A DNA stretch of 39,633 nucleotides. It comes from an uncultured Bacilli bacterium. GTDB lineage: Bacteria; Bacillota_I; Bacilli_A; RFN20; CAG-826. The stretch covers positions 1 to 39,633 of the forward strand of contig CALVXH010000005.1 of the NCBI GenBank assembly GCA_944368945.1. The letters run 5' to 3'. How positions within the stretch are numbered: position 1 is the first letter of the stretch; the number at the start of each line of letters is the position of its first letter. A program made the position numbers and the translations under genes. Below the pieces are notes generated by a model, which was given only the letters and a program-made list of their open reading frames with translations, ran no database searches and was not told the origin of the DNA. Positions 1 to 39,633 of this stretch are shown here, one piece after another.

Positions 1-2
1 AT

Positions 3-116
3 AATACAAAAAGGAGGTCTGACAGACTAAAAGCCGCATTTGCTTATGAACCTGCATTTAGTTTGTCAGTTGGCGATTTATCAAATATATTTACGATATT
101 ACTTAAAAAGTCGTAA
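3..116 (+). CDS. C-terminal end of an unrecognised protein (partial)
   Basis: An open frame runs in from the left edge and stops with TAA at 114-116, giving the last 37 residues of a protein ending in SNIFTILLKKS. The stretch reads like real protein, with a basic start (KRRSDRLKAA) followed by a mixed hydrophobic tail. I do not recognise the family. It lies 43 bases upstream of the ABC exporter on the same strand and could be the preceding gene of that operon. Only the tail is visible, so no function is given. Confidence 0.5.
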   Translation, partial: NTKRRSDRLKAAFAYEPAFSLSVGDLSNIFTILLKKS

Positions 117-159
117 TAATAGTTGAAAAACTATTAAAGAGTGAATAAAATAATTGCTT

Positions 160-1923
160 ATGTTAAAGACCTTTTTGAAATTTTTAAAACCTTACAAACG
201 GCAATTTGCAATTGCTGTTATTTGTATTTGTATTGAATGTGGTCTTGAAGTCGTTTTGCCTTTTTTAATGAATAACTTAATTAAAGGTGGCGTTATTGAG
301 ACTGGTGAAAATACATATACAATGAATCTTAATTACGTTCTTTTGCTAGGAATCATTATGATTGTCCTAGCTTTACTAGCATTTTTTATTGGTGTTATTG
401 GCGCTAAATTTAGTGCAATTTCAGGAAGAGGTTTAGGATACGAGTTAAGAAAGGAAGAATATAAAAAACTCGAATCATACTCTTTTAAGAATATTGATAG
501 TTTTAGACGCTCAAGTTTAATTACTAGACTTACCAACGATGTGCAAATAATCTCTGATACGTTATGTACAAGTTTAAGACCAACATTAAGAGCACCAATT
601 ATGATGATTTTTTCATTGATTTTTGCATTAATCATCTCACCTTTATTATCTTTAATATTTTTATGTGCACTAATCGTTCTTTCAGCAATGATTTTTACAA
701 TAGTTCACTTTGTCAAACCAAAATTTAAAATCATTCAAAAATTAGTTGATAACATTAATAGAGTTACTCAAGAAAGCATTATTGCAATTAAAACTATTAA
801 GGCATATGTTAAAAAAGATTATGAACTTTTGAAATTCAAAGAAGCAAATGAAGATTTAAAGAAAACTTCTAGAAAAACTCTTTCGATAAATGCTTTATCA
901 ATGCCAGCAGGTCAACTTGCTAACTACGGTACTATCATCGCTATTATTTATTTTGGTGGCATTCTTTATATGCAACCAGCTCATGCAATTGCGTTAGAAG
1001 ATATTCAAACTTTCCTAACATATGTTATGCAACTTCTTGCAACTATTATTATGTTCTCTAACATTTTAATGGCTGTTAATAGAGCTAGTGCAAGCATTTA
1101 TAGAGTCAATGAAGTTTTATCAACAAATAGCGAAATTTTTGATAAAGAGGACTCTACTAAAGTTATCACTCAAGGTGCTGTTACTTTTAAAGATGTTTCA
1201 TTCAAATATAACTTATCAAGTCCTGAATATGTTTTAAAACACATAAGTTTTGATATTAAGCCTGGTGAATTTGTTGGTGTTATAGGTCAAACAGGATCTT
1301 CAAAAAGTACTTTAGTATATTTAATAGAAAGATTTTATGACATTACTAGTGGACAAATTTTAATTGATGGAGTAGATATTAAAGAATATTCATTAGAGCA
1401 TCTTAGAGATTCTATTTCTATATCGTTCCAAAGCCCTACTCTTTTTAAAGGAACAGTTACTGAAAACTTAAAATGGGGTAATAAAAATGCTACAAAAGAA
1501 GAAATAGATTCTGCTTGTAAAATCGCTGAATGTTACTCATTTATTAATGACAGATTGAATGAAGGCTTTAATACTGTAATTTCTCAAGGTGGTACTAGTG
1601 TTAGCGGTGGTCAACGTCAAAGACTTTGTATTGCTAGAGCACTTCTTAAAAAACCTAAAATTTTAATTTTAGACGATTCTTTCAGTGCATTAGATAAAAT
1701 TACTGAAGCTAAGGTTAAAAACAATCTAAAGAAATATTTACCATTTATGACTAAAATTGTAATTTCTCAAAAAATATCTACTATTCAAGATGCAGATAAA
1801 ATTATTGTTTTAGACAATGGTAAGATTTCAAATATTGGAACTCATGAAGAGCTTCTCAAAAAGGATAATATATATAAAGATATTTATAACTTACAAGTTT
1901 TAGGAAGTAGTGACAATGAATAA
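160..1923 (+). CDS. ABC exporter subunit 1 (TMD-NBD half-transporter, degenerate ATPase site)
   Basis: Half-transporter of the multidrug/lipid exporter type: six membrane segments in roughly residues 1-320, then an ATPase domain. The ATPase has Walker A GQTGSSKST (about residue 378), signature VSGGQRQR (about 481) and Walker B ILILDD (about 503). The catalytic Glu after Walker B is Asp (DDSFSALD), and the switch His is Gln (VISQKIST). Together these mark the non-catalytic partner of a heterodimer, like TM287 or LmrC/BmrC-type proteins. The signature here is intact, as expected if it completes the partner's active site. I chose ATG at 160; a TTG at 154 is the alternative. The gene overlaps the next by 8 bases, so the two are translated together. 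The substrate cannot be read from sequence. Confidence 0.93.
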   Translation: MLKTFLKFLKPYKRQFAIAVICICIECGLEVVLPFLMNNLIKGGVIETGENTYTMNLNYVLLLGIIMIVLALLAFFIGVIGAKFSAISGRGLGYELRKEEYKKLESYSFKNIDSFRRSSLITRLTNDVQIISDTLCTSLRPTLRAPIMMIFSLIFALIISPLLSLIFLCALIVLSAMIFTIVHFVKPKFKIIQKLVDNINRVTQESIIAIKTIKAYVKKDYELLKFKEANEDLKKTSRKTLSINALSMPAGQLANYGTIIAIIYFGGILYMQPAHAIALEDIQTFLTYVMQLLATIIMFSNILMAVNRASASIYRVNEVLSTNSEIFDKEDSTKVITQGAVTFKDVSFKYNLSSPEYVLKHISFDIKPGEFVGVIGQTGSSKSTLVYLIERFYDITSGQILIDGVDIKEYSLEHLRDSISISFQSPTLFKGTVTENLKWGNKNATKEEIDSACKIAECYSFINDRLNEGFNTVISQGGTSVSGGQRQRLCIARALLKKPKILILDDSFSALDKITEAKVKNNLKKYLPFMTKIVISQKISTIQDADKIIVLDNGKISNIGTHEELLKKDNIYKDIYNLQVLGSSDNE

Positions 1924-3748
1924 GACCTCAATGCCAAAGAACTTTTTTAAGACCTTTGCTAGATTAATAAATTATTTTGGCAAAAAGAAATATCTCTTAC
2001 TTTTAGTAATTTTACTTGTAATTTACACTTCTTTTGCAAATATTTATGGAGTTTATTATTTAGGAACTATTATTGATACTGCAATTAAAAATGAAAACAT
2101 GAATGAATTAATTATTGATGTTTTTACTTTAATTGGCATATATGGTGCTGGGGTATTTTGTGACTTCTCATATACACAAATAATGGTTAGATTATCACAA
2201 GATGTTTTATATAATTTACGTGCTGATTTATCTAGACATACACAAGATTTACCATTAACCTATTTTGACAAACACAATCATGGTGAAATAATGACATATT
2301 TCACTAACGATGTTGATACATTAATCAATGCTTTAAATGATAGTTTTGCTAATATTATCTTAAGTTTTTGTAACATTATAGGAACAATCATCTTATTATT
2401 TGTAATTAATGTTTATCTAGCTTTAATTGTTATTGTCTTTATGGCATTTATCGCTTCCTTTATTATTTGGAATACCAGAAAATGTAGAAAATACTTTACT
2501 GCTCAACAAGCTGCAATTGGTAATATTAATTCCAAAGTCGAGGAAGATATCTTAGGCGTAAAAGTCATTAAAGCATTTAACCACGAAGAAGAAAGTTATG
2601 AATCTTTTGATGATGTTAATAAAAGATGGCTTAAAGCTAGTACTTCTTCATTCTTCCATACTCAATTAAATATTCCTGTTATTGTCACAGCTTCTTATAT
2701 TGAGTTTGCTGTTGCTTGTTTAATTGGTATTTTATTCTTAGTTAATAACTGGATTTTAGGAATTGGTACTTTAACAAGTTATATCGTTGCTGTTAGACAA
2801 AGTACTCAACCATTTAACTTCTTCACTCAACATATCAATACAATTCTTACCGCATTAGCAGGTAGTGAAAGAATATTTGATTATTTAGACGTCAAAGAAG
2901 AGGAAGATAATGGGATTGTAACACTAATTAAAGTTAATGATAATAGTACTAATTATACTGATAGATATGCTTGGTCTATTCCTAATAAAAATGGAGAACC
3001 AACTATTGTTCCATTAAAAGGTGAGATTGTATTTAATCATGTTAAGTTTGGGTATGTACCAAATAAACCAGTTTTAAACGATATATCTTTTTATGCAAAA
3101 CATGGTCAAAAAATTGCATTTGTTGGTTCAACTGGTGCTGGAAAAACAACAATTATTTCATTAATTAATAGATTTTATAACATTGAAAGTGGCGAAATTC
3201 TTTATGATGGTATAAATGTCAAAGATATGAAACTTGAAAGTTTAAGAAGATCAATTTCAATGGTTACGCAAGATACTCATTTATTTACTGGTACCATTTA
3301 TGACAATATTCGTTACTCAAGATTACATTCCACAAATGAAGAGGTAATTAAAGCTAGTAAAATTGCTAATTGTGATTCATTCATTAGAATGTTACCTCAA
3401 GGATATGATACGATGCTTTATGATGATGGCCATAACTTAAGTGAAGGACAAAGACAACTTATCGCTTTAGCTCGTGCTGCTTTATCAATGCCTCCTCTAC
3501 TAATTCTAGATGAGGCTACAAGTAATATTGATACTCGTAGTGAAAAACTTGTTCAAGCATCAATGGACAAATTAATGATTGGTAGAACTGTCCTTGTTAT
3601 TGCTCATAGACTTTCAACAGTTAGAAATAGTGAAGCTATTTTATACTTGGAAAACGGTAAAATTATTGAGCGTGGTAGTAACGATGATTTATTAAAATTA
3701 AAAGGAAAATATTACGCTCTTTATAATGGCAAAACTGAATTGCAATAA
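1916..3748 (+). CDS. ABC exporter subunit 2 (TMD-NBD half-transporter, catalytic partner)
   Basis: Second half of the heterodimeric exporter, with N-terminal transmembrane segments and an ATPase domain. Walker A is GSTGAGKTT (about residue 403), the signature LSEGQRQL (about 508), Walker B LLILDEATSNID with the catalytic Glu (about 528), and the switch His VIAHRLST (about 562). The signature has Glu for the second Gly of LSGGQ, as in partners of degenerate half-transporters. So one composite site (this Walker A/B with subunit 1's VSGGQ) should hydrolyse ATP and the other should not. A linker of about 35 residues before the ATPase domain is a known feature of this class. ATG at 1916 is preceded by AGGAAG; GTG at 1910 is an alternative. 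A hairpin terminator follows. Confidence 0.93.
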   Translation: MNKTSMPKNFFKTFARLINYFGKKKYLLLLVILLVIYTSFANIYGVYYLGTIIDTAIKNENMNELIIDVFTLIGIYGAGVFCDFSYTQIMVRLSQDVLYNLRADLSRHTQDLPLTYFDKHNHGEIMTYFTNDVDTLINALNDSFANIILSFCNIIGTIILLFVINVYLALIVIVFMAFIASFIIWNTRKCRKYFTAQQAAIGNINSKVEEDILGVKVIKAFNHEEESYESFDDVNKRWLKASTSSFFHTQLNIPVIVTASYIEFAVACLIGILFLVNNWILGIGTLTSYIVAVRQSTQPFNFFTQHINTILTALAGSERIFDYLDVKEEEDNGIVTLIKVNDNSTNYTDRYAWSIPNKNGEPTIVPLKGEIVFNHVKFGYVPNKPVLNDISFYAKHGQKIAFVGSTGAGKTTIISLINRFYNIESGEILYDGINVKDMKLESLRRSISMVTQDTHLFTGTIYDNIRYSRLHSTNEEVIKASKIANCDSFIRMLPQGYDTMLYDDGHNLSEGQRQLIALARAALSMPPLLILDEATSNIDTRSEKLVQASMDKLMIGRTVLVIAHRLSTVRNSEAILYLENGKIIERGSNDDLLKLKGKYYALYNGKTELQ

Positions 3749-3752
3749 AAAT

Positions 3753-3799
3753 AAAAAGTGTGGTTTTAAAGGTTTTTTCCTCATTAACCACACTTTTTT
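3753..3799. terminator. bidirectional terminator between ABC exporter and upp
   Basis: AAAAAGTGTGGTT (3753-3765) pairs with AACCACACTTTTT (3786-3798) around a 20-base loop. T-runs follow on both strands, so it can end the convergent ABC and upp transcripts. Confidence 0.85.
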
Positions 3800-3817
3800 A
3801 TTTACGAAATTTTATTA

Positions 3818-4444
3818 TTATAATGTACCAAAGATTCTATCTCCAGCATCGCCTAAGCCTGGGAGAATGTATCCTTTTTCGTTTAATTTTTCATCTTGTG
3901 CTGCGATATAAATATCAACATCTGGATGTTTCTTCATTACTTCTTTAATGCCTTCTGGAGCACCAACTAAGTTAAGTAATCTAATATTTGTATAACCTTT
4001 TGATTTAATCATTGAAATTGCATCGCAAGCACTTCCACCAGTTGCAAGCATTGGATCACAAACTAAAACTAATGGATTTTCAACTTTTGGTAACTTGCAG
4101 AAATATTCAACTGGTTTTAATGTTTTTTCATCTCTATATAAACCAATATGACCGATTCTAGCAGTTGGTAACATATTAATTACACCATTACTCATACCAA
4201 TACCTGCTCTTAAAATAGGTACAACAATAATATTGTAATTTAAATGTAATTTGTCAATTGTTACACCTGTAGGAGTTTTAATCTTATCTCCTGTTGGTAA
4301 AGCTTTTAAATCTCTAAATACTTCAAAAGTCATTAATGAAGAAATTTCATCAAGTAAAGTTCTAAAATCTTTTGAATTTGTTTTTTCATCTCTCATGTAA
4401 TTTAATTTTACAGTAATTAATGGATTGTCAACGATGTGTAACAT
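3818..4444 (-). CDS. upp: uracil phosphoribosyltransferase
   Basis: Cytoplasmic pyrimidine salvage enzyme that makes UMP from uracil and PRPP. The 208-residue length is standard for the family. The PRPP loop VCDPMLATGGSA is present, as is the C-terminal uracil/PRPP region GYILPGLGDAGDRIFGT; the N-terminal half carries VPILRAGIGMSNG. The start ATG is preceded by AAAGGAG six bases upstream. A terminator-like hairpin with a T-run lies just upstream of the ribosome binding site (4467-4500), so upp needs either a promoter inside about 30 bases or read-through of that hairpin. It converges on the ABC operon. Confidence 0.97.
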   Translation of the reverse strand: MLHIVDNPLITVKLNYMRDEKTNSKDFRTLLDEISSLMTFEVFRDLKALPTGDKIKTPTGVTIDKLHLNYNIIVVPILRAGIGMSNGVINMLPTARIGHIGLYRDEKTLKPVEYFCKLPKVENPLVLVCDPMLATGGSACDAISMIKSKGYTNIRLLNLVGAPEGIKEVMKKHPDVDIYIAAQDEKLNEKGYILPGLGDAGDRIFGTL

Positions 4445-4466
4445 AATAATCTCCTTTTCTTTTTTT

Positions 4467-4500
4467 AAAAAAAACGGAATAAAAATAAATTTATTCCGTT
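4467..4500 (-). terminator. hairpin with T-run just upstream of upp
   Basis: On the minus strand an 11-bp stem (AACGGAATAAA / TTTATTCCGTT, loop of six) is followed directly by six more T residues, about 20 bases before the upp ribosome binding site. It is either the terminator of the upstream transcript or an attenuator for upp. I saw no PyrR-type binding loop in the upstream sequence. Confidence 0.7.
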
Positions 4501-4633
4501 AATAGCAATAGTTGGACAATAAGTCCTCTGATTTTAGAAAGTAATGATTTGAAAATGAAAAATTATTAAAGATAAATAAAACGTCAATTCTTTTTTTGCT
4601 TATTTTAAAACTACTATTTAATATCTTCATCAT
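4499..4633 (-). CDS. possible small protein or leader ORF (44 residues) before upp
   Basis: A minus-strand frame of 44 codons starts at ATG-ATG (MMKILNSSFKISKK...), with GAGGAAG eight to nine bases upstream. It ends in TAA exactly at the base of the hairpin 4467-4500. A TTGACA lies further upstream, near 4687-4692. The layout (promoter-like box, ribosome binding site, short frame, hairpin with T-run, upp) fits a small independent gene or a leader that controls upp. The product has no recognisable motif, and in DNA this AT-rich a 44-codon frame could be chance. Confidence 0.3.
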   Translation of the reverse strand: MMKILNSSFKISKKRIDVLFIFNNFSFSNHYFLKSEDLLSNYCY

Positions 4634-4708
4634 TAATTTTTACTTCCTCAAATTTTCTTTTAATATTTAAAAACTTATAAGCAATAATGTCAATAAATAA
4701 ATATCGAA

Positions 4709-5704
4709 TTATAAATTTTTAGATAAATAATCATTTAATCTATCAAATTCATAATACATATAAGCTTCATATAAAGCTTCAAATAGCAAATAGTCTTTAT
4801 TTAAACTTGGTTTCTTAAATTTCAAATTTAAATGTTCAATAACAATTAAATTAACATCTAAGAAAGTATTTTCAGTTTTTAATAATTCTTTTAACTCATT
4901 TTCTTCTTCTACTTTTAATCTTGTGCAAACCTTATTTAAATAGCTTCTAGCGCTTTCATAATAAGTTGATATAAACATCGTTACATAATAAAGTAATATT
5001 TTATTTGCCTCTTCAACTTTATCTTCCTTTAACTTAAGATGCTTATTAATTTCATCCATAAAGTAAACAATCTTTTCGATTAAACGATAATTTTGTCTTG
5101 TTAAGTAAATTATCGTCTCATCAACATATTTTTGATACTTACCAAACTTATCATCTAAAGTTTTGTTATTGAATAATTGTGCTTTATATATCCTATCAAA
5201 TATTTTCTCTTTATATTGATTAAATAAATAAAGCTCACTTGTACCAAAATCTAATAAGTTAGACACAACAATTATTTTTGCTCCCGCGCCAATAAGTGAA
5301 GTTAAATAACTTAAAAAAGCATCATAATCACTCGAAGCATATCTTTCTAAATCATCCAAAATAACTACCTTATCAGCTTTTAACTTATTGATTTTTAATA
5401 AATACTCTAAAGTTTTCATAGTATCAACTTCTGATCCAAAGGGATTAATAACATTTGGAACAATCTCAACAGTTTTAGAAGTTTTACCATGAACTTTCAT
5501 ATATAAAGCTGTATTTATCTCATCAATATTTTTTAAACCATGTAAAGATACATAATAAAATCTAATATCTTTCATTTTGTTGTCTTTAATTAGTTCATGT
5601 AGCAAAAATGTTTTACCACTTCCCCATGGTCCATCAAGTAAAACTATATTATAAGGACTATCAATAAAATTTTTTAATTCAGTTAGTAAAGACTCTTTAT
5701 TCAT
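4709..5704 (-). CDS. KAP-like P-loop NTPase
   Basis: About 331 residues. Walker A GPWGSGKT sits near residue 24 and Walker B VVILDDLER near residue 114. This pair, with WGSGKT directly after the N-terminus and DDLER in Walker B, is typical of KAP-family P-loop NTPases, several of which serve in phage defence or at the membrane. The transmembrane insertion seen in many KAP proteins is not apparent; the C-terminal half is helical and charged. ATG at 5704 is preferred because GGGAGA lies just upstream, whereas the upstream ATG (5722) has no ribosome binding site. It stands alone next to a tRNA gene used as an integration site. A defence role is only a guess from family and place. Confidence 0.75.
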   Translation of the reverse strand: MNKESLLTELKNFIDSPYNIVLLDGPWGSGKTFLLHELIKDNKMKDIRFYYVSLHGLKNIDEINTALYMKVHGKTSKTVEIVPNVINPFGSEVDTMKTLEYLLKINKLKADKVVILDDLERYASSDYDAFLSYLTSLIGAGAKIIVVSNLLDFGTSELYLFNQYKEKIFDRIYKAQLFNNKTLDDKFGKYQKYVDETIIYLTRQNYRLIEKIVYFMDEINKHLKLKEDKVEEANKILLYYVTMFISTYYESARSYLNKVCTRLKVEEENELKELLKTENTFLDVNLIVIEHLNLKFKKPSLNKDYLLFEALYEAYMYYEFDRLNDYLSKNL

Positions 5705-5888
5705 AATGATCTCCCTTTTCATTAATATTTTATAACCTTGAAATTAATATGGCGATAAAAATTAAATTTTCGATTTCAAACTGTAATTAAAAACTTAATT
5801 ATTTATATTTTCTTTTTAAAAAATAATTGTAATTTGCAGGAATTTTAGTTTATTTAATGCCATAACATATATCAAAAATAAATTATAT

Positions 5889-5917
5889 TTGACAAAAATT
5901 ATTTTTTTATGTAATAT
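5889..5917 (+). promoter_or_regulatory. sigma-A promoter of tRNA-Ala
   Basis: TTGACA at 5889-5894 and TAATAT at 5912-5917 are separated by exactly 17 bases. This places transcription start a few bases before the tRNA at 5928. Confidence 0.85.
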
Positions 5918-5927
5918 TTTTTTCACT

Positions 5928-6003
5928 GGGGCTTTAGCTCAGTTGGGAGAGCGCTTCCATGGCATGGAAGAGGTCGTCGGTTCGATCCCGATAAGCTCCA
6001 CCA
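5928..6003 (+). tRNA. tRNA-Ala (anticodon GGC)
   Basis: A 76-base cloverleaf. The acceptor GGGGCTT pairs with AAGCTCC and includes the G3-U70 pair that defines alanine tRNAs. The D arm is AGCTCAGTTGGGAGAGC, the anticodon loop ATGGCAT gives GGC, the T arm contains GGTTCGATCCC, and CCA is encoded. Its last 16 bases form part of the 18-bp repeat that bounds the integrated element, so the gene was rebuilt intact by the element's left end. Confidence 0.95.
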
Positions 6004-6005
6004 GT
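5988..6005. repeat. attL: 18-bp direct repeat at tRNA-Ala 3' end
   Basis: CCGATAAGCTCCACCAGT is identical to 17448-17465. It covers the last 16 bases of tRNA-Ala plus two more. Weaker ungapped similarity continues for about 60 bases on the 3' side of both copies, covering a terminator hairpin and the motif AACATTTGGAAAAA. Confidence 0.9.
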
Positions 6006-6016
6006 TTGTAAAAAGT

Positions 6017-6038
6017 GCCGATTTAATCGGCTTTTTTT
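6017..6038 (+). terminator. tRNA-Ala terminator supplied by the element
   Basis: GCCGATT/AATCGGC hairpin followed by seven T. A related hairpin (17477-17491) followed by seven T occupies the same position after the right-hand repeat. Confidence 0.8.
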
Positions 6039-6435
6039 GTTTAAAATTATAACATTTGGAAAAATTTTGGAAAAAAATTTAATAATTTTTCCAAGCTCAT
6101 TAGAAACTATTTTCATATTATCTTTATTAATTCATAAGAGAAAAGGAAGGGGACTAAGAGGAAGAAAAAGAAATAGATAAAGAAAAAGATAAACAATGTT
6201 ATTCCTAAAGTCATAACATTAATATTTCAACAACAATAAAAACAAAAGTTATAATTTATAAAGCTATAACATATGTTGGGAGACATTTTTCGACCATATC
6301 TCGAACCTTGACTTTATTTTTAAATCATGTTAGAGCTCGATTTTTAATATAACTTTAAATATGTAATTTTTAGTAAAAAAAATACCTTTTTGCAGGTATT
6401 TTTTTAAAAATAATAAGTTTTATCGACTAGCTAAC
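6039..6435. other. element left end, no gene seen
   Basis: Very AT-rich sequence with no supported gene. It contains an inverted repeat (TTGGAAAAA ... TTTTTCCAA, about 6056-6094) also found beside the right repeat, a purine-rich tract near 6136-6195, and the terminator at 6375-6405. Recombinase arm-binding sites would be expected here but I cannot identify them. Confidence 0.5.
6375..6405 (-). terminator. terminator of the element's minus-strand transcript
   Basis: A stem of about 11 bp (AAAAAATACCT / AGGTATTTTTT, six-base loop) with a T-run on the minus strand lies about 30 bases beyond the stop at 6436. Confidence 0.75.
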
Positions 6436-6822
6436 TTAATAAAAAATCTGATCATTAATAATATTTAAATCACTGAATAAATCTTTTAATATGCTTATTA
6501 CATTTGATGATATAGCAATTATATCCATTTCCTCTTTTATAAAATTATTAAGCTCATCATTTTGACAATAATCAATTCCAAGTATCGTACTGCTTTTTAT
6601 TGCTTTATTAATACGAATGCGATTTATAGAATATACTTTTTTTAAAACTCTTAATAACTGGATAGTTTCTTTAATATCTATATTTAGGTCATCAAAGAAA
6701 TCTTTCGTTTTTCTCAGTTTCAATTTTATTTCATAAAGATTTAATGCAACATTAAGGACATCTTCATTAACATTATATTTTTTTAAATCCGTTAATGTTT
6801 TGCTACTATGCATAATTAACAT
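6436..6822 (-). CDS. element protein of unknown function (about 128 residues)
   Basis: The last gene of the element's minus-strand row, just after the 213-residue protein (eight bases between that stop and this ATG), so probably co-transcribed with it. It is helical and charged (for example KLKLRKTKDFFDDLNIDIKE), with no signal peptide, membrane segment or motif that I recognise. ATG at 6822 is favoured by an AGG-containing ribosome binding site inside the preceding stop region; TTG at 6828 and ATG at 6813 are alternatives. A terminator follows. A role in replication or regulation is possible from position only. Confidence 0.6.
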   Translation of the reverse strand: MLIMHSSKTLTDLKKYNVNEDVLNVALNLYEIKLKLRKTKDFFDDLNIDIKETIQLLRVLKKVYSINRIRINKAIKSSTILGIDYCQNDELNNFIKEEMDIIAISSNVISILKDLFSDLNIINDQIFY

Positions 6823-6830
6823 AATCAAAC

Positions 6831-7472
6831 CTAGTCAATAATCTTTCCATTAAATAACTTTGGGTCAATTCCAAGAGATAAATAATCTTCTTTCGTTAAT
6901 CCACTTTTAAAAAACTCTTTTAAATTAATATTAGAGTTCATTGTTGCTTCAATAAACGCTTTGACTGTATCTCTATCAGATCCAGATGTAAATTGTTCCA
7001 AAGTGCCTGTATATCCATAGTTTTTCAAGATAGCAAACATTCTTTTTTGCTTCATTGTAGCTGAAACTACTGCATCTGTATTTTTTTCTTTAATTGACCT
7101 CTTATAAGTCTTATTAGATCCTATAAATCTTTCAATATTTTTTAAATAATAGCTTTCTTTAGCACTGTCAAATATAACAAGATCATATTTGATAATTGCG
7201 TCTACAAATTCAGAGCAAGTTTTTTGATCCACAGATAAAATTATTTGCATTTTTTCTTCATCAATTGTAAATATCTTATTATTTTTTATTGTAGGAATCT
7301 TACCTAAATCATTAATTACATAAGTAATTAAATCTTCATATAAGCACTTCATAAAATAGCCAAGATATTTCTCTTTTTTATTATAATCGGCAATCATGCT
7401 CTTTAGTGTTCCTACTGCCAAAAAATCTAGAGTGTATTGCCAAAAGTAGTAATAATTTTTCTTACTTACCAT
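6831..7472 (-). CDS. possible replication-initiation (replisome-organizer-like) protein
   Basis: 213 residues, cytoplasmic, preceded by GAGG seven bases before ATG. Residues 1-120 resemble the winged-helix N-terminus of phage replisome organizers only in pattern: an aromatic start (YYYFWQYTLDFLAVGTLKS), a helical segment, and a short beta hairpin before SEFVDAIIKYDLVIFD. The C-terminal part (KRMFAILKNYGYTGTLEQFTSG and after) is helical. No rolling-circle HUH motif or catalytic Tyr signature is evident. It is the best candidate in the element for a replication protein, by position after the small DNA-binding gene and by this weak similarity. Confidence 0.6.
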   Translation of the reverse strand: MVSKKNYYYFWQYTLDFLAVGTLKSMIADYNKKEKYLGYFMKCLYEDLITYVINDLGKIPTIKNNKIFTIDEEKMQIILSVDQKTCSEFVDAIIKYDLVIFDSAKESYYLKNIERFIGSNKTYKRSIKEKNTDAVVSATMKQKRMFAILKNYGYTGTLEQFTSGSDRDTVKAFIEATMNSNINLKEFFKSGLTKEDYLSLGIDPKLFNGKIID

Positions 7473-7537
7473 ATAAATACCTCTATAATATTATTGATTT
7501 TGTAATTTCTTTTTAACTTTGTATAAATCTTAATCAT
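7466..7537 (-). CDS. possible 23-residue leader peptide overlapping the 213-residue gene
   Basis: A short frame MIKIYTKLKRNYKINN... has GAGG nine bases before its ATG and stops with TAA seven bases inside the next gene. Such an overlap would couple its translation to the possible replication gene, as leader peptides do in some plasmids. It is basic and unrecognised, and could be chance. Confidence 0.25.
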   Translation of the reverse strand: MIKIYTKLKRNYKINNIIEVFIW

Positions 7538-7573
7538 ACTTTAAAATCCTCTATTTATTTGATAAAATTTATA

Positions 7574-7591
7574 CATGACAATTATGTCATG
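7574..7591. promoter_or_regulatory. inverted repeat, possible operator
   Basis: CATGACA-ATTA-TGTCATG is a perfect 7-bp inverted repeat between the ribbon-helix-helix-like gene and the 213-residue gene. A second, longer imperfect hairpin (GTTAGTAGT ... ACTGCTAAC, about 7596-7633) lies beside it and may terminate the upstream gene. Either could be a target of the small DNA-binding protein. Confidence 0.4.
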
Positions 7592-7638
7592 CATAGTTAG
7601 TAGTTTATTAATGCTATAGGATGGACTGCTAACTTTTT

Positions 7639-7809
7639 TTATTTGTTTTTGTCGTCAGTTATCAACTTCTTCAAATAAGAATTAATAGACTCTTTAGACT
7701 CTAAAAATTCTATTAAATCTTTATCAGAATCATACCTTAGTTTTAATTGGAAAACACGATATGTTTTTCTACGATATTTAATTGACGCTTTCGTTTGTGC
7801 GGTACCTAT
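7639..7809 (-). CDS. small ribbon-helix-helix-like DNA-binding protein, apparent ATA start
   Basis: A 56-residue frame beginning GTAQTKASIKYRRKTYRV after the start codon and ending KKLITDDKNK. The opening K-A-S-I-K-Y plus a basic beta strand, then a helix-turn-helix-sized remainder, matches the small Arc/CopG-like proteins common in Firmicutes plasmids and mobile elements. A strong AGGAGG (7818-7823) lies eight bases before the codon ATA at 7809-7807. The only nearby ATG (7816-7814) is followed at once by TAA. So either ATA is used as start or ATG has mutated. It lies between the recombinase and the possible replication gene and may act as copy-control or excision regulator. Confidence 0.65.
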   Translation of the reverse strand: MGTAQTKASIKYRRKTYRVFQLKLRYDSDKDLIEFLESKESINSYLKKLITDDKNK

Positions 7810-7867
7810 TTTACATGCCTCCTTTCAAGTATCATTATAGGGCATGTCCTATATATTTACAATAATA

Positions 7868-8984
7868 TTATTCATTTAATTTGATTTTATTAGATATATA
7901 ATCGCCTATTTCATTTTTATTACGATCCTTATACCTAAGATAAAAATCAGCTGTTATGCTAGGCGAAGCATGACCTAGCCAATTTGAAATTCTCGTAATT
8001 TCAAAGCCGTTTTGAACTAAGAAAATAGCACAGCTATGGCGAAAATCATGTAATCTAATATGATGTAAGTGAGCTTTACTTGCAGTTGTTTCGTTCATTC
8101 TTCTAATACTAGATTCGCCAATTAAGCATTTAACATTTGTAAGATCTTTTTTATTTTTTGCATTTGAAAATACAAACTCATTAATATCATTACTTCGTCT
8201 CAAATTAATTAATAATTTTTACATCTGGAAGCAGAGGATAATATCTGTTAGAAGATTTTGTTTTTAATGAATTAATTTTTGTAATATGATCAATATTCTT
8301 GCAATTAATAGAACGTCTTATATATAAAATATCGTTATTAAAATCGATATCTTTGTACATTAGACCTCTTAATTCTCCAATTCTAAGTCCATAATAGAAT
8401 AGCAACTTAAAGATTAATATTTCTCTATTACTTTCCGCACAAGAAATAAATTTTTCAAAGTCATCAAGAGAATAATAATTCATTATTTTTCGCTCTTCAA
8501 AAATATTTTTATTTATTGTAATCAGTGATGCATTTAATTTAACGATATGATTATTATTTAAGTAATGAACAAACTCACGTGTTACATATAAAATTTTGCT
8601 TATTGATCTTTTAGATAGATTTAAATTATTAATTCTGGTAGAAATTGCAATCAAGTCCTTATTAGAAAACTTATTTATTTTTTTATTATCAAAAAATAGC
8701 ATAGTATAATTAACAAACTTTGAATAATAAGAATTGAAGGTACTATCTTTTACTCTTATTTTTAATTCGTCTAAAAAATTATTAAAAATATTTTTATTAG
8801 ATGAATTTTGCTTATCGCCATAATTTAAAAAATCTTTATTGCGATAGATATAATCCAAAGCACTTTTTTTAGTCTTAAAATAGTTTTTATTTTCGTCCAA
8901 AATAATTGTGTGATTGCAACGATGGCAATAGTTTTTAATATACCACCTTTTATATTTTGAATCATAATAAACATTTGCACCCAT
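7868..8984 (-). pseudogene. tyrosine recombinase (integrase), interrupted by one extra base
   Basis: The first frame (8984-8205) carries the N-terminal part, a SAM-like core-binding region, and the first catalytic Arg in YYGLRIGELRGL. The second frame (8203-7868) carries H-x-x-R in RLHDFRHS, the second His in WLGHAS and the nucleophile Tyr in TADFYLRYK. The frames join cleanly if one T is removed from the T5 run at 8216-8220, giving ...PDVKLLINLRRSND. All catalytic residues are therefore present and only the frame is broken. A ribosome binding site AGAGGTG precedes the ATG at 8984. It would have integrated the element into tRNA-Ala. Read-through, a sequencing error in the homopolymer, or real decay are all possible. 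Confidence 0.88.
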
Positions 8985-9005
8985 AAGACACCTCTTTATA
9001 TCTCA

Positions 9006-11390
9006 TTAAATTAATCTCTTTTTCTTTTTTGTATCAACAATTTTCTTTTTGTTAACATATTTAGTAAAAAATTTATAATTTTTAAATTCTTTGCCATACT
9101 TTCTTGATAAGTTTGCATATATGTCTTTCAAGGATATTTCAGGATAGCTTTTACACGCATCTTTTATTATGTCCAGATATTTATTATCATATTCACTTTC
9201 GCTTAATTCTGGATTAAAAGCTGGACATGTTTCAATATCTTTAACTAATAAAGAATTTTGTTTTTCAAAGTCTTCGAGAGTAGCATATTTTGCTCTATAA
9301 ACGCCTGAATCAAATTCACGTTTATCTTTCTTCAAAATTAAAGGTTCGAAAAATCTAAAGTAACAATCAGTAGCATAATTTCCTGCGTAAGCTTCTTTAT
9401 AGATTATGAAAAAATCTTTTACATTTTGCTCTTCATTACCACTTGTAATTATCTTCATATCAACTTTTTTGTAATTAAAATTAGATTCTATTTTTGACCT
9501 TAATAAATAAACATTATGATTTATAAAAGCATTAAATCTATTAAAAATCGAAATATAATTTCTTGTACTGATAAAAGATCTTGAAATTGTGTTTGTTGCA
9601 TTAATAAAAGCATCTAGAAATGGCTTTATTATTAGTGTATAAAATGGGAAAGAATTTTTTATTTTTTTAACAGGCTTTAATTTTATAACTGTGCCAAAAA
9701 TTTCAAGAAGATCGGCATTAATTGAGCCAATTCTTTGATCATTTGCAAACACCTTAATAAAAGGAAAATATCTTATCGTATATGTGTGTCTAATAAGCTT
9801 GATAAATTTATTATATTCATCATTTTTCTGATTAGGGAATCTATCAGATTTATCTTTTCCTGAATTAGTAAATTGATTGCCACGTTCTTTGCCAAGTTCT
9901 GATAAATCATAGATTCCGCAATCACTTAATCCTGATAATTCATCAAACCTCATTCCAAGTCTAAAAGTATCCTGATTCCAAATTTTTGAAAAATGAGATC
10001 TATCATAAAAATTTCTTGTATTGTTTTCTTTAAAAATATCAAAATCAAACGATGGAAAATATTCAGAATTTTCTCTTTTATAGCTAAGTCTTAAACTAAT
10101 ATTTGAATATACATTTGGATCTTCATTATTGAACAAATAATAAGCTTGTCCATACTCGCTTAACATATCCAAAATGGAAATTGGCTCACTACCATTAAAC
10201 AATGTATTTCTATCGTAAATAAATTTTTTAGGAAAATTATAAAGTTTTAAAAGTCTATCTATTTCACTTTCTCTTTTAACTACATCTTCTTCGTTATTGT
10301 ATAAAGCTTTTATTTTTAAAAATAATAACTTTATTTGAAGAGATAATGTTATCCATTTTTTCTTTTTTGCTTCATCGATATAGTTTTCATATTCTTTAAA
10401 ATCAAATTTATAAAAAATATTACGATAGTCTATTAATATTTCTTCTAATTTTTTCTTAAAAATACGTTGAGTTGTCATAACAGCTTGTGTGCAGAATGAA
10501 TCCTTTCCGGTGTTCATTTCTCCCACAACTAAAACTGTTACATCAGTTCTTTTTTCTATAAAATTTTCATTTTTCTTTCTTAGATTATCTATTTTCTTTT
10601 GAGCGTGCTTCCAGCATAAAATTATTAAAATTATGAAAGCCAGGAAAAGAATAATAAATGCTGGTATGCCTTTAAAAGAATAGTTTAAAGTCGAAAACAC
10701 GCTCAAAACAAAATAATAAAAGACTACAGGAATCAAAATAACATTTCCTAAAGCAAGAAAAATAAAAGCTATTATATCAATTATCAGGGCCATAATATTA
10801 AAGTAAAAAAGCACAATCATTAATAACACTATAAAATAAAATCTATGTTCTTTGTTGTATTTAAAATACTCTTTAAAAAAATTCTTAATTTTTAATAATT
10901 TGGTGTTTGAAAACTTTTCGAATCGCAATAACCCTTTAGTTTTACTAACTAGTCCTGGATCTTTTTTTGTTTGTGTTGATAAGGAAACTAACACAACACT
11001 CATTATTACTATAATAATTGCAAAAATTATTACATTTAAATAAAGAGTTACATTGTAAATAAAATCAATTTTTAAAATAAAATAATCATAATTAAAAATT
11101 GTCAAAAATTCAGCTTTTAAATATTCAATAACATTATTAAAATTTGATGGTAAAAATTTTATTCCAAAGTTGTTTGTATAGCAATATTCCCACGTTATAA
11201 ATTTTGGAGTTGGATGTAAGCCAATTAAGCATGCAAAATAATATATTATTGAATTAAAAAGAAAATACAGAGAGTATACAATACGAATATACGCTTCATA
11301 TTTTAAGCTCGTTAGCAATATAAACATAAATAATATCAGAATGATATTTATTTGTGCGATTCTATTAAATTTTAACTTATTTATTTTCAT
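9006..11390 (-). CDS. large multispan membrane P-loop ATPase, candidate Zot/pI-like assembly protein
   Basis: 794 residues. About six hydrophobic segments lie within residues 10-270, then a cytoplasmic domain with P-loop VVGEMNTGKDS near residue 290. Further conserved-looking blocks follow: GIYDLSELGKERGNQ (about 480-495) and FPFIKVFANDQR (about 540-550). The order P-loop, GKERGNQ-like block, then DQR block recalls Zot/pI-type ATPases of Gram-positive filamentous phages, from memory of the family. In classical pI the membrane segment comes after the ATPase, so here the layout is reversed and the protein about twice as long. It overlaps the upstream membrane gene by 14 bases and is the last gene of the exported-protein operon. 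A conjugation-type ATPase is the alternative, but no partner genes are seen. Confidence 0.7.
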   Translation of the reverse strand: MKINKLKFNRIAQINIILILFMFILLTSLKYEAYIRIVYSLYFLFNSIIYYFACLIGLHPTPKFITWEYCYTNNFGIKFLPSNFNNVIEYLKAEFLTIFNYDYFILKIDFIYNVTLYLNVIIFAIIIVIMSVVLVSLSTQTKKDPGLVSKTKGLLRFEKFSNTKLLKIKNFFKEYFKYNKEHRFYFIVLLMIVLFYFNIMALIIDIIAFIFLALGNVILIPVVFYYFVLSVFSTLNYSFKGIPAFIILFLAFIILIILCWKHAQKKIDNLRKKNENFIEKRTDVTVLVVGEMNTGKDSFCTQAVMTTQRIFKKKLEEILIDYRNIFYKFDFKEYENYIDEAKKKKWITLSLQIKLLFLKIKALYNNEEDVVKRESEIDRLLKLYNFPKKFIYDRNTLFNGSEPISILDMLSEYGQAYYLFNNEDPNVYSNISLRLSYKRENSEYFPSFDFDIFKENNTRNFYDRSHFSKIWNQDTFRLGMRFDELSGLSDCGIYDLSELGKERGNQFTNSGKDKSDRFPNQKNDEYNKFIKLIRHTYTIRYFPFIKVFANDQRIGSINADLLEIFGTVIKLKPVKKIKNSFPFYTLIIKPFLDAFINATNTISRSFISTRNYISIFNRFNAFINHNVYLLRSKIESNFNYKKVDMKIITSGNEEQNVKDFFIIYKEAYAGNYATDCYFRFFEPLILKKDKREFDSGVYRAKYATLEDFEKQNSLLVKDIETCPAFNPELSESEYDNKYLDIIKDACKSYPEISLKDIYANLSRKYGKEFKNYKFFTKYVNKKKIVDTKKKKRLI

Positions 11391-11742
11391 GGTGATACTC
11401 CCATAAAAAAATATTTTTTTGAAGATATATTAATTTATCATCACCAATAAAAACAAAGGTATAATCATTACTGACTCTAACTATGCCCTCATCTAACTGA
11501 AATTTATAAAGGAAATCAGAATTTTTATTATTAACTGATTGTAAAACATGTAATTTATTGTCTTCAGAAAACTTTAAACCGAAATTAAAACTTTTATCAT
11601 AAAACTCTTTATTTATTAAGCTTAAAGCGCTTATATCAATTGATTGACTAATAGAAAAAAATGGACTTAAAAAATATGAAAGAATCCACGTAATAAATGC
11701 TAAAGAAAATATTATTATTAATAACTTAACACTGGCTTTCAT
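11377..11742 (-). CDS. small membrane-anchored protein of the element
   Basis: 121 residues with one N-terminal membrane segment (VKLLIIIFSLAFITWILSYF) followed by about 90 extracytoplasmic residues rich in beta-type pattern, ending in WEYHHENK. It lies between the large anchored protein (gap of eight bases) and the ATPase (overlap of 14 bases), and is clearly translated with them. In filamentous phages this slot holds the minor coat protein VI. The analogy rests on position and topology only; I see no sequence motif. Confidence 0.7.
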   Translation of the reverse strand: MKASVKLLIIIFSLAFITWILSYFLSPFFSISQSIDISALSLINKEFYDKSFNFGLKFSEDNKLHVLQSVNNKNSDFLYKFQLDEGIVRVSNDYTFVFIGDDKLIYLQKNIFLWEYHHENK

Positions 11743-11750
11743 ATTTCTAA

Positions 11751-13661
11751 TTACTTTCCTTTAATTAGCTTAATTATAAATTTAATCAGTTTTACAAGTA
11801 GTCCTATAATAAATGCAATAACTATCAAACCTAAAATAATCATAATTGCTTTAACTATTGGATTGTTTAACAAATCATTAAAAAAATTGCTAGCATCATT
11901 AATAAAATAATCATATAAAGTTGGCGCCGCATATCCTGAGAATGAAATATATGACAAATATGTAGGATCACCTAGGCAATTAAATGTTATTTTTTGACCA
12001 TTATTTTGTCTTGCAGTAGCTTGCAAAATTGTTGCACCATAAATTTCATGGCAAGTTGTAACTCTTTTAATTAAGGATTCGTACTGATTATAAGTATCAC
12101 TTTGATGCGATGAGTAAACATTTATTACGCCATCATCAACCACAGTTCGTTTACAGTATTCATCACTATTAGCCCCGTCAATCATGATTGCAAATTGATA
12201 ATCTTCTTTACAGGAGTCAAAAAATTCTCTACTTAATTTAAAATCATCAGAATTATATTCTTGATTATAGGTATTTAGATTAACAATTGGTTCAAAAGTA
12301 TATTCTCTTAAATAAGGATAATGGCCCCACGCAGAGCTTAAGTTATTTTCTTGTTTGTAAGTATAATTTTCTTTATCGTAATCAGAATATATTGTCTTTT
12401 TATATAATTCACCATTATTAAGCACTTTAAAATTTTGAAAACCGTTATAAAGAGAATTTAGATCAGGATTATAGTAGTGTCTTACGATGGATCCTGATTG
12501 TTCATCTTTTTTTACTCCTGAATTATCGGTTAACGACTCATAATTATCATAATTTAAGTTAAGTGTTTCTGTTGTTCCCTCTGCTGAGAAAATTTTTACA
12601 TCTTCGTTATAATCAATTAAATTTGTTCTTTTGCCGTTTGCTGAGACTCCCTGACTTAAATTTCCTAAATCAGATTCATATAAACCGCAATAAATATCAC
12701 CATAAGAATCTGATTTGTCCTCATGATAAGTCCATATAATTGATTCTTCTGTTGATGAAACTGGTGCATATCTAACATATTCATATTGTGCTTTTAAATA
12801 TTGAACATTGACAGAAATAAGATCTGAGAGATCTAACCTATCATCAAATTTTACTAATAAATACGTTAATTCTTGAGCTTCTTTTACGGTAGTATCTTTA
12901 GCAGTCTCACCATAAGAAAAACCAAAAATTTTAGGGAAATAATCCTCTGCTTCAAGTACTCCTAAACACATAACTAATTTTGCTTCATAAGTATATGTAT
13001 TGTTTTCAAAGTAATAAAAATTACCATCAAGCCAGTCAGTACCTTTTGGATAAATTAATTCAGGTTCTTCATCAATCGCAAATAATCTCTTAGTACCATC
13101 AGCATTTAAAAATTCAAAATTATATAACTTTGCCCTTAATACATCACCATCTGCAATAGAACTATAATCACTTCTAACATTTTTTAAAACAAACTTATAA
13201 AAATAGTTATTTTTATAATAATAGTAATTAAGCTTATCGCCAGCATTAGTTAAAGCTATAATTTTTGTCCCATTAACATATTCATTTTTATCTACATCAA
13301 AATTTGTAGAAAAATCAATTGTCGTATACAAAGTTTGATTATCAATTAAATAGTTTGTTGAAAAATAAAAATATAAATCATTATTGTTAGGCTTCATTGC
13401 AAGAAATTTAAAAGCTTCATTTTCTGCTAATAAGCAATCATCAAAGTTATAATTTAAATATTCGTAAGATGAAATTTTTCCATCGCTATCCTTGTCGCCA
13501 AACAACAATCTCAAATCATAGCTCACATTTACTTTATTAAAGTCAATTGTAGTATTAAGCGTTGGCGCATTTTCCATTGCAAAAATAGCACCCTGTTTTA
13601 AGACTGGTTGAGCGTTCATTAAGCAAAATAGAGTTGTTAAAGCGTTAAGAATCTTTATCAT
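11751..13661 (-). CDS. secreted, C-terminally anchored surface protein with EF-hand loop (candidate adsorption protein)
   Basis: 636 residues. A signal peptide (IKILNALTTLFCLMNAQPVL, then a likely cleavage near AIFA) leads a long Asn/Tyr/Asp-rich extracellular region. One membrane segment follows near 600-625 (IMIILGLIVIAFIIGLLV), then a short basic cytoplasmic tail (KLIKFIIKLIKGK). Near residues 55-68 is a complete EF-hand calcium loop, DKDSDGKISSYE, with ligands at 1, 3, 5, 7, 9 and 12 and Gly at 6. Topology (signal peptide, large ectodomain, C-terminal anchor) matches filamentous phage adsorption protein III. It overlaps the lipoprotein gene by four bases (ATGA). No LPXTG motif is present. 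Confidence 0.75.
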   Translation of the reverse strand: MIKILNALTTLFCLMNAQPVLKQGAIFAMENAPTLNTTIDFNKVNVSYDLRLLFGDKDSDGKISSYEYLNYNFDDCLLAENEAFKFLAMKPNNNDLYFYFSTNYLIDNQTLYTTIDFSTNFDVDKNEYVNGTKIIALTNAGDKLNYYYYKNNYFYKFVLKNVRSDYSSIADGDVLRAKLYNFEFLNADGTKRLFAIDEEPELIYPKGTDWLDGNFYYFENNTYTYEAKLVMCLGVLEAEDYFPKIFGFSYGETAKDTTVKEAQELTYLLVKFDDRLDLSDLISVNVQYLKAQYEYVRYAPVSSTEESIIWTYHEDKSDSYGDIYCGLYESDLGNLSQGVSANGKRTNLIDYNEDVKIFSAEGTTETLNLNYDNYESLTDNSGVKKDEQSGSIVRHYYNPDLNSLYNGFQNFKVLNNGELYKKTIYSDYDKENYTYKQENNLSSAWGHYPYLREYTFEPIVNLNTYNQEYNSDDFKLSREFFDSCKEDYQFAIMIDGANSDEYCKRTVVDDGVINVYSSHQSDTYNQYESLIKRVTTCHEIYGATILQATARQNNGQKITFNCLGDPTYLSYISFSGYAAPTLYDYFINDASNFFNDLLNNPIVKAIMIILGLIVIAFIIGLLVKLIKFIIKLIKGK

Positions 13662-14275
13662 AATGATTCCTCATATTTACCTGTCAAAGGATTGAAAAAA
13701 TATATTTTTTCACAATAAATTCTCGCATGCGTATATTGAGGTTGCTTTCTTTCGTTGTCTTCTGGAGTTGTACTGATTGTCGAAAAAAAGTAATAACCAG
13801 ATTCAGCTAATGATGTACGAAGAGTAATATATGTACCATCTTCAATTTGCCCATAAGAAAAAAAGACATCTAATTTATTTCCATCAGAAAAATAATCATC
13901 TATATTTTCATAATTTGTTAGATTTTGAAAAATATTTGAAACATCGTAAAAGGTTAAAACATTGCCATTATCGTCTGTAATTGTATCGTCTATTTTGACT
14001 AAAGGACTTTCAGTCAAATTTATCGCCTTATCATAATTAGAATAATTATCAGTATCATAATTTTCATTGCTTGAATAGAAATGTAAGTACATGACATTTT
14101 CAAATTTACCAGCAACATCACTTTCAATAGTTGGATAACTTCCAATCAATAATTTTGTATGATCAATTTCACTTGTTTTTTTAACGAACGAAAAGGAGGA
14201 GGAGCAACTAGTTAATAGCATAGTTGCTCCCGCAATAAGAATATAAAAACTAAAATTTTTAAAGCTTTTTCTCAT
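13658..14275 (-). CDS. exported lipoprotein of the element
   Basis: 205 residues. The N-terminal signal has a basic start (MRKSFKNFSF), a hydrophobic core and the lipobox LTSC, so Cys would be lipidated and the protein held on the outer face of the membrane. The mature part begins with Ser-rich sequence and is rich in Asp, Tyr and Ser; I do not recognise a domain. Its ATG shares a base with the stop of the 54-residue gene (TAATG) and its end overlaps the next gene by four bases, showing tight translational coupling. A lipoprotein may alter the host surface, for example to block superinfection, but that is a guess. Confidence 0.75.
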   Translation of the reverse strand: MRKSFKNFSFYILIAGATMLLTSCSSSFSFVKKTSEIDHTKLLIGSYPTIESDVAGKFENVMYLHFYSSNENYDTDNYSNYDKAINLTESPLVKIDDTITDDNGNVLTFYDVSNIFQNLTNYENIDDYFSDGNKLDVFFSYGQIEDGTYITLRTSLAESGYYFFSTISTTPEDNERKQPQYTHARIYCEKIYFFNPLTGKYEESL

Positions 14276-14439
14276 TAATCAAAAACTACTCCACTTTCAT
14301 CTAAAGTTATTTCACGAATAGGCGTTCCATCTATAACCTTGATTGAATTAATAATCAAAGCAATAATAGCGACAACGAAAAGAATAAAGATAACAACTAC
14401 CACTATTTTTAATATTTTTTTCGTTTTCTCGCTTTTCAT
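14275..14439 (-). CDS. 54-residue single-span protein, candidate coat protein
   Basis: A basic N-terminus (MKSEKTKKILK), one hydrophobic span of about 21 residues (IVVVVIFILFVVAIIALII), then an acidic tail ending REITLDESGVVFD. With Lys inside, the tail would face outward. A basic end, one helix and an acidic end in about 50 residues is the make-up of filamentous phage major coat proteins, though the polarity is reversed relative to coat VIII. Its tail matches the last 13 residues of the upstream 401-residue protein (SEITLDESNIIFE), and 19 bases of DNA are identical. It starts eight bases after the upstream stop and shares a base with the next start. Confidence 0.75.
   Translation of the reverse strand: MKSEKTKKILKIVVVVIFILFVVAIIALIINSIKVIDGTPIREITLDESGVVFD
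14296..14314. repeat. 19-bp direct repeat, copy 1 (shared C-terminal tail)
   Basis: TTCATCTAAAGTTATTTCA is identical to 14469-14487. Both copies encode EITLDE near the C-terminus of two adjacent genes, in the same frame. Confidence 0.9.
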
Positions 14440-14447
14440 TTTTTCAC

Positions 14448-15653
14448 TCACTCAAAGATAATATTAGATTCATCTAAAGTTATTTCAGAAACAAATGTGT
14501 TGTCAACCATTAATCCAAAAGTAAAATCATATGTTTTACCACATTGATTTCTTGTAATGTCTAAAATTGGTATATATGTTCCGACAGAAGCGCTTGGTGC
14601 ATAAGTGTCGAGCATAGTTTTTACTTCGTCTGCAGCATAGGCTAGATCCATTTCAATTCTATCCCCAGCAACATAGTCTGGATCAATGTATGAAAGCCAT
14701 TCGCCAATTGCTTCAGCGTTTTCAGCAGATAAATAACTACTATCCCATTTTGCTGTAAATGTTGCATCTGTAGATCCTGAATAATCAACAGTACCTTCGC
14801 TATAATTTATTTGACCTGTCAAAACTTCAGAAAGGGTGATTGAATTTATAAAATTTTCATATAAAGAACTTGTGTTTAAATACATTCTTTTCTGTGATTC
14901 ATCAAACTTTACAGACTTATCGCTTCCAGCCGCAGACGTGTCTAAAGCATCTGCATTAAAAGTAACATCGACTGAGTTAACTATCTTTCTACAATCAACA
15001 GTACATGAAGCTGATAAGTTAGTTCCATCTTTGGTTGTAGCAGTTACCTTAATTTGTTTTGAAAAACGTTGTGCCATTCTTATAGTTGCTTCTTTTCCAG
15101 ATGGAGTTAAAGTAACATAATCAGTTACTGTCTTCCCGCTTGCCCATCCACTACTGTCGATAAAAGCAATACTCCAATCAAGTTCTTGGTTGGTTGCTGT
15201 TGCAGGTTCTATTGTAGCAATTAGTTTATATTCTGTAGCATTTACTTTTTGCATTTGAATCTGGTGTAAATTAGATGCAGCAAGCTCTGAATCACTTGAT
15301 TCTACAATTGTCAAAGTTGCAGTATAATCTTTTGTCTTGTCGTTAACTTTAACTTTTACTTCGTAAGTATATGTTCCAACATTGACACATTCGTTAACTA
15401 CTTCACCGTTAGAATTTTTAATTACGACTTCGTATGTAGCTCCATCAGGGACAATTATTTCAAGTTCCTTCTTTGCGCCATCATACTCAAAGGATTTTGA
15501 CTCAATTTTTACATCTTTGAAATCAGGGTCTACTTGAGTAAACCATCCTTGTTCATTGCCATAAAATCCAATAGTTCCGGCAACTCCGGCAACAGCTAAA
15601 ATTGCAATTGCTGACGCTAATACTACGACTACTTTGTTACTTTTCTTTTTCAT
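14448..15653 (-). CDS. membrane-anchored extracellular protein with Ig-like domains
   Basis: 401 residues. The start ATG at 15653 has GAGGTGG six bases upstream, so I prefer it to the ATG at 15677, which has none. An uncleaved-looking N-terminal membrane segment (VVVVLASAIAILAVAGVAGTI) leads the ectodomain. Residues about 45-125 look like an MBG-type beta domain (FEYDGAKKELEIIVPDGATY). Residues about 130-225 resemble a BIg2 bacterial Ig-like domain (IEPATATNQELDWS ... KVTATTKDGTNLSASCTV). The rest is unassigned and ends SEITLDESNIIFE. It is the first gene of the operon, next to the non-coding region, and presumably the most expressed. A surface or virion-tip role is plausible. Confidence 0.75.
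   Translation of the reverse strand: MKKKSNKVVVVLASAIAILAVAGVAGTIGFYGNEQGWFTQVDPDFKDVKIESKSFEYDGAKKELEIIVPDGATYEVVIKNSNGEVVNECVNVGTYTYEVKVKVNDKTKDYTATLTIVESSDSELAASNLHQIQMQKVNATEYKLIATIEPATATNQELDWSIAFIDSSGWASGKTVTDYVTLTPSGKEATIRMAQRFSKQIKVTATTKDGTNLSASCTVDCRKIVNSVDVTFNADALDTSAAGSDKSVKFDESQKRMYLNTSSLYENFINSITLSEVLTGQINYSEGTVDYSGSTDATFTAKWDSSYLSAENAEAIGEWLSYIDPDYVAGDRIEMDLAYAADEVKTMLDTYAPSASVGTYIPILDITRNQCGKTYDFTFGLMVDNTFVSEITLDESNIIFE
14469..14487. repeat. 19-bp direct repeat, copy 2 (shared C-terminal tail)
   Basis: Second copy of the repeat at 14296-14314, 173 bp away, inside the end of the 401-residue gene. Confidence 0.9.
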
Positions 15654-15718
15654 GTTGTCCACCTCTATAAAAACCATTTCTGGTTAAAAACGATCACGGG
15701 CGCGCCAATTGTCAGTCA

Positions 15719-15779
15719 TTTAATTAAAGCATTGTTTTAGCAATTAAACTTAATCCGCTTAATTAATGCTTTAATTAAA
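15719..15779. repeat. 15-bp perfect inverted repeat
   Basis: TTTAATTAAAGCATT (15719-15733) and AATGCTTTAATTAAA (15765-15779) are exact reverse complements around a 31-base spacer. Confidence 0.85.
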
Positions 15780-15842
15780 CTCCGCGCACACTACGCTTTA
15801 CTAGTGCGCTCAATTATTAACTAAAACCTTAATTAAAGTGGA

Positions 15843-15864
15843 CTACATACATATATGTATGTAG
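15843..15864. repeat. 22-bp perfect palindrome
   Basis: The half-site CTACATACATA is followed at once by its exact reverse complement. It could be a strong operator for a dimeric regulator or a cruciform element of an origin. Confidence 0.85.
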
Positions 15865-16050
15865 GACAATTAAGGATTTAATTAATGAATGATGACGTTA
15901 AGGCGAGCTGTCGGCTATCGATTCCAGTAAAGCCAGCCCATAAACTGTCCTGGATCGTCCTTGAATAGTTTTTTAAGCAAATTTGCTCCAAGGAAGCCTT
16001 TTTGCTCTTCTCTAGGGGTACGAAGATTAAATTGCCTTAAACACTAAGAA

Positions 16051-16072
16051 TTGAACTAGATATTAGTTTCAA
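16051..16072. promoter_or_regulatory. inverted repeat upstream of XRE cluster, possible operator
   Basis: TTGAACTA and TAGTTTCAA form a near-perfect inverted repeat (one-base bulge, five-base spacer) 69 bases before the first XRE frame. It is a good size for binding by a dimeric XRE repressor. Confidence 0.4.
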
Positions 16073-16140
16073 GATTCTCGAAGTTTACAATTATAAAATA
16101 CAATTATCATGAATTATTCGCAATATTTTTTTCAAGTTCC

Positions 16141-16455
16141 GTGAAATTATTTTATTATCAAATTGTGTTCAATGAAGTTTTAAAAAAGTTATTAGAAAGC
16201 AAAAAAGTAACGCAAAGATCTTTGGCAAAAAACTTAAATTTAGCTGAATCAACAGTGAGTGGATATGTCAGCGGAACAAGTGAGCCTGATTTTGATACGC
16301 TTAAAAAAATAGCAAATTTTTTTAATGTATCAGTTAGTATTTTTTTTGATGAACCAAATAATTTAAATATCGAAATGAACCATGATGACTATAATTTAAT
16401 CGACTATCATCAACGAGAAATTCAACGAATATTAGCTAAATATAAGCATGACTAA
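16141..16455 (+). CDS. XRE-family HTH regulator 1
   Basis: Up to 104 residues from GTG. The helix-turn-helix region (VTQRSLAKNLNLAESTVSGY, then PDFDTLKKIANFFNVSVSIFF) is classical. The C-terminal helix (DYHQREIQRILAKY) follows the pattern L-x3-Q-x2-I-x2-I-x2-KY shared with the next two genes. The start is uncertain: GTG at 16141 and GTG at 16165 are possible, and neither has a clear ribosome binding site. First of four tandem XRE genes, divergent from the structural operon, and a likely repressor of it. Confidence 0.8.
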   Translation: MKLFYYQIVFNEVLKKLLESKKVTQRSLAKNLNLAESTVSGYVSGTSEPDFDTLKKIANFFNVSVSIFFDEPNNLNIEMNHDDYNLIDYHQREIQRILAKYKHD

Positions 16456-16458
16456 AGT

Positions 16459-16740
16459 ATGAAAAATAAAATCAAAGAAATTGCAAAACAAAAAAATATT
16501 ACACTCAAAGATATAAGCAAAAATTTAAATATTTCTTATAGGAGCTTGCAAAGATATTCTGCTGGAACACGTGAACCTAATTATAAAACAATTGTCGATA
16601 TAGCAAATTATTTGAATGTCACTGTAGATGAGCTTTTAAATGTTGAGAACAAAAAACTCATTTCTATTTCGCTGAAAGATTTTAACGAGCTAAAAGCAAT
16701 TCAAAAAAGGATAAATGAAATTTTTAAAAAATATGAATAG
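16459..16740 (+). CDS. XRE-family HTH regulator 2
   Basis: 93 residues, starting three bases after the previous stop. The HTH (ITLKDISKNLNISYRSLQRY, then PNYKTIVDIANYLNVTVDELL) is complete, and the C-terminal helix KAIQKRINEIFKKYE matches the tail pattern of regulators 1 and 3. No clear ribosome binding site is seen, so translation probably couples to gene 1. Its recognition helix differs from those of its neighbours, so each paralogue probably prefers a different operator. Confidence 0.85.
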   Translation: MKNKIKEIAKQKNITLKDISKNLNISYRSLQRYSAGTREPNYKTIVDIANYLNVTVDELLNVENKKLISISLKDFNELKAIQKRINEIFKKYE

Positions 16741-16779
16741 AATTCAAAGCTTCATGCCAAAATTCTTAAGGTGGTTTAA

Positions 16780-17097
16780 ATGAAAATCTATTTAAAGCAG
16801 CGCATCCATGAAAATGGTTTTACTCTAAAAGAAATCGCTAAAAAATTAAACATTCAATATGCGACTCTTTCAAATCGGGCTCGTGGCGTTCATGAACCTG
16901 ATTATAAGGCGTTATATGATATTTCTAAAATTTTGCATATTCCAATGGATTATTTTTTTGTTTCAGTAATTGAGTCAAAAAATTTGTTAATTTCAGATGA
17001 AGACAAAGAAGCTCTTGCGTTTCATCAAAAAGCGATTAACAAAATATACAAAAAATATGGTCTGCTCGATTCTAAGAGGAAACACAATGAAAAATAA
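16780..17097 (+). CDS. XRE-family HTH regulator 3
   Basis: 105 residues with a good ribosome binding site (AAGGTGG six bases before ATG). HTH FTLKEIAKKLNIQYATLSNR followed by PDYKALYDISKILHIPMDYFF. The C-terminal helix AFHQKAINKIYKKYG shares the tail pattern of regulators 1 and 2, pointing to tandem duplication. The gene overlaps the next by 11 bases. Confidence 0.88.
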   Translation: MKIYLKQRIHENGFTLKEIAKKLNIQYATLSNRARGVHEPDYKALYDISKILHIPMDYFFVSVIESKNLLISDEDKEALAFHQKAINKIYKKYGLLDSKRKHNEK

Positions 17098-17365
17098 TCT
17101 TAAGCATTTAAGAAAGACTCATAATTTAACTCAAAAAGAAGTCGCTAAAATTTTAGGAATAAGTCAACAACAATACAGCTCATATGAATTATCAAATACT
17201 TTTATTACAATCGACAAAGCTTTAATACTTGCTGATTTTTATGATGTTACCTTAGATTTTTTAGTTAAGAGAAGAGTAAAAAGAAACAATATTGAACGAA
17301 TAAAAGATATCGAATCTAATTTAAAAATTATTAGGACAAATTTAGAAAAAAATAAAATTTTATAA
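17087..17365 (+). CDS. XRE-family HTH regulator 4
   Basis: 92 residues from the ATG at 17087, which has AGAGGA six bases upstream; a longer upstream frame is not needed. The HTH LTQKEVAKILGISQQQYSSY is the classical Cro/CI type, followed by ITIDKALILADFYDVTLDFLV. The C-terminal tail (DIESNLKIIRTNLEK) differs from that of regulators 1-3, so this is the more distant member. It is the last gene of the element before the right repeat. Confidence 0.88.
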   Translation: MKNNLKHLRKTHNLTQKEVAKILGISQQQYSSYELSNTFITIDKALILADFYDVTLDFLVKRRVKRNNIERIKDIESNLKIIRTNLEKNKIL

Positions 17366-17447
17366 AAATTTTAAAATTATTGCCTGTATTTATACTTTTG
17401 ATAAACAATTTTTACTAATAAAAATTGTGATTAACAAAATAATGTTT
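17366..17447. other. element right end
   Basis: AT-rich sequence with a perfect 9-bp inverted repeat (ACAATTTTT / AAAAATTGT, 17405-17428). It may terminate the XRE transcript or form part of the recombinase site; no T-run follows on the plus strand. Confidence 0.4.
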
Positions 17448-17465
17448 CCGATAAGCTCCACCAGT
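17448..17465. repeat. attR: 18-bp direct repeat
   Basis: Identical to 5988-6005. It is a remnant of the tRNA-Ala 3' end left at the right junction. Confidence 0.9.
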
Positions 17466-17476
17466 GAAAAAATATA

Positions 17477-17498
17477 GTCGATTATATCGGCTTTTTTT
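17477..17498 (+). terminator. original tRNA-Ala terminator (right junction)
   Basis: GTCGAT/ATCGGC hairpin (one G-U pair) followed by seven T, at the same distance from the repeat as the terminator at 6017-6038. It is probably the pre-integration terminator. Confidence 0.7.
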
Positions 17499-17595
17499 AT
17501 TTTTTGATTTAACATTTGGAAAAAATTTTTAGTTTTTTTCCAACACTATCTTTTTTACATATTTTAAAAATTCATTTATAGTTTATAATAAAAAT

Positions 17596-18537
17596 ATGCC
17601 TAGTTTAATCACACATTACGAGTTTTCAAAACAATATATAAAAACTCAACAAGATTTATTTTATTTAGCATCTCAAGGACCAGATCCTTTCTTTTATTAT
17701 GGATATACCACCCCATTTAAATCAAACATTAAAGACGTTAGAGAATTTGGAACTTTTCTTCACGAAATTGATCCATACACATATTTTTCTTTTTTAATTG
17801 AATATGCAAATAAAAAAGAAAATGAAAAAGATAAAAATGTCTTAATTCCATTTATAAAAGGTCTTTTGTCACATTACATTTTAGATAGAACATGTCATCC
17901 TTACATATTTTATAAGACTGGCTTCCCTTTAGGTAAAACAATATATTCTTTCTATCATTCTAATTTTGAAACAACTGTTGACGTCTTATTAGAAAAAGAA
18001 TTTAAAGATCATCCATCATACAAAAAGATTTTGAAGTGTCATAGAAAAGATTTAAAAATTGTATCAAAAATGATGTTTGAATTAAGTAAACATTTTAATA
18101 AAAAAAGTCTTAATGAAAAATCATATTTTTCAAGTGTTAAAACTATGTTAACTGTTAGTCGCCTCATAAATTCAAAATTTTTTGGTCTTCGTAAAAAATT
18201 AATAAATAAATTTTTACCTACTAACACGATTAATGCGATGTCTCATCCAAAATATAAAGATATTGATTTAAGCATTGATTACTTAAATTCAAATAAAAAA
18301 GAACGGAAAGATGTAGTCACTAACGCTTCTAGAGGTAGCGATACATTCTATCAACTAATGGACAAAGCAAGAGATGATTTATTACACGGCTTAAATCTAT
18401 TTGACAGAGCTTTTAAAGAAGGAATTGATGAAAAGGAACTTCAAGATTTATTTAAAGGCATTAATCATGATGGAATTAAGTTTAATGAAGAGATGCACTA
18501 CTTTGATTTAATTTATACCAAAAAGGCCACCAATTAG
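17596..18537 (+). CDS. zinc-dependent phospholipase C-like protein
   Basis: 313 residues. The opening PSLITHYEFSKQYI and the following LASQGPDPFFY, with HYILDRTCHPYIF near residue 98 and spaced His/Asp residues, fit the zinc-dependent phospholipase C/P1-nuclease-like fold family (PF00882). No signal peptide is evident, so it is probably not the secreted toxin type; such cytosolic members are common in Bacillota and their substrate is unknown. TATAAT at 17584-17589 lies only six bases before ATG and there is no ribosome binding site, suggesting a leaderless message or a mis-set start. It converges on the MFS gene with a shared terminator. Confidence 0.8.
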   Translation: MPSLITHYEFSKQYIKTQQDLFYLASQGPDPFFYYGYTTPFKSNIKDVREFGTFLHEIDPYTYFSFLIEYANKKENEKDKNVLIPFIKGLLSHYILDRTCHPYIFYKTGFPLGKTIYSFYHSNFETTVDVLLEKEFKDHPSYKKILKCHRKDLKIVSKMMFELSKHFNKKSLNEKSYFSSVKTMLTVSRLINSKFFGLRKKLINKFLPTNTINAMSHPKYKDIDLSIDYLNSNKKERKDVVTNASRGSDTFYQLMDKARDDLLHGLNLFDRAFKEGIDEKELQDLFKGINHDGIKFNEEMHYFDLIYTKKATN

Positions 18538-18549
18538 GTGACCTTTTTT
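18520..18549. terminator. bidirectional terminator overlapping both 3' ends
   Basis: AAAAAGG-C-CACC / GGTG-A-CCTTTTT hairpin (loop AATTA) overlaps the stop codons of the convergent PLC-like and MFS genes, with A- and T-runs on the two sides. Confidence 0.8.
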
Positions 18550-19936
18550 AATCCTCAAATGTTGCTTCGCTAATATTTAAATCTTCATTAATCTTTTTAT
18601 TAATTTCATCAAGTTTTGCTTTATTTTTTCTATTAACTCTAACAGAATAAATAAATACAATACCTCCAGCAAAAACTAAACATGATAATGGAATAATACC
18701 AAGGTTGCTGCTTTCTGTTGCTTGAGAAATTATACCAAAGAGTAATGTGCCAATAAAACTTGCTCCTTTGCCGAACGCATCGAAAAGTGAAAATAGTTCG
18801 CCAGACTTATTTTTAGGAATAATTTGTGTAAAGTAACTTCTTGATAAAGATTGTATCCCACCTTGGAACATACCTACAGCAATCGCTAAAACCCAGAACA
18901 TTACATTATTTGTAATAAATATTGCATATAAAGTAATAAATAGATAACCAATAATTGAAACAAATATCATCAACTCAGTTCCAAACTTTTTAGCTAAATA
19001 ACTTATTCCAATAGCACATGGACAAGCAATTACTTGTACTACAATTAAGGCTATTAATGCTGATACTTGATCTACACCAAAACCTTCAGCAACTTTTATA
19101 GCAAGTTCAATTATTGAATAAACACCATCAATATATAAGAAGAAAGCAATTAAGAATAAGAAAATACCTAAATTCTTTTTAGCATATTTAAACATTTCCC
19201 ATACTCTTTTATAAGAACTTCCAATTGCTTTAAAGGTATTTTTCACTTTGCCACTATTTTCAGTTGTTTCAATTCTAACAAAATAATTTTGCTTATAACT
19301 TTTTAATAGGGGTATTGTAAAGGCTAACCACCATAAAGCATTAATAGTAAAGCAAATTAAATATCCCCATGGACAAGCTAAGGAAGCGTCCATACCAGTT
19401 GCACCTGGGTTTAATGGATCTTGATAATTTTGGAAACCAAATGCTGTGATAGCAATGCCTGCGACAAATGGAACTAAACTCCCAATATAACCAAAAGCAT
19501 ATCCTAACGCTGAAATTTTATCTGATCTATCTTCTGTTGTAGTGTCAACTAACATTGAGTCATAAATCATTAAAGCACCATTATATCCAACTTTAGTAAT
19601 TACGAATAACACGAGCCAGCCAACATAATTCATAGGTATACCAAGCAAGATACAACCTATGACACCTACTAGTGTCATCATTAAAAACAATGGCTTTTTA
19701 AATCCTCTATTATCACTTATTGTTCCAATAAATGGTCCAATTAAAACAGCAATAATAGTGATAATACTAGCTGCATAACTCCAATAAGCATCAGAATTAT
19801 GAGAACTAATTCCAGCTAAATCTGTTAAATTTGTAAAAAATAATGCAAATAACGAGACAGAAACCATCGTAAAAGCAGAATTTCCTACATCATAAAGAAT
19901 CCAATATAATTCTTTTTTTGACAGTTTCTTTTTCAT
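18548..19936 (-). CDS. MFS transporter, UMF1 (Atg22-like) family
   Basis: 462 residues with about twelve membrane segments. The start KKELYWILYDVGNSAFTMVS is the hallmark opening of the UMF1/Atg22-like group of the major facilitator superfamily. Other motifs are GPFIGTISDNRGFKKPLF (loop 2-3) and QSLSRSYFTQIIPKNKSGELF in the second half. It acts at the cell membrane, probably as an efflux or amino-acid/nucleoside-type carrier; the substrate cannot be told. It has an AAGGA ribosome binding site and stands as a single gene. Confidence 0.9.
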   Translation of the reverse strand: MKKKLSKKELYWILYDVGNSAFTMVSVSLFALFFTNLTDLAGISSHNSDAYWSYAASIITIIAVLIGPFIGTISDNRGFKKPLFLMMTLVGVIGCILLGIPMNYVGWLVLFVITKVGYNGALMIYDSMLVDTTTEDRSDKISALGYAFGYIGSLVPFVAGIAITAFGFQNYQDPLNPGATGMDASLACPWGYLICFTINALWWLAFTIPLLKSYKQNYFVRIETTENSGKVKNTFKAIGSSYKRVWEMFKYAKKNLGIFLFLIAFFLYIDGVYSIIELAIKVAEGFGVDQVSALIALIVVQVIACPCAIGISYLAKKFGTELMIFVSIIGYLFITLYAIFITNNVMFWVLAIAVGMFQGGIQSLSRSYFTQIIPKNKSGELFSLFDAFGKGASFIGTLLFGIISQATESSNLGIIPLSCLVFAGGIVFIYSVRVNRKNKAKLDEINKKINEDLNISEATFED

Positions 19937-20095
19937 ACTATTTTCCTTTTCATAATAAGATTTTAAAATTATGAAGATTTACTTTCAACCTAAAAAGTTC
20001 CAAAAAACCAAAATTTACTAAATCTTTATTATTTATTTATATAATAATATTTAAGTTACTTTAGTCAAAAACCATGCAAAACATGGCTTTATTTA

Positions 20096-20126
20096 ATAAA
20101 AAACCTCTAATAGTGAATATTAGAGG
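20096..20126 (-). terminator. tRNA-Arg terminator
   Basis: A perfect 9-bp stem CCTCTAATA/TATTAGAGG with loop GTGAA (plus-strand reading), followed by six T on the minus strand, 16 bases beyond the tRNA. A second weaker hairpin (CCATG/CATGG, 20072-20086) with five T lies further on. Confidence 0.85.
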
Positions 20127-20141
20127 AAAATTTATCAGTCA

Positions 20142-20217
20142 TGGAGCCCCAGACAAGAATTGAACTTGCGACCAACAGTTTAGGAAACTGCTGCTCTATC
20201 CGCTGAGCTACTGGGGC
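20142..20217 (-). tRNA. tRNA-Arg (anticodon CCT)
   Basis: A 76-base cloverleaf on the minus strand. Acceptor GCCCCAG pairs with CTGGGGC, the anticodon loop TTCCTAA gives CCT (reads AGG), the T arm contains GTTCAATTC and CCA is encoded. It lies downstream of polC on the same strand and has its own terminator. Confidence 0.93.
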
Positions 20218-20252
20218 TTAAGTAATGACTTAATTATTATAAATATTAAAGG

Positions 20253-23200
20253 TTAAAAATTAAAGTCAAAGAGAGAAATATTATCATCTTCTTTTAAATT
20301 ATCTAAAGCATGAATTTTTTCTAATGCTTTAATTGTTGCAGCACTTACTTTACCTCTTTTTTGAAGGTCTTCTTTAGATGTGAATGGTTTTTCATTTCTA
20401 GCTTCAATTAATACCTCAGCTGCTTTTTCTCCGAAGCCATCTATAACCCTAAATGGAGGAATAAGTCCTTTATTTTTCTCATCAACTATAAACTTTGTTC
20501 CGTCGCTCTTTTCAACATCAATATTTTCAAAAATATAACCTCTTTCAGCCATTTCTAGAGCGACAACTAACGTTTTTTCGATTTCTTCTTCTTTATTTGA
20601 AAGTGCTAATTCAGGATTATTAGATTTTTTTCTTTGATCATATTCCTGTAACTTAGCATGTATGCCGTCAATGCCTTTAATCATTGAACCAATATCATAT
20701 TGTTCACATCTTAATGTAAAGAATGTTGCATAATAAGCTAATGGATAATAGATTTTATAGTAGCCAACTCTTAAAGCCATCATAACATAAGCGCAAGCAT
20801 GTCCTTTAGGGAAAAGGTATTTAATTTTATTACAAGAATCAATGTAATAATCAGGGACACCATGTTGTTTCATAAGTTCTTCCCATTCAGGTTTTAATTT
20901 TTTACCTTTTCTTACAGCTTCCATAATAACGAATGAATCATGTCCAGGGATTCCTTTAGAAATTAAATAAGACATAATATCATCTCTACATCCAATAACA
21001 CCTCTTAAATCTGCTTGACCAGCTTTAATAATATCTTGAGCATTGTTTGTCCAAACGTCTGTACCATGAGAAAGACCACTAATAATTAAAAGATCACTAA
21101 ATGTTTTTGGTTTTGTTTCTCTTAGCATTTGTCTAACAAAGTTAGTACCAAATTCAGGTAAACCAATCGCACCATTATCTGGTTCCATATATTTATGTCT
21201 TATGCCTAATGCCTCATCACTAGAGAATAATGATAAAACCTTTTTATCATTAAATGGTAAGGTTCTGCAGTCAATTTTAGTTAAATCACTCATCATTTTT
21301 AAAGCTTGTGGGTCAACGTGTCCAAGCATATCAAGTTTTAAAATAGTATCGTGAATTGAATGGAAATCGAAGTGAGTTGTTTTCCAAGCTGCTTCAACAT
21401 CTCCTGCTGGATATTGTACAGGTGTAAAGTCGTAAACATCATAATCACGAGGAATAACAACAATACCACCTGGATGTTGACCAGTAGTTCTTTTGACATC
21501 TTGACATCCATAAGCTAATCCAGCAATCAAAGCATTTCTAACATTATTTAAGTCTACCTTATGCATTTCAAAATATTTTCTAACATAGCCATATGCAGTC
21601 TTAAATTGAACAGCTGAAATAGTACCTGCTCTATAAACTTTATCAGCGCCTAATAAAACTTTTGTGTATTGGTGAGCTGTAGCTTGATAGTCTGTTGGGA
21701 AGTTTAAATCAATATCAGGAACTTTTTCTGCTTGGAATCCTAAGAATGTTTGGAATGGAATATTTTGTCCATCACTAATCATTTTTGTTCCACAATCTGG
21801 ACAATACATTTCTGGCAAATCATATCCACTTTTTATATCGTCACCTTTGTAGAAAATAACTTTTTTACAGTGTGGGCAACGATAATGAGGTGGCAATGCG
21901 TTAACTTCCGTAATACCTGCCATCGTAGCTGCAAAAGATGAGCCAACACTTCCTCTTGAGCCAACTAAATAACCATCATCATTACTCTTTTTAACAAGCT
22001 CATGAGCAATATAATAAATAACAGAGAATCCATTAGAAATAATACCATCAAGTTCTGTTTCTAATCTTTTTCTAATAAATATTTTTGCTTCATCGTTAGT
22101 GTTAAAAATATCACCATATAAATTTTTTGCAGTGTTAAAGCAAAGATCTTTTAATAAATTTTCACAGTTATCAATTGTAGGTGTAAATAATTTATCAGGA
22201 ATTGGAATTATCTCTTCACATTGGTCAGCAATATAATTTGTATTTTTAATTACAAAATCATATGCATCTTTTTCACCTAACCACGCAAAGCATTTAAGCA
22301 TTTCATCAGTCGATCTAAAGTGTTGGTCTGGATTTTCAAAGAAATAATTATCTTCTTCTTGAGCTTTAATTCTATTAAATGGCATTAAAGGATGGTAAAC
22401 GCCTCCAACTGCTTGATTAGAGATATAAACATCTCTAAAACATTTATCTTTAGGATCTCTATAGTGACAATCTCCTGTGGCAACAATAATTTTATTTTGC
22501 TTTTTTGCTTCATTAATTATATCTAATAAATATCTTTTTAACATGTCTTCACTAGGTATAACATCCATATTTACTAAATATGAATAATTCTCAAGTGGTT
22601 GAATTTCAATGAAGTCATAATGTGAAATTGCTTCACTTAATGCTTCCATATTTCTATTTGTTGAAGAGTAAAATACTTCACTATTAAAGCAAGCACTTCC
22701 AACAAGTAAGTTGGAACGATATTTCTTTAATAAGCTCTTAGGAACCAAAGGTCTTGAACCCATATAGTCAACGTGAGAGAACGAAACAATTTTGTATAAA
22801 TCTTTAAGTCCAGCTCTATTCTTACATAAAACAGTAGCATGGTATAAATTTCTTAAATGTTTTAATGCTTTTTTGTCAATTTCTAATTGATATAAATCTT
22901 TATGTTTGAGATTTGCATTGTTTTTTGTTAAAACTGTACGCATTGAAAGCCAACAATTCGCTAATACTTCAGCATCGTAATCAGCTCTATGTGCGCTATC
23001 TGCATCATAATTTATTTCATATCTTTTACATAAGCTGCCTAAAGAGTGATAAGCAGCTTCTGGAAATAAATATCTACTTAAGGCTAAAGTATCAATTGCT
23101 GGTAAAGTAAGTTTCCCAAACCCATCCCTAACCATAGCTTCATTTAACATGTTATAGTCGAATTCAATGTTATGGGAAACAATAATGGTATCCTTCATAA

Positions 23201-24623
23201 ACTCTAAAATTCTAGGAAGTTCTACTCTAATAGGATTCTTGTCTTTTACTAAATTATCATCAATTTTAGTCTTTTCAGCAATTTTATCAGGAATATGCAT
23301 CTCAGGATTGATTAAAATATCTAGTCTATCAACGACTAAACCATTTCTAATTTTGACCGCACCAAATTCAGTAATACGATCATATTTAATGCTTAAGCCT
23401 GTACTTTCTAAGTCGAAGCAAACATACGTTGCATCTTTTAAGGTAATATCTGAAGGCTTTTTTGCACCATAAAGATAATCATCAATTAAATATAATTCAC
23501 AACCATAAAGCATTTTTAAACCATATTTTTTTGCTGCAGTTTGTGCTTCTGGGAATGCTTGAACAACACCATGATCAGTCACAGCAATGGCTTTATGACC
23601 CATGTGTTTAGCAAGTTTACAATAATCTGTAATTGTAGTGACAGCGTCCATTTCACTCATTTTAGTATGTAAATGAAGTTCAACCCTTTTATCAGGTGCA
23701 GTGTCATCTCTAAGTTCGCTTTCAGGTAAAATATAAAAATAATGGCACATTACAAAAATGTCTTTTTTATATCTATCTAAATCAACTCGACCTTTAATAC
23801 GAATATTTGTTCCTAATTTTAAATCTGAAAAAGATTCAGCTTTTAACGATGTTTTATTTTCAATAATTGTGACATAAATTGCAGAGGTAGTCTTCTCATT
23901 AGCAACACCTACTTTTGCAATTTTCTTGCCACTTCTACTATCTTTAACATCTACTTCAAATATATACCCATTAAAATCAACAGCACCAGAATTACTATCA
24001 ATATTCTCAATTTCAAAATATTGATAGCCACCTCTTTTAAATAAATCTTGGTGACGTCTTTCCTCAAGCATAAGTTTATAGTTTTCAGTTTCACGCTTTA
24101 AAGCATCTGCTTGAGCAGCATCTTCTTCATTTTTAATCTCTTGAGCCATATCAATTTTTGGTTCTTCTTCAGTAGCAGTTTCATTTAAAATTACATTAAT
24201 AGAGTAATTATAATTAATAAATCTAAGTAAAGAATCCAAATCAGCTTTTTTCTTTGTAAATAATTCGTAATTATTTTTATTTGTAAAAGTTAATTGCAAA
24301 GTTGAATTATTTAAGGAAAATTCACAGTTTAGTTTTTCATAAGATAAATTAAAAAAAGCATCTTCTATGAGGCTTTCTAGACTATTTAAAGTTATTTCAT
24401 CTTGATATATAAATGAAAAAGAATAGTTATAAGTCTTAATATTTAAAAGACCATTTTTAAACTCTTCTAATATGCCAAAATTCCATGGAGTAATTTTTTT
24501 GACATTAAAGATAAAGAAGTTTTTATCAACTTTTGACTTTTGACAACTTATAAAATCAATATCAAAATCATCTATATTCTCAATTCCTATAGATTTAAGG
24601 AATCTAATCATCTTATCAGTCAT
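20253..24623 (-). CDS. polC: DNA polymerase III PolC (Gram-positive replicative polymerase)
   Basis: About 1456 residues, the usual size. In order: an N-terminal region, an OB fold (about 210-305), a PHP domain opening with VELHLHTKMSEMDAV (about 317), interrupted as in all PolC by a proofreading exonuclease (YVCFDLESTG, about 400; SHNIEFDYN; HRADYDAEV), then the polymerase. A zinc motif CPHCKK...YCPDCGTKM (about 910-930) precedes the palm motif PDIDLNFPTDY (about 970). Two HhH-like segments lie near the end (VIDGFGEKAAEVL). I place the start at ATG 24623, one base after the rseP stop; the frame extends upstream but inside rseP. It is the last gene of the pyrH-to-polC row. Confidence 0.97.
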   Translation of the reverse strand: MTDKMIRFLKSIGIENIDDFDIDFISCQKSKVDKNFFIFNVKKITPWNFGILEEFKNGLLNIKTYNYSFSFIYQDEITLNSLESLIEDAFFNLSYEKLNCEFSLNNSTLQLTFTNKNNYELFTKKKADLDSLLRFINYNYSINVILNETATEEEPKIDMAQEIKNEEDAAQADALKRETENYKLMLEERRHQDLFKRGGYQYFEIENIDSNSGAVDFNGYIFEVDVKDSRSGKKIAKVGVANEKTTSAIYVTIIENKTSLKAESFSDLKLGTNIRIKGRVDLDRYKKDIFVMCHYFYILPESELRDDTAPDKRVELHLHTKMSEMDAVTTITDYCKLAKHMGHKAIAVTDHGVVQAFPEAQTAAKKYGLKMLYGCELYLIDDYLYGAKKPSDITLKDATYVCFDLESTGLSIKYDRITEFGAVKIRNGLVVDRLDILINPEMHIPDKIAEKTKIDDNLVKDKNPIRVELPRILEFMKDTIIVSHNIEFDYNMLNEAMVRDGFGKLTLPAIDTLALSRYLFPEAAYHSLGSLCKRYEINYDADSAHRADYDAEVLANCWLSMRTVLTKNNANLKHKDLYQLEIDKKALKHLRNLYHATVLCKNRAGLKDLYKIVSFSHVDYMGSRPLVPKSLLKKYRSNLLVGSACFNSEVFYSSTNRNMEALSEAISHYDFIEIQPLENYSYLVNMDVIPSEDMLKRYLLDIINEAKKQNKIIVATGDCHYRDPKDKCFRDVYISNQAVGGVYHPLMPFNRIKAQEEDNYFFENPDQHFRSTDEMLKCFAWLGEKDAYDFVIKNTNYIADQCEEIIPIPDKLFTPTIDNCENLLKDLCFNTAKNLYGDIFNTNDEAKIFIRKRLETELDGIISNGFSVIYYIAHELVKKSNDDGYLVGSRGSVGSSFAATMAGITEVNALPPHYRCPHCKKVIFYKGDDIKSGYDLPEMYCPDCGTKMISDGQNIPFQTFLGFQAEKVPDIDLNFPTDYQATAHQYTKVLLGADKVYRAGTISAVQFKTAYGYVRKYFEMHKVDLNNVRNALIAGLAYGCQDVKRTTGQHPGGIVVIPRDYDVYDFTPVQYPAGDVEAAWKTTHFDFHSIHDTILKLDMLGHVDPQALKMMSDLTKIDCRTLPFNDKKVLSLFSSDEALGIRHKYMEPDNGAIGLPEFGTNFVRQMLRETKPKTFSDLLIISGLSHGTDVWTNNAQDIIKAGQADLRGVIGCRDDIMSYLISKGIPGHDSFVIMEAVRKGKKLKPEWEELMKQHGVPDYYIDSCNKIKYLFPKGHACAYVMMALRVGYYKIYYPLAYYATFFTLRCEQYDIGSMIKGIDGIHAKLQEYDQRKKSNNPELALSNKEEEIEKTLVVALEMAERGYIFENIDVEKSDGTKFIVDEKNKGLIPPFRVIDGFGEKAAEVLIEARNEKPFTSKEDLQKRGKVSAATIKALEKIHALDNLKEDDNISLFDFNF

Positions 24624-24624
24624 A

Positions 24625-26202
24625 TTAGAATAATCCCATAATATCTTTAATAATAACAAATATCATTAATAAAAATAATAGTCCTAAGCCAATATAACTC
24701 ATTATTCCTTTTACTTTGGCAGGAATCTTCCATTCATGATATTCATCTTTACTACTTTTTTTGCCAATTGTTAAATTAGCATTTTTATTTGTAGTTACTT
24801 CATTATCAGATAAATCGATAATATTATTTTCATTTGGATCACTAGTTTCTTTTTTATGTGTATTTTTCTTAGATAACTTATAGTTGCCTTTTCTTACTAA
24901 GTTTACTCCACCTTCAACAATTTCAACTAGTATTTGCCATCCATCAAGTCCAGGGAATGGCAAAAGGTTAAATAATGCTAAGTTTACGCTAAGAACACCC
25001 CAAGTTTGAAGATAGAAATAAAATGGATTATTCTTTAAAATACTTGTAGTTTGCGTGAATATTGCTAAAGGACCACCAAGTTGATCCCATCCTTGCCCAA
25101 CAAATAACTTACCTAACGCACTAGAAATTAAGCTTGTTGATTCAACCCATAAATCGCCAGCTACTTTAAACGAATTTAGCCCATTCCAATAAGTAAACTT
25201 ATGGAAAGATATTCCAACTTGTTCAAATTGTCCATCTTTAACAACAAGTTTTAAAATACCATTATAGGTTTTTAATGCATTATTTTCACTTTCTTTTTCA
25301 TAAGCAACATTTTCATCATTATTAACAATTTCATTTTCATTTAATGCATTATAATAAACTACTGGCAAATTAAAAATATCACCATCTTTAAATTCATAAC
25401 TTACAATTTGATTATTTACAAAGATAGGGAAATTATATTCATCATTAGAAGCGTCTTGATTTGTTTCATATAAATAAATATTTCTTGTAATGTCAGTATC
25501 ATTAACACCTTGTGAGAAAGAATATGATAATGTAGCTATATATTTTTTACCAGGATTAACTGTTGATTCAATATATCCTTTATGAAGAAGTCTAATTACA
25601 TTAACTTCATTTTTATCAGTTTCTTCATTATATTGTTCCCAAACTCTTTCTCCGTTAGATGTAGATTTTAAGGTAAACCATGTTGTTTGGAATTGATCAT
25701 TATTAGAAAATTGACCGCCTTCATCAGTAAAATAATTTTTTGCAACTTCTTGATTCACATCATAATAAGCATTAACTTGTATTTGAGGAAAGCAACTAGC
25801 GCAAATAACAAAAATAATGTATGCAAGTACAAAATTCATGGTAATACCAGCGGCCATAATAATGACTCTCTTCCATCTACTAATACCATTTAAAGTTCTT
25901 GAAGCTGGAACAGTAACTCCTTCAGGTAAATTGTCACTTTCACCTTCTTCACCAAGCATCGAAACATATCCACCAAGTGGTAAAACACCAATTGAATACG
26001 TTGTCTCACCTTTTTTTCTTTTAATTTTAACAATTTTAGGTCCAAAGCCAATGGAAAAATCAGTACAATAAACTTTAAAAGATTTAGCTGCTATAAAATG
26101 GCCAAGTTCATGAATTGTCACCAATACACCAAGAGCAACAAAAAATAGTACTAATGATAATATTGTTCCAAGAACATCAACATACACATTTAAAAAATTC
26201 AT
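24625..26202 (-). CDS. rseP: site-2 membrane protease RseP/RasP, enlarged
   Basis: 525 residues, against about 420 for Bacillus RasP. The zinc site HELGH (about residue 30) is in the first membrane segment and the second motif NLLPFPGLDG (about 412) in a late one; a GEEGESDN-containing loop follows the first segment. The extra length is a long central ectodomain (about 150-330) and a charged insert near 440-500 (KKNTHKKETSDPNENN...) before the last membrane helix. It cleaves membrane-embedded anti-sigma factors and signal-peptide remnants. The PDZ region is hard to recognise and may be displaced. Part of the dxr-rseP-polC row; the usual proS between rseP and polC is absent. Confidence 0.92.
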   Translation of the reverse strand: MNFLNVYVDVLGTILSLVLFFVALGVLVTIHELGHFIAAKSFKVYCTDFSIGFGPKIVKIKRKKGETTYSIGVLPLGGYVSMLGEEGESDNLPEGVTVPASRTLNGISRWKRVIIMAAGITMNFVLAYIIFVICASCFPQIQVNAYYDVNQEVAKNYFTDEGGQFSNNDQFQTTWFTLKSTSNGERVWEQYNEETDKNEVNVIRLLHKGYIESTVNPGKKYIATLSYSFSQGVNDTDITRNIYLYETNQDASNDEYNFPIFVNNQIVSYEFKDGDIFNLPVVYYNALNENEIVNNDENVAYEKESENNALKTYNGILKLVVKDGQFEQVGISFHKFTYWNGLNSFKVAGDLWVESTSLISSALGKLFVGQGWDQLGGPLAIFTQTTSILKNNPFYFYLQTWGVLSVNLALFNLLPFPGLDGWQILVEIVEGGVNLVRKGNYKLSKKNTHKKETSDPNENNIIDLSDNEVTTNKNANLTIGKKSSKDEYHEWKIPAKVKGIMSYIGLGLLFLLMIFVIIKDIMGLF

Positions 26203-26205
26203 ACT

Positions 26206-27363
26206 TTATTTACTTTCTATTAATTTATTTACCAATAATCTGACTTCATGGTCAGTACGTAATATATCATCTAATGATGGGTTATCAATAAATTGATACA
26301 TAGCAACTATTTTATCAATTATTGATTTTATATCAATATAATTAATCCTTTTATTTAAAAAGGCATAGACGCATTCTTCATTTGCAGCATTAATAATAGC
26401 GCCTGAATTGCCTCTTTTTTGAATTATATATTTCCCATAATTAATTAAAGGAAATTTTTCATAATTCATTTGATAAAAGTGATAATTTGAATATGTGTTT
26501 ATCTCAACATCATCAAATTTATCTTTATCACACTTTCCAAAAGTTAAAGCGTAATAAATCGGAATTCTCATATCACTTGGTCCAACATTTAAATAAATAT
26601 CTCCATTTTTATATTTAACCATGCTATGAACTTTGCTATGTCTATCAACAATAGGTTCAATTTTATTAGCATCAACGTTAAATAAATAATAAGCTTCAAC
26701 AATTTCAAAAGCCTTATTCATCATAGTTGAAGAATCAATTGTAATTTTTTTACCCATTTTCCAAGTAGGATGATTTAATGCTTTTTCAACTGTAATATTT
26801 TTAAATTCATCAATTGGAGTATCAAAAAAAGGACCCCCACTAGCAGTAATTAATATTTTATCAATATCATTTTTATTTTTGTTGTATAAGCATTTAGCAA
26901 TTGCAACATGCTCACTATCAATTGGGTATAATCTTCCCTTACCTTCTTTTAATAACTTAGTAATAAACTCACCGCCAACAACTAAACTTTCCTTATTTGC
27001 AAGGCATAAAATCTTATTTAAAGATAAACTTTTTATGCTTGGAAGTAATCCAGCAAAGCCAGTAAGGGCATTAACAACTATATCAATATTTATTGATTTA
27101 TCATCTAAAATATCTAATAAACCTGCAGAACCTGCATAAAAATTAATATTTGGATATTTATTCTTAAAAAGTTCAACATCTTCTTCGTTTTTTAAACATA
27201 TCGCCTTAACATCTTTAAAATCATTTAAAATTTTATCAACGTACTCAACTCTATTACCAATAGTAAAAGCGACAAGTTTATAATCTTCGTTTAGCCTTTT
27301 TAAAACATCAAGTGTTTGAGTTCCGATACTACCACTTGCTCCAAAAATTAATACATTATACAT
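26206..27363 (-). CDS. dxr: 1-deoxy-D-xylulose-5-phosphate reductoisomerase
   Basis: 385 residues, standard length. NADPH-binding GASGSIGTQTLDVL is at the N-terminus, with the metal/substrate region PIDSEHVAI and GPFFDTP, and KMGKKITIDSSTMMNKAFE in the middle. It makes MEP in the non-mevalonate isoprenoid pathway, so this organism makes isoprenoids by the MEP route. It sits between cdsA and rseP as in Bacillus, with gaps of two to three bases. Confidence 0.97.
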   Translation of the reverse strand: MYNVLIFGASGSIGTQTLDVLKRLNEDYKLVAFTIGNRVEYVDKILNDFKDVKAICLKNEEDVELFKNKYPNINFYAGSAGLLDILDDKSINIDIVVNALTGFAGLLPSIKSLSLNKILCLANKESLVVGGEFITKLLKEGKGRLYPIDSEHVAIAKCLYNKNKNDIDKILITASGGPFFDTPIDEFKNITVEKALNHPTWKMGKKITIDSSTMMNKAFEIVEAYYLFNVDANKIEPIVDRHSKVHSMVKYKNGDIYLNVGPSDMRIPIYYALTFGKCDKDKFDDVEINTYSNYHFYQMNYEKFPLINYGKYIIQKRGNSGAIINAANEECVYAFLNKRINYIDIKSIIDKIVAMYQFIDNPSLDDILRTDHEVRLLVNKLIESK

Positions 27364-27365
27364 AA

Positions 27366-28442
27366 TTACTTAAATATACTCCAACCATTAGCCATCATTT
27401 CAATTACTAATGACATTGCAATAGAAACAATAAGAATCGAATCTAATCTATCTAATACACCACCATGGCTTTTTAAGGCTTTACCGAAATCTTTAATATT
27501 ATAATTTCTTTTAATTTGAGAGAAGATCAAATCACCAAAAACTCCAAATATTGGAATTAAAATTGATAATATTAAAATGTTATACCAGTGTTCGGTATCT
27601 AAAACTCCAGGAAGCATTGGTACTCCACATGCGTCAGTAACTACTCCAAAAATAATAGTAGATAAAATAGAAACAATTACACCACCAAAAAATCCTTCCC
27701 AGGTCTTTTTAGGTGAAATTCTTGGACACATTTTATGTTTCCCAAATAAAACACCAATAAAATAAGCACCAACATCATTTAAACATGTTCCAAGTAACAT
27801 AAAGAAAATAATGAGCATAGATTGCCCATATCTAAATCCATTAGTAGATTCAGCTACTAATTGACCACTATATGAGAAAGGAACATATCGCAAATATAAA
27901 ATAGATTGGAAACCAACAGAAACGATTAATAGCATTCCAATAAAATAGAACGCATCGTTCATTGTAAATTTTTTATCTAACAAAGCTGCAAAAAAGAAAA
28001 AAGCACAGCAAATAAAAAATGCTGTTAATGATATTCTTGGCCCTTCAAAATCTCTAGTTAAATCGAATGAAAAATCATTTGGATTTTCAACTAAAGCAAA
28101 TATATTGTTTTTAAAAATAATCCAGAAAATTAAAGATACCATCATTATATATGCAAAAACATATAAAATAATGTTAAATCTTTTTTCTAAAGATTGAGGT
28201 GTATTAATGATTTCATGACAAGAAATAATTGAAGCTACTAATATCAATAATGCGAAAATATAGTTGCCAAAAACTAAGCAAGGTATAGTAACTAACATTA
28301 AAATAGCACCAATAATAATTCTATTTTTCATTGATGCTTTAGCGTCAACATTAAGTGTATTCATATAATGTTCACGCTTAGCATTAGTTAAGACTTCTTC
28401 AGATTCTAATTTCTTATCTTCTTTTGTATGATCACTTTTCAT
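27366..28442 (-). CDS. cdsA: phosphatidate cytidylyltransferase
   Basis: 358 residues; makes CDP-diacylglycerol, the precursor of anionic phospholipids, at the membrane. Several hydrophobic helices, ISPKKTWEGFFGG, and the family signature SQIKRNYNIKDFGKALKSHG followed by GVLDRLDS are present. An N-terminal charged extension of about 40 residues precedes the first helix; no ribosome binding site marks the start, and Met at about 27 or 38 are alternatives. In Bacillus, uppS lies between frr and cdsA; here frr and cdsA are two bases apart. Confidence 0.95.
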   Translation of the reverse strand: MKSDHTKEDKKLESEEVLTNAKREHYMNTLNVDAKASMKNRIIIGAILMLVTIPCLVFGNYIFALLILVASIISCHEIINTPQSLEKRFNIILYVFAYIMMVSLIFWIIFKNNIFALVENPNDFSFDLTRDFEGPRISLTAFFICCAFFFFAALLDKKFTMNDAFYFIGMLLIVSVGFQSILYLRYVPFSYSGQLVAESTNGFRYGQSMLIIFFMLLGTCLNDVGAYFIGVLFGKHKMCPRISPKKTWEGFFGGVIVSILSTIIFGVVTDACGVPMLPGVLDTEHWYNILILSILIPIFGVFGDLIFSQIKRNYNIKDFGKALKSHGGVLDRLDSILIVSIAMSLVIEMMANGWSIFK

Positions 28443-28444
28443 TT

Positions 28445-28987
28445 TTAAATTGAAAGAATTTCATTTTCTTTTTCTTTTACGATAGCATCTACCTTTTTAA
28501 TGCTTTCATCAGTAATCTTTTGAAGATCTGCTTCTTCCTTCTTTTTTGTATCTTCAGTATAGGATTCATCTTTTTTAATAGCATCCATTAAGTCTCTACG
28601 AATATTTCTAATAGCAACTTTAGCTTCTTCACCATATGTTTTAGCTTTCTTAGCTAATTGTTTTCTTCTATCTTCAGTTAAAGGTGGCAAAGTAAGTCTA
28701 ATTTGTTTACCATCAACAATAGGATTAATTCCAATATCACTAGAATTAATTGCAGCAACAATTGTTTTAATATCACCTTGATCATAAGGGATAATTAATA
28801 ATTGCTTTGGTTCAGGAACTTTAATTGCGGCAATTTGTGTAACAAGCATCTTGTCACCATAATAGTCACAATATAAATTTTCTAATAATGCAGCATTTGC
28901 TCTACCTGTTCTTAAAGTTGCTAAATTTGACTCTAATGATTCAGTTGATTTGCCCATTTTTAACTTAGCTTCATCTAAAATATCCAT
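28445..28987 (-). CDS. frr: ribosome recycling factor
   Basis: 180 residues. The motifs LRTGRANAALLENLYCDYYG and IRNIRRDLMDAIKK are those of RRF, which splits post-termination ribosomes with EF-G. Full length, with an AGGAG-type ribosome binding site, directly after pyrH (three-base gap). Confidence 0.97.
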   Translation of the reverse strand: MDILDEAKLKMGKSTESLESNLATLRTGRANAALLENLYCDYYGDKMLVTQIAAIKVPEPKQLLIIPYDQGDIKTIVAAINSSDIGINPIVDGKQIRLTLPPLTEDRRKQLAKKAKTYGEEAKVAIRNIRRDLMDAIKKDESYTEDTKKKEEADLQKITDESIKKVDAIVKEKENEILSI

Positions 28988-28990
28988 AAT

Positions 28991-29701
28991 TTACTCCTTA
29001 ATAGTTGTTCCAATATCGCTTCCACTAGCTACTTCAATGAAATTGTTTATATTATCCATCGAAAAGACACGTGTAACAATATTTGTATTTTTTAAAAGCT
29101 CAATAGCTGTTAAATCCATAACTTTTAAATTTAATTTAATGACATCTGAATATGTCATTTCTTTAATAAATTTAGCGTTTTTATCTTTGTTAGGATCACT
29201 TGTATAAACCCCATCAGTTCCATTTTTACCAGCTAAGATTGCATCAGCTTTGATTTCAATAGCTCTAGTTGCTGCGGCAGTATCTGTGGTAAACCTTGGT
29301 TTTCCAATGCCTCCACTAAATAAGCAAACATATCCTTTTTTGATGTATTCATTAGCAAGTGCTTTGTCATATTTAATCGTAACATCTTCAAGATTTAAGG
29401 CTCCAAATAAAACATTCTTAACTCCAAGTTTATCTAAAACACTTGAGATTGCCTTACAGTTAATAATTGTTCCTGTCATTCCCATATAATCGCCATCTTC
29501 GACTTTAATACCAGCTTCTGAAGCGATTCTACCTCTAAAAATGTTTCCTGCACCAGTGACAATTCCTACAGATGTTCCATTATCAACTAAATTCTTAACC
29601 AATAAACCAATTTCATTAAGTTTTTTTCCATCTAAAATAAGATGTGATGTCTCATCTTGTAATGCTTCGCCACTTAATTTTAAAATAACTCTTTTATACA
29701 T
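28991..29701 (-). CDS. pyrH: UMP kinase
   Basis: 236 residues, amino-acid-kinase fold. KLSGEALQ at the N-terminus, GAGNIFRG, and the C-terminal nucleotide region KNGTDGVYTSDPNKDK are present. It phosphorylates UMP to UDP, the step after Upp or de novo synthesis. It follows tsf after a hairpin and leads the pyrH-frr-cdsA-dxr-rseP-polC row. Confidence 0.97.
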   Translation of the reverse strand: MYKRVILKLSGEALQDETSHLILDGKKLNEIGLLVKNLVDNGTSVGIVTGAGNIFRGRIASEAGIKVEDGDYMGMTGTIINCKAISSVLDKLGVKNVLFGALNLEDVTIKYDKALANEYIKKGYVCLFSGGIGKPRFTTDTAAATRAIEIKADAILAGKNGTDGVYTSDPNKDKNAKFIKEMTYSDVIKLNLKVMDLTAIELLKNTNIVTRVFSMDNINNFIEVASGSDIGTTIKE

Positions 29702-29726
29702 AAATAAATCCTTAATTAATTATAGC

Positions 29727-29756
29727 AAAAGGGACAAAAAATTTGTCCCTTTTTTA
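29727..29756. terminator. hairpin between tsf and pyrH
   Basis: A perfect 12-bp stem AAAAGGGACAAA / TTTGTCCCTTTT with a three-base loop. On the minus strand only four T follow the stem core, so termination after tsf may be partial and let some transcripts continue into pyrH. Confidence 0.65.
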
Positions 29757-29775
29757 TCAAAATTAAATTTAAATA

Positions 29776-30651
29776 TTAATTTCCGGCTTGTTTTGCAACT
29801 TCTTCAACAAAGTTATCAACACGTTTTTCAATGCCTTCACCAGCTTGGAAACGTACAAATTTAACAACTGAGTTTCCACTTTGTTTTAAAGCATTTGCAA
29901 CTGTTAATTCAGGATTTAAAATATATTCTTGATCATCTAAGACAGATTCACTAAAGAACTTGTTGACCTTACCTTCAATAATCTTTTTAAGAGCAACTTC
30001 TGGTTTATTCTTTAATTTTTCATCATTTTTAACTGCTTCTAATTGAATCTTCTTTTCGTTTTCAATTAATTCAGCAGGAATATCACTCATATGGTTGTAT
30101 TTTGGATTATTAGCAGCAATTGTCATAGCAATACCTTTAGCTAATTCTGGGTCTTCTTTAGCTAAAAGAACGATAACACCAATTTTTCCACCAGCGTGAA
30201 TATAAGTACCAACGCCTTGTCCTGCTTCTTTGCCAACAACTGCAAATCTTCTGAATGTTAATTTTTCACCTAATTTAACTGTAGCATCTGTGAATAAACT
30301 ACTTGTACCAGCAACAGCTTCTTCATTAGTTGCATAGTTTTCTTTTAAAACTAATTCAGCACATTCTTTAACTAATGCTTTGAATGGGTCAGAGTTAGCA
30401 ACGAAGTCTGTTTCACAGTTAACTTCAACAATTGATGTTTGACCACATTTTTCGCATGAATGAATAGCAATTAAACCTTCAGCAGCAATTCTATCAGCCT
30501 TTTTAGCTTGTTTAGCGATACCTTTTTCTCTTAGCCAATCACAAGCTTTATCAACGTCATCACCACAAGCAACTAAAGCATTCTTACAATCCATAATGCC
30601 AGCGCCTGTTCTTTCTCTTAAAATTTTAATTAATTCGATATTTGCAGCCAT
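29776..30651 (-). CDS. tsf: elongation factor Ts
   Basis: 291 residues. The UBA-like N-terminus LRERTGAGIMDCKNAL and the EF-Tu contact motif ETDFVAN are present, with the full-length core. It recycles GDP from EF-Tu. It follows rpsB after 21 bases with a clear ribosome binding site (AAAGGAGGC), in the universal rpsB-tsf pair. One CxxC (CEKC, near residue 66) is a local feature. Confidence 0.97.
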   Translation of the reverse strand: MAANIELIKILRERTGAGIMDCKNALVACGDDVDKACDWLREKGIAKQAKKADRIAAEGLIAIHSCEKCGQTSIVEVNCETDFVANSDPFKALVKECAELVLKENYATNEEAVAGTSSLFTDATVKLGEKLTFRRFAVVGKEAGQGVGTYIHAGGKIGVIVLLAKEDPELAKGIAMTIAANNPKYNHMSDIPAELIENEKKIQLEAVKNDEKLKNKPEVALKKIIEGKVNKFFSESVLDDQEYILNPELTVANALKQSGNSVVKFVRFQAGEGIEKRVDNFVEEVAKQAGN

Positions 30652-30672
30652 TAGTTTGCCTCCTTTAATTAA

Positions 30673-31704
30673 CTATTCAGCTTTTTCTTCTTTCTTTTCG
30701 ACTTTCTTTGCCTTTGGAGCTGTAGCTGCAGCTTCTGCATTAGCAGCTTGAGCAGCATTTTGTTTTGCTAAGAAAGCTTCTCTTCTTGCTTTTTCTTTTT
30801 CTAATCTTTCACGTTGCATTTCTCTTCTAGCAGCAATACGTAAAGCGTTTTCTCTATCAGCTTGTCTGATAGCATCTTTCATAGTGACTTCTTCACCTTC
30901 GTCTTTAGTATAAGCGATTTCTGTTAAACCACCTTTAGCTTCAACGATAGCATCATTTAAGACACCAACGATTAATTTTACAGACTTTGTAGCATCATCA
31001 TTTCCTGGGATAACATAGTTAATTCCATCTGGATTACAATTTGTATCACAGATTGCGAAAACTGGAATTCCTAATTTATTTGCTTCTTTAACAGCGTTGT
31101 GCTCGATTGTAGGATCGACAACAACTAAAGCATTAGGAACTTTTCTCATTTCTTTAATACCTTCAAGGTTCTTTGCTAATTTTTCTTTTTGTTTCTTTAA
31201 AGCAATGACTTCTTTCTTAGGTAATTTTTCCCAAGAACCATCTTCTTCAGCACTTTCAAGATCTTTTAATTTTCTGATTCTTGTTTGGATAGTTTTGAAG
31301 TTAGTTAAAATACCACCTAACCATCTGTTTGTAATATAGAATGATCCACTTCTTTCAGCTTCAGTTTTAATGATTTCTTTGCAATTATCTTTTGTTCCAA
31401 CAAGTAAAACTTTACCACCTTCTAAAACGATGTTTGAAAGGACTTTATAAGCATTTACTAATGCATCTCTTGTTTTATTTAAATCGATAATATAAATTCC
31501 GTTTCTTGGGCAATAAATAAATGGTTTCATTTTTGGATTCCATTTCTTTGTTTGATGTCCATAGTGAACACCTGCTTCAAGTAACTTCTTTAATGTAACA
31601 ACTGGAGCATTTTCGTCGTGTACGACTGTTTCCATAACGTTTTGTTCTGTAGTTTCTTCTTTTGGTTCGCTAACTACTTCAGCGACTTTCTTTTCTTCTG
31701 CCAT
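30673..31704 (-). CDS. rpsB: ribosomal protein S2 with N- and C-terminal extensions
   Basis: 343 residues against about 250 in Bacillus. The S2 core begins near residue 34 (VTLKKLLEAGVHYGHQTKKW) and contains NRWLGGILTNF and PNALVVVDPTIEHNAV. The first 33 residues are acidic (Glu-rich), and about 60 residues after the core form a long charged helix (RREMQRERLEKEKARREAF) followed by an Ala/Lys/Glu tail. Such tails occur in S2 of some Mollicutes-related Bacilli. The ribosome binding site is AAAGGAG. It has a strong promoter (31828-31857) and a leader of about 115 bases. Confidence 0.96.
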   Translation of the reverse strand: MAEEKKVAEVVSEPKEETTEQNVMETVVHDENAPVVTLKKLLEAGVHYGHQTKKWNPKMKPFIYCPRNGIYIIDLNKTRDALVNAYKVLSNIVLEGGKVLLVGTKDNCKEIIKTEAERSGSFYITNRWLGGILTNFKTIQTRIRKLKDLESAEEDGSWEKLPKKEVIALKKQKEKLAKNLEGIKEMRKVPNALVVVDPTIEHNAVKEANKLGIPVFAICDTNCNPDGINYVIPGNDDATKSVKLIVGVLNDAIVEAKGGLTEIAYTKDEGEEVTMKDAIRQADRENALRIAARREMQRERLEKEKARREAFLAKQNAAQAANAEAAATAPKAKKVEKKEEKAE

Positions 31705-31821
31705 TTTAGGACTCCTTTATTTGTTAAACCTCCACTATTTCGAACATCCTCCCTAAATAAATTAGACTTGGAAAATGAATTCATAGTGTGTGTATTCTTT
31801 CAAGATTGTCTCCCGAAAGTC
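31705..31821 (-). promoter_or_regulatory. rpsB leader RNA
   Basis: The predicted 5' leader of about 115 bases has a hairpin near its start (CAAGA ... TCTTG enclosing CTTTCGGGAG), a further GGGAGG run directly before an ATG-initiated seven-codon frame (MFEIVEV, stop), then GTGGAGG and finally the rpsB ribosome binding site. Three Shine-Dalgarno-like runs in 60 bases suggest translation or autogenous control, as known for S2 leaders elsewhere. Confidence 0.45.
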
Positions 31822-31827
31822 TTGCAA

Positions 31828-31857
31828 ATTATAACATTTACAATAATAGCATTTCAA
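31828..31857 (-). promoter_or_regulatory. sigma-A promoter of rpsB-tsf
   Basis: On the minus strand TTGAAA (31857-31852), 18 bases, then TATAAT (31833-31828). It partly follows the 3' end of xerC. Confidence 0.75.
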
Positions 31858-31859
31858 TA

Positions 31860-31918
31860 GTTATTTATTTTGTCCCTAATCTTTACTGTGGTTATTTATT
31901 TTGTCCCTAATCTTTACT
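31860..31918. repeat. 31-bp tandem duplication at the end of xerC
   Basis: 28 bases starting GTTATTTATTTTGTCCCTAA at 31860 are repeated exactly from 31891, a period of 31. The second copy contains the last codons and stop of xerC; the first copies this end, just upstream of the rpsB promoter. Confidence 0.9.
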
Positions 31919-32845
31919 TTTATCTTCATTCACATTCTCAGGAAAAAATAAATCATATTGATTTTTTATTCCTTCTTTAGAAATATGAGTATAGATTTGA
32001 GTTGTGTTAATTGACTCATGTCCTAATAGTTCTTGAATCATTCTTAAATCTGCGCCATTCTCTAATAATTTTGTTGCAAATGTATGTCTTAGTACGTGTG
32101 GATGCAAATTAATACCTAAGTCTAAACCTGTTTTTTTAATAATATTTTTAAAGATATATTCAAGTCCTCTGGAGGTTAATTTCTTTCCTTTGTTATTCAA
32201 AAATAAAAATAGTGAATGTGTGTTATTTATTTTTTCTAATTCGCTTCTAGTATTTTTAGCATAAGATAAAATTGCCATTTTCGCTTTTAAAGAAAATACT
32301 ACAATTCTTTCCTTTTTACCCTTGCCAAAAATTCTTATAGTTTGAGAATTAAAATTAATGTCACTAATTTTTAAATTAACAAGTTCAGAACACCTTAATC
32401 CACTTGTAAACATTAATAATAAAATCGCTTGATCTCTTTCATGTAAGAAATCAGTACGTTTGTCATTTTCTTCTAGTAATTTAATGGTTTGTTTTTCATA
32501 TAATACTTCTGGATTTTTAGCTTTTACTTTAGGAAAGGTGATTAATAAAAAAGGATTATGCTCAATTGATTTAATTTTTACTAAATAGTTATAAAACTTT
32601 TTTAAAGAAGATAATCTACGGCAAATCGTTCTTTTTGTTTCATAACTTCCTCTATAAGTCTTATGTTGTGCTCTATTTGAAATAAATTTTCTAATTATTT
32701 CTGCATCTATATTTAAAGGATCTACTTTTTTAAATTCTAAAAAGTCTAAAAAGAGATTAATATCTATTTTATAAGAGATAATTGTATTCTCACTATAATT
32801 TAAATCAAATTTTAAATAGTTTAAAAAGTCATCTAAATAGTTCAT
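31907..32845 (-). CDS. xerC: site-specific tyrosine recombinase XerC
   Basis: 312 residues. An N-terminal SAM-like domain (YSENTIISYKIDINLFLDFL) is followed by the catalytic domain with Arg in TSGLRCSELVNL, H-x-x-R in HPHVLRHTFATKL, His in LLGHES and nucleophile Tyr in TTQIYTHIS. It resolves chromosome dimers at dif. The place after trmFO matches Bacillus codV (xerC). The start abuts the trmFO stop. It is not related to the element's recombinase beyond the fold. Downstream hslVU-codY are absent. Confidence 0.93.
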   Translation of the reverse strand: MNYLDDFLNYLKFDLNYSENTIISYKIDINLFLDFLEFKKVDPLNIDAEIIRKFISNRAQHKTYRGSYETKRTICRRLSSLKKFYNYLVKIKSIEHNPFLLITFPKVKAKNPEVLYEKQTIKLLEENDKRTDFLHERDQAILLLMFTSGLRCSELVNLKISDINFNSQTIRIFGKGKKERIVVFSLKAKMAILSYAKNTRSELEKINNTHSLFLFLNNKGKKLTSRGLEYIFKNIIKKTGLDLGINLHPHVLRHTFATKLLENGADLRMIQELLGHESINTTQIYTHISKEGIKNQYDLFFPENVNEDKSKD

Positions 32846-34114
32846 CTATTGATTTTTAAATTCCTCAATGGCATCTAAAGCTCTTTTAATTACTACATCT
32901 TTAGAATCTTTATTTGCTCTATATACGATTCCAAAATTAGCATTCATTGGCGAAAAATTATTTATTCCGGTATGAGTAATATATCTTACTAAAGAGCCTA
33001 ATACTGAATAAAATGATAATTGTTTAATATTTTTATTTTTTAATAAAAAATCAATGTAATAGCCAACTAACAAACCCGTTGCAGCACTTTCAACATATCC
33101 TTCTACTCCTGAAAGTTGACCTGCTATAAAAATATTTTTATTGTTTTTTAATCTTAAAAAATCATCAAGAACTTTTGGTGCATAAATATATGAATTTCTA
33201 TGCATTAAACCATATCTAACAAACTTTGCATTTTCTAATCCTGGAATTAAAGAAAATACTCTTTTTTGTTCAGGATAAGTTAAGTTTGTTTGAAAACCAA
33301 CAATATTATAGAAATTGCCAATTAAATCATCTTGTCTTAACTGAACAACCGCATAATAACTTTCACCATTATTTTCTAATCCGACTGGTTTTAATGGTCC
33401 ATATCTTAAGGTATCAACTCCTCTAGAAGCAATCACTTCAATTGGCAAACAACCTTCAAAATAATTAGTATCAAAAGAATGTAATGGGGCTTTTTTGGCG
33501 TTAATTAATTCATTATAAAATTTAAGATATTCTTCTTTATTCATTGGACAATCTATATAAGAGTCGTCACCTTGATTATATCTAGATTTAAAAAATACTT
33601 TATCTAAATTAATTGAATCTTTTTCAACAATTGGCGCACTAGCATCAAAAAATCCATAGGATTTTTGCCCACTTATTTCATTAATTTTATCTAGTAAAGT
33701 TGCTTCAGTTAAAGGACCTGTACAAATGACATTTATCCCTTCTTTAAAATCGTTGACATCTTCATAAAAAATTTTAATGTTTTTATTTTCCTTTATTTTA
33801 TTAGTGATATAAGATGCAAAAACTGTTCTATCTACTGCTAAGCTATCACCACTAGGAACTTTACTAACTTCACTTGCTTCCATCATTATAGAACCAAGAT
33901 GTTTAATCTCTTCTTTTAATAGTCCGCAAGCATTATCAAGTTTTTTGTTTTTTAAAGAATTAGAGCAAACTAGTTCTCCAAATAAATCTGTATGATGTGC
34001 AGGGCTTGTATACTTTGGTCTTTTTTCATATAAGTTAACTTCATAACCTTTATTTGCTAAATAGTTTGCACATTCACAACCAGCTAAGCCAGCACCAATA
34101 ATATTAATCTTCAT
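32846..34114 (-). CDS. trmFO: folate-dependent tRNA (uracil-54) methyltransferase
   Basis: 422 residues. FAD-binding IIGAGLAGCECANYLANKGY at the N-terminus, followed by KRPKYTSPAHHTDLFGELVCSNS, and a C-terminal FIAGQLSGVEGYVESAATGL. It makes ribothymidine at tRNA position 54 with methylene-THF and FADH2, the Gram-positive alternative to TrmA. It overlaps topA by 11 bases and abuts xerC. Confidence 0.96.
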   Translation of the reverse strand: MKINIIGAGLAGCECANYLANKGYEVNLYEKRPKYTSPAHHTDLFGELVCSNSLKNKKLDNACGLLKEEIKHLGSIMMEASEVSKVPSGDSLAVDRTVFASYITNKIKENKNIKIFYEDVNDFKEGINVICTGPLTEATLLDKINEISGQKSYGFFDASAPIVEKDSINLDKVFFKSRYNQGDDSYIDCPMNKEEYLKFYNELINAKKAPLHSFDTNYFEGCLPIEVIASRGVDTLRYGPLKPVGLENNGESYYAVVQLRQDDLIGNFYNIVGFQTNLTYPEQKRVFSLIPGLENAKFVRYGLMHRNSYIYAPKVLDDFLRLKNNKNIFIAGQLSGVEGYVESAATGLLVGYYIDFLLKNKNIKQLSFYSVLGSLVRYITHTGINNFSPMNANFGIVYRANKDSKDVVIKRALDAIEEFKNQ

Positions 34115-36194
34115 CGTGTTTTTTATTTATTGGCTCAACATAATCACATTTTGGATAGTTAGAACAGCCATAAAATTTTCCTCTTCTTGAACTTCTCAAG
34201 ACAAGTTTGGCTCCACATTTTGGACATGTTCTATCTTCTTCAACAATAATTGGATCATTTATTGATTCAATATAATGACATTTAGGATAATTTGAACAAC
34301 CAATAAACTTTTGTCCCTTTCTATTTTTTCTATAGACTAATGGCGAACCACAAGTTGGACAATTTCTACCAACTTGCTCAGGCTCTTCTTTTTCTTCTTT
34401 TTTAATATATGTACATTTAGGATAATTTGAACAACCTATAAATTCACCATGTTTACCATTTCTATAAACTAAATCTGAGCCACAAATTGGGCACTTTTCG
34501 CCTGTTAATTTTGGTGGTTCTTTATACATTTGATCTTTAACTACATCAAAATGTTCAACAAATGGGAAATAAAAATCTTTAATAACTTGAAGTTCGTCTA
34601 TACTTCCTTCACTAATTTTATCGAGATTTGTTTCCATATCTGCAGTATATTCAGTATTCATTAAATCTGGAAAGTACTTTGTTAAAACATTACTTGTTAA
34701 AATGCCTTGTTCACTTGGCCTTAAAGTTCCTTTAACTAAGGTAACATACTTTCTTGCTAATAAAGTTTGAATTGTACTTGAATATGTAGAAGGACGACCA
34801 ATACCTTTGTCTTCCATTAACTTAATAACTTTTCCTTCAGTATATCTTGAAGGTGCCTTTGTGAAGTTTTGCTTTACTCCTGTATTTAATAAATCATATG
34901 ATTCATCTTTATTAAATTCTGGTAATAAGTTGACATCATTTTCATCAAGCTTAAAAACATCATATCCAGCAAAAATTGGTTTGACACCTTTCAAAGTGAA
35001 AGTTAAATGTGAATTTTTAAATTCAATTGTTGTAACTTCTTCTTTTTTATCTTGCATTAAACTTGCTAAAGTTCTTTCATAAATTAACTTATAAACTTTA
35101 TATTGGTGATCATTTAAATGTTCTTTGGCAATTTTTGGTGTTATTTCTAAGTTTGTTGGTCTAATTGCTTCGTGTGCATCTTGAGCAAGTTTGACATCTT
35201 TAACTTTTCTTTGACCTTTATAATATTCTTCACCATAGTGTTTAATGATATATGATTTTGCTAAGTCAACAAATGTATCACTAAGTTTAGTACTATCTGT
35301 TCTTATATAAGTGATTAAACCAGTTAATTCACCATTGATATCAATACCTTCATAAAGTTGTTGAGCAATCATTGTTGTCTCTCTAGTTTTATAGCCAAAT
35401 CTACTAGAAACCTCTTGTTGCAATGTTGAGGTTCTAAATGGCTCTTTTGAAGCAATTTTTTTTATATTTTTTTCAATTGAAGTGATTGTAACAGCCTCTT
35501 TTGTATATTCTAAAGCGACATTTGCTTCAGTTTCATTACTCATTTTGGCTGTTTGACCATCAATTTTAGTCAATGTTAAAGGATAAAGCTTGTCATTTTT
35601 TTGAATTGAAGCTTCTAAATTCCAATATTCTTCAGGCTTAAATTCAGAAATTTCTTTTTCATGTTCAACAATCATTTTAAGAGTAACGCTTTGCACTCTG
35701 CCTGCTGATTTACTACGTATTTTGCTTTTTAATAAGGTAGATAACTTAAAGCCTATTATTCTATCAATAATTCTTCTTGTTTCTTGAGAATGAACAAGAT
35801 TCATATTTATTAATCTTGGATTTAATAAAGCATCATCTAAACTTTTATGTGTAATTTCATGAAATTCTAGTCTTTTTGTTGAGTCTATAGGCAAGTTTAA
35901 AACATTGGCTAAATGCCAAGCAATTGCTTCACCTTCTCTATCAGGGTCGGTTGCAAGGATTACTTCATCAGCTTTACTCTTTAATTCTAAAAGTTTTTTG
36001 ACAACATCCTTTTTATCACTATCAATAACATAAGTTGGTTTAAAATCGTGTTCAACATCAACACCAAATCCGCCAACACCACTAATAGCTAAATCTCTAA
36101 TATGTCCTACGCTAGCCTCAACATGATAATCTTTCCCTAAATATTGGCCGATAGTCTTACTTTTCGTTGGTGACTCAACAATAACTAACTTCAT
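34104..36194 (-). CDS. topA: DNA topoisomerase I
   Basis: About 696 residues. The Toprim domain starts KLVIVESPTKSKTIGQYLG with ATDPDREGEAIAWH; catalytic Tyr is in ITYIRTDSTKLS (about 296). Three C-terminal zinc ribbons (about 570-690) each have C-P-x-C-G and the closing GCSNYPKC. It relaxes negative supercoils. I place the start at ATG 36194, with GAGGTAAG upstream, rather than TTG at 36197. The gene overlaps trmFO. Confidence 0.97.
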   Translation of the reverse strand: MKLVIVESPTKSKTIGQYLGKDYHVEASVGHIRDLAISGVGGFGVDVEHDFKPTYVIDSDKKDVVKKLLELKSKADEVILATDPDREGEAIAWHLANVLNLPIDSTKRLEFHEITHKSLDDALLNPRLINMNLVHSQETRRIIDRIIGFKLSTLLKSKIRSKSAGRVQSVTLKMIVEHEKEISEFKPEEYWNLEASIQKNDKLYPLTLTKIDGQTAKMSNETEANVALEYTKEAVTITSIEKNIKKIASKEPFRTSTLQQEVSSRFGYKTRETTMIAQQLYEGIDINGELTGLITYIRTDSTKLSDTFVDLAKSYIIKHYGEEYYKGQRKVKDVKLAQDAHEAIRPTNLEITPKIAKEHLNDHQYKVYKLIYERTLASLMQDKKEEVTTIEFKNSHLTFTLKGVKPIFAGYDVFKLDENDVNLLPEFNKDESYDLLNTGVKQNFTKAPSRYTEGKVIKLMEDKGIGRPSTYSSTIQTLLARKYVTLVKGTLRPSEQGILTSNVLTKYFPDLMNTEYTADMETNLDKISEGSIDELQVIKDFYFPFVEHFDVVKDQMYKEPPKLTGEKCPICGSDLVYRNGKHGEFIGCSNYPKCTYIKKEEKEEPEQVGRNCPTCGSPLVYRKNRKGQKFIGCSNYPKCHYIESINDPIIVEEDRTCPKCGAKLVLRSSRRGKFYGCSNYPKCDYVEPINKKHDED

Positions 36195-36298
36195 CAATTC
36201 TTACCTCGCCACATAAATATATATGTGTGAATAAATTTTGTCAAAAGAAAAAAATGGCTCTTCTTTTATAAATAATATTAATATTATTTAAGTTTTTT

Positions 36299-36496
36299 TC
36301 ATTTTTTAAAATAATATTTCTTAAATGTGTTCCAGTTAACTTTATTAGCCTCAAATAGATAAAATGTATCAATTACTTTATCTTTTTTATTTATCTCTTT
36401 TTTATGTATTACTAAATAATCTTCATCATAAAAGATTGTGCTTGCGCCAAAAAAGTCTCTTGGAGTTAATATCCTTTTAATTAATATATTTCTCAC
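36299..36496 (-). CDS. small protein coupled to dprA, unknown function
   Basis: 65 residues from GTG at 36496, which shares one base with the dprA stop (TAGTG) and has GGGAG seven bases upstream, so it is very likely translated. It is basic at both ends with a beta-like middle (TIFYDEDYLVIHKKEINKKD). No domain is recognised. It sits between dprA and topA. Confidence 0.6.
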   Translation of the reverse strand: MRNILIKRILTPRDFFGASTIFYDEDYLVIHKKEINKKDKVIDTFYLFEANKVNWNTFKKYYFKK

Positions 36497-37293
36497 TAAT
36501 AACTCCCACTTTCATTATTCATTATATTAATAATCTCTTTTCCACTATCAATTAAATAAGCACCTTCTTTTATATATGTGTTGCACATACTATTCGTGCC
36601 TATTGGATAAGGAATACAACCAACGTTATTACCACACTGTAAAGCATAACTAATCGTAGTTGATGTGCCACTTCTTTCGTATGCCTCACCTACTAATAAA
36701 AAGTCCCCTAAACAAGCAATGATTCTGTTTCTGAAAATAAAATTCTCTTTTTGAGGTTTAGTTAAATTTGGATATTCGCTAATTATTAGTCCTCCATTAG
36801 CTACTATATCATTATATAAAGATAAGTTAACTTCAGGGTAAGGACTATTAATTCCAGAACCTAAAACAGCAATTGTTTTAAGACCACACTCTAAAGCTGT
36901 TTGATGAGCAATACTATCAATTCCATAAGCTAGGCCACTAATAATTACATAATTACTAGGAAGCTCTCTAATAATCTTTTTAACTGCCTCTATTCCATAT
37001 TTAGTTGCTTTTCTACTACCTACTATTGAAAGTCTTTTGTATTTCGAATCTAAAATAAGTGAATAATCTCCTTTATAAAATAATGTAAATGGAGGTTTAG
37101 ATAATTTCTTTTTAAACACATTAGGATATTTTTCATCTAGTAAAGTAACATATTCACTATTTAATTTATTAGAAATATCATTAACTTCATCTTTATCAAC
37201 AGGTTTCTTTTGCTTTATAAAATCATATATATCTTCCCATCTACCTTCATTATAAAAAGATACATATGCGATTAATTCTCTTCCATTAATCAT
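36496..37293 (-). CDS. dprA: DNA processing protein DprA/Smf
   Basis: 265 residues. The Rossmann-like DprA core contains SIVGSRKATKYG, ISGLAYGIDSIAHQTAL, VLGSGINSPYP, NFIFRNRIIACL and YERSGTSTTISYALQ. It loads RecA on single-stranded DNA in transformation and also occurs in non-competent species. The C-terminal winged helix of longer family members is missing. The region just before ATG is the 3' arm of a long hairpin containing the ribosome binding site AAAGGAG (37295-37340), which should limit translation. Confidence 0.95.
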   Translation of the reverse strand: MINGRELIAYVSFYNEGRWEDIYDFIKQKKPVDKDEVNDISNKLNSEYVTLLDEKYPNVFKKKLSKPPFTLFYKGDYSLILDSKYKRLSIVGSRKATKYGIEAVKKIIRELPSNYVIISGLAYGIDSIAHQTALECGLKTIAVLGSGINSPYPEVNLSLYNDIVANGGLIISEYPNLTKPQKENFIFRNRIIACLGDFLLVGEAYERSGTSTTISYALQCGNNVGCIPYPIGTNSMCNTYIKEGAYLIDSGKEIINIMNNESGSY

Positions 37294-37294
37294 A

Positions 37295-37340
37295 AAAAAT
37301 CTCCTTTCAATAACACAACATATTGAAATAGGAGATTTTT
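37295..37340 (-). promoter_or_regulatory. hairpin covering the dprA ribosome binding site, also terminator-like
   Basis: On the minus strand, AAAAATCTCC-TA-TTTCAAT pairs with ATTGAAAGGAGATTTTT: 17 bp with a two-base bulge and a ten-base loop. The 3' arm holds AAAGGAG and ends in a T-run directly before ATG of dprA. It starts at the rnhB stop. It could terminate after rnhB, hide the dprA start, or both. Confidence 0.75.
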
Positions 37341-37946
37341 CTATTTATTTTTAACTAATGTTTTAATTGGCTCAAATGTTTCTCTATAAAAGCCTTCAAT
37401 AACACCAAATTTTTTAATAGCTTCTATATGAGATTTCGTTCCATAACCTTTATGTTTCTCAAACCCATATTCAGGATACTTTTTACTTATATCAAACATT
37501 AAGTGATCTCTAGTTACTTTTGCAATTATACTTGCTGCGGCAATACATTCACATTTTGCATCGCCTTTAATAATAGAGATGCTTGGTTTATCTAAATTTA
37601 ATTTAACGGCGTCAATTAAAACTAAATCATAATCAATTTTTAATTGACTTAAAGCAATTTTCATTGCTTCTTTTGTAGCTTCTAAAATGTTAATTTCATC
37701 AATTCGTTTAGGAGAAACAATACCTATTCCATAATCTAAGGCATTTTCAATAATTTCCTTATAAACTTCCTCTCTTTTTTTCTCTGTTAACTTTTTTGAA
37801 TCATTTATATTTGGATTTTTATATCCTTTTTTTAATATACAACAGGCAGCAACAACAGGGCCACATAAAGGTCCTCTTCCAGCTTCATCGATACCAACAA
37901 TTGTATTTATATTATCCTTATAATATTGATCTTCGTAATCTAACAT
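37341..37946 (-). CDS. rnhB: ribonuclease HII
   Basis: 201 residues. Catalytic GIDEAGRGPLCGPVV, then INDSKKLTEKKRE, LIDAVKL with the third acidic residue, and KVTRDHLM. It removes ribonucleotides from DNA. It overlaps rbgA by seven bases, as expected for the rbgA-rnhB pair of Bacillota. Confidence 0.97.
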   Translation of the reverse strand: MLDYEDQYYKDNINTIVGIDEAGRGPLCGPVVAACCILKKGYKNPNINDSKKLTEKKREEVYKEIIENALDYGIGIVSPKRIDEINILEATKEAMKIALSQLKIDYDLVLIDAVKLNLDKPSISIIKGDAKCECIAAASIIAKVTRDHLMFDISKKYPEYGFEKHKGYGTKSHIEAIKKFGVIEGFYRETFEPIKTLVKNK

Positions 37947-38797
37947 AATTTATCTAACGTCACCTTAGCAATTTTTGCTTCTTTAAAATCATTAAGTAGT
38001 AAACGAATTGCCCCTTCAAAATTTACTTTGCCATCTTTAAGTAAAGCTACTCTAGTTTTTCCGATATGATTAATGATATCAACATTTGATATATTTAGAT
38101 CATGATTTAAATAAGATCTAAAGCTATCGGCATAATTTTCTTTTAAAAAATCTATTAAAAAATTATAAAGATAATCAAGAGGTAAAATGTCTTGTCTAAT
38201 TGAGCCAATCAAAGCTAATTTTGCTCCAATGTCTCTATCTTCAAAATGAGGTTGAAGAATACCAGGAGTATCATAAATAAATAGTTCCTCATTTATTTTC
38301 ATCCAGTTGACATTTCTAGTAACTCCAGGCATATTAGCTGCTTTAGCTAAACTTTTCATAGCTAAAACATTAATAATTGTTGATTTACCAACATTTGGAA
38401 TGCCCAAAATCACTCCTTTAAAAATTGATCTTTTGATGCCTCTTTTTAAATTTTTCTCTCTTTTTGGAGTAACTAATAAATTTAATTTATCAATGATTTT
38501 TTTACGCTTATTCTTATCATAATAGTCTATTTTTAAGCATAAAAAACCTGCAGATTCATAATATTTAATCCGTTCATTTGTTTTTATGTCATCAGCAAGA
38601 TCACATTTTGTAAATAATAATAACTTAGGTTTACTTTTAATCGAATCAAATAAAAAAGTATTATAAGAAGAAAATGGTACTCTAGCATCAATAATTAAAA
38701 TCACAAAATCCAAAAACTTTTGAATTTCTTCAATTTTAATTGATGCTTTCTTCATATGGCCTGGAAACCACTGTATTTGTTTTCCTTTTTCTAACAT
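37940..38797 (-). CDS. rbgA: ribosome biogenesis GTPase RbgA (YlqF)
   Basis: 285 residues, circularly permuted GTPase: G4 (FTKCDL, about 60) comes before G1 (GIPNVGKSTI, about 135), then G3 (DTPGILQPHF). The start WFPGHMKKA is the family mark. It acts in late 50S assembly. ATG at 38797 has AAGGTG six bases upstream; GTG at 38806 is less likely. Confidence 0.96.
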   Translation of the reverse strand: MLEKGKQIQWFPGHMKKASIKIEEIQKFLDFVILIIDARVPFSSYNTFLFDSIKSKPKLLLFTKCDLADDIKTNERIKYYESAGFLCLKIDYYDKNKRKKIIDKLNLLVTPKREKNLKRGIKRSIFKGVILGIPNVGKSTIINVLAMKSLAKAANMPGVTRNVNWMKINEELFIYDTPGILQPHFEDRDIGAKLALIGSIRQDILPLDYLYNFLIDFLKENYADSFRSYLNHDLNISNVDIINHIGKTRVALLKDGKVNFEGAIRLLLNDFKEAKIAKVTLDKLC

Positions 38798-38872
38798 GTC
38801 TTTCACCTTAACTAAAAAATTATAACATAATCAATCTAGATACACGTTTATATAATAAATAAAAATTAGGTT

Positions 38873-38900
38873 AAAAAAAGACCCCATTAACTGAGGTCTT
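38873..38900 (-). terminator. rplS terminator
   Basis: On the minus strand AAGACCTC ... GGGGTCTT followed by seven T, 14 bases after the rplS stop. Confidence 0.85.
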
Positions 38901-38913
38901 AAGTTTTAAGATT

Positions 38914-39267
38914 TTACTTTTTAAGTACTTCTTTAATTCTAGCAGATTTACCGCTTCTTTCACGAAGATAGAAAATCTTACTTCTTCTAACTCTACCAAC
39001 TTTAAGGACTTGAATGCTTGCAACGTTTGGTGAATGGATTGGGAATACTCTTTCAACTCCGATGCTTCCGCTCATTTTTCTTACGATAAATGTTTCAGCA
39101 ACTCCAGCACCTCTTCTTGCGATTACGACGCCTTCAAAAGCTTGTAATCTTGTTTTTCCGTTTTCAACAATTCTGACCATTACTTTTACAGTATCACCAG
39201 CTTTGAAGAATGGAACATCAGTTCTTAATTGGGTATTAGCGACTTCTTTAACTAAATTTGTGTTCAT
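38914..39267 (-). CDS. rplS: ribosomal protein L19
   Basis: 117 residues, standard. [40 protein letters not shown] and the C-terminal [14 protein letters not shown] are typical. The ribosome binding site is AGGGAG. It has its own promoter and leader (39268-39384) and a terminator, so it is transcribed separately from rbgA. Confidence 0.98.
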
Positions 39268-39349
39268 TTGTCTAACTCCCTTCTAAAATCTTTCTCTTGA
39301 CGTTCGTATATGTATCATAAAGTGGACCGTCCGTAGCATTTCAAAATGC
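39268..39349 (-). ncRNA. candidate L19 leader of rplS
   Basis: The predicted leader of about 80 bases has two small hairpins (GCATTTTGAAATGC and GGACGGTCC) before the ribosome binding site. L19 leaders that control rplS are known in Bacillota; I infer this from position and structure, not from a model match. Confidence 0.45.
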
Positions 39350-39355
39350 TTAAAC

Positions 39356-39384
39356 ATTTTATCTAAAAGAAACCAAATAGTCAA
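39356..39384 (-). promoter_or_regulatory. sigma-A promoter of rplS
   Basis: On the minus strand TTGACT (39384-39379), 17 bases, TAAAAT (39361-39356). Confidence 0.75.
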
Positions 39385-39472
39385 ATATATTTTATACATC
39401 AATTTAATCTAGATACCCGTTTTTAGGAGTTTAACACCTTAAAATTTAGGAGTAAGAGAAAAATTTAAAATT

Positions 39473-39506
39473 ATATCCATATTACTTATGTAATATGGAT
39501 ATTTTT
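39473..39506 (+). terminator. hairpin upstream of the transposase gene
   Basis: A perfect 13-bp stem ATATCCATATTAC / GTAATATGGATAT with loop TTAT, followed by a T-run. It lies just before the promoter of the plus-strand transposase frame and would stop transcripts entering from outside. Confidence 0.75.
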
Positions 39507-39509
39507 ATT

Positions 39510-39536
39510 TTGAAAAAATTTTATTTATGTTATAAT
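39510..39536 (+). promoter_or_regulatory. promoter candidate for the transposase gene
   Basis: TTGAAA (39510-39515) and TATAAT (39531-39536) with a short 15-base spacer, about 40 bases before the ATG. Confidence 0.5.
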
Positions 39537-39574
39537 AAGGGTGTTAAGGTGTTTATAGAAAGGAGCTATTACTT

Positions 39575-39633
39575 ATGTCATATTTTTTGAAAAAAACTAA
39601 ACCTTCTAAAAAAGGCGTATATCTACAAATTTA
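39575..39633 (+). CDS. start of a probable IS1634-type transposase (partial)
   Basis: ATG at 39575 with AAAGGAG upstream. The 19 visible residues SYFLKKTKPSKKGVYLQI (after Met) match, from memory, the opening of the IS1634-type transposases common in Bacillota. The rest is outside the window. The inverted repeat AACACCTTAA / TTAAGGTGTT (39433-39442 and about 39543-39552) may belong to the element's end, but the true terminus cannot be fixed here. Confidence 0.5.
   Translation, partial: MSYFLKKTKPSKKGVYLQI

What the first reader, a model, noticed from the sequence alone, without database searches (positions are those of the whole stretch)
14275..15653. Two adjacent genes share a C-terminal tail (ITLDES-x2-[VI]-F-[DE]) and 19 identical bases
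The 401-residue surface protein ends SEITLDESNIIFE and the 54-residue membrane protein ends REITLDESGVVFD, both predicted outside the membrane. The small protein could be a shortened duplicate that keeps only anchor and tail, or the tail could be an assembly or sorting signal recognised by the export machine. I know of no described tag of this form.
Basis: seen in the sequence. Interest (0 to 1): 0.7.

Follow-up and report, generated by a model that had tools for sequence, protein, structure and literature searches.

The report
Shared C-terminal strand in surface proteins
Neighbouring membrane-anchored surface proteins of a virus-like element end in the same short tail, which looks like one loose strand of an immunoglobulin-like domain; it is kept in distant relatives, so it probably lets the proteins clip together outside the cell.

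Summary
The 401- and 54-residue proteins end SEITLDESNIIFE and REITLDESGVVFD and share 19 bases. The 19-base identity is not kept in the closest relative, but both protein tails are.

At least 12 loci, including two chromosomal pilus clusters and an unannotated human-faecal phage record, carry the tail. It comes in sets: five loci have it on two adjacent proteins, and the faecal record on three in a row (VTSVSLDTTFMQF, VTSLGINNTEIEF, VTGITLDKEVIEF). A score matrix built only from first strands of Big_2 (PF02368) domains in related bacteria puts 15 of 20 tails above the 99th percentile of 1,124 C-termini.

The tail is therefore an isolated Big_2 first strand (A/A') at an exposed C-terminus. In six of eight tail proteins with a usable match, the internal Ig domain lacks that strand's signature. 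I propose C-terminal donor-strand assembly. The 54-residue protein, only anchor plus strand, would act as base or initiator, comparable to TapA with TasA. Binding was not shown. The host element has a P-loop ATPase unknown to Pfam, PHROGs and PDB sequences.

The parts
14448..15653 (-). 401-aa membrane-anchored surface protein: N-terminal TM (residues 8-26), two Ig-like domains (about 44-118 and 128-222), a variable third region (223-388), C-terminal tail SEITLDESNIIFE
14451..14489 (-). DNA for the C-terminal tail of the 401-aa protein (SEITLDESNIIFE)
14275..14439 (-). 54-aa protein: N-terminal TM plus tail only (...GTPIREITLDESGVVFD); occupies the slot of the 185-198 aa partner family in related elements
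14278..14316 (-). DNA for the C-terminal tail of the 54-aa protein (REITLDESGVVFD)
13658..14275 (-). 205-aa predicted lipoprotein of the same operon, translationally coupled (TAATG overlap); no tail
   Evidence: kept at 79% identity in G070
11751..13661 (-). 636-aa exported protein with a C-terminal TM; counterparts of 450-700 aa in most related elements; no tail
11377..11742 (-). 121-aa single-TM protein, conserved upstream of the ATPase
9006..11390 (-). 794-aa membrane P-loop ATPase, marker gene of the element family; about 5 predicted TM segments; no Pfam, PHROG or PDB-sequence relative
7868..8984 (-). Tyrosine integrase of the element, interrupted by a frameshift (intact in G070)

Best explanation
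The tail is a free Big_2-type first strand (A/A') at the outward-facing C-terminus of membrane-anchored surface proteins. It most likely works as a C-terminal donor strand: after export the tail of one protein inserts into, or adds on to, a beta-sandwich of another protein of the operon. This would link the surface proteins head to tail into an appendage, coat or virion complex. The 54-aa protein is then a bare donor strand on a membrane anchor, acting as base or initiator, as TapA is thought to do for TasA. Shown by computation: the tail is conserved across distant relatives, it occurs in sets on neighbouring proteins, and it has a position-specific match to the Big_2 first strand. Inferred: outward topology, binding in trans, the identity of the acceptor, and the assembled product.
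For: (1) The tail persists in divergent homologues while the rest drifts: in a 10-member alignment (21-30% identity to the first row, apart from one 91% pair) only M1 and the tail Phe are invariant. (2) It comes in sets of adjacent genes: window 401+54; G070 C34 401+54; G070 C4 432+187; own-genome contig C76 161(partial)+185; G049 320+195; faecal record MT835493.1 364+367+198. (3) A PSSM built only from Big_2 first strands puts 15 of 20 tails above the 99th percentile of 1,124 C-termini; permuting its columns matches this in 2 of 500 runs. (4) The internal Ig domain of the 303-aa homologue models as Big_2 (lambda gpV Z 8.8; Paenibacillus Big_2 Z 8.1). In six of the eight tail proteins with a usable match, that internal match starts at profile position 18-20, so the A/A' part is missing there. 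(5) The 54-aa protein and the 185-198 aa partners show no Big_2 core of their own, which points to use in trans. (6) The tail follows the last predicted strand after only a few residues, as at the boundary between tandem Big_2 domains. (7) Precedents: P. gingivalis FimA uses a C-terminal donor strand (PMC5954841, citing Xu et al. 2016); TapA and TasA share a terminal strand sequence and TapA is proposed to give the first donor strand (PMC9674648).
Against: No complex was predicted or seen; AF2 left both tails at pLDDT below about 30. Two tail proteins keep A-like residues in their internal Ig domain (L253 367 aa, L050 342 aa), so a vacant acceptor groove is not general. The 54-aa (top 2%), 187-aa (26%) and 195-aa (40%) tails match the Big_2 strand weakly or not at all by score. 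Many elements with the same ATPase have surface proteins without the tail, so it is not essential to the system.
Confidence: 0.48

Rival explanations
1. The tail is a recognition peptide: a C-terminal hydrophobic-x-Phe read by an export, sorting or quality-control protein (a pilus/ATPase export machine, or a PDZ-type protease), not a subunit-subunit strand.
For: The terminal Phe/Tyr is the most invariant residue. The motif is enriched on N-anchored proteins (13 of 163 vs 5 of 593, Fisher 4e-6; the motif was defined from the same set). Two chromosomal copies sit in Tad-like pilus operons. Host pilins of these genomes also tend to end in hydrophobic-x-Phe/Tyr (21 of 38 end in Phe or Tyr).
Against: Conservation extends about 13 residues with Big_2 strand spacing, more than a short recognition peptide needs. 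Elements with the same ATPase but no tail exist. G098 has a tail protein but no Tad-like ATPase was found.
Confidence: 0.25
2. The tail folds back in cis and completes its own protein's Ig-like domain (a relocated or circularly permuted first strand).
For: Six internal Ig domains lack a recognisable A/A' signature while their own C-terminus has one.
Against: The 54-aa and 185-198 aa partners have the tail but no recognisable Big_2 core. AF2 did not place the tail in cis. Only a few residues separate the last strand from the tail.
Confidence: 0.14
3. The tail is left over from ancestral tandem Big_2 arrays cut just after the first strand of a lost domain, with little present function.
For: The tail has the spacing and sequence of a Big_2 boundary, and Big_2 proteins are common in these genomes (13 matches in this genome; 53 of 57 genomes).
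Against: Conservation in distant homologues, the fixed end point just after the strand, and presence on an unrelated partner family, including a protein that is only anchor plus tail.
Confidence: 0.08
4. Recent local duplication or gene conversion between the two adjacent genes, or chance.
For: 19 identical bases in neighbouring genes.
Against: The relative G070 keeps both protein tails without the DNA identity (longest run 10 nt), and other loci have the same paired tails.
Confidence: 0.03

Closest known systems
Big_2 bacterial Ig-like domain (PF02368)
   Same: The tail has the spacing and residues of its first strand (VTSVSLDKTSLTL); the internal domain of homologues has the Big_2 fold in prediction
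   Different: Only the first ~13 of 79 profile positions are present, at the very end of the chain, also on proteins with no other recognisable Big_2 part
Type V pili of Bacteroidales (FimA/Mfa1)
   Same: Outward-facing C-terminal strand proposed as donor in head-to-tail assembly (PMC5954841)
   Different: Those subunits are processed by a protease in an outer-membrane organism; here TM-anchored proteins of a Bacilli-like virus-like element with a membrane ATPase; no sequence relation tested
TasA/TapA biofilm fibres of Bacillus subtilis
   Same: Main subunit and small accessory protein share a terminal strand sequence, read as donor strand (PMC9674648)
   Different: Donor strand is N-terminal; operon differs; no sequence relation tested
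Inoviridae (filamentous phages)
   Same: Relatives carry a rolling-circle Rep, integrase, membrane ATPase, small TM proteins and large exported proteins
   Different: The ATPase has no Zot match in Pfam and about 5 predicted TM segments; the window copy shows no Rep

Membership tests
Big_2 (PF02368) | first-strand signature V-T-x-[VI]-x-[LI]-[DN]-x-[ST]-x-[hydrophobic]-x-[hydrophobic] | tested here: met
   15 of 20 tails above the 99th percentile of 1,124 C-termini; column permutation control 2/500
Big_2 (PF02368) | whole domain over the curated score in the same chain | tested here: not met
   Tail proteins score below cut-off or not at all
Donor-strand assembled filaments | terminal strand shared by several subunits of one operon | tested here: met
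   Sets of two or three adjacent genes with the tail in six loci
Donor-strand assembled filaments | acceptor beta-sandwich lacking that strand | tested here: inconclusive
   Internal match starts at profile position 18-20 in six proteins, but at 4 and 12 in two others; AF2 shows seven strands in domain 2 of the 401-aa protein
Donor-strand assembled filaments | strand inserted into a neighbouring subunit; polymer formed | not testable with these tools
   No multimer prediction or experiment available
Inoviridae | pI-type ATPase with Zot as closest Pfam domain and one or two TM segments (criteria of PMC6813254) | tested here: not met
   No Zot match among 15 family members; about 5 TM segments predicted in the window protein
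Inoviridae | replication initiator in the same element | tested here: inconclusive
   Rep_trans or G2P-like protein in several relatives; none recognised in the window element
Sortase-anchored (LPXTG) C-terminal signal | LPXTG motif, hydrophobic helix and charged end at the C-terminus | tested here: not met
   Single TM is N-terminal; no LPXTG in the tail

The most novel reading that the evidence does not exclude
A previously undescribed family of integrating, membrane-ATPase-driven virus-like elements of gut Bacilli builds its surface structure or virion by C-terminal Ig donor-strand exchange between membrane-anchored subunits. The same strand code is used in some host Tad-like pilus operons, so virus and host appendage subunits could in principle interlock.
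Probability: 0.15. Interest if true: 0.85.

Novelty: new variant of a known kind. Interest (0 to 1): 0.62.

Why it matters
If right, a short C-terminal strand borrowed from a common Ig domain is a reusable connector among membrane-anchored proteins in these Bacilli-like bacteria and their virus-like elements, a setting for which I found no donor-strand assembly described beyond TasA-type fibres. It gives a searchable motif and a direct, small test (an 11-residue deletion). It also points to an unannotated element family whose central ATPase is absent from Pfam and PHROGs.

Tried and rejected
Viral-contig scans with the ATPase and with the 401-aa alignment found no relatives. A DNA pattern for the tail in the own genome gave hardly more hits than its control (38 vs 32) and was too narrow to match the known tails. 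AF2 on the 401-aa protein (5 rows) and a 303-aa homologue (10 rows) resolved the Ig domains but not the tail or the third region. Profile comparison gave no support for the 205-aa lipoprotein or the 54-aa protein being homologous to the partner family. The ATPase profile found no relative among PDB sequences. A resemblance of ATPase motifs (TE..KERGN, RH..T, D.QR) to Zot/pI proteins is recalled only and is not supported by Pfam. The class of the host ('Bacilli-like') is my reading of gene content and composition; the records are unnamed.

Full report
WHAT WAS CHECKED. The window is one contig (G000:C5) of a 1.6-Mb bacterial genome assembly in 131 contigs. On the - strand lies a compact operon: 401-aa protein, 54-aa protein, 205-aa lipoprotein, 636-aa exported protein with a C-terminal TM, 121-aa TM protein, 794-aa membrane P-loop ATPase, and a frameshifted tyrosine integrase. 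The 401- and 54-aa genes are 8 nt apart, and the 54- and 205-aa genes overlap (TAATG), which suggests coupled translation. The tails and the 19-nt identity are as reported.

DNA COPY OR PROTEIN CONSTRAINT. In G070, a relative with 82% identity in the 401-aa protein, both tails remain (SSITLDETNVVFE, REITFNENGVVFE), but the longest common DNA run is 10 nt instead of 19. The shared tail is therefore not explained by a recent DNA copy.

HOW FAR THE TAIL REACHES. I searched 146 genomes of the same taxonomic family with the ATPase (16 positive) and the 401-aa protein (9 positive), then all 224 held genomes of the family with a profile of tail proteins (28 positive), and read the C-termini of the surrounding genes. 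Tails: G070 C4 432 aa GGISLDNESIVF and 187 aa VEINLDIPGVIF; own-genome second element on C76, 161 aa (cut by the contig end) DSINLSGSSVVF and 185 aa ESIYIENSGVIF; G098 421 aa TSFSIDSTGITF; G065 VSVNTPNIEF and VDVTESTIVF; G049 320 aa QSLELDETTIVF and 195 aa WNLKLDNNLIIY; G146 303 aa EDIVISGDTNIIF (two loci); G004 323 aa SAINVEGGSIVFD; G170 398 aa VTSVEPDVTGIDF; G206 348 aa VTGIATGVTNHVF. In a 10-row alignment only M1 and the tail Phe are invariant. Elements in L041-L047 and L051-L053 have the ATPase but no such tails; L043/L044/L051/L052 end ESVQIGDGSDIEIGKN or similar, a possible variant.

AN INDEPENDENT TRIPLE. A tblastn search of 50,697 phage records found one record with the ATPase: MT835493.1, unverified, from human faeces, 57 kb, without annotation. 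There, three successive N-anchored proteins end VTSVSLDTTFMQF (364 aa), VTSLGINNTEIEF (367 aa) and VTGITLDKEVIEF (198 aa), and the next genes are the exported C-TM protein, a small TM protein and the ATPase. The 198-aa protein aligns with the 185-195 aa partners of other loci (15-37% identity).

WHAT THE TAIL IS. The spacing is that of the first strand pair of a Big_2 Ig-like domain. I collected Big_2 domains in related genomes, took their first strands by anchoring on the domain core downstream, and built a 13-column PSSM from 31 of them. Of 20 tails, 15 exceed the 99th percentile and 17 the 95th percentile of 1,124 other C-termini; the best background hit is a Ser-rich end. Permuting the PSSM columns reaches the observed mean percentile in 2 of 500 runs, so the match is position-specific and not only composition. 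Limits: the partner-family tails of 187 and 195 aa do not score well, and the 54-aa tail only at the top 2%.

STRUCTURE. AF2 gives two confident Ig-like domains in the 401-aa protein (44-118, 128-222) and one in the 303-aa homologue (about 45-160). The latter matches Big_2 structures best (lambda gpV Z 8.8, rmsd 1.8 over 78 residues; Paenibacillus Big_2 Z 8.1, rmsd 1.9 over 75). The tails are unplaced (pLDDT below about 30), which says nothing for or against trans binding. A Big_2 HMM of this bacterial family matches the internal domain from position 18-20 on in six tail proteins, but from 4 or 12 in two. So the first-strand signature is often missing inside and present at the end, but not always.

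MECHANISM. Donor-strand assembly in trans is the best reading: the strand is at the exposed end, occurs on all or most N-anchored neighbours in a tail-bearing operon, and is kept on a protein that is nothing but anchor and strand. The parallel to TapA/TasA (shared terminal strand in main and accessory protein; PMC9674648) and to the C-terminal donor strand of P. gingivalis FimA (PMC5954841) is one of working principle, not of descent. Which protein accepts the strand, and whether the product is a filament, a coat or a virion, is inference.

CONTEXT. The ATPase family (15 members aligned) has no usable match in Pfam, PHROGs or PDB sequences. Relatives have Rep_trans/G2P-like initiators and integrases, and some a reverse transcriptase of the type used by diversity-generating retroelements. 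These are inovirus-like features, but the published inovirus criteria (Zot as closest Pfam domain, one or two TM segments; PMC6813254) are not met. Most genomes of the family (166 of 196) have a Tad-like pilus ATPase. In G049 and G004 tail proteins are part of that operon, and many pilins end in hydrophobic-x-Phe/Tyr. This is why a recognition-peptide rival keeps a quarter of the weight.

VERDICT. The feature is real, conserved, and partly explained by a known domain's first strand. Its use as a C-terminal connector on membrane-anchored proteins of an undescribed element family would be a new variant of donor-strand assembly, pending a multimer or binding test.

Noticed in passing
window 7868-8984 (-): The element's tyrosine integrase is split by a frameshift; the counterpart in G070 is intact (369 aa), so the window copy may be a decaying element.
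   Followed up: partly
window 9006-11390 (-); alignment of 15 relatives: Membrane P-loop ATPase family without any Pfam, PHROG or PDB-sequence relative, marking an apparently undescribed group of integrating elements in this bacterial family.
   Followed up: partly
G000:C76 (L039): A second, divergent element of the same family in the same genome, also with a tail-bearing pair (161 aa partial + 185 aa).
   Followed up: yes
L213-L252; own genome G000:C54: Minimal Tad/Flp-like pilus clusters in 166 of 196 genomes searched; the 50-75 aa pilins (MSEIKGQLLG...) mostly end in hydrophobic-x-Phe/Tyr.
   Followed up: partly
L140 (G049), L178 (G004): Tail-bearing Ig proteins lie at the end of chromosomal Tad-like operons; in G049 no pilin gene was seen and a tail pair sits in its place.
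   Followed up: partly
L040 5898-6929, L048 374-1459, L149 170-1201: Reverse transcriptases beside tail-type or C-lectin-like surface proteins (L040 by PHROG match, the others by sequence resemblance): likely diversity-generating retroelements in these elements.
   Followed up: no
L253 (MT835493.1): Unannotated 57-kb 'Bacteriophage sp.' record from human faeces is the only phage record found with this ATPase; it also holds genes that look cellular, so it may be a prophage in a host contig.
   Followed up: partly
window 16141-17365 (+): Four consecutive small HTH regulators next to the operon, divergently oriented.
   Followed up: no
window 4709-5722 (-): AAA/KAP-like NTPase (337 aa) downstream of the element; whether it belongs to the element was not settled.
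   Followed up: no
TadE-like ~113-aa proteins in L178, L213-L252: They end in a conserved pattern such as LTIRISRSTVIGFYN, loosely similar in spacing to the tail; relation not tested.
   Followed up: no

Follow-up and report, generated by a model that had tools for sequence, protein, structure and literature searches.

A conserved, hairpin-rich intergenic region as a candidate replication or packaging region of a tRNA-integrated element in an uncultured Bacilli bacterium

The stretch of DNA analysed here, called the window throughout, comprises 39,633 nucleotides from an uncultured Bacilli bacterium and contains a prophage-like element of 11.46 kb (11,460 bp) bounded by repeats at a tRNA-Ala gene. 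The attL-side repeat (5988–6068) starts inside the 3′ end of this gene (5928–6003) and forms with the attR-side repeat (17448–17528) an 81-nt direct repeat of 78% identity, of which the initial 18 bases are identical. Between the repeats the minus strand carries a broken tyrosine integrase, p130, p213, p794, p121, p636, p205 and p409. The first gene of the minus-strand operon is p409 (14448–15677), coding for a membrane-anchored protein whose likelier ATG start lies at 15653, past a ribosome-binding site. Judged by eye, p205 (13658–14275, minus strand) is lipoprotein-like and p636 (11751–13661, minus strand) combines a signal-peptide-like N terminus with a membrane stretch at the C terminus. 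The marker of the family is p794 (9006–11390, minus strand), a membrane P-loop ATPase with a Walker-A-like motif; its AlphaFold model is of low pLDDT (49). Weak matches describe p213 (6831–7472, minus strand) as winged-helix-like and make it a candidate replication or regulatory protein; a core of this type also appears in its structure model, which is of low confidence (pLDDT 57.6) and reaches a Foldseek E of 0.03 at best. The tyrosine integrase (7868–8984, minus strand) is interrupted near 8205 (about 8203–8207), as might be seen with a dead copy, frameshifting or an assembly error. On the plus strand, four Cro/C1-type helix-turn-helix (HTH) genes (16141–17365) diverge from p409, and the gap between the two is the intergenic region (IGR) considered below. 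Its position between divergent operons had been correctly recognised in an earlier sequence-only reading of this DNA.

That reading had described 15654–16140 as a dense cluster of palindromes in a GC-richer island and proposed it as an origin or packaging signal. Most of the individual features are indeed present. Five copies of TTAATTAA are found at 15720, 15759, 15771, 15829 and 15878, out of a total of 15 in the 39.6-kb window, where any 490-bp stretch holds at most five; shuffled versions of the 487-bp segment contain 0.12 copies on average with a maximum of three, and five were reached in 0 of 2000 shuffles. A 21-nt direct repeat is present in three copies. The inverted repeat has arms of 23 nt (15719–15741/15757–15779, 87% complementary), the 22-bp palindrome CTACATACATATATGTATGTAG at 15843 is perfect, and the GCGCAC/GTGCGC hairpin occupies 15784–15809. 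On the other hand, a 13-bp repeat with a 37-bp period could not be recovered, no pair matching at 11 or more of 13 positions, and GGCGCGCC, although present at 15699, is missing at the corresponding place in the copy of the only close relative found (genome G009, see below). The GC-richer island amounts to a modest rise, with 34.1% in the segment against 22–36% across the 1-kb bins of the window. The constrained block is also offset from the limits given for the cluster: conservation spans about 15640–16045 and does not extend over 16046–16140, where differences affect 46 of the 89 aligned bases. The sign of the GC skew switches at the IGR, but this is uninformative with respect to an origin because gene direction switches there too.

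The hairpin structure of the IGR is non-random. Among 395 windows of 200 nt across the whole sequence, 15701–15900 folds most strongly (DNA-fold z −6.3), surpassing even the windows containing tRNAs. For the segment as a whole the DNA-fold z is −5.14 on the plus and −5.21 on the minus strand, and none of 100 shuffles was as good on either strand, so that the shuffled controls fold worse throughout. A small hairpin, H0 (15672–15685; 5 bp, 4-nt loop), lies directly upstream of the p409 ribosome-binding site within a stretch (15640–15689) that is identical in both genomes, its loop reading GAAA on the mRNA strand. It is followed by H1 (15719–15779), a long imperfect stem composed of TTAATTAA-type units, H2 (15784–15809) with the GCGCAC/GTGCGC stem, and H3 (15810–15892), which carries the perfect palindrome (15843–15864) at its tip. 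The right half (15893–16042) has no significant structure in the window, with fold z between −0.3 and −1.6, and yet it is conserved (18 of 146 aligned bases differ over 15895–16045); it may be protein-binding or leader sequence. The second non-coding stretch of the element (7473–7867) is less structured than the IGR and contains a likely small ORF.

The element of G009, which lies on two contigs, C34 (L007) and C16 (L024), has kept this structure. Its IGR shares 86% identity with that of the window over about 400 bp, whereas fourfold sites in seven gene pairs are 38–59% identical (16–159 sites per gene), so that constraint on the IGR is far above that on neighbouring silent sites. The proteins of the element, at 69–83% identity, are likewise far over their silent sites. 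Folded alone, the G009 IGR yields the same hairpins (z −5.7); H1, H2 and H3 are each predicted independently in the two copies, H2 with its outermost pair now a mismatch. Within the hairpin region 11 of 126 stem bases differ, compared with 11 of 59 unpaired bases, and in the left spacer (15690–15718) 13 of 28. The fold is preserved with few compensatory changes: 55 of 63 hairpin pairs are unchanged, three are altered on both sides and kept, and five are broken as aligned, including one at the palindrome apex beside an indel. The eight changed pairs thus include three both-sided Watson–Crick changes and no G–T intermediate. H3 shows a compensatory change in its palindrome between the window and G009. 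The count of three was made by script; reading the palindrome apex by hand would give a fourth, which is left out of the count. Changes also affect several of the TTAATTAA copies in G009, yet the stems are kept. Covariation is thin since the IGR is known from two sequences only: at high score it occurs in 2 of the 279 genomes of the order, the window's and G009.

The ATPase is far more widespread. Within the genus, 10 of the 26 genomes have relatives of p794, and by profile the family extends to 35 of the 279 genomes of the order; neither Pfam nor PHROGs identifies the protein. In contrast, close matches to p636 are confined to 2 of the 279 genomes, two others having distant ones, and p213 is found by sequence in 2 of 279, with a candidate in G020 at 26% identity. 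Related elements encode either Rep_trans adjoining the ATPase gene or a Rep of the REP_ORF2-G2P type, and two of the latter also have an rve integrase. Using a Rep model built from seven of these proteins, a Rep_trans-type match was detected in 27 of 49 ATPase-bearing sources, a set that includes the window and in which many entries duplicate one place or are truncated pieces of it. No rolling-circle Rep was recognised in the window element, and Rep_trans (PF02486) has no match in the window's own genome. Searches of IMG/VR with p636, p794, the p794 profile, p409 and two IGR patterns found nothing, nor did searches of phage and plasmid records with the IGR DNA; against 17 related or comparison loci the best IGR match had an E of 0.006 over 23 bp. 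Searches of the titles and opening abstract lines of open-licence papers on inoviruses or prophages in this kind of host turned up no description of this family. A diverged second member sits on a short contig of the window's own genome (G000:C76, L026), where the profile match contains one TAG. Another lies at about 31846–33162 of MT835493.1 (L042), a 57-kb record from human faeces that is titled ‘Bacteriophage sp.’, carries no annotation and may in fact be a bacterial contig.

The window element is thus kin to rolling-circle elements, four of which have a cruciform near rep. Five loci without Rep_trans beside the ATPase were examined, and the common shape described here is that of single folds. 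The cruciform was folded in four G2P-type members (L097 4930–5010, L098 1410–1490, L099 12805–12890 and L042 12565–12650) and not seen in the fifth locus, L095. It lies on the downstream side of the G2P-type Rep, which was scanned as a protein in L098, L099 and L042 and is similar by eye in L097. Its parts are an outer stem, an inner hairpin and, on the 3′ side, an unpaired bulge containing most of an invariant CACTTGTT. A rolling-circle nick site would be expected to look like this, with a stem, an inner hairpin and an unpaired bulge word. The outer stems differ among the four loci, least between L097 and L098, and RNAalifold detected no covarying pair in the four cruciforms because the differing stems stayed unaligned to each other. 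The cruciform with CACTTGTT is likely to be the rolling-circle origin of these elements and a candidate nick site. Its occurrence near rep makes DNA-level cruciform origins credible within the family. The IGR of the window differs from it in both structure and place; the conserved block contains no CACTTGTT and the IGR no ACTTGTTT, and we have rejected the idea that it is the same cruciform.

Taking these data together, we infer with moderate confidence that the conserved non-coding block (15690–16045; 86% identity to G009:C34) is a DNA-level replication or packaging region of the window subtype. The tRNA-integrated element would be inovirus-like, that is ssDNA-phage-like, with the IGR as its cis-acting DNA region. 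It would presumably pass through an ssDNA stage, and after excision the three hairpins and the conserved, unpaired sequence that adjoins them on the right could act as origin of replication and/or packaging signal. The DNA form would be the functional one, and its putative reader would be a protein encoded by the element, for which p213 is a candidate, or host factors. The proposal of the sequence-only reading is partly supported. The two checks that it had set, on shuffled controls and on conserved structure in related elements (here one close relative), both turned out in its favour, and the family context suits an ssDNA-phage-like replicon; a role in initiation or packaging would be a further step, for which the subtype offers no recognisable Rep and the conserved block no DnaA box. 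Indeed, we have counted against an origin that the element encodes no recognisable nickase. A DnaA-type origin was discarded since the conserved block lacks a box, the sole candidate (TTATTCGCA at 16114, one mismatch) being situated outside it. In other family members a fold scan that took in non-coding parts showed weaker structure upstream of the structural genes: the best windows, at L030 15901, L033 9361 and L098 8801, have z values between −4.6 and −4.8. This speaks against a packaging signal common to the whole family. It is conceivable, if rather speculative, that the inovirus-like lineage exchanged a lost nickase and cruciform origin for a p213 winged-helix initiator and the three-hairpin region, replication modules being swapped within the family.

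The main rival explanation is that the block represents a structured 5′ leader of about 400 nt in the p409 operon mRNA, controlling translation or transcription as RNA. The constrained block is continuous with p409 rather than with the HTH genes, the stretch comprising its ribosome-binding site and H0 is invariant, and promoter-like sites on the minus strand (16106–16183) lie upstream of the entire block. The minus-strand RNA, corresponding to the sense of the p409 mRNA, folds with a z of −4.5; however, the complementary RNA folds better (z −6.7). Changes of the G–U type, as would be tolerated in an RNA stem, are absent among the eight changed pairs, the promoter matches are at chance level (three found against 2.4 expected), and no Rfam family comes near its curated threshold, for which reason a known Rfam RNA was also dropped as a candidate. 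A leader thus appears possible but distinctly less probable than a function at the DNA level.

We consider it unlikely that the Cro/C1-type repressors use the TTAATTAA units as an operator array in lysogeny control, with the hairpins as a by-product of inverted operators. The location between the repressor genes and the p409 operon would suit such an array, as would the three-copy 21-nt repeat and the 72% identity of the HTH gene h2 to its G009 counterpart. However, the 95 bp adjoining the HTH operon are precisely those that are not conserved, the right half of the IGR is conserved though devoid of TTAATTAA, and in G009 stems persist where several TTAATTAA copies have been altered. In the window, four consecutive Cro/C1-type HTH genes make up one control region, and two of them are kept in G009.

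That the structure is due to chance or is a remnant in a decaying element seems very improbable: the broken integrase frame in the window and the lack of Rep_trans in the genome would agree with decay, but the fold has been preserved at 86% identity against 38–59% at fourfold sites, the proteins are constrained well over their silent sites and the G009 integrase is intact, a single frame of 369 aa.

Several other candidates were set aside. An attachment site was ruled out, as the repeats sit at the tRNA; the G009 element adjoins a tRNA-Thr and not a tRNA-Ala at its left end, and the integrases share 44% and 49% in their two parts, being much more diverged than most other proteins, which makes a role of the IGR in integration unlikely. 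Frames tried by eye for a hidden coding region in the right half are broken by single-base indels between the window and G009. Weak DNA matches of the IGR in G202, G270, G072 and G089 (E 2e-4 to 8e-4) were taken as chance because their available flanks are without element proteins. Next to the G009 element, a TnpB-like protein was noticed by eye (L007, 4467–5729).

Returning to the replication or packaging region, the element could plausibly work like an inovirus or like a member of the Plasmaviridae; membership would follow from neither comparison. With Inoviridae/Tubulavirales (Roux et al. 2019, PMC6813254) it shares the small integrated format, a membrane P-loop ATPase and a hairpin-rich intergenic region, to which some relatives add a Rep of the G2P type and an integrase of the rve type. 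On the other hand, the family ATPase does not match Zot (PF05707), the Pfam model finding neither p794 nor its relatives nor anything else in the window's genome; no small major coat protein was identified among the listed ORFs of at least 60 aa, the window subtype lacks a Rep and its operon encodes several large anchored proteins. Acholeplasma virus L2 of the Plasmaviridae (PMC12662186; NC_001447) resembles the element in its size of about 12 kb, AT-richness, integrase and tRNA integration, and has no annotated Rep. The origins annotated for L2 lie within or close to intergenic regions, and one is rich in hairpins. However, the L2 origins contain DnaA boxes (PMC12662186), which the window block does not, and all L2 genes are on one strand. 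In our fold scan of L2 the hairpin-rich annotated origin (window at 3701) ranks second of 120; the strongest structure (z −8.2), in the window at 5801, belongs to no annotated origin, and the second origin is unremarkable. The family ATPase HMM matched none of 72 L2 frames at E 10. Those relatives in which Rep_trans is encoded beside the ATPase gene resemble the rolling-circle plasmids and integrative elements that carry this protein; the window's own genome has no such match.

A further resemblance concerns CGTCCTTGAATAGT (15956–15969, plus strand), which agrees at 12 of 14 positions with a stretch of the M13 intergenic region that we take to be the pII nick site, and which is one base shorter in G009. 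The motif was chosen after inspection and compared with the M13 intergenic stretch (NC_003287), and since three matches of 12/14 occur in the whole window against 0.70 expected, the likeness may serve as a lead only.

These findings point to an uncultured bacterial order harbouring a family of integrated elements, possibly ssDNA-phage-like, whose marker ATPase goes unrecognised by Pfam and PHROGs. Within the window subtype, it is the conserved IGR that is most likely to reveal how replication proceeds without a known Rep, and the cruciform of the four relatives provides a direct comparison for it as well as a testable nick site.

A separate observation relates to the second non-coding stretch, in which a 56-codon frame on the minus strand (7639–7809), DNA-binding-like by eye, begins with an ATA 8 bases past a strong Shine–Dalgarno sequence. 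An ATA is also found at the equivalent place in G009, on the minus strand of L024, where the frame runs downward from about 2115. It is possible that AUA is used here as a start codon, overlooked by standard ORF lists.
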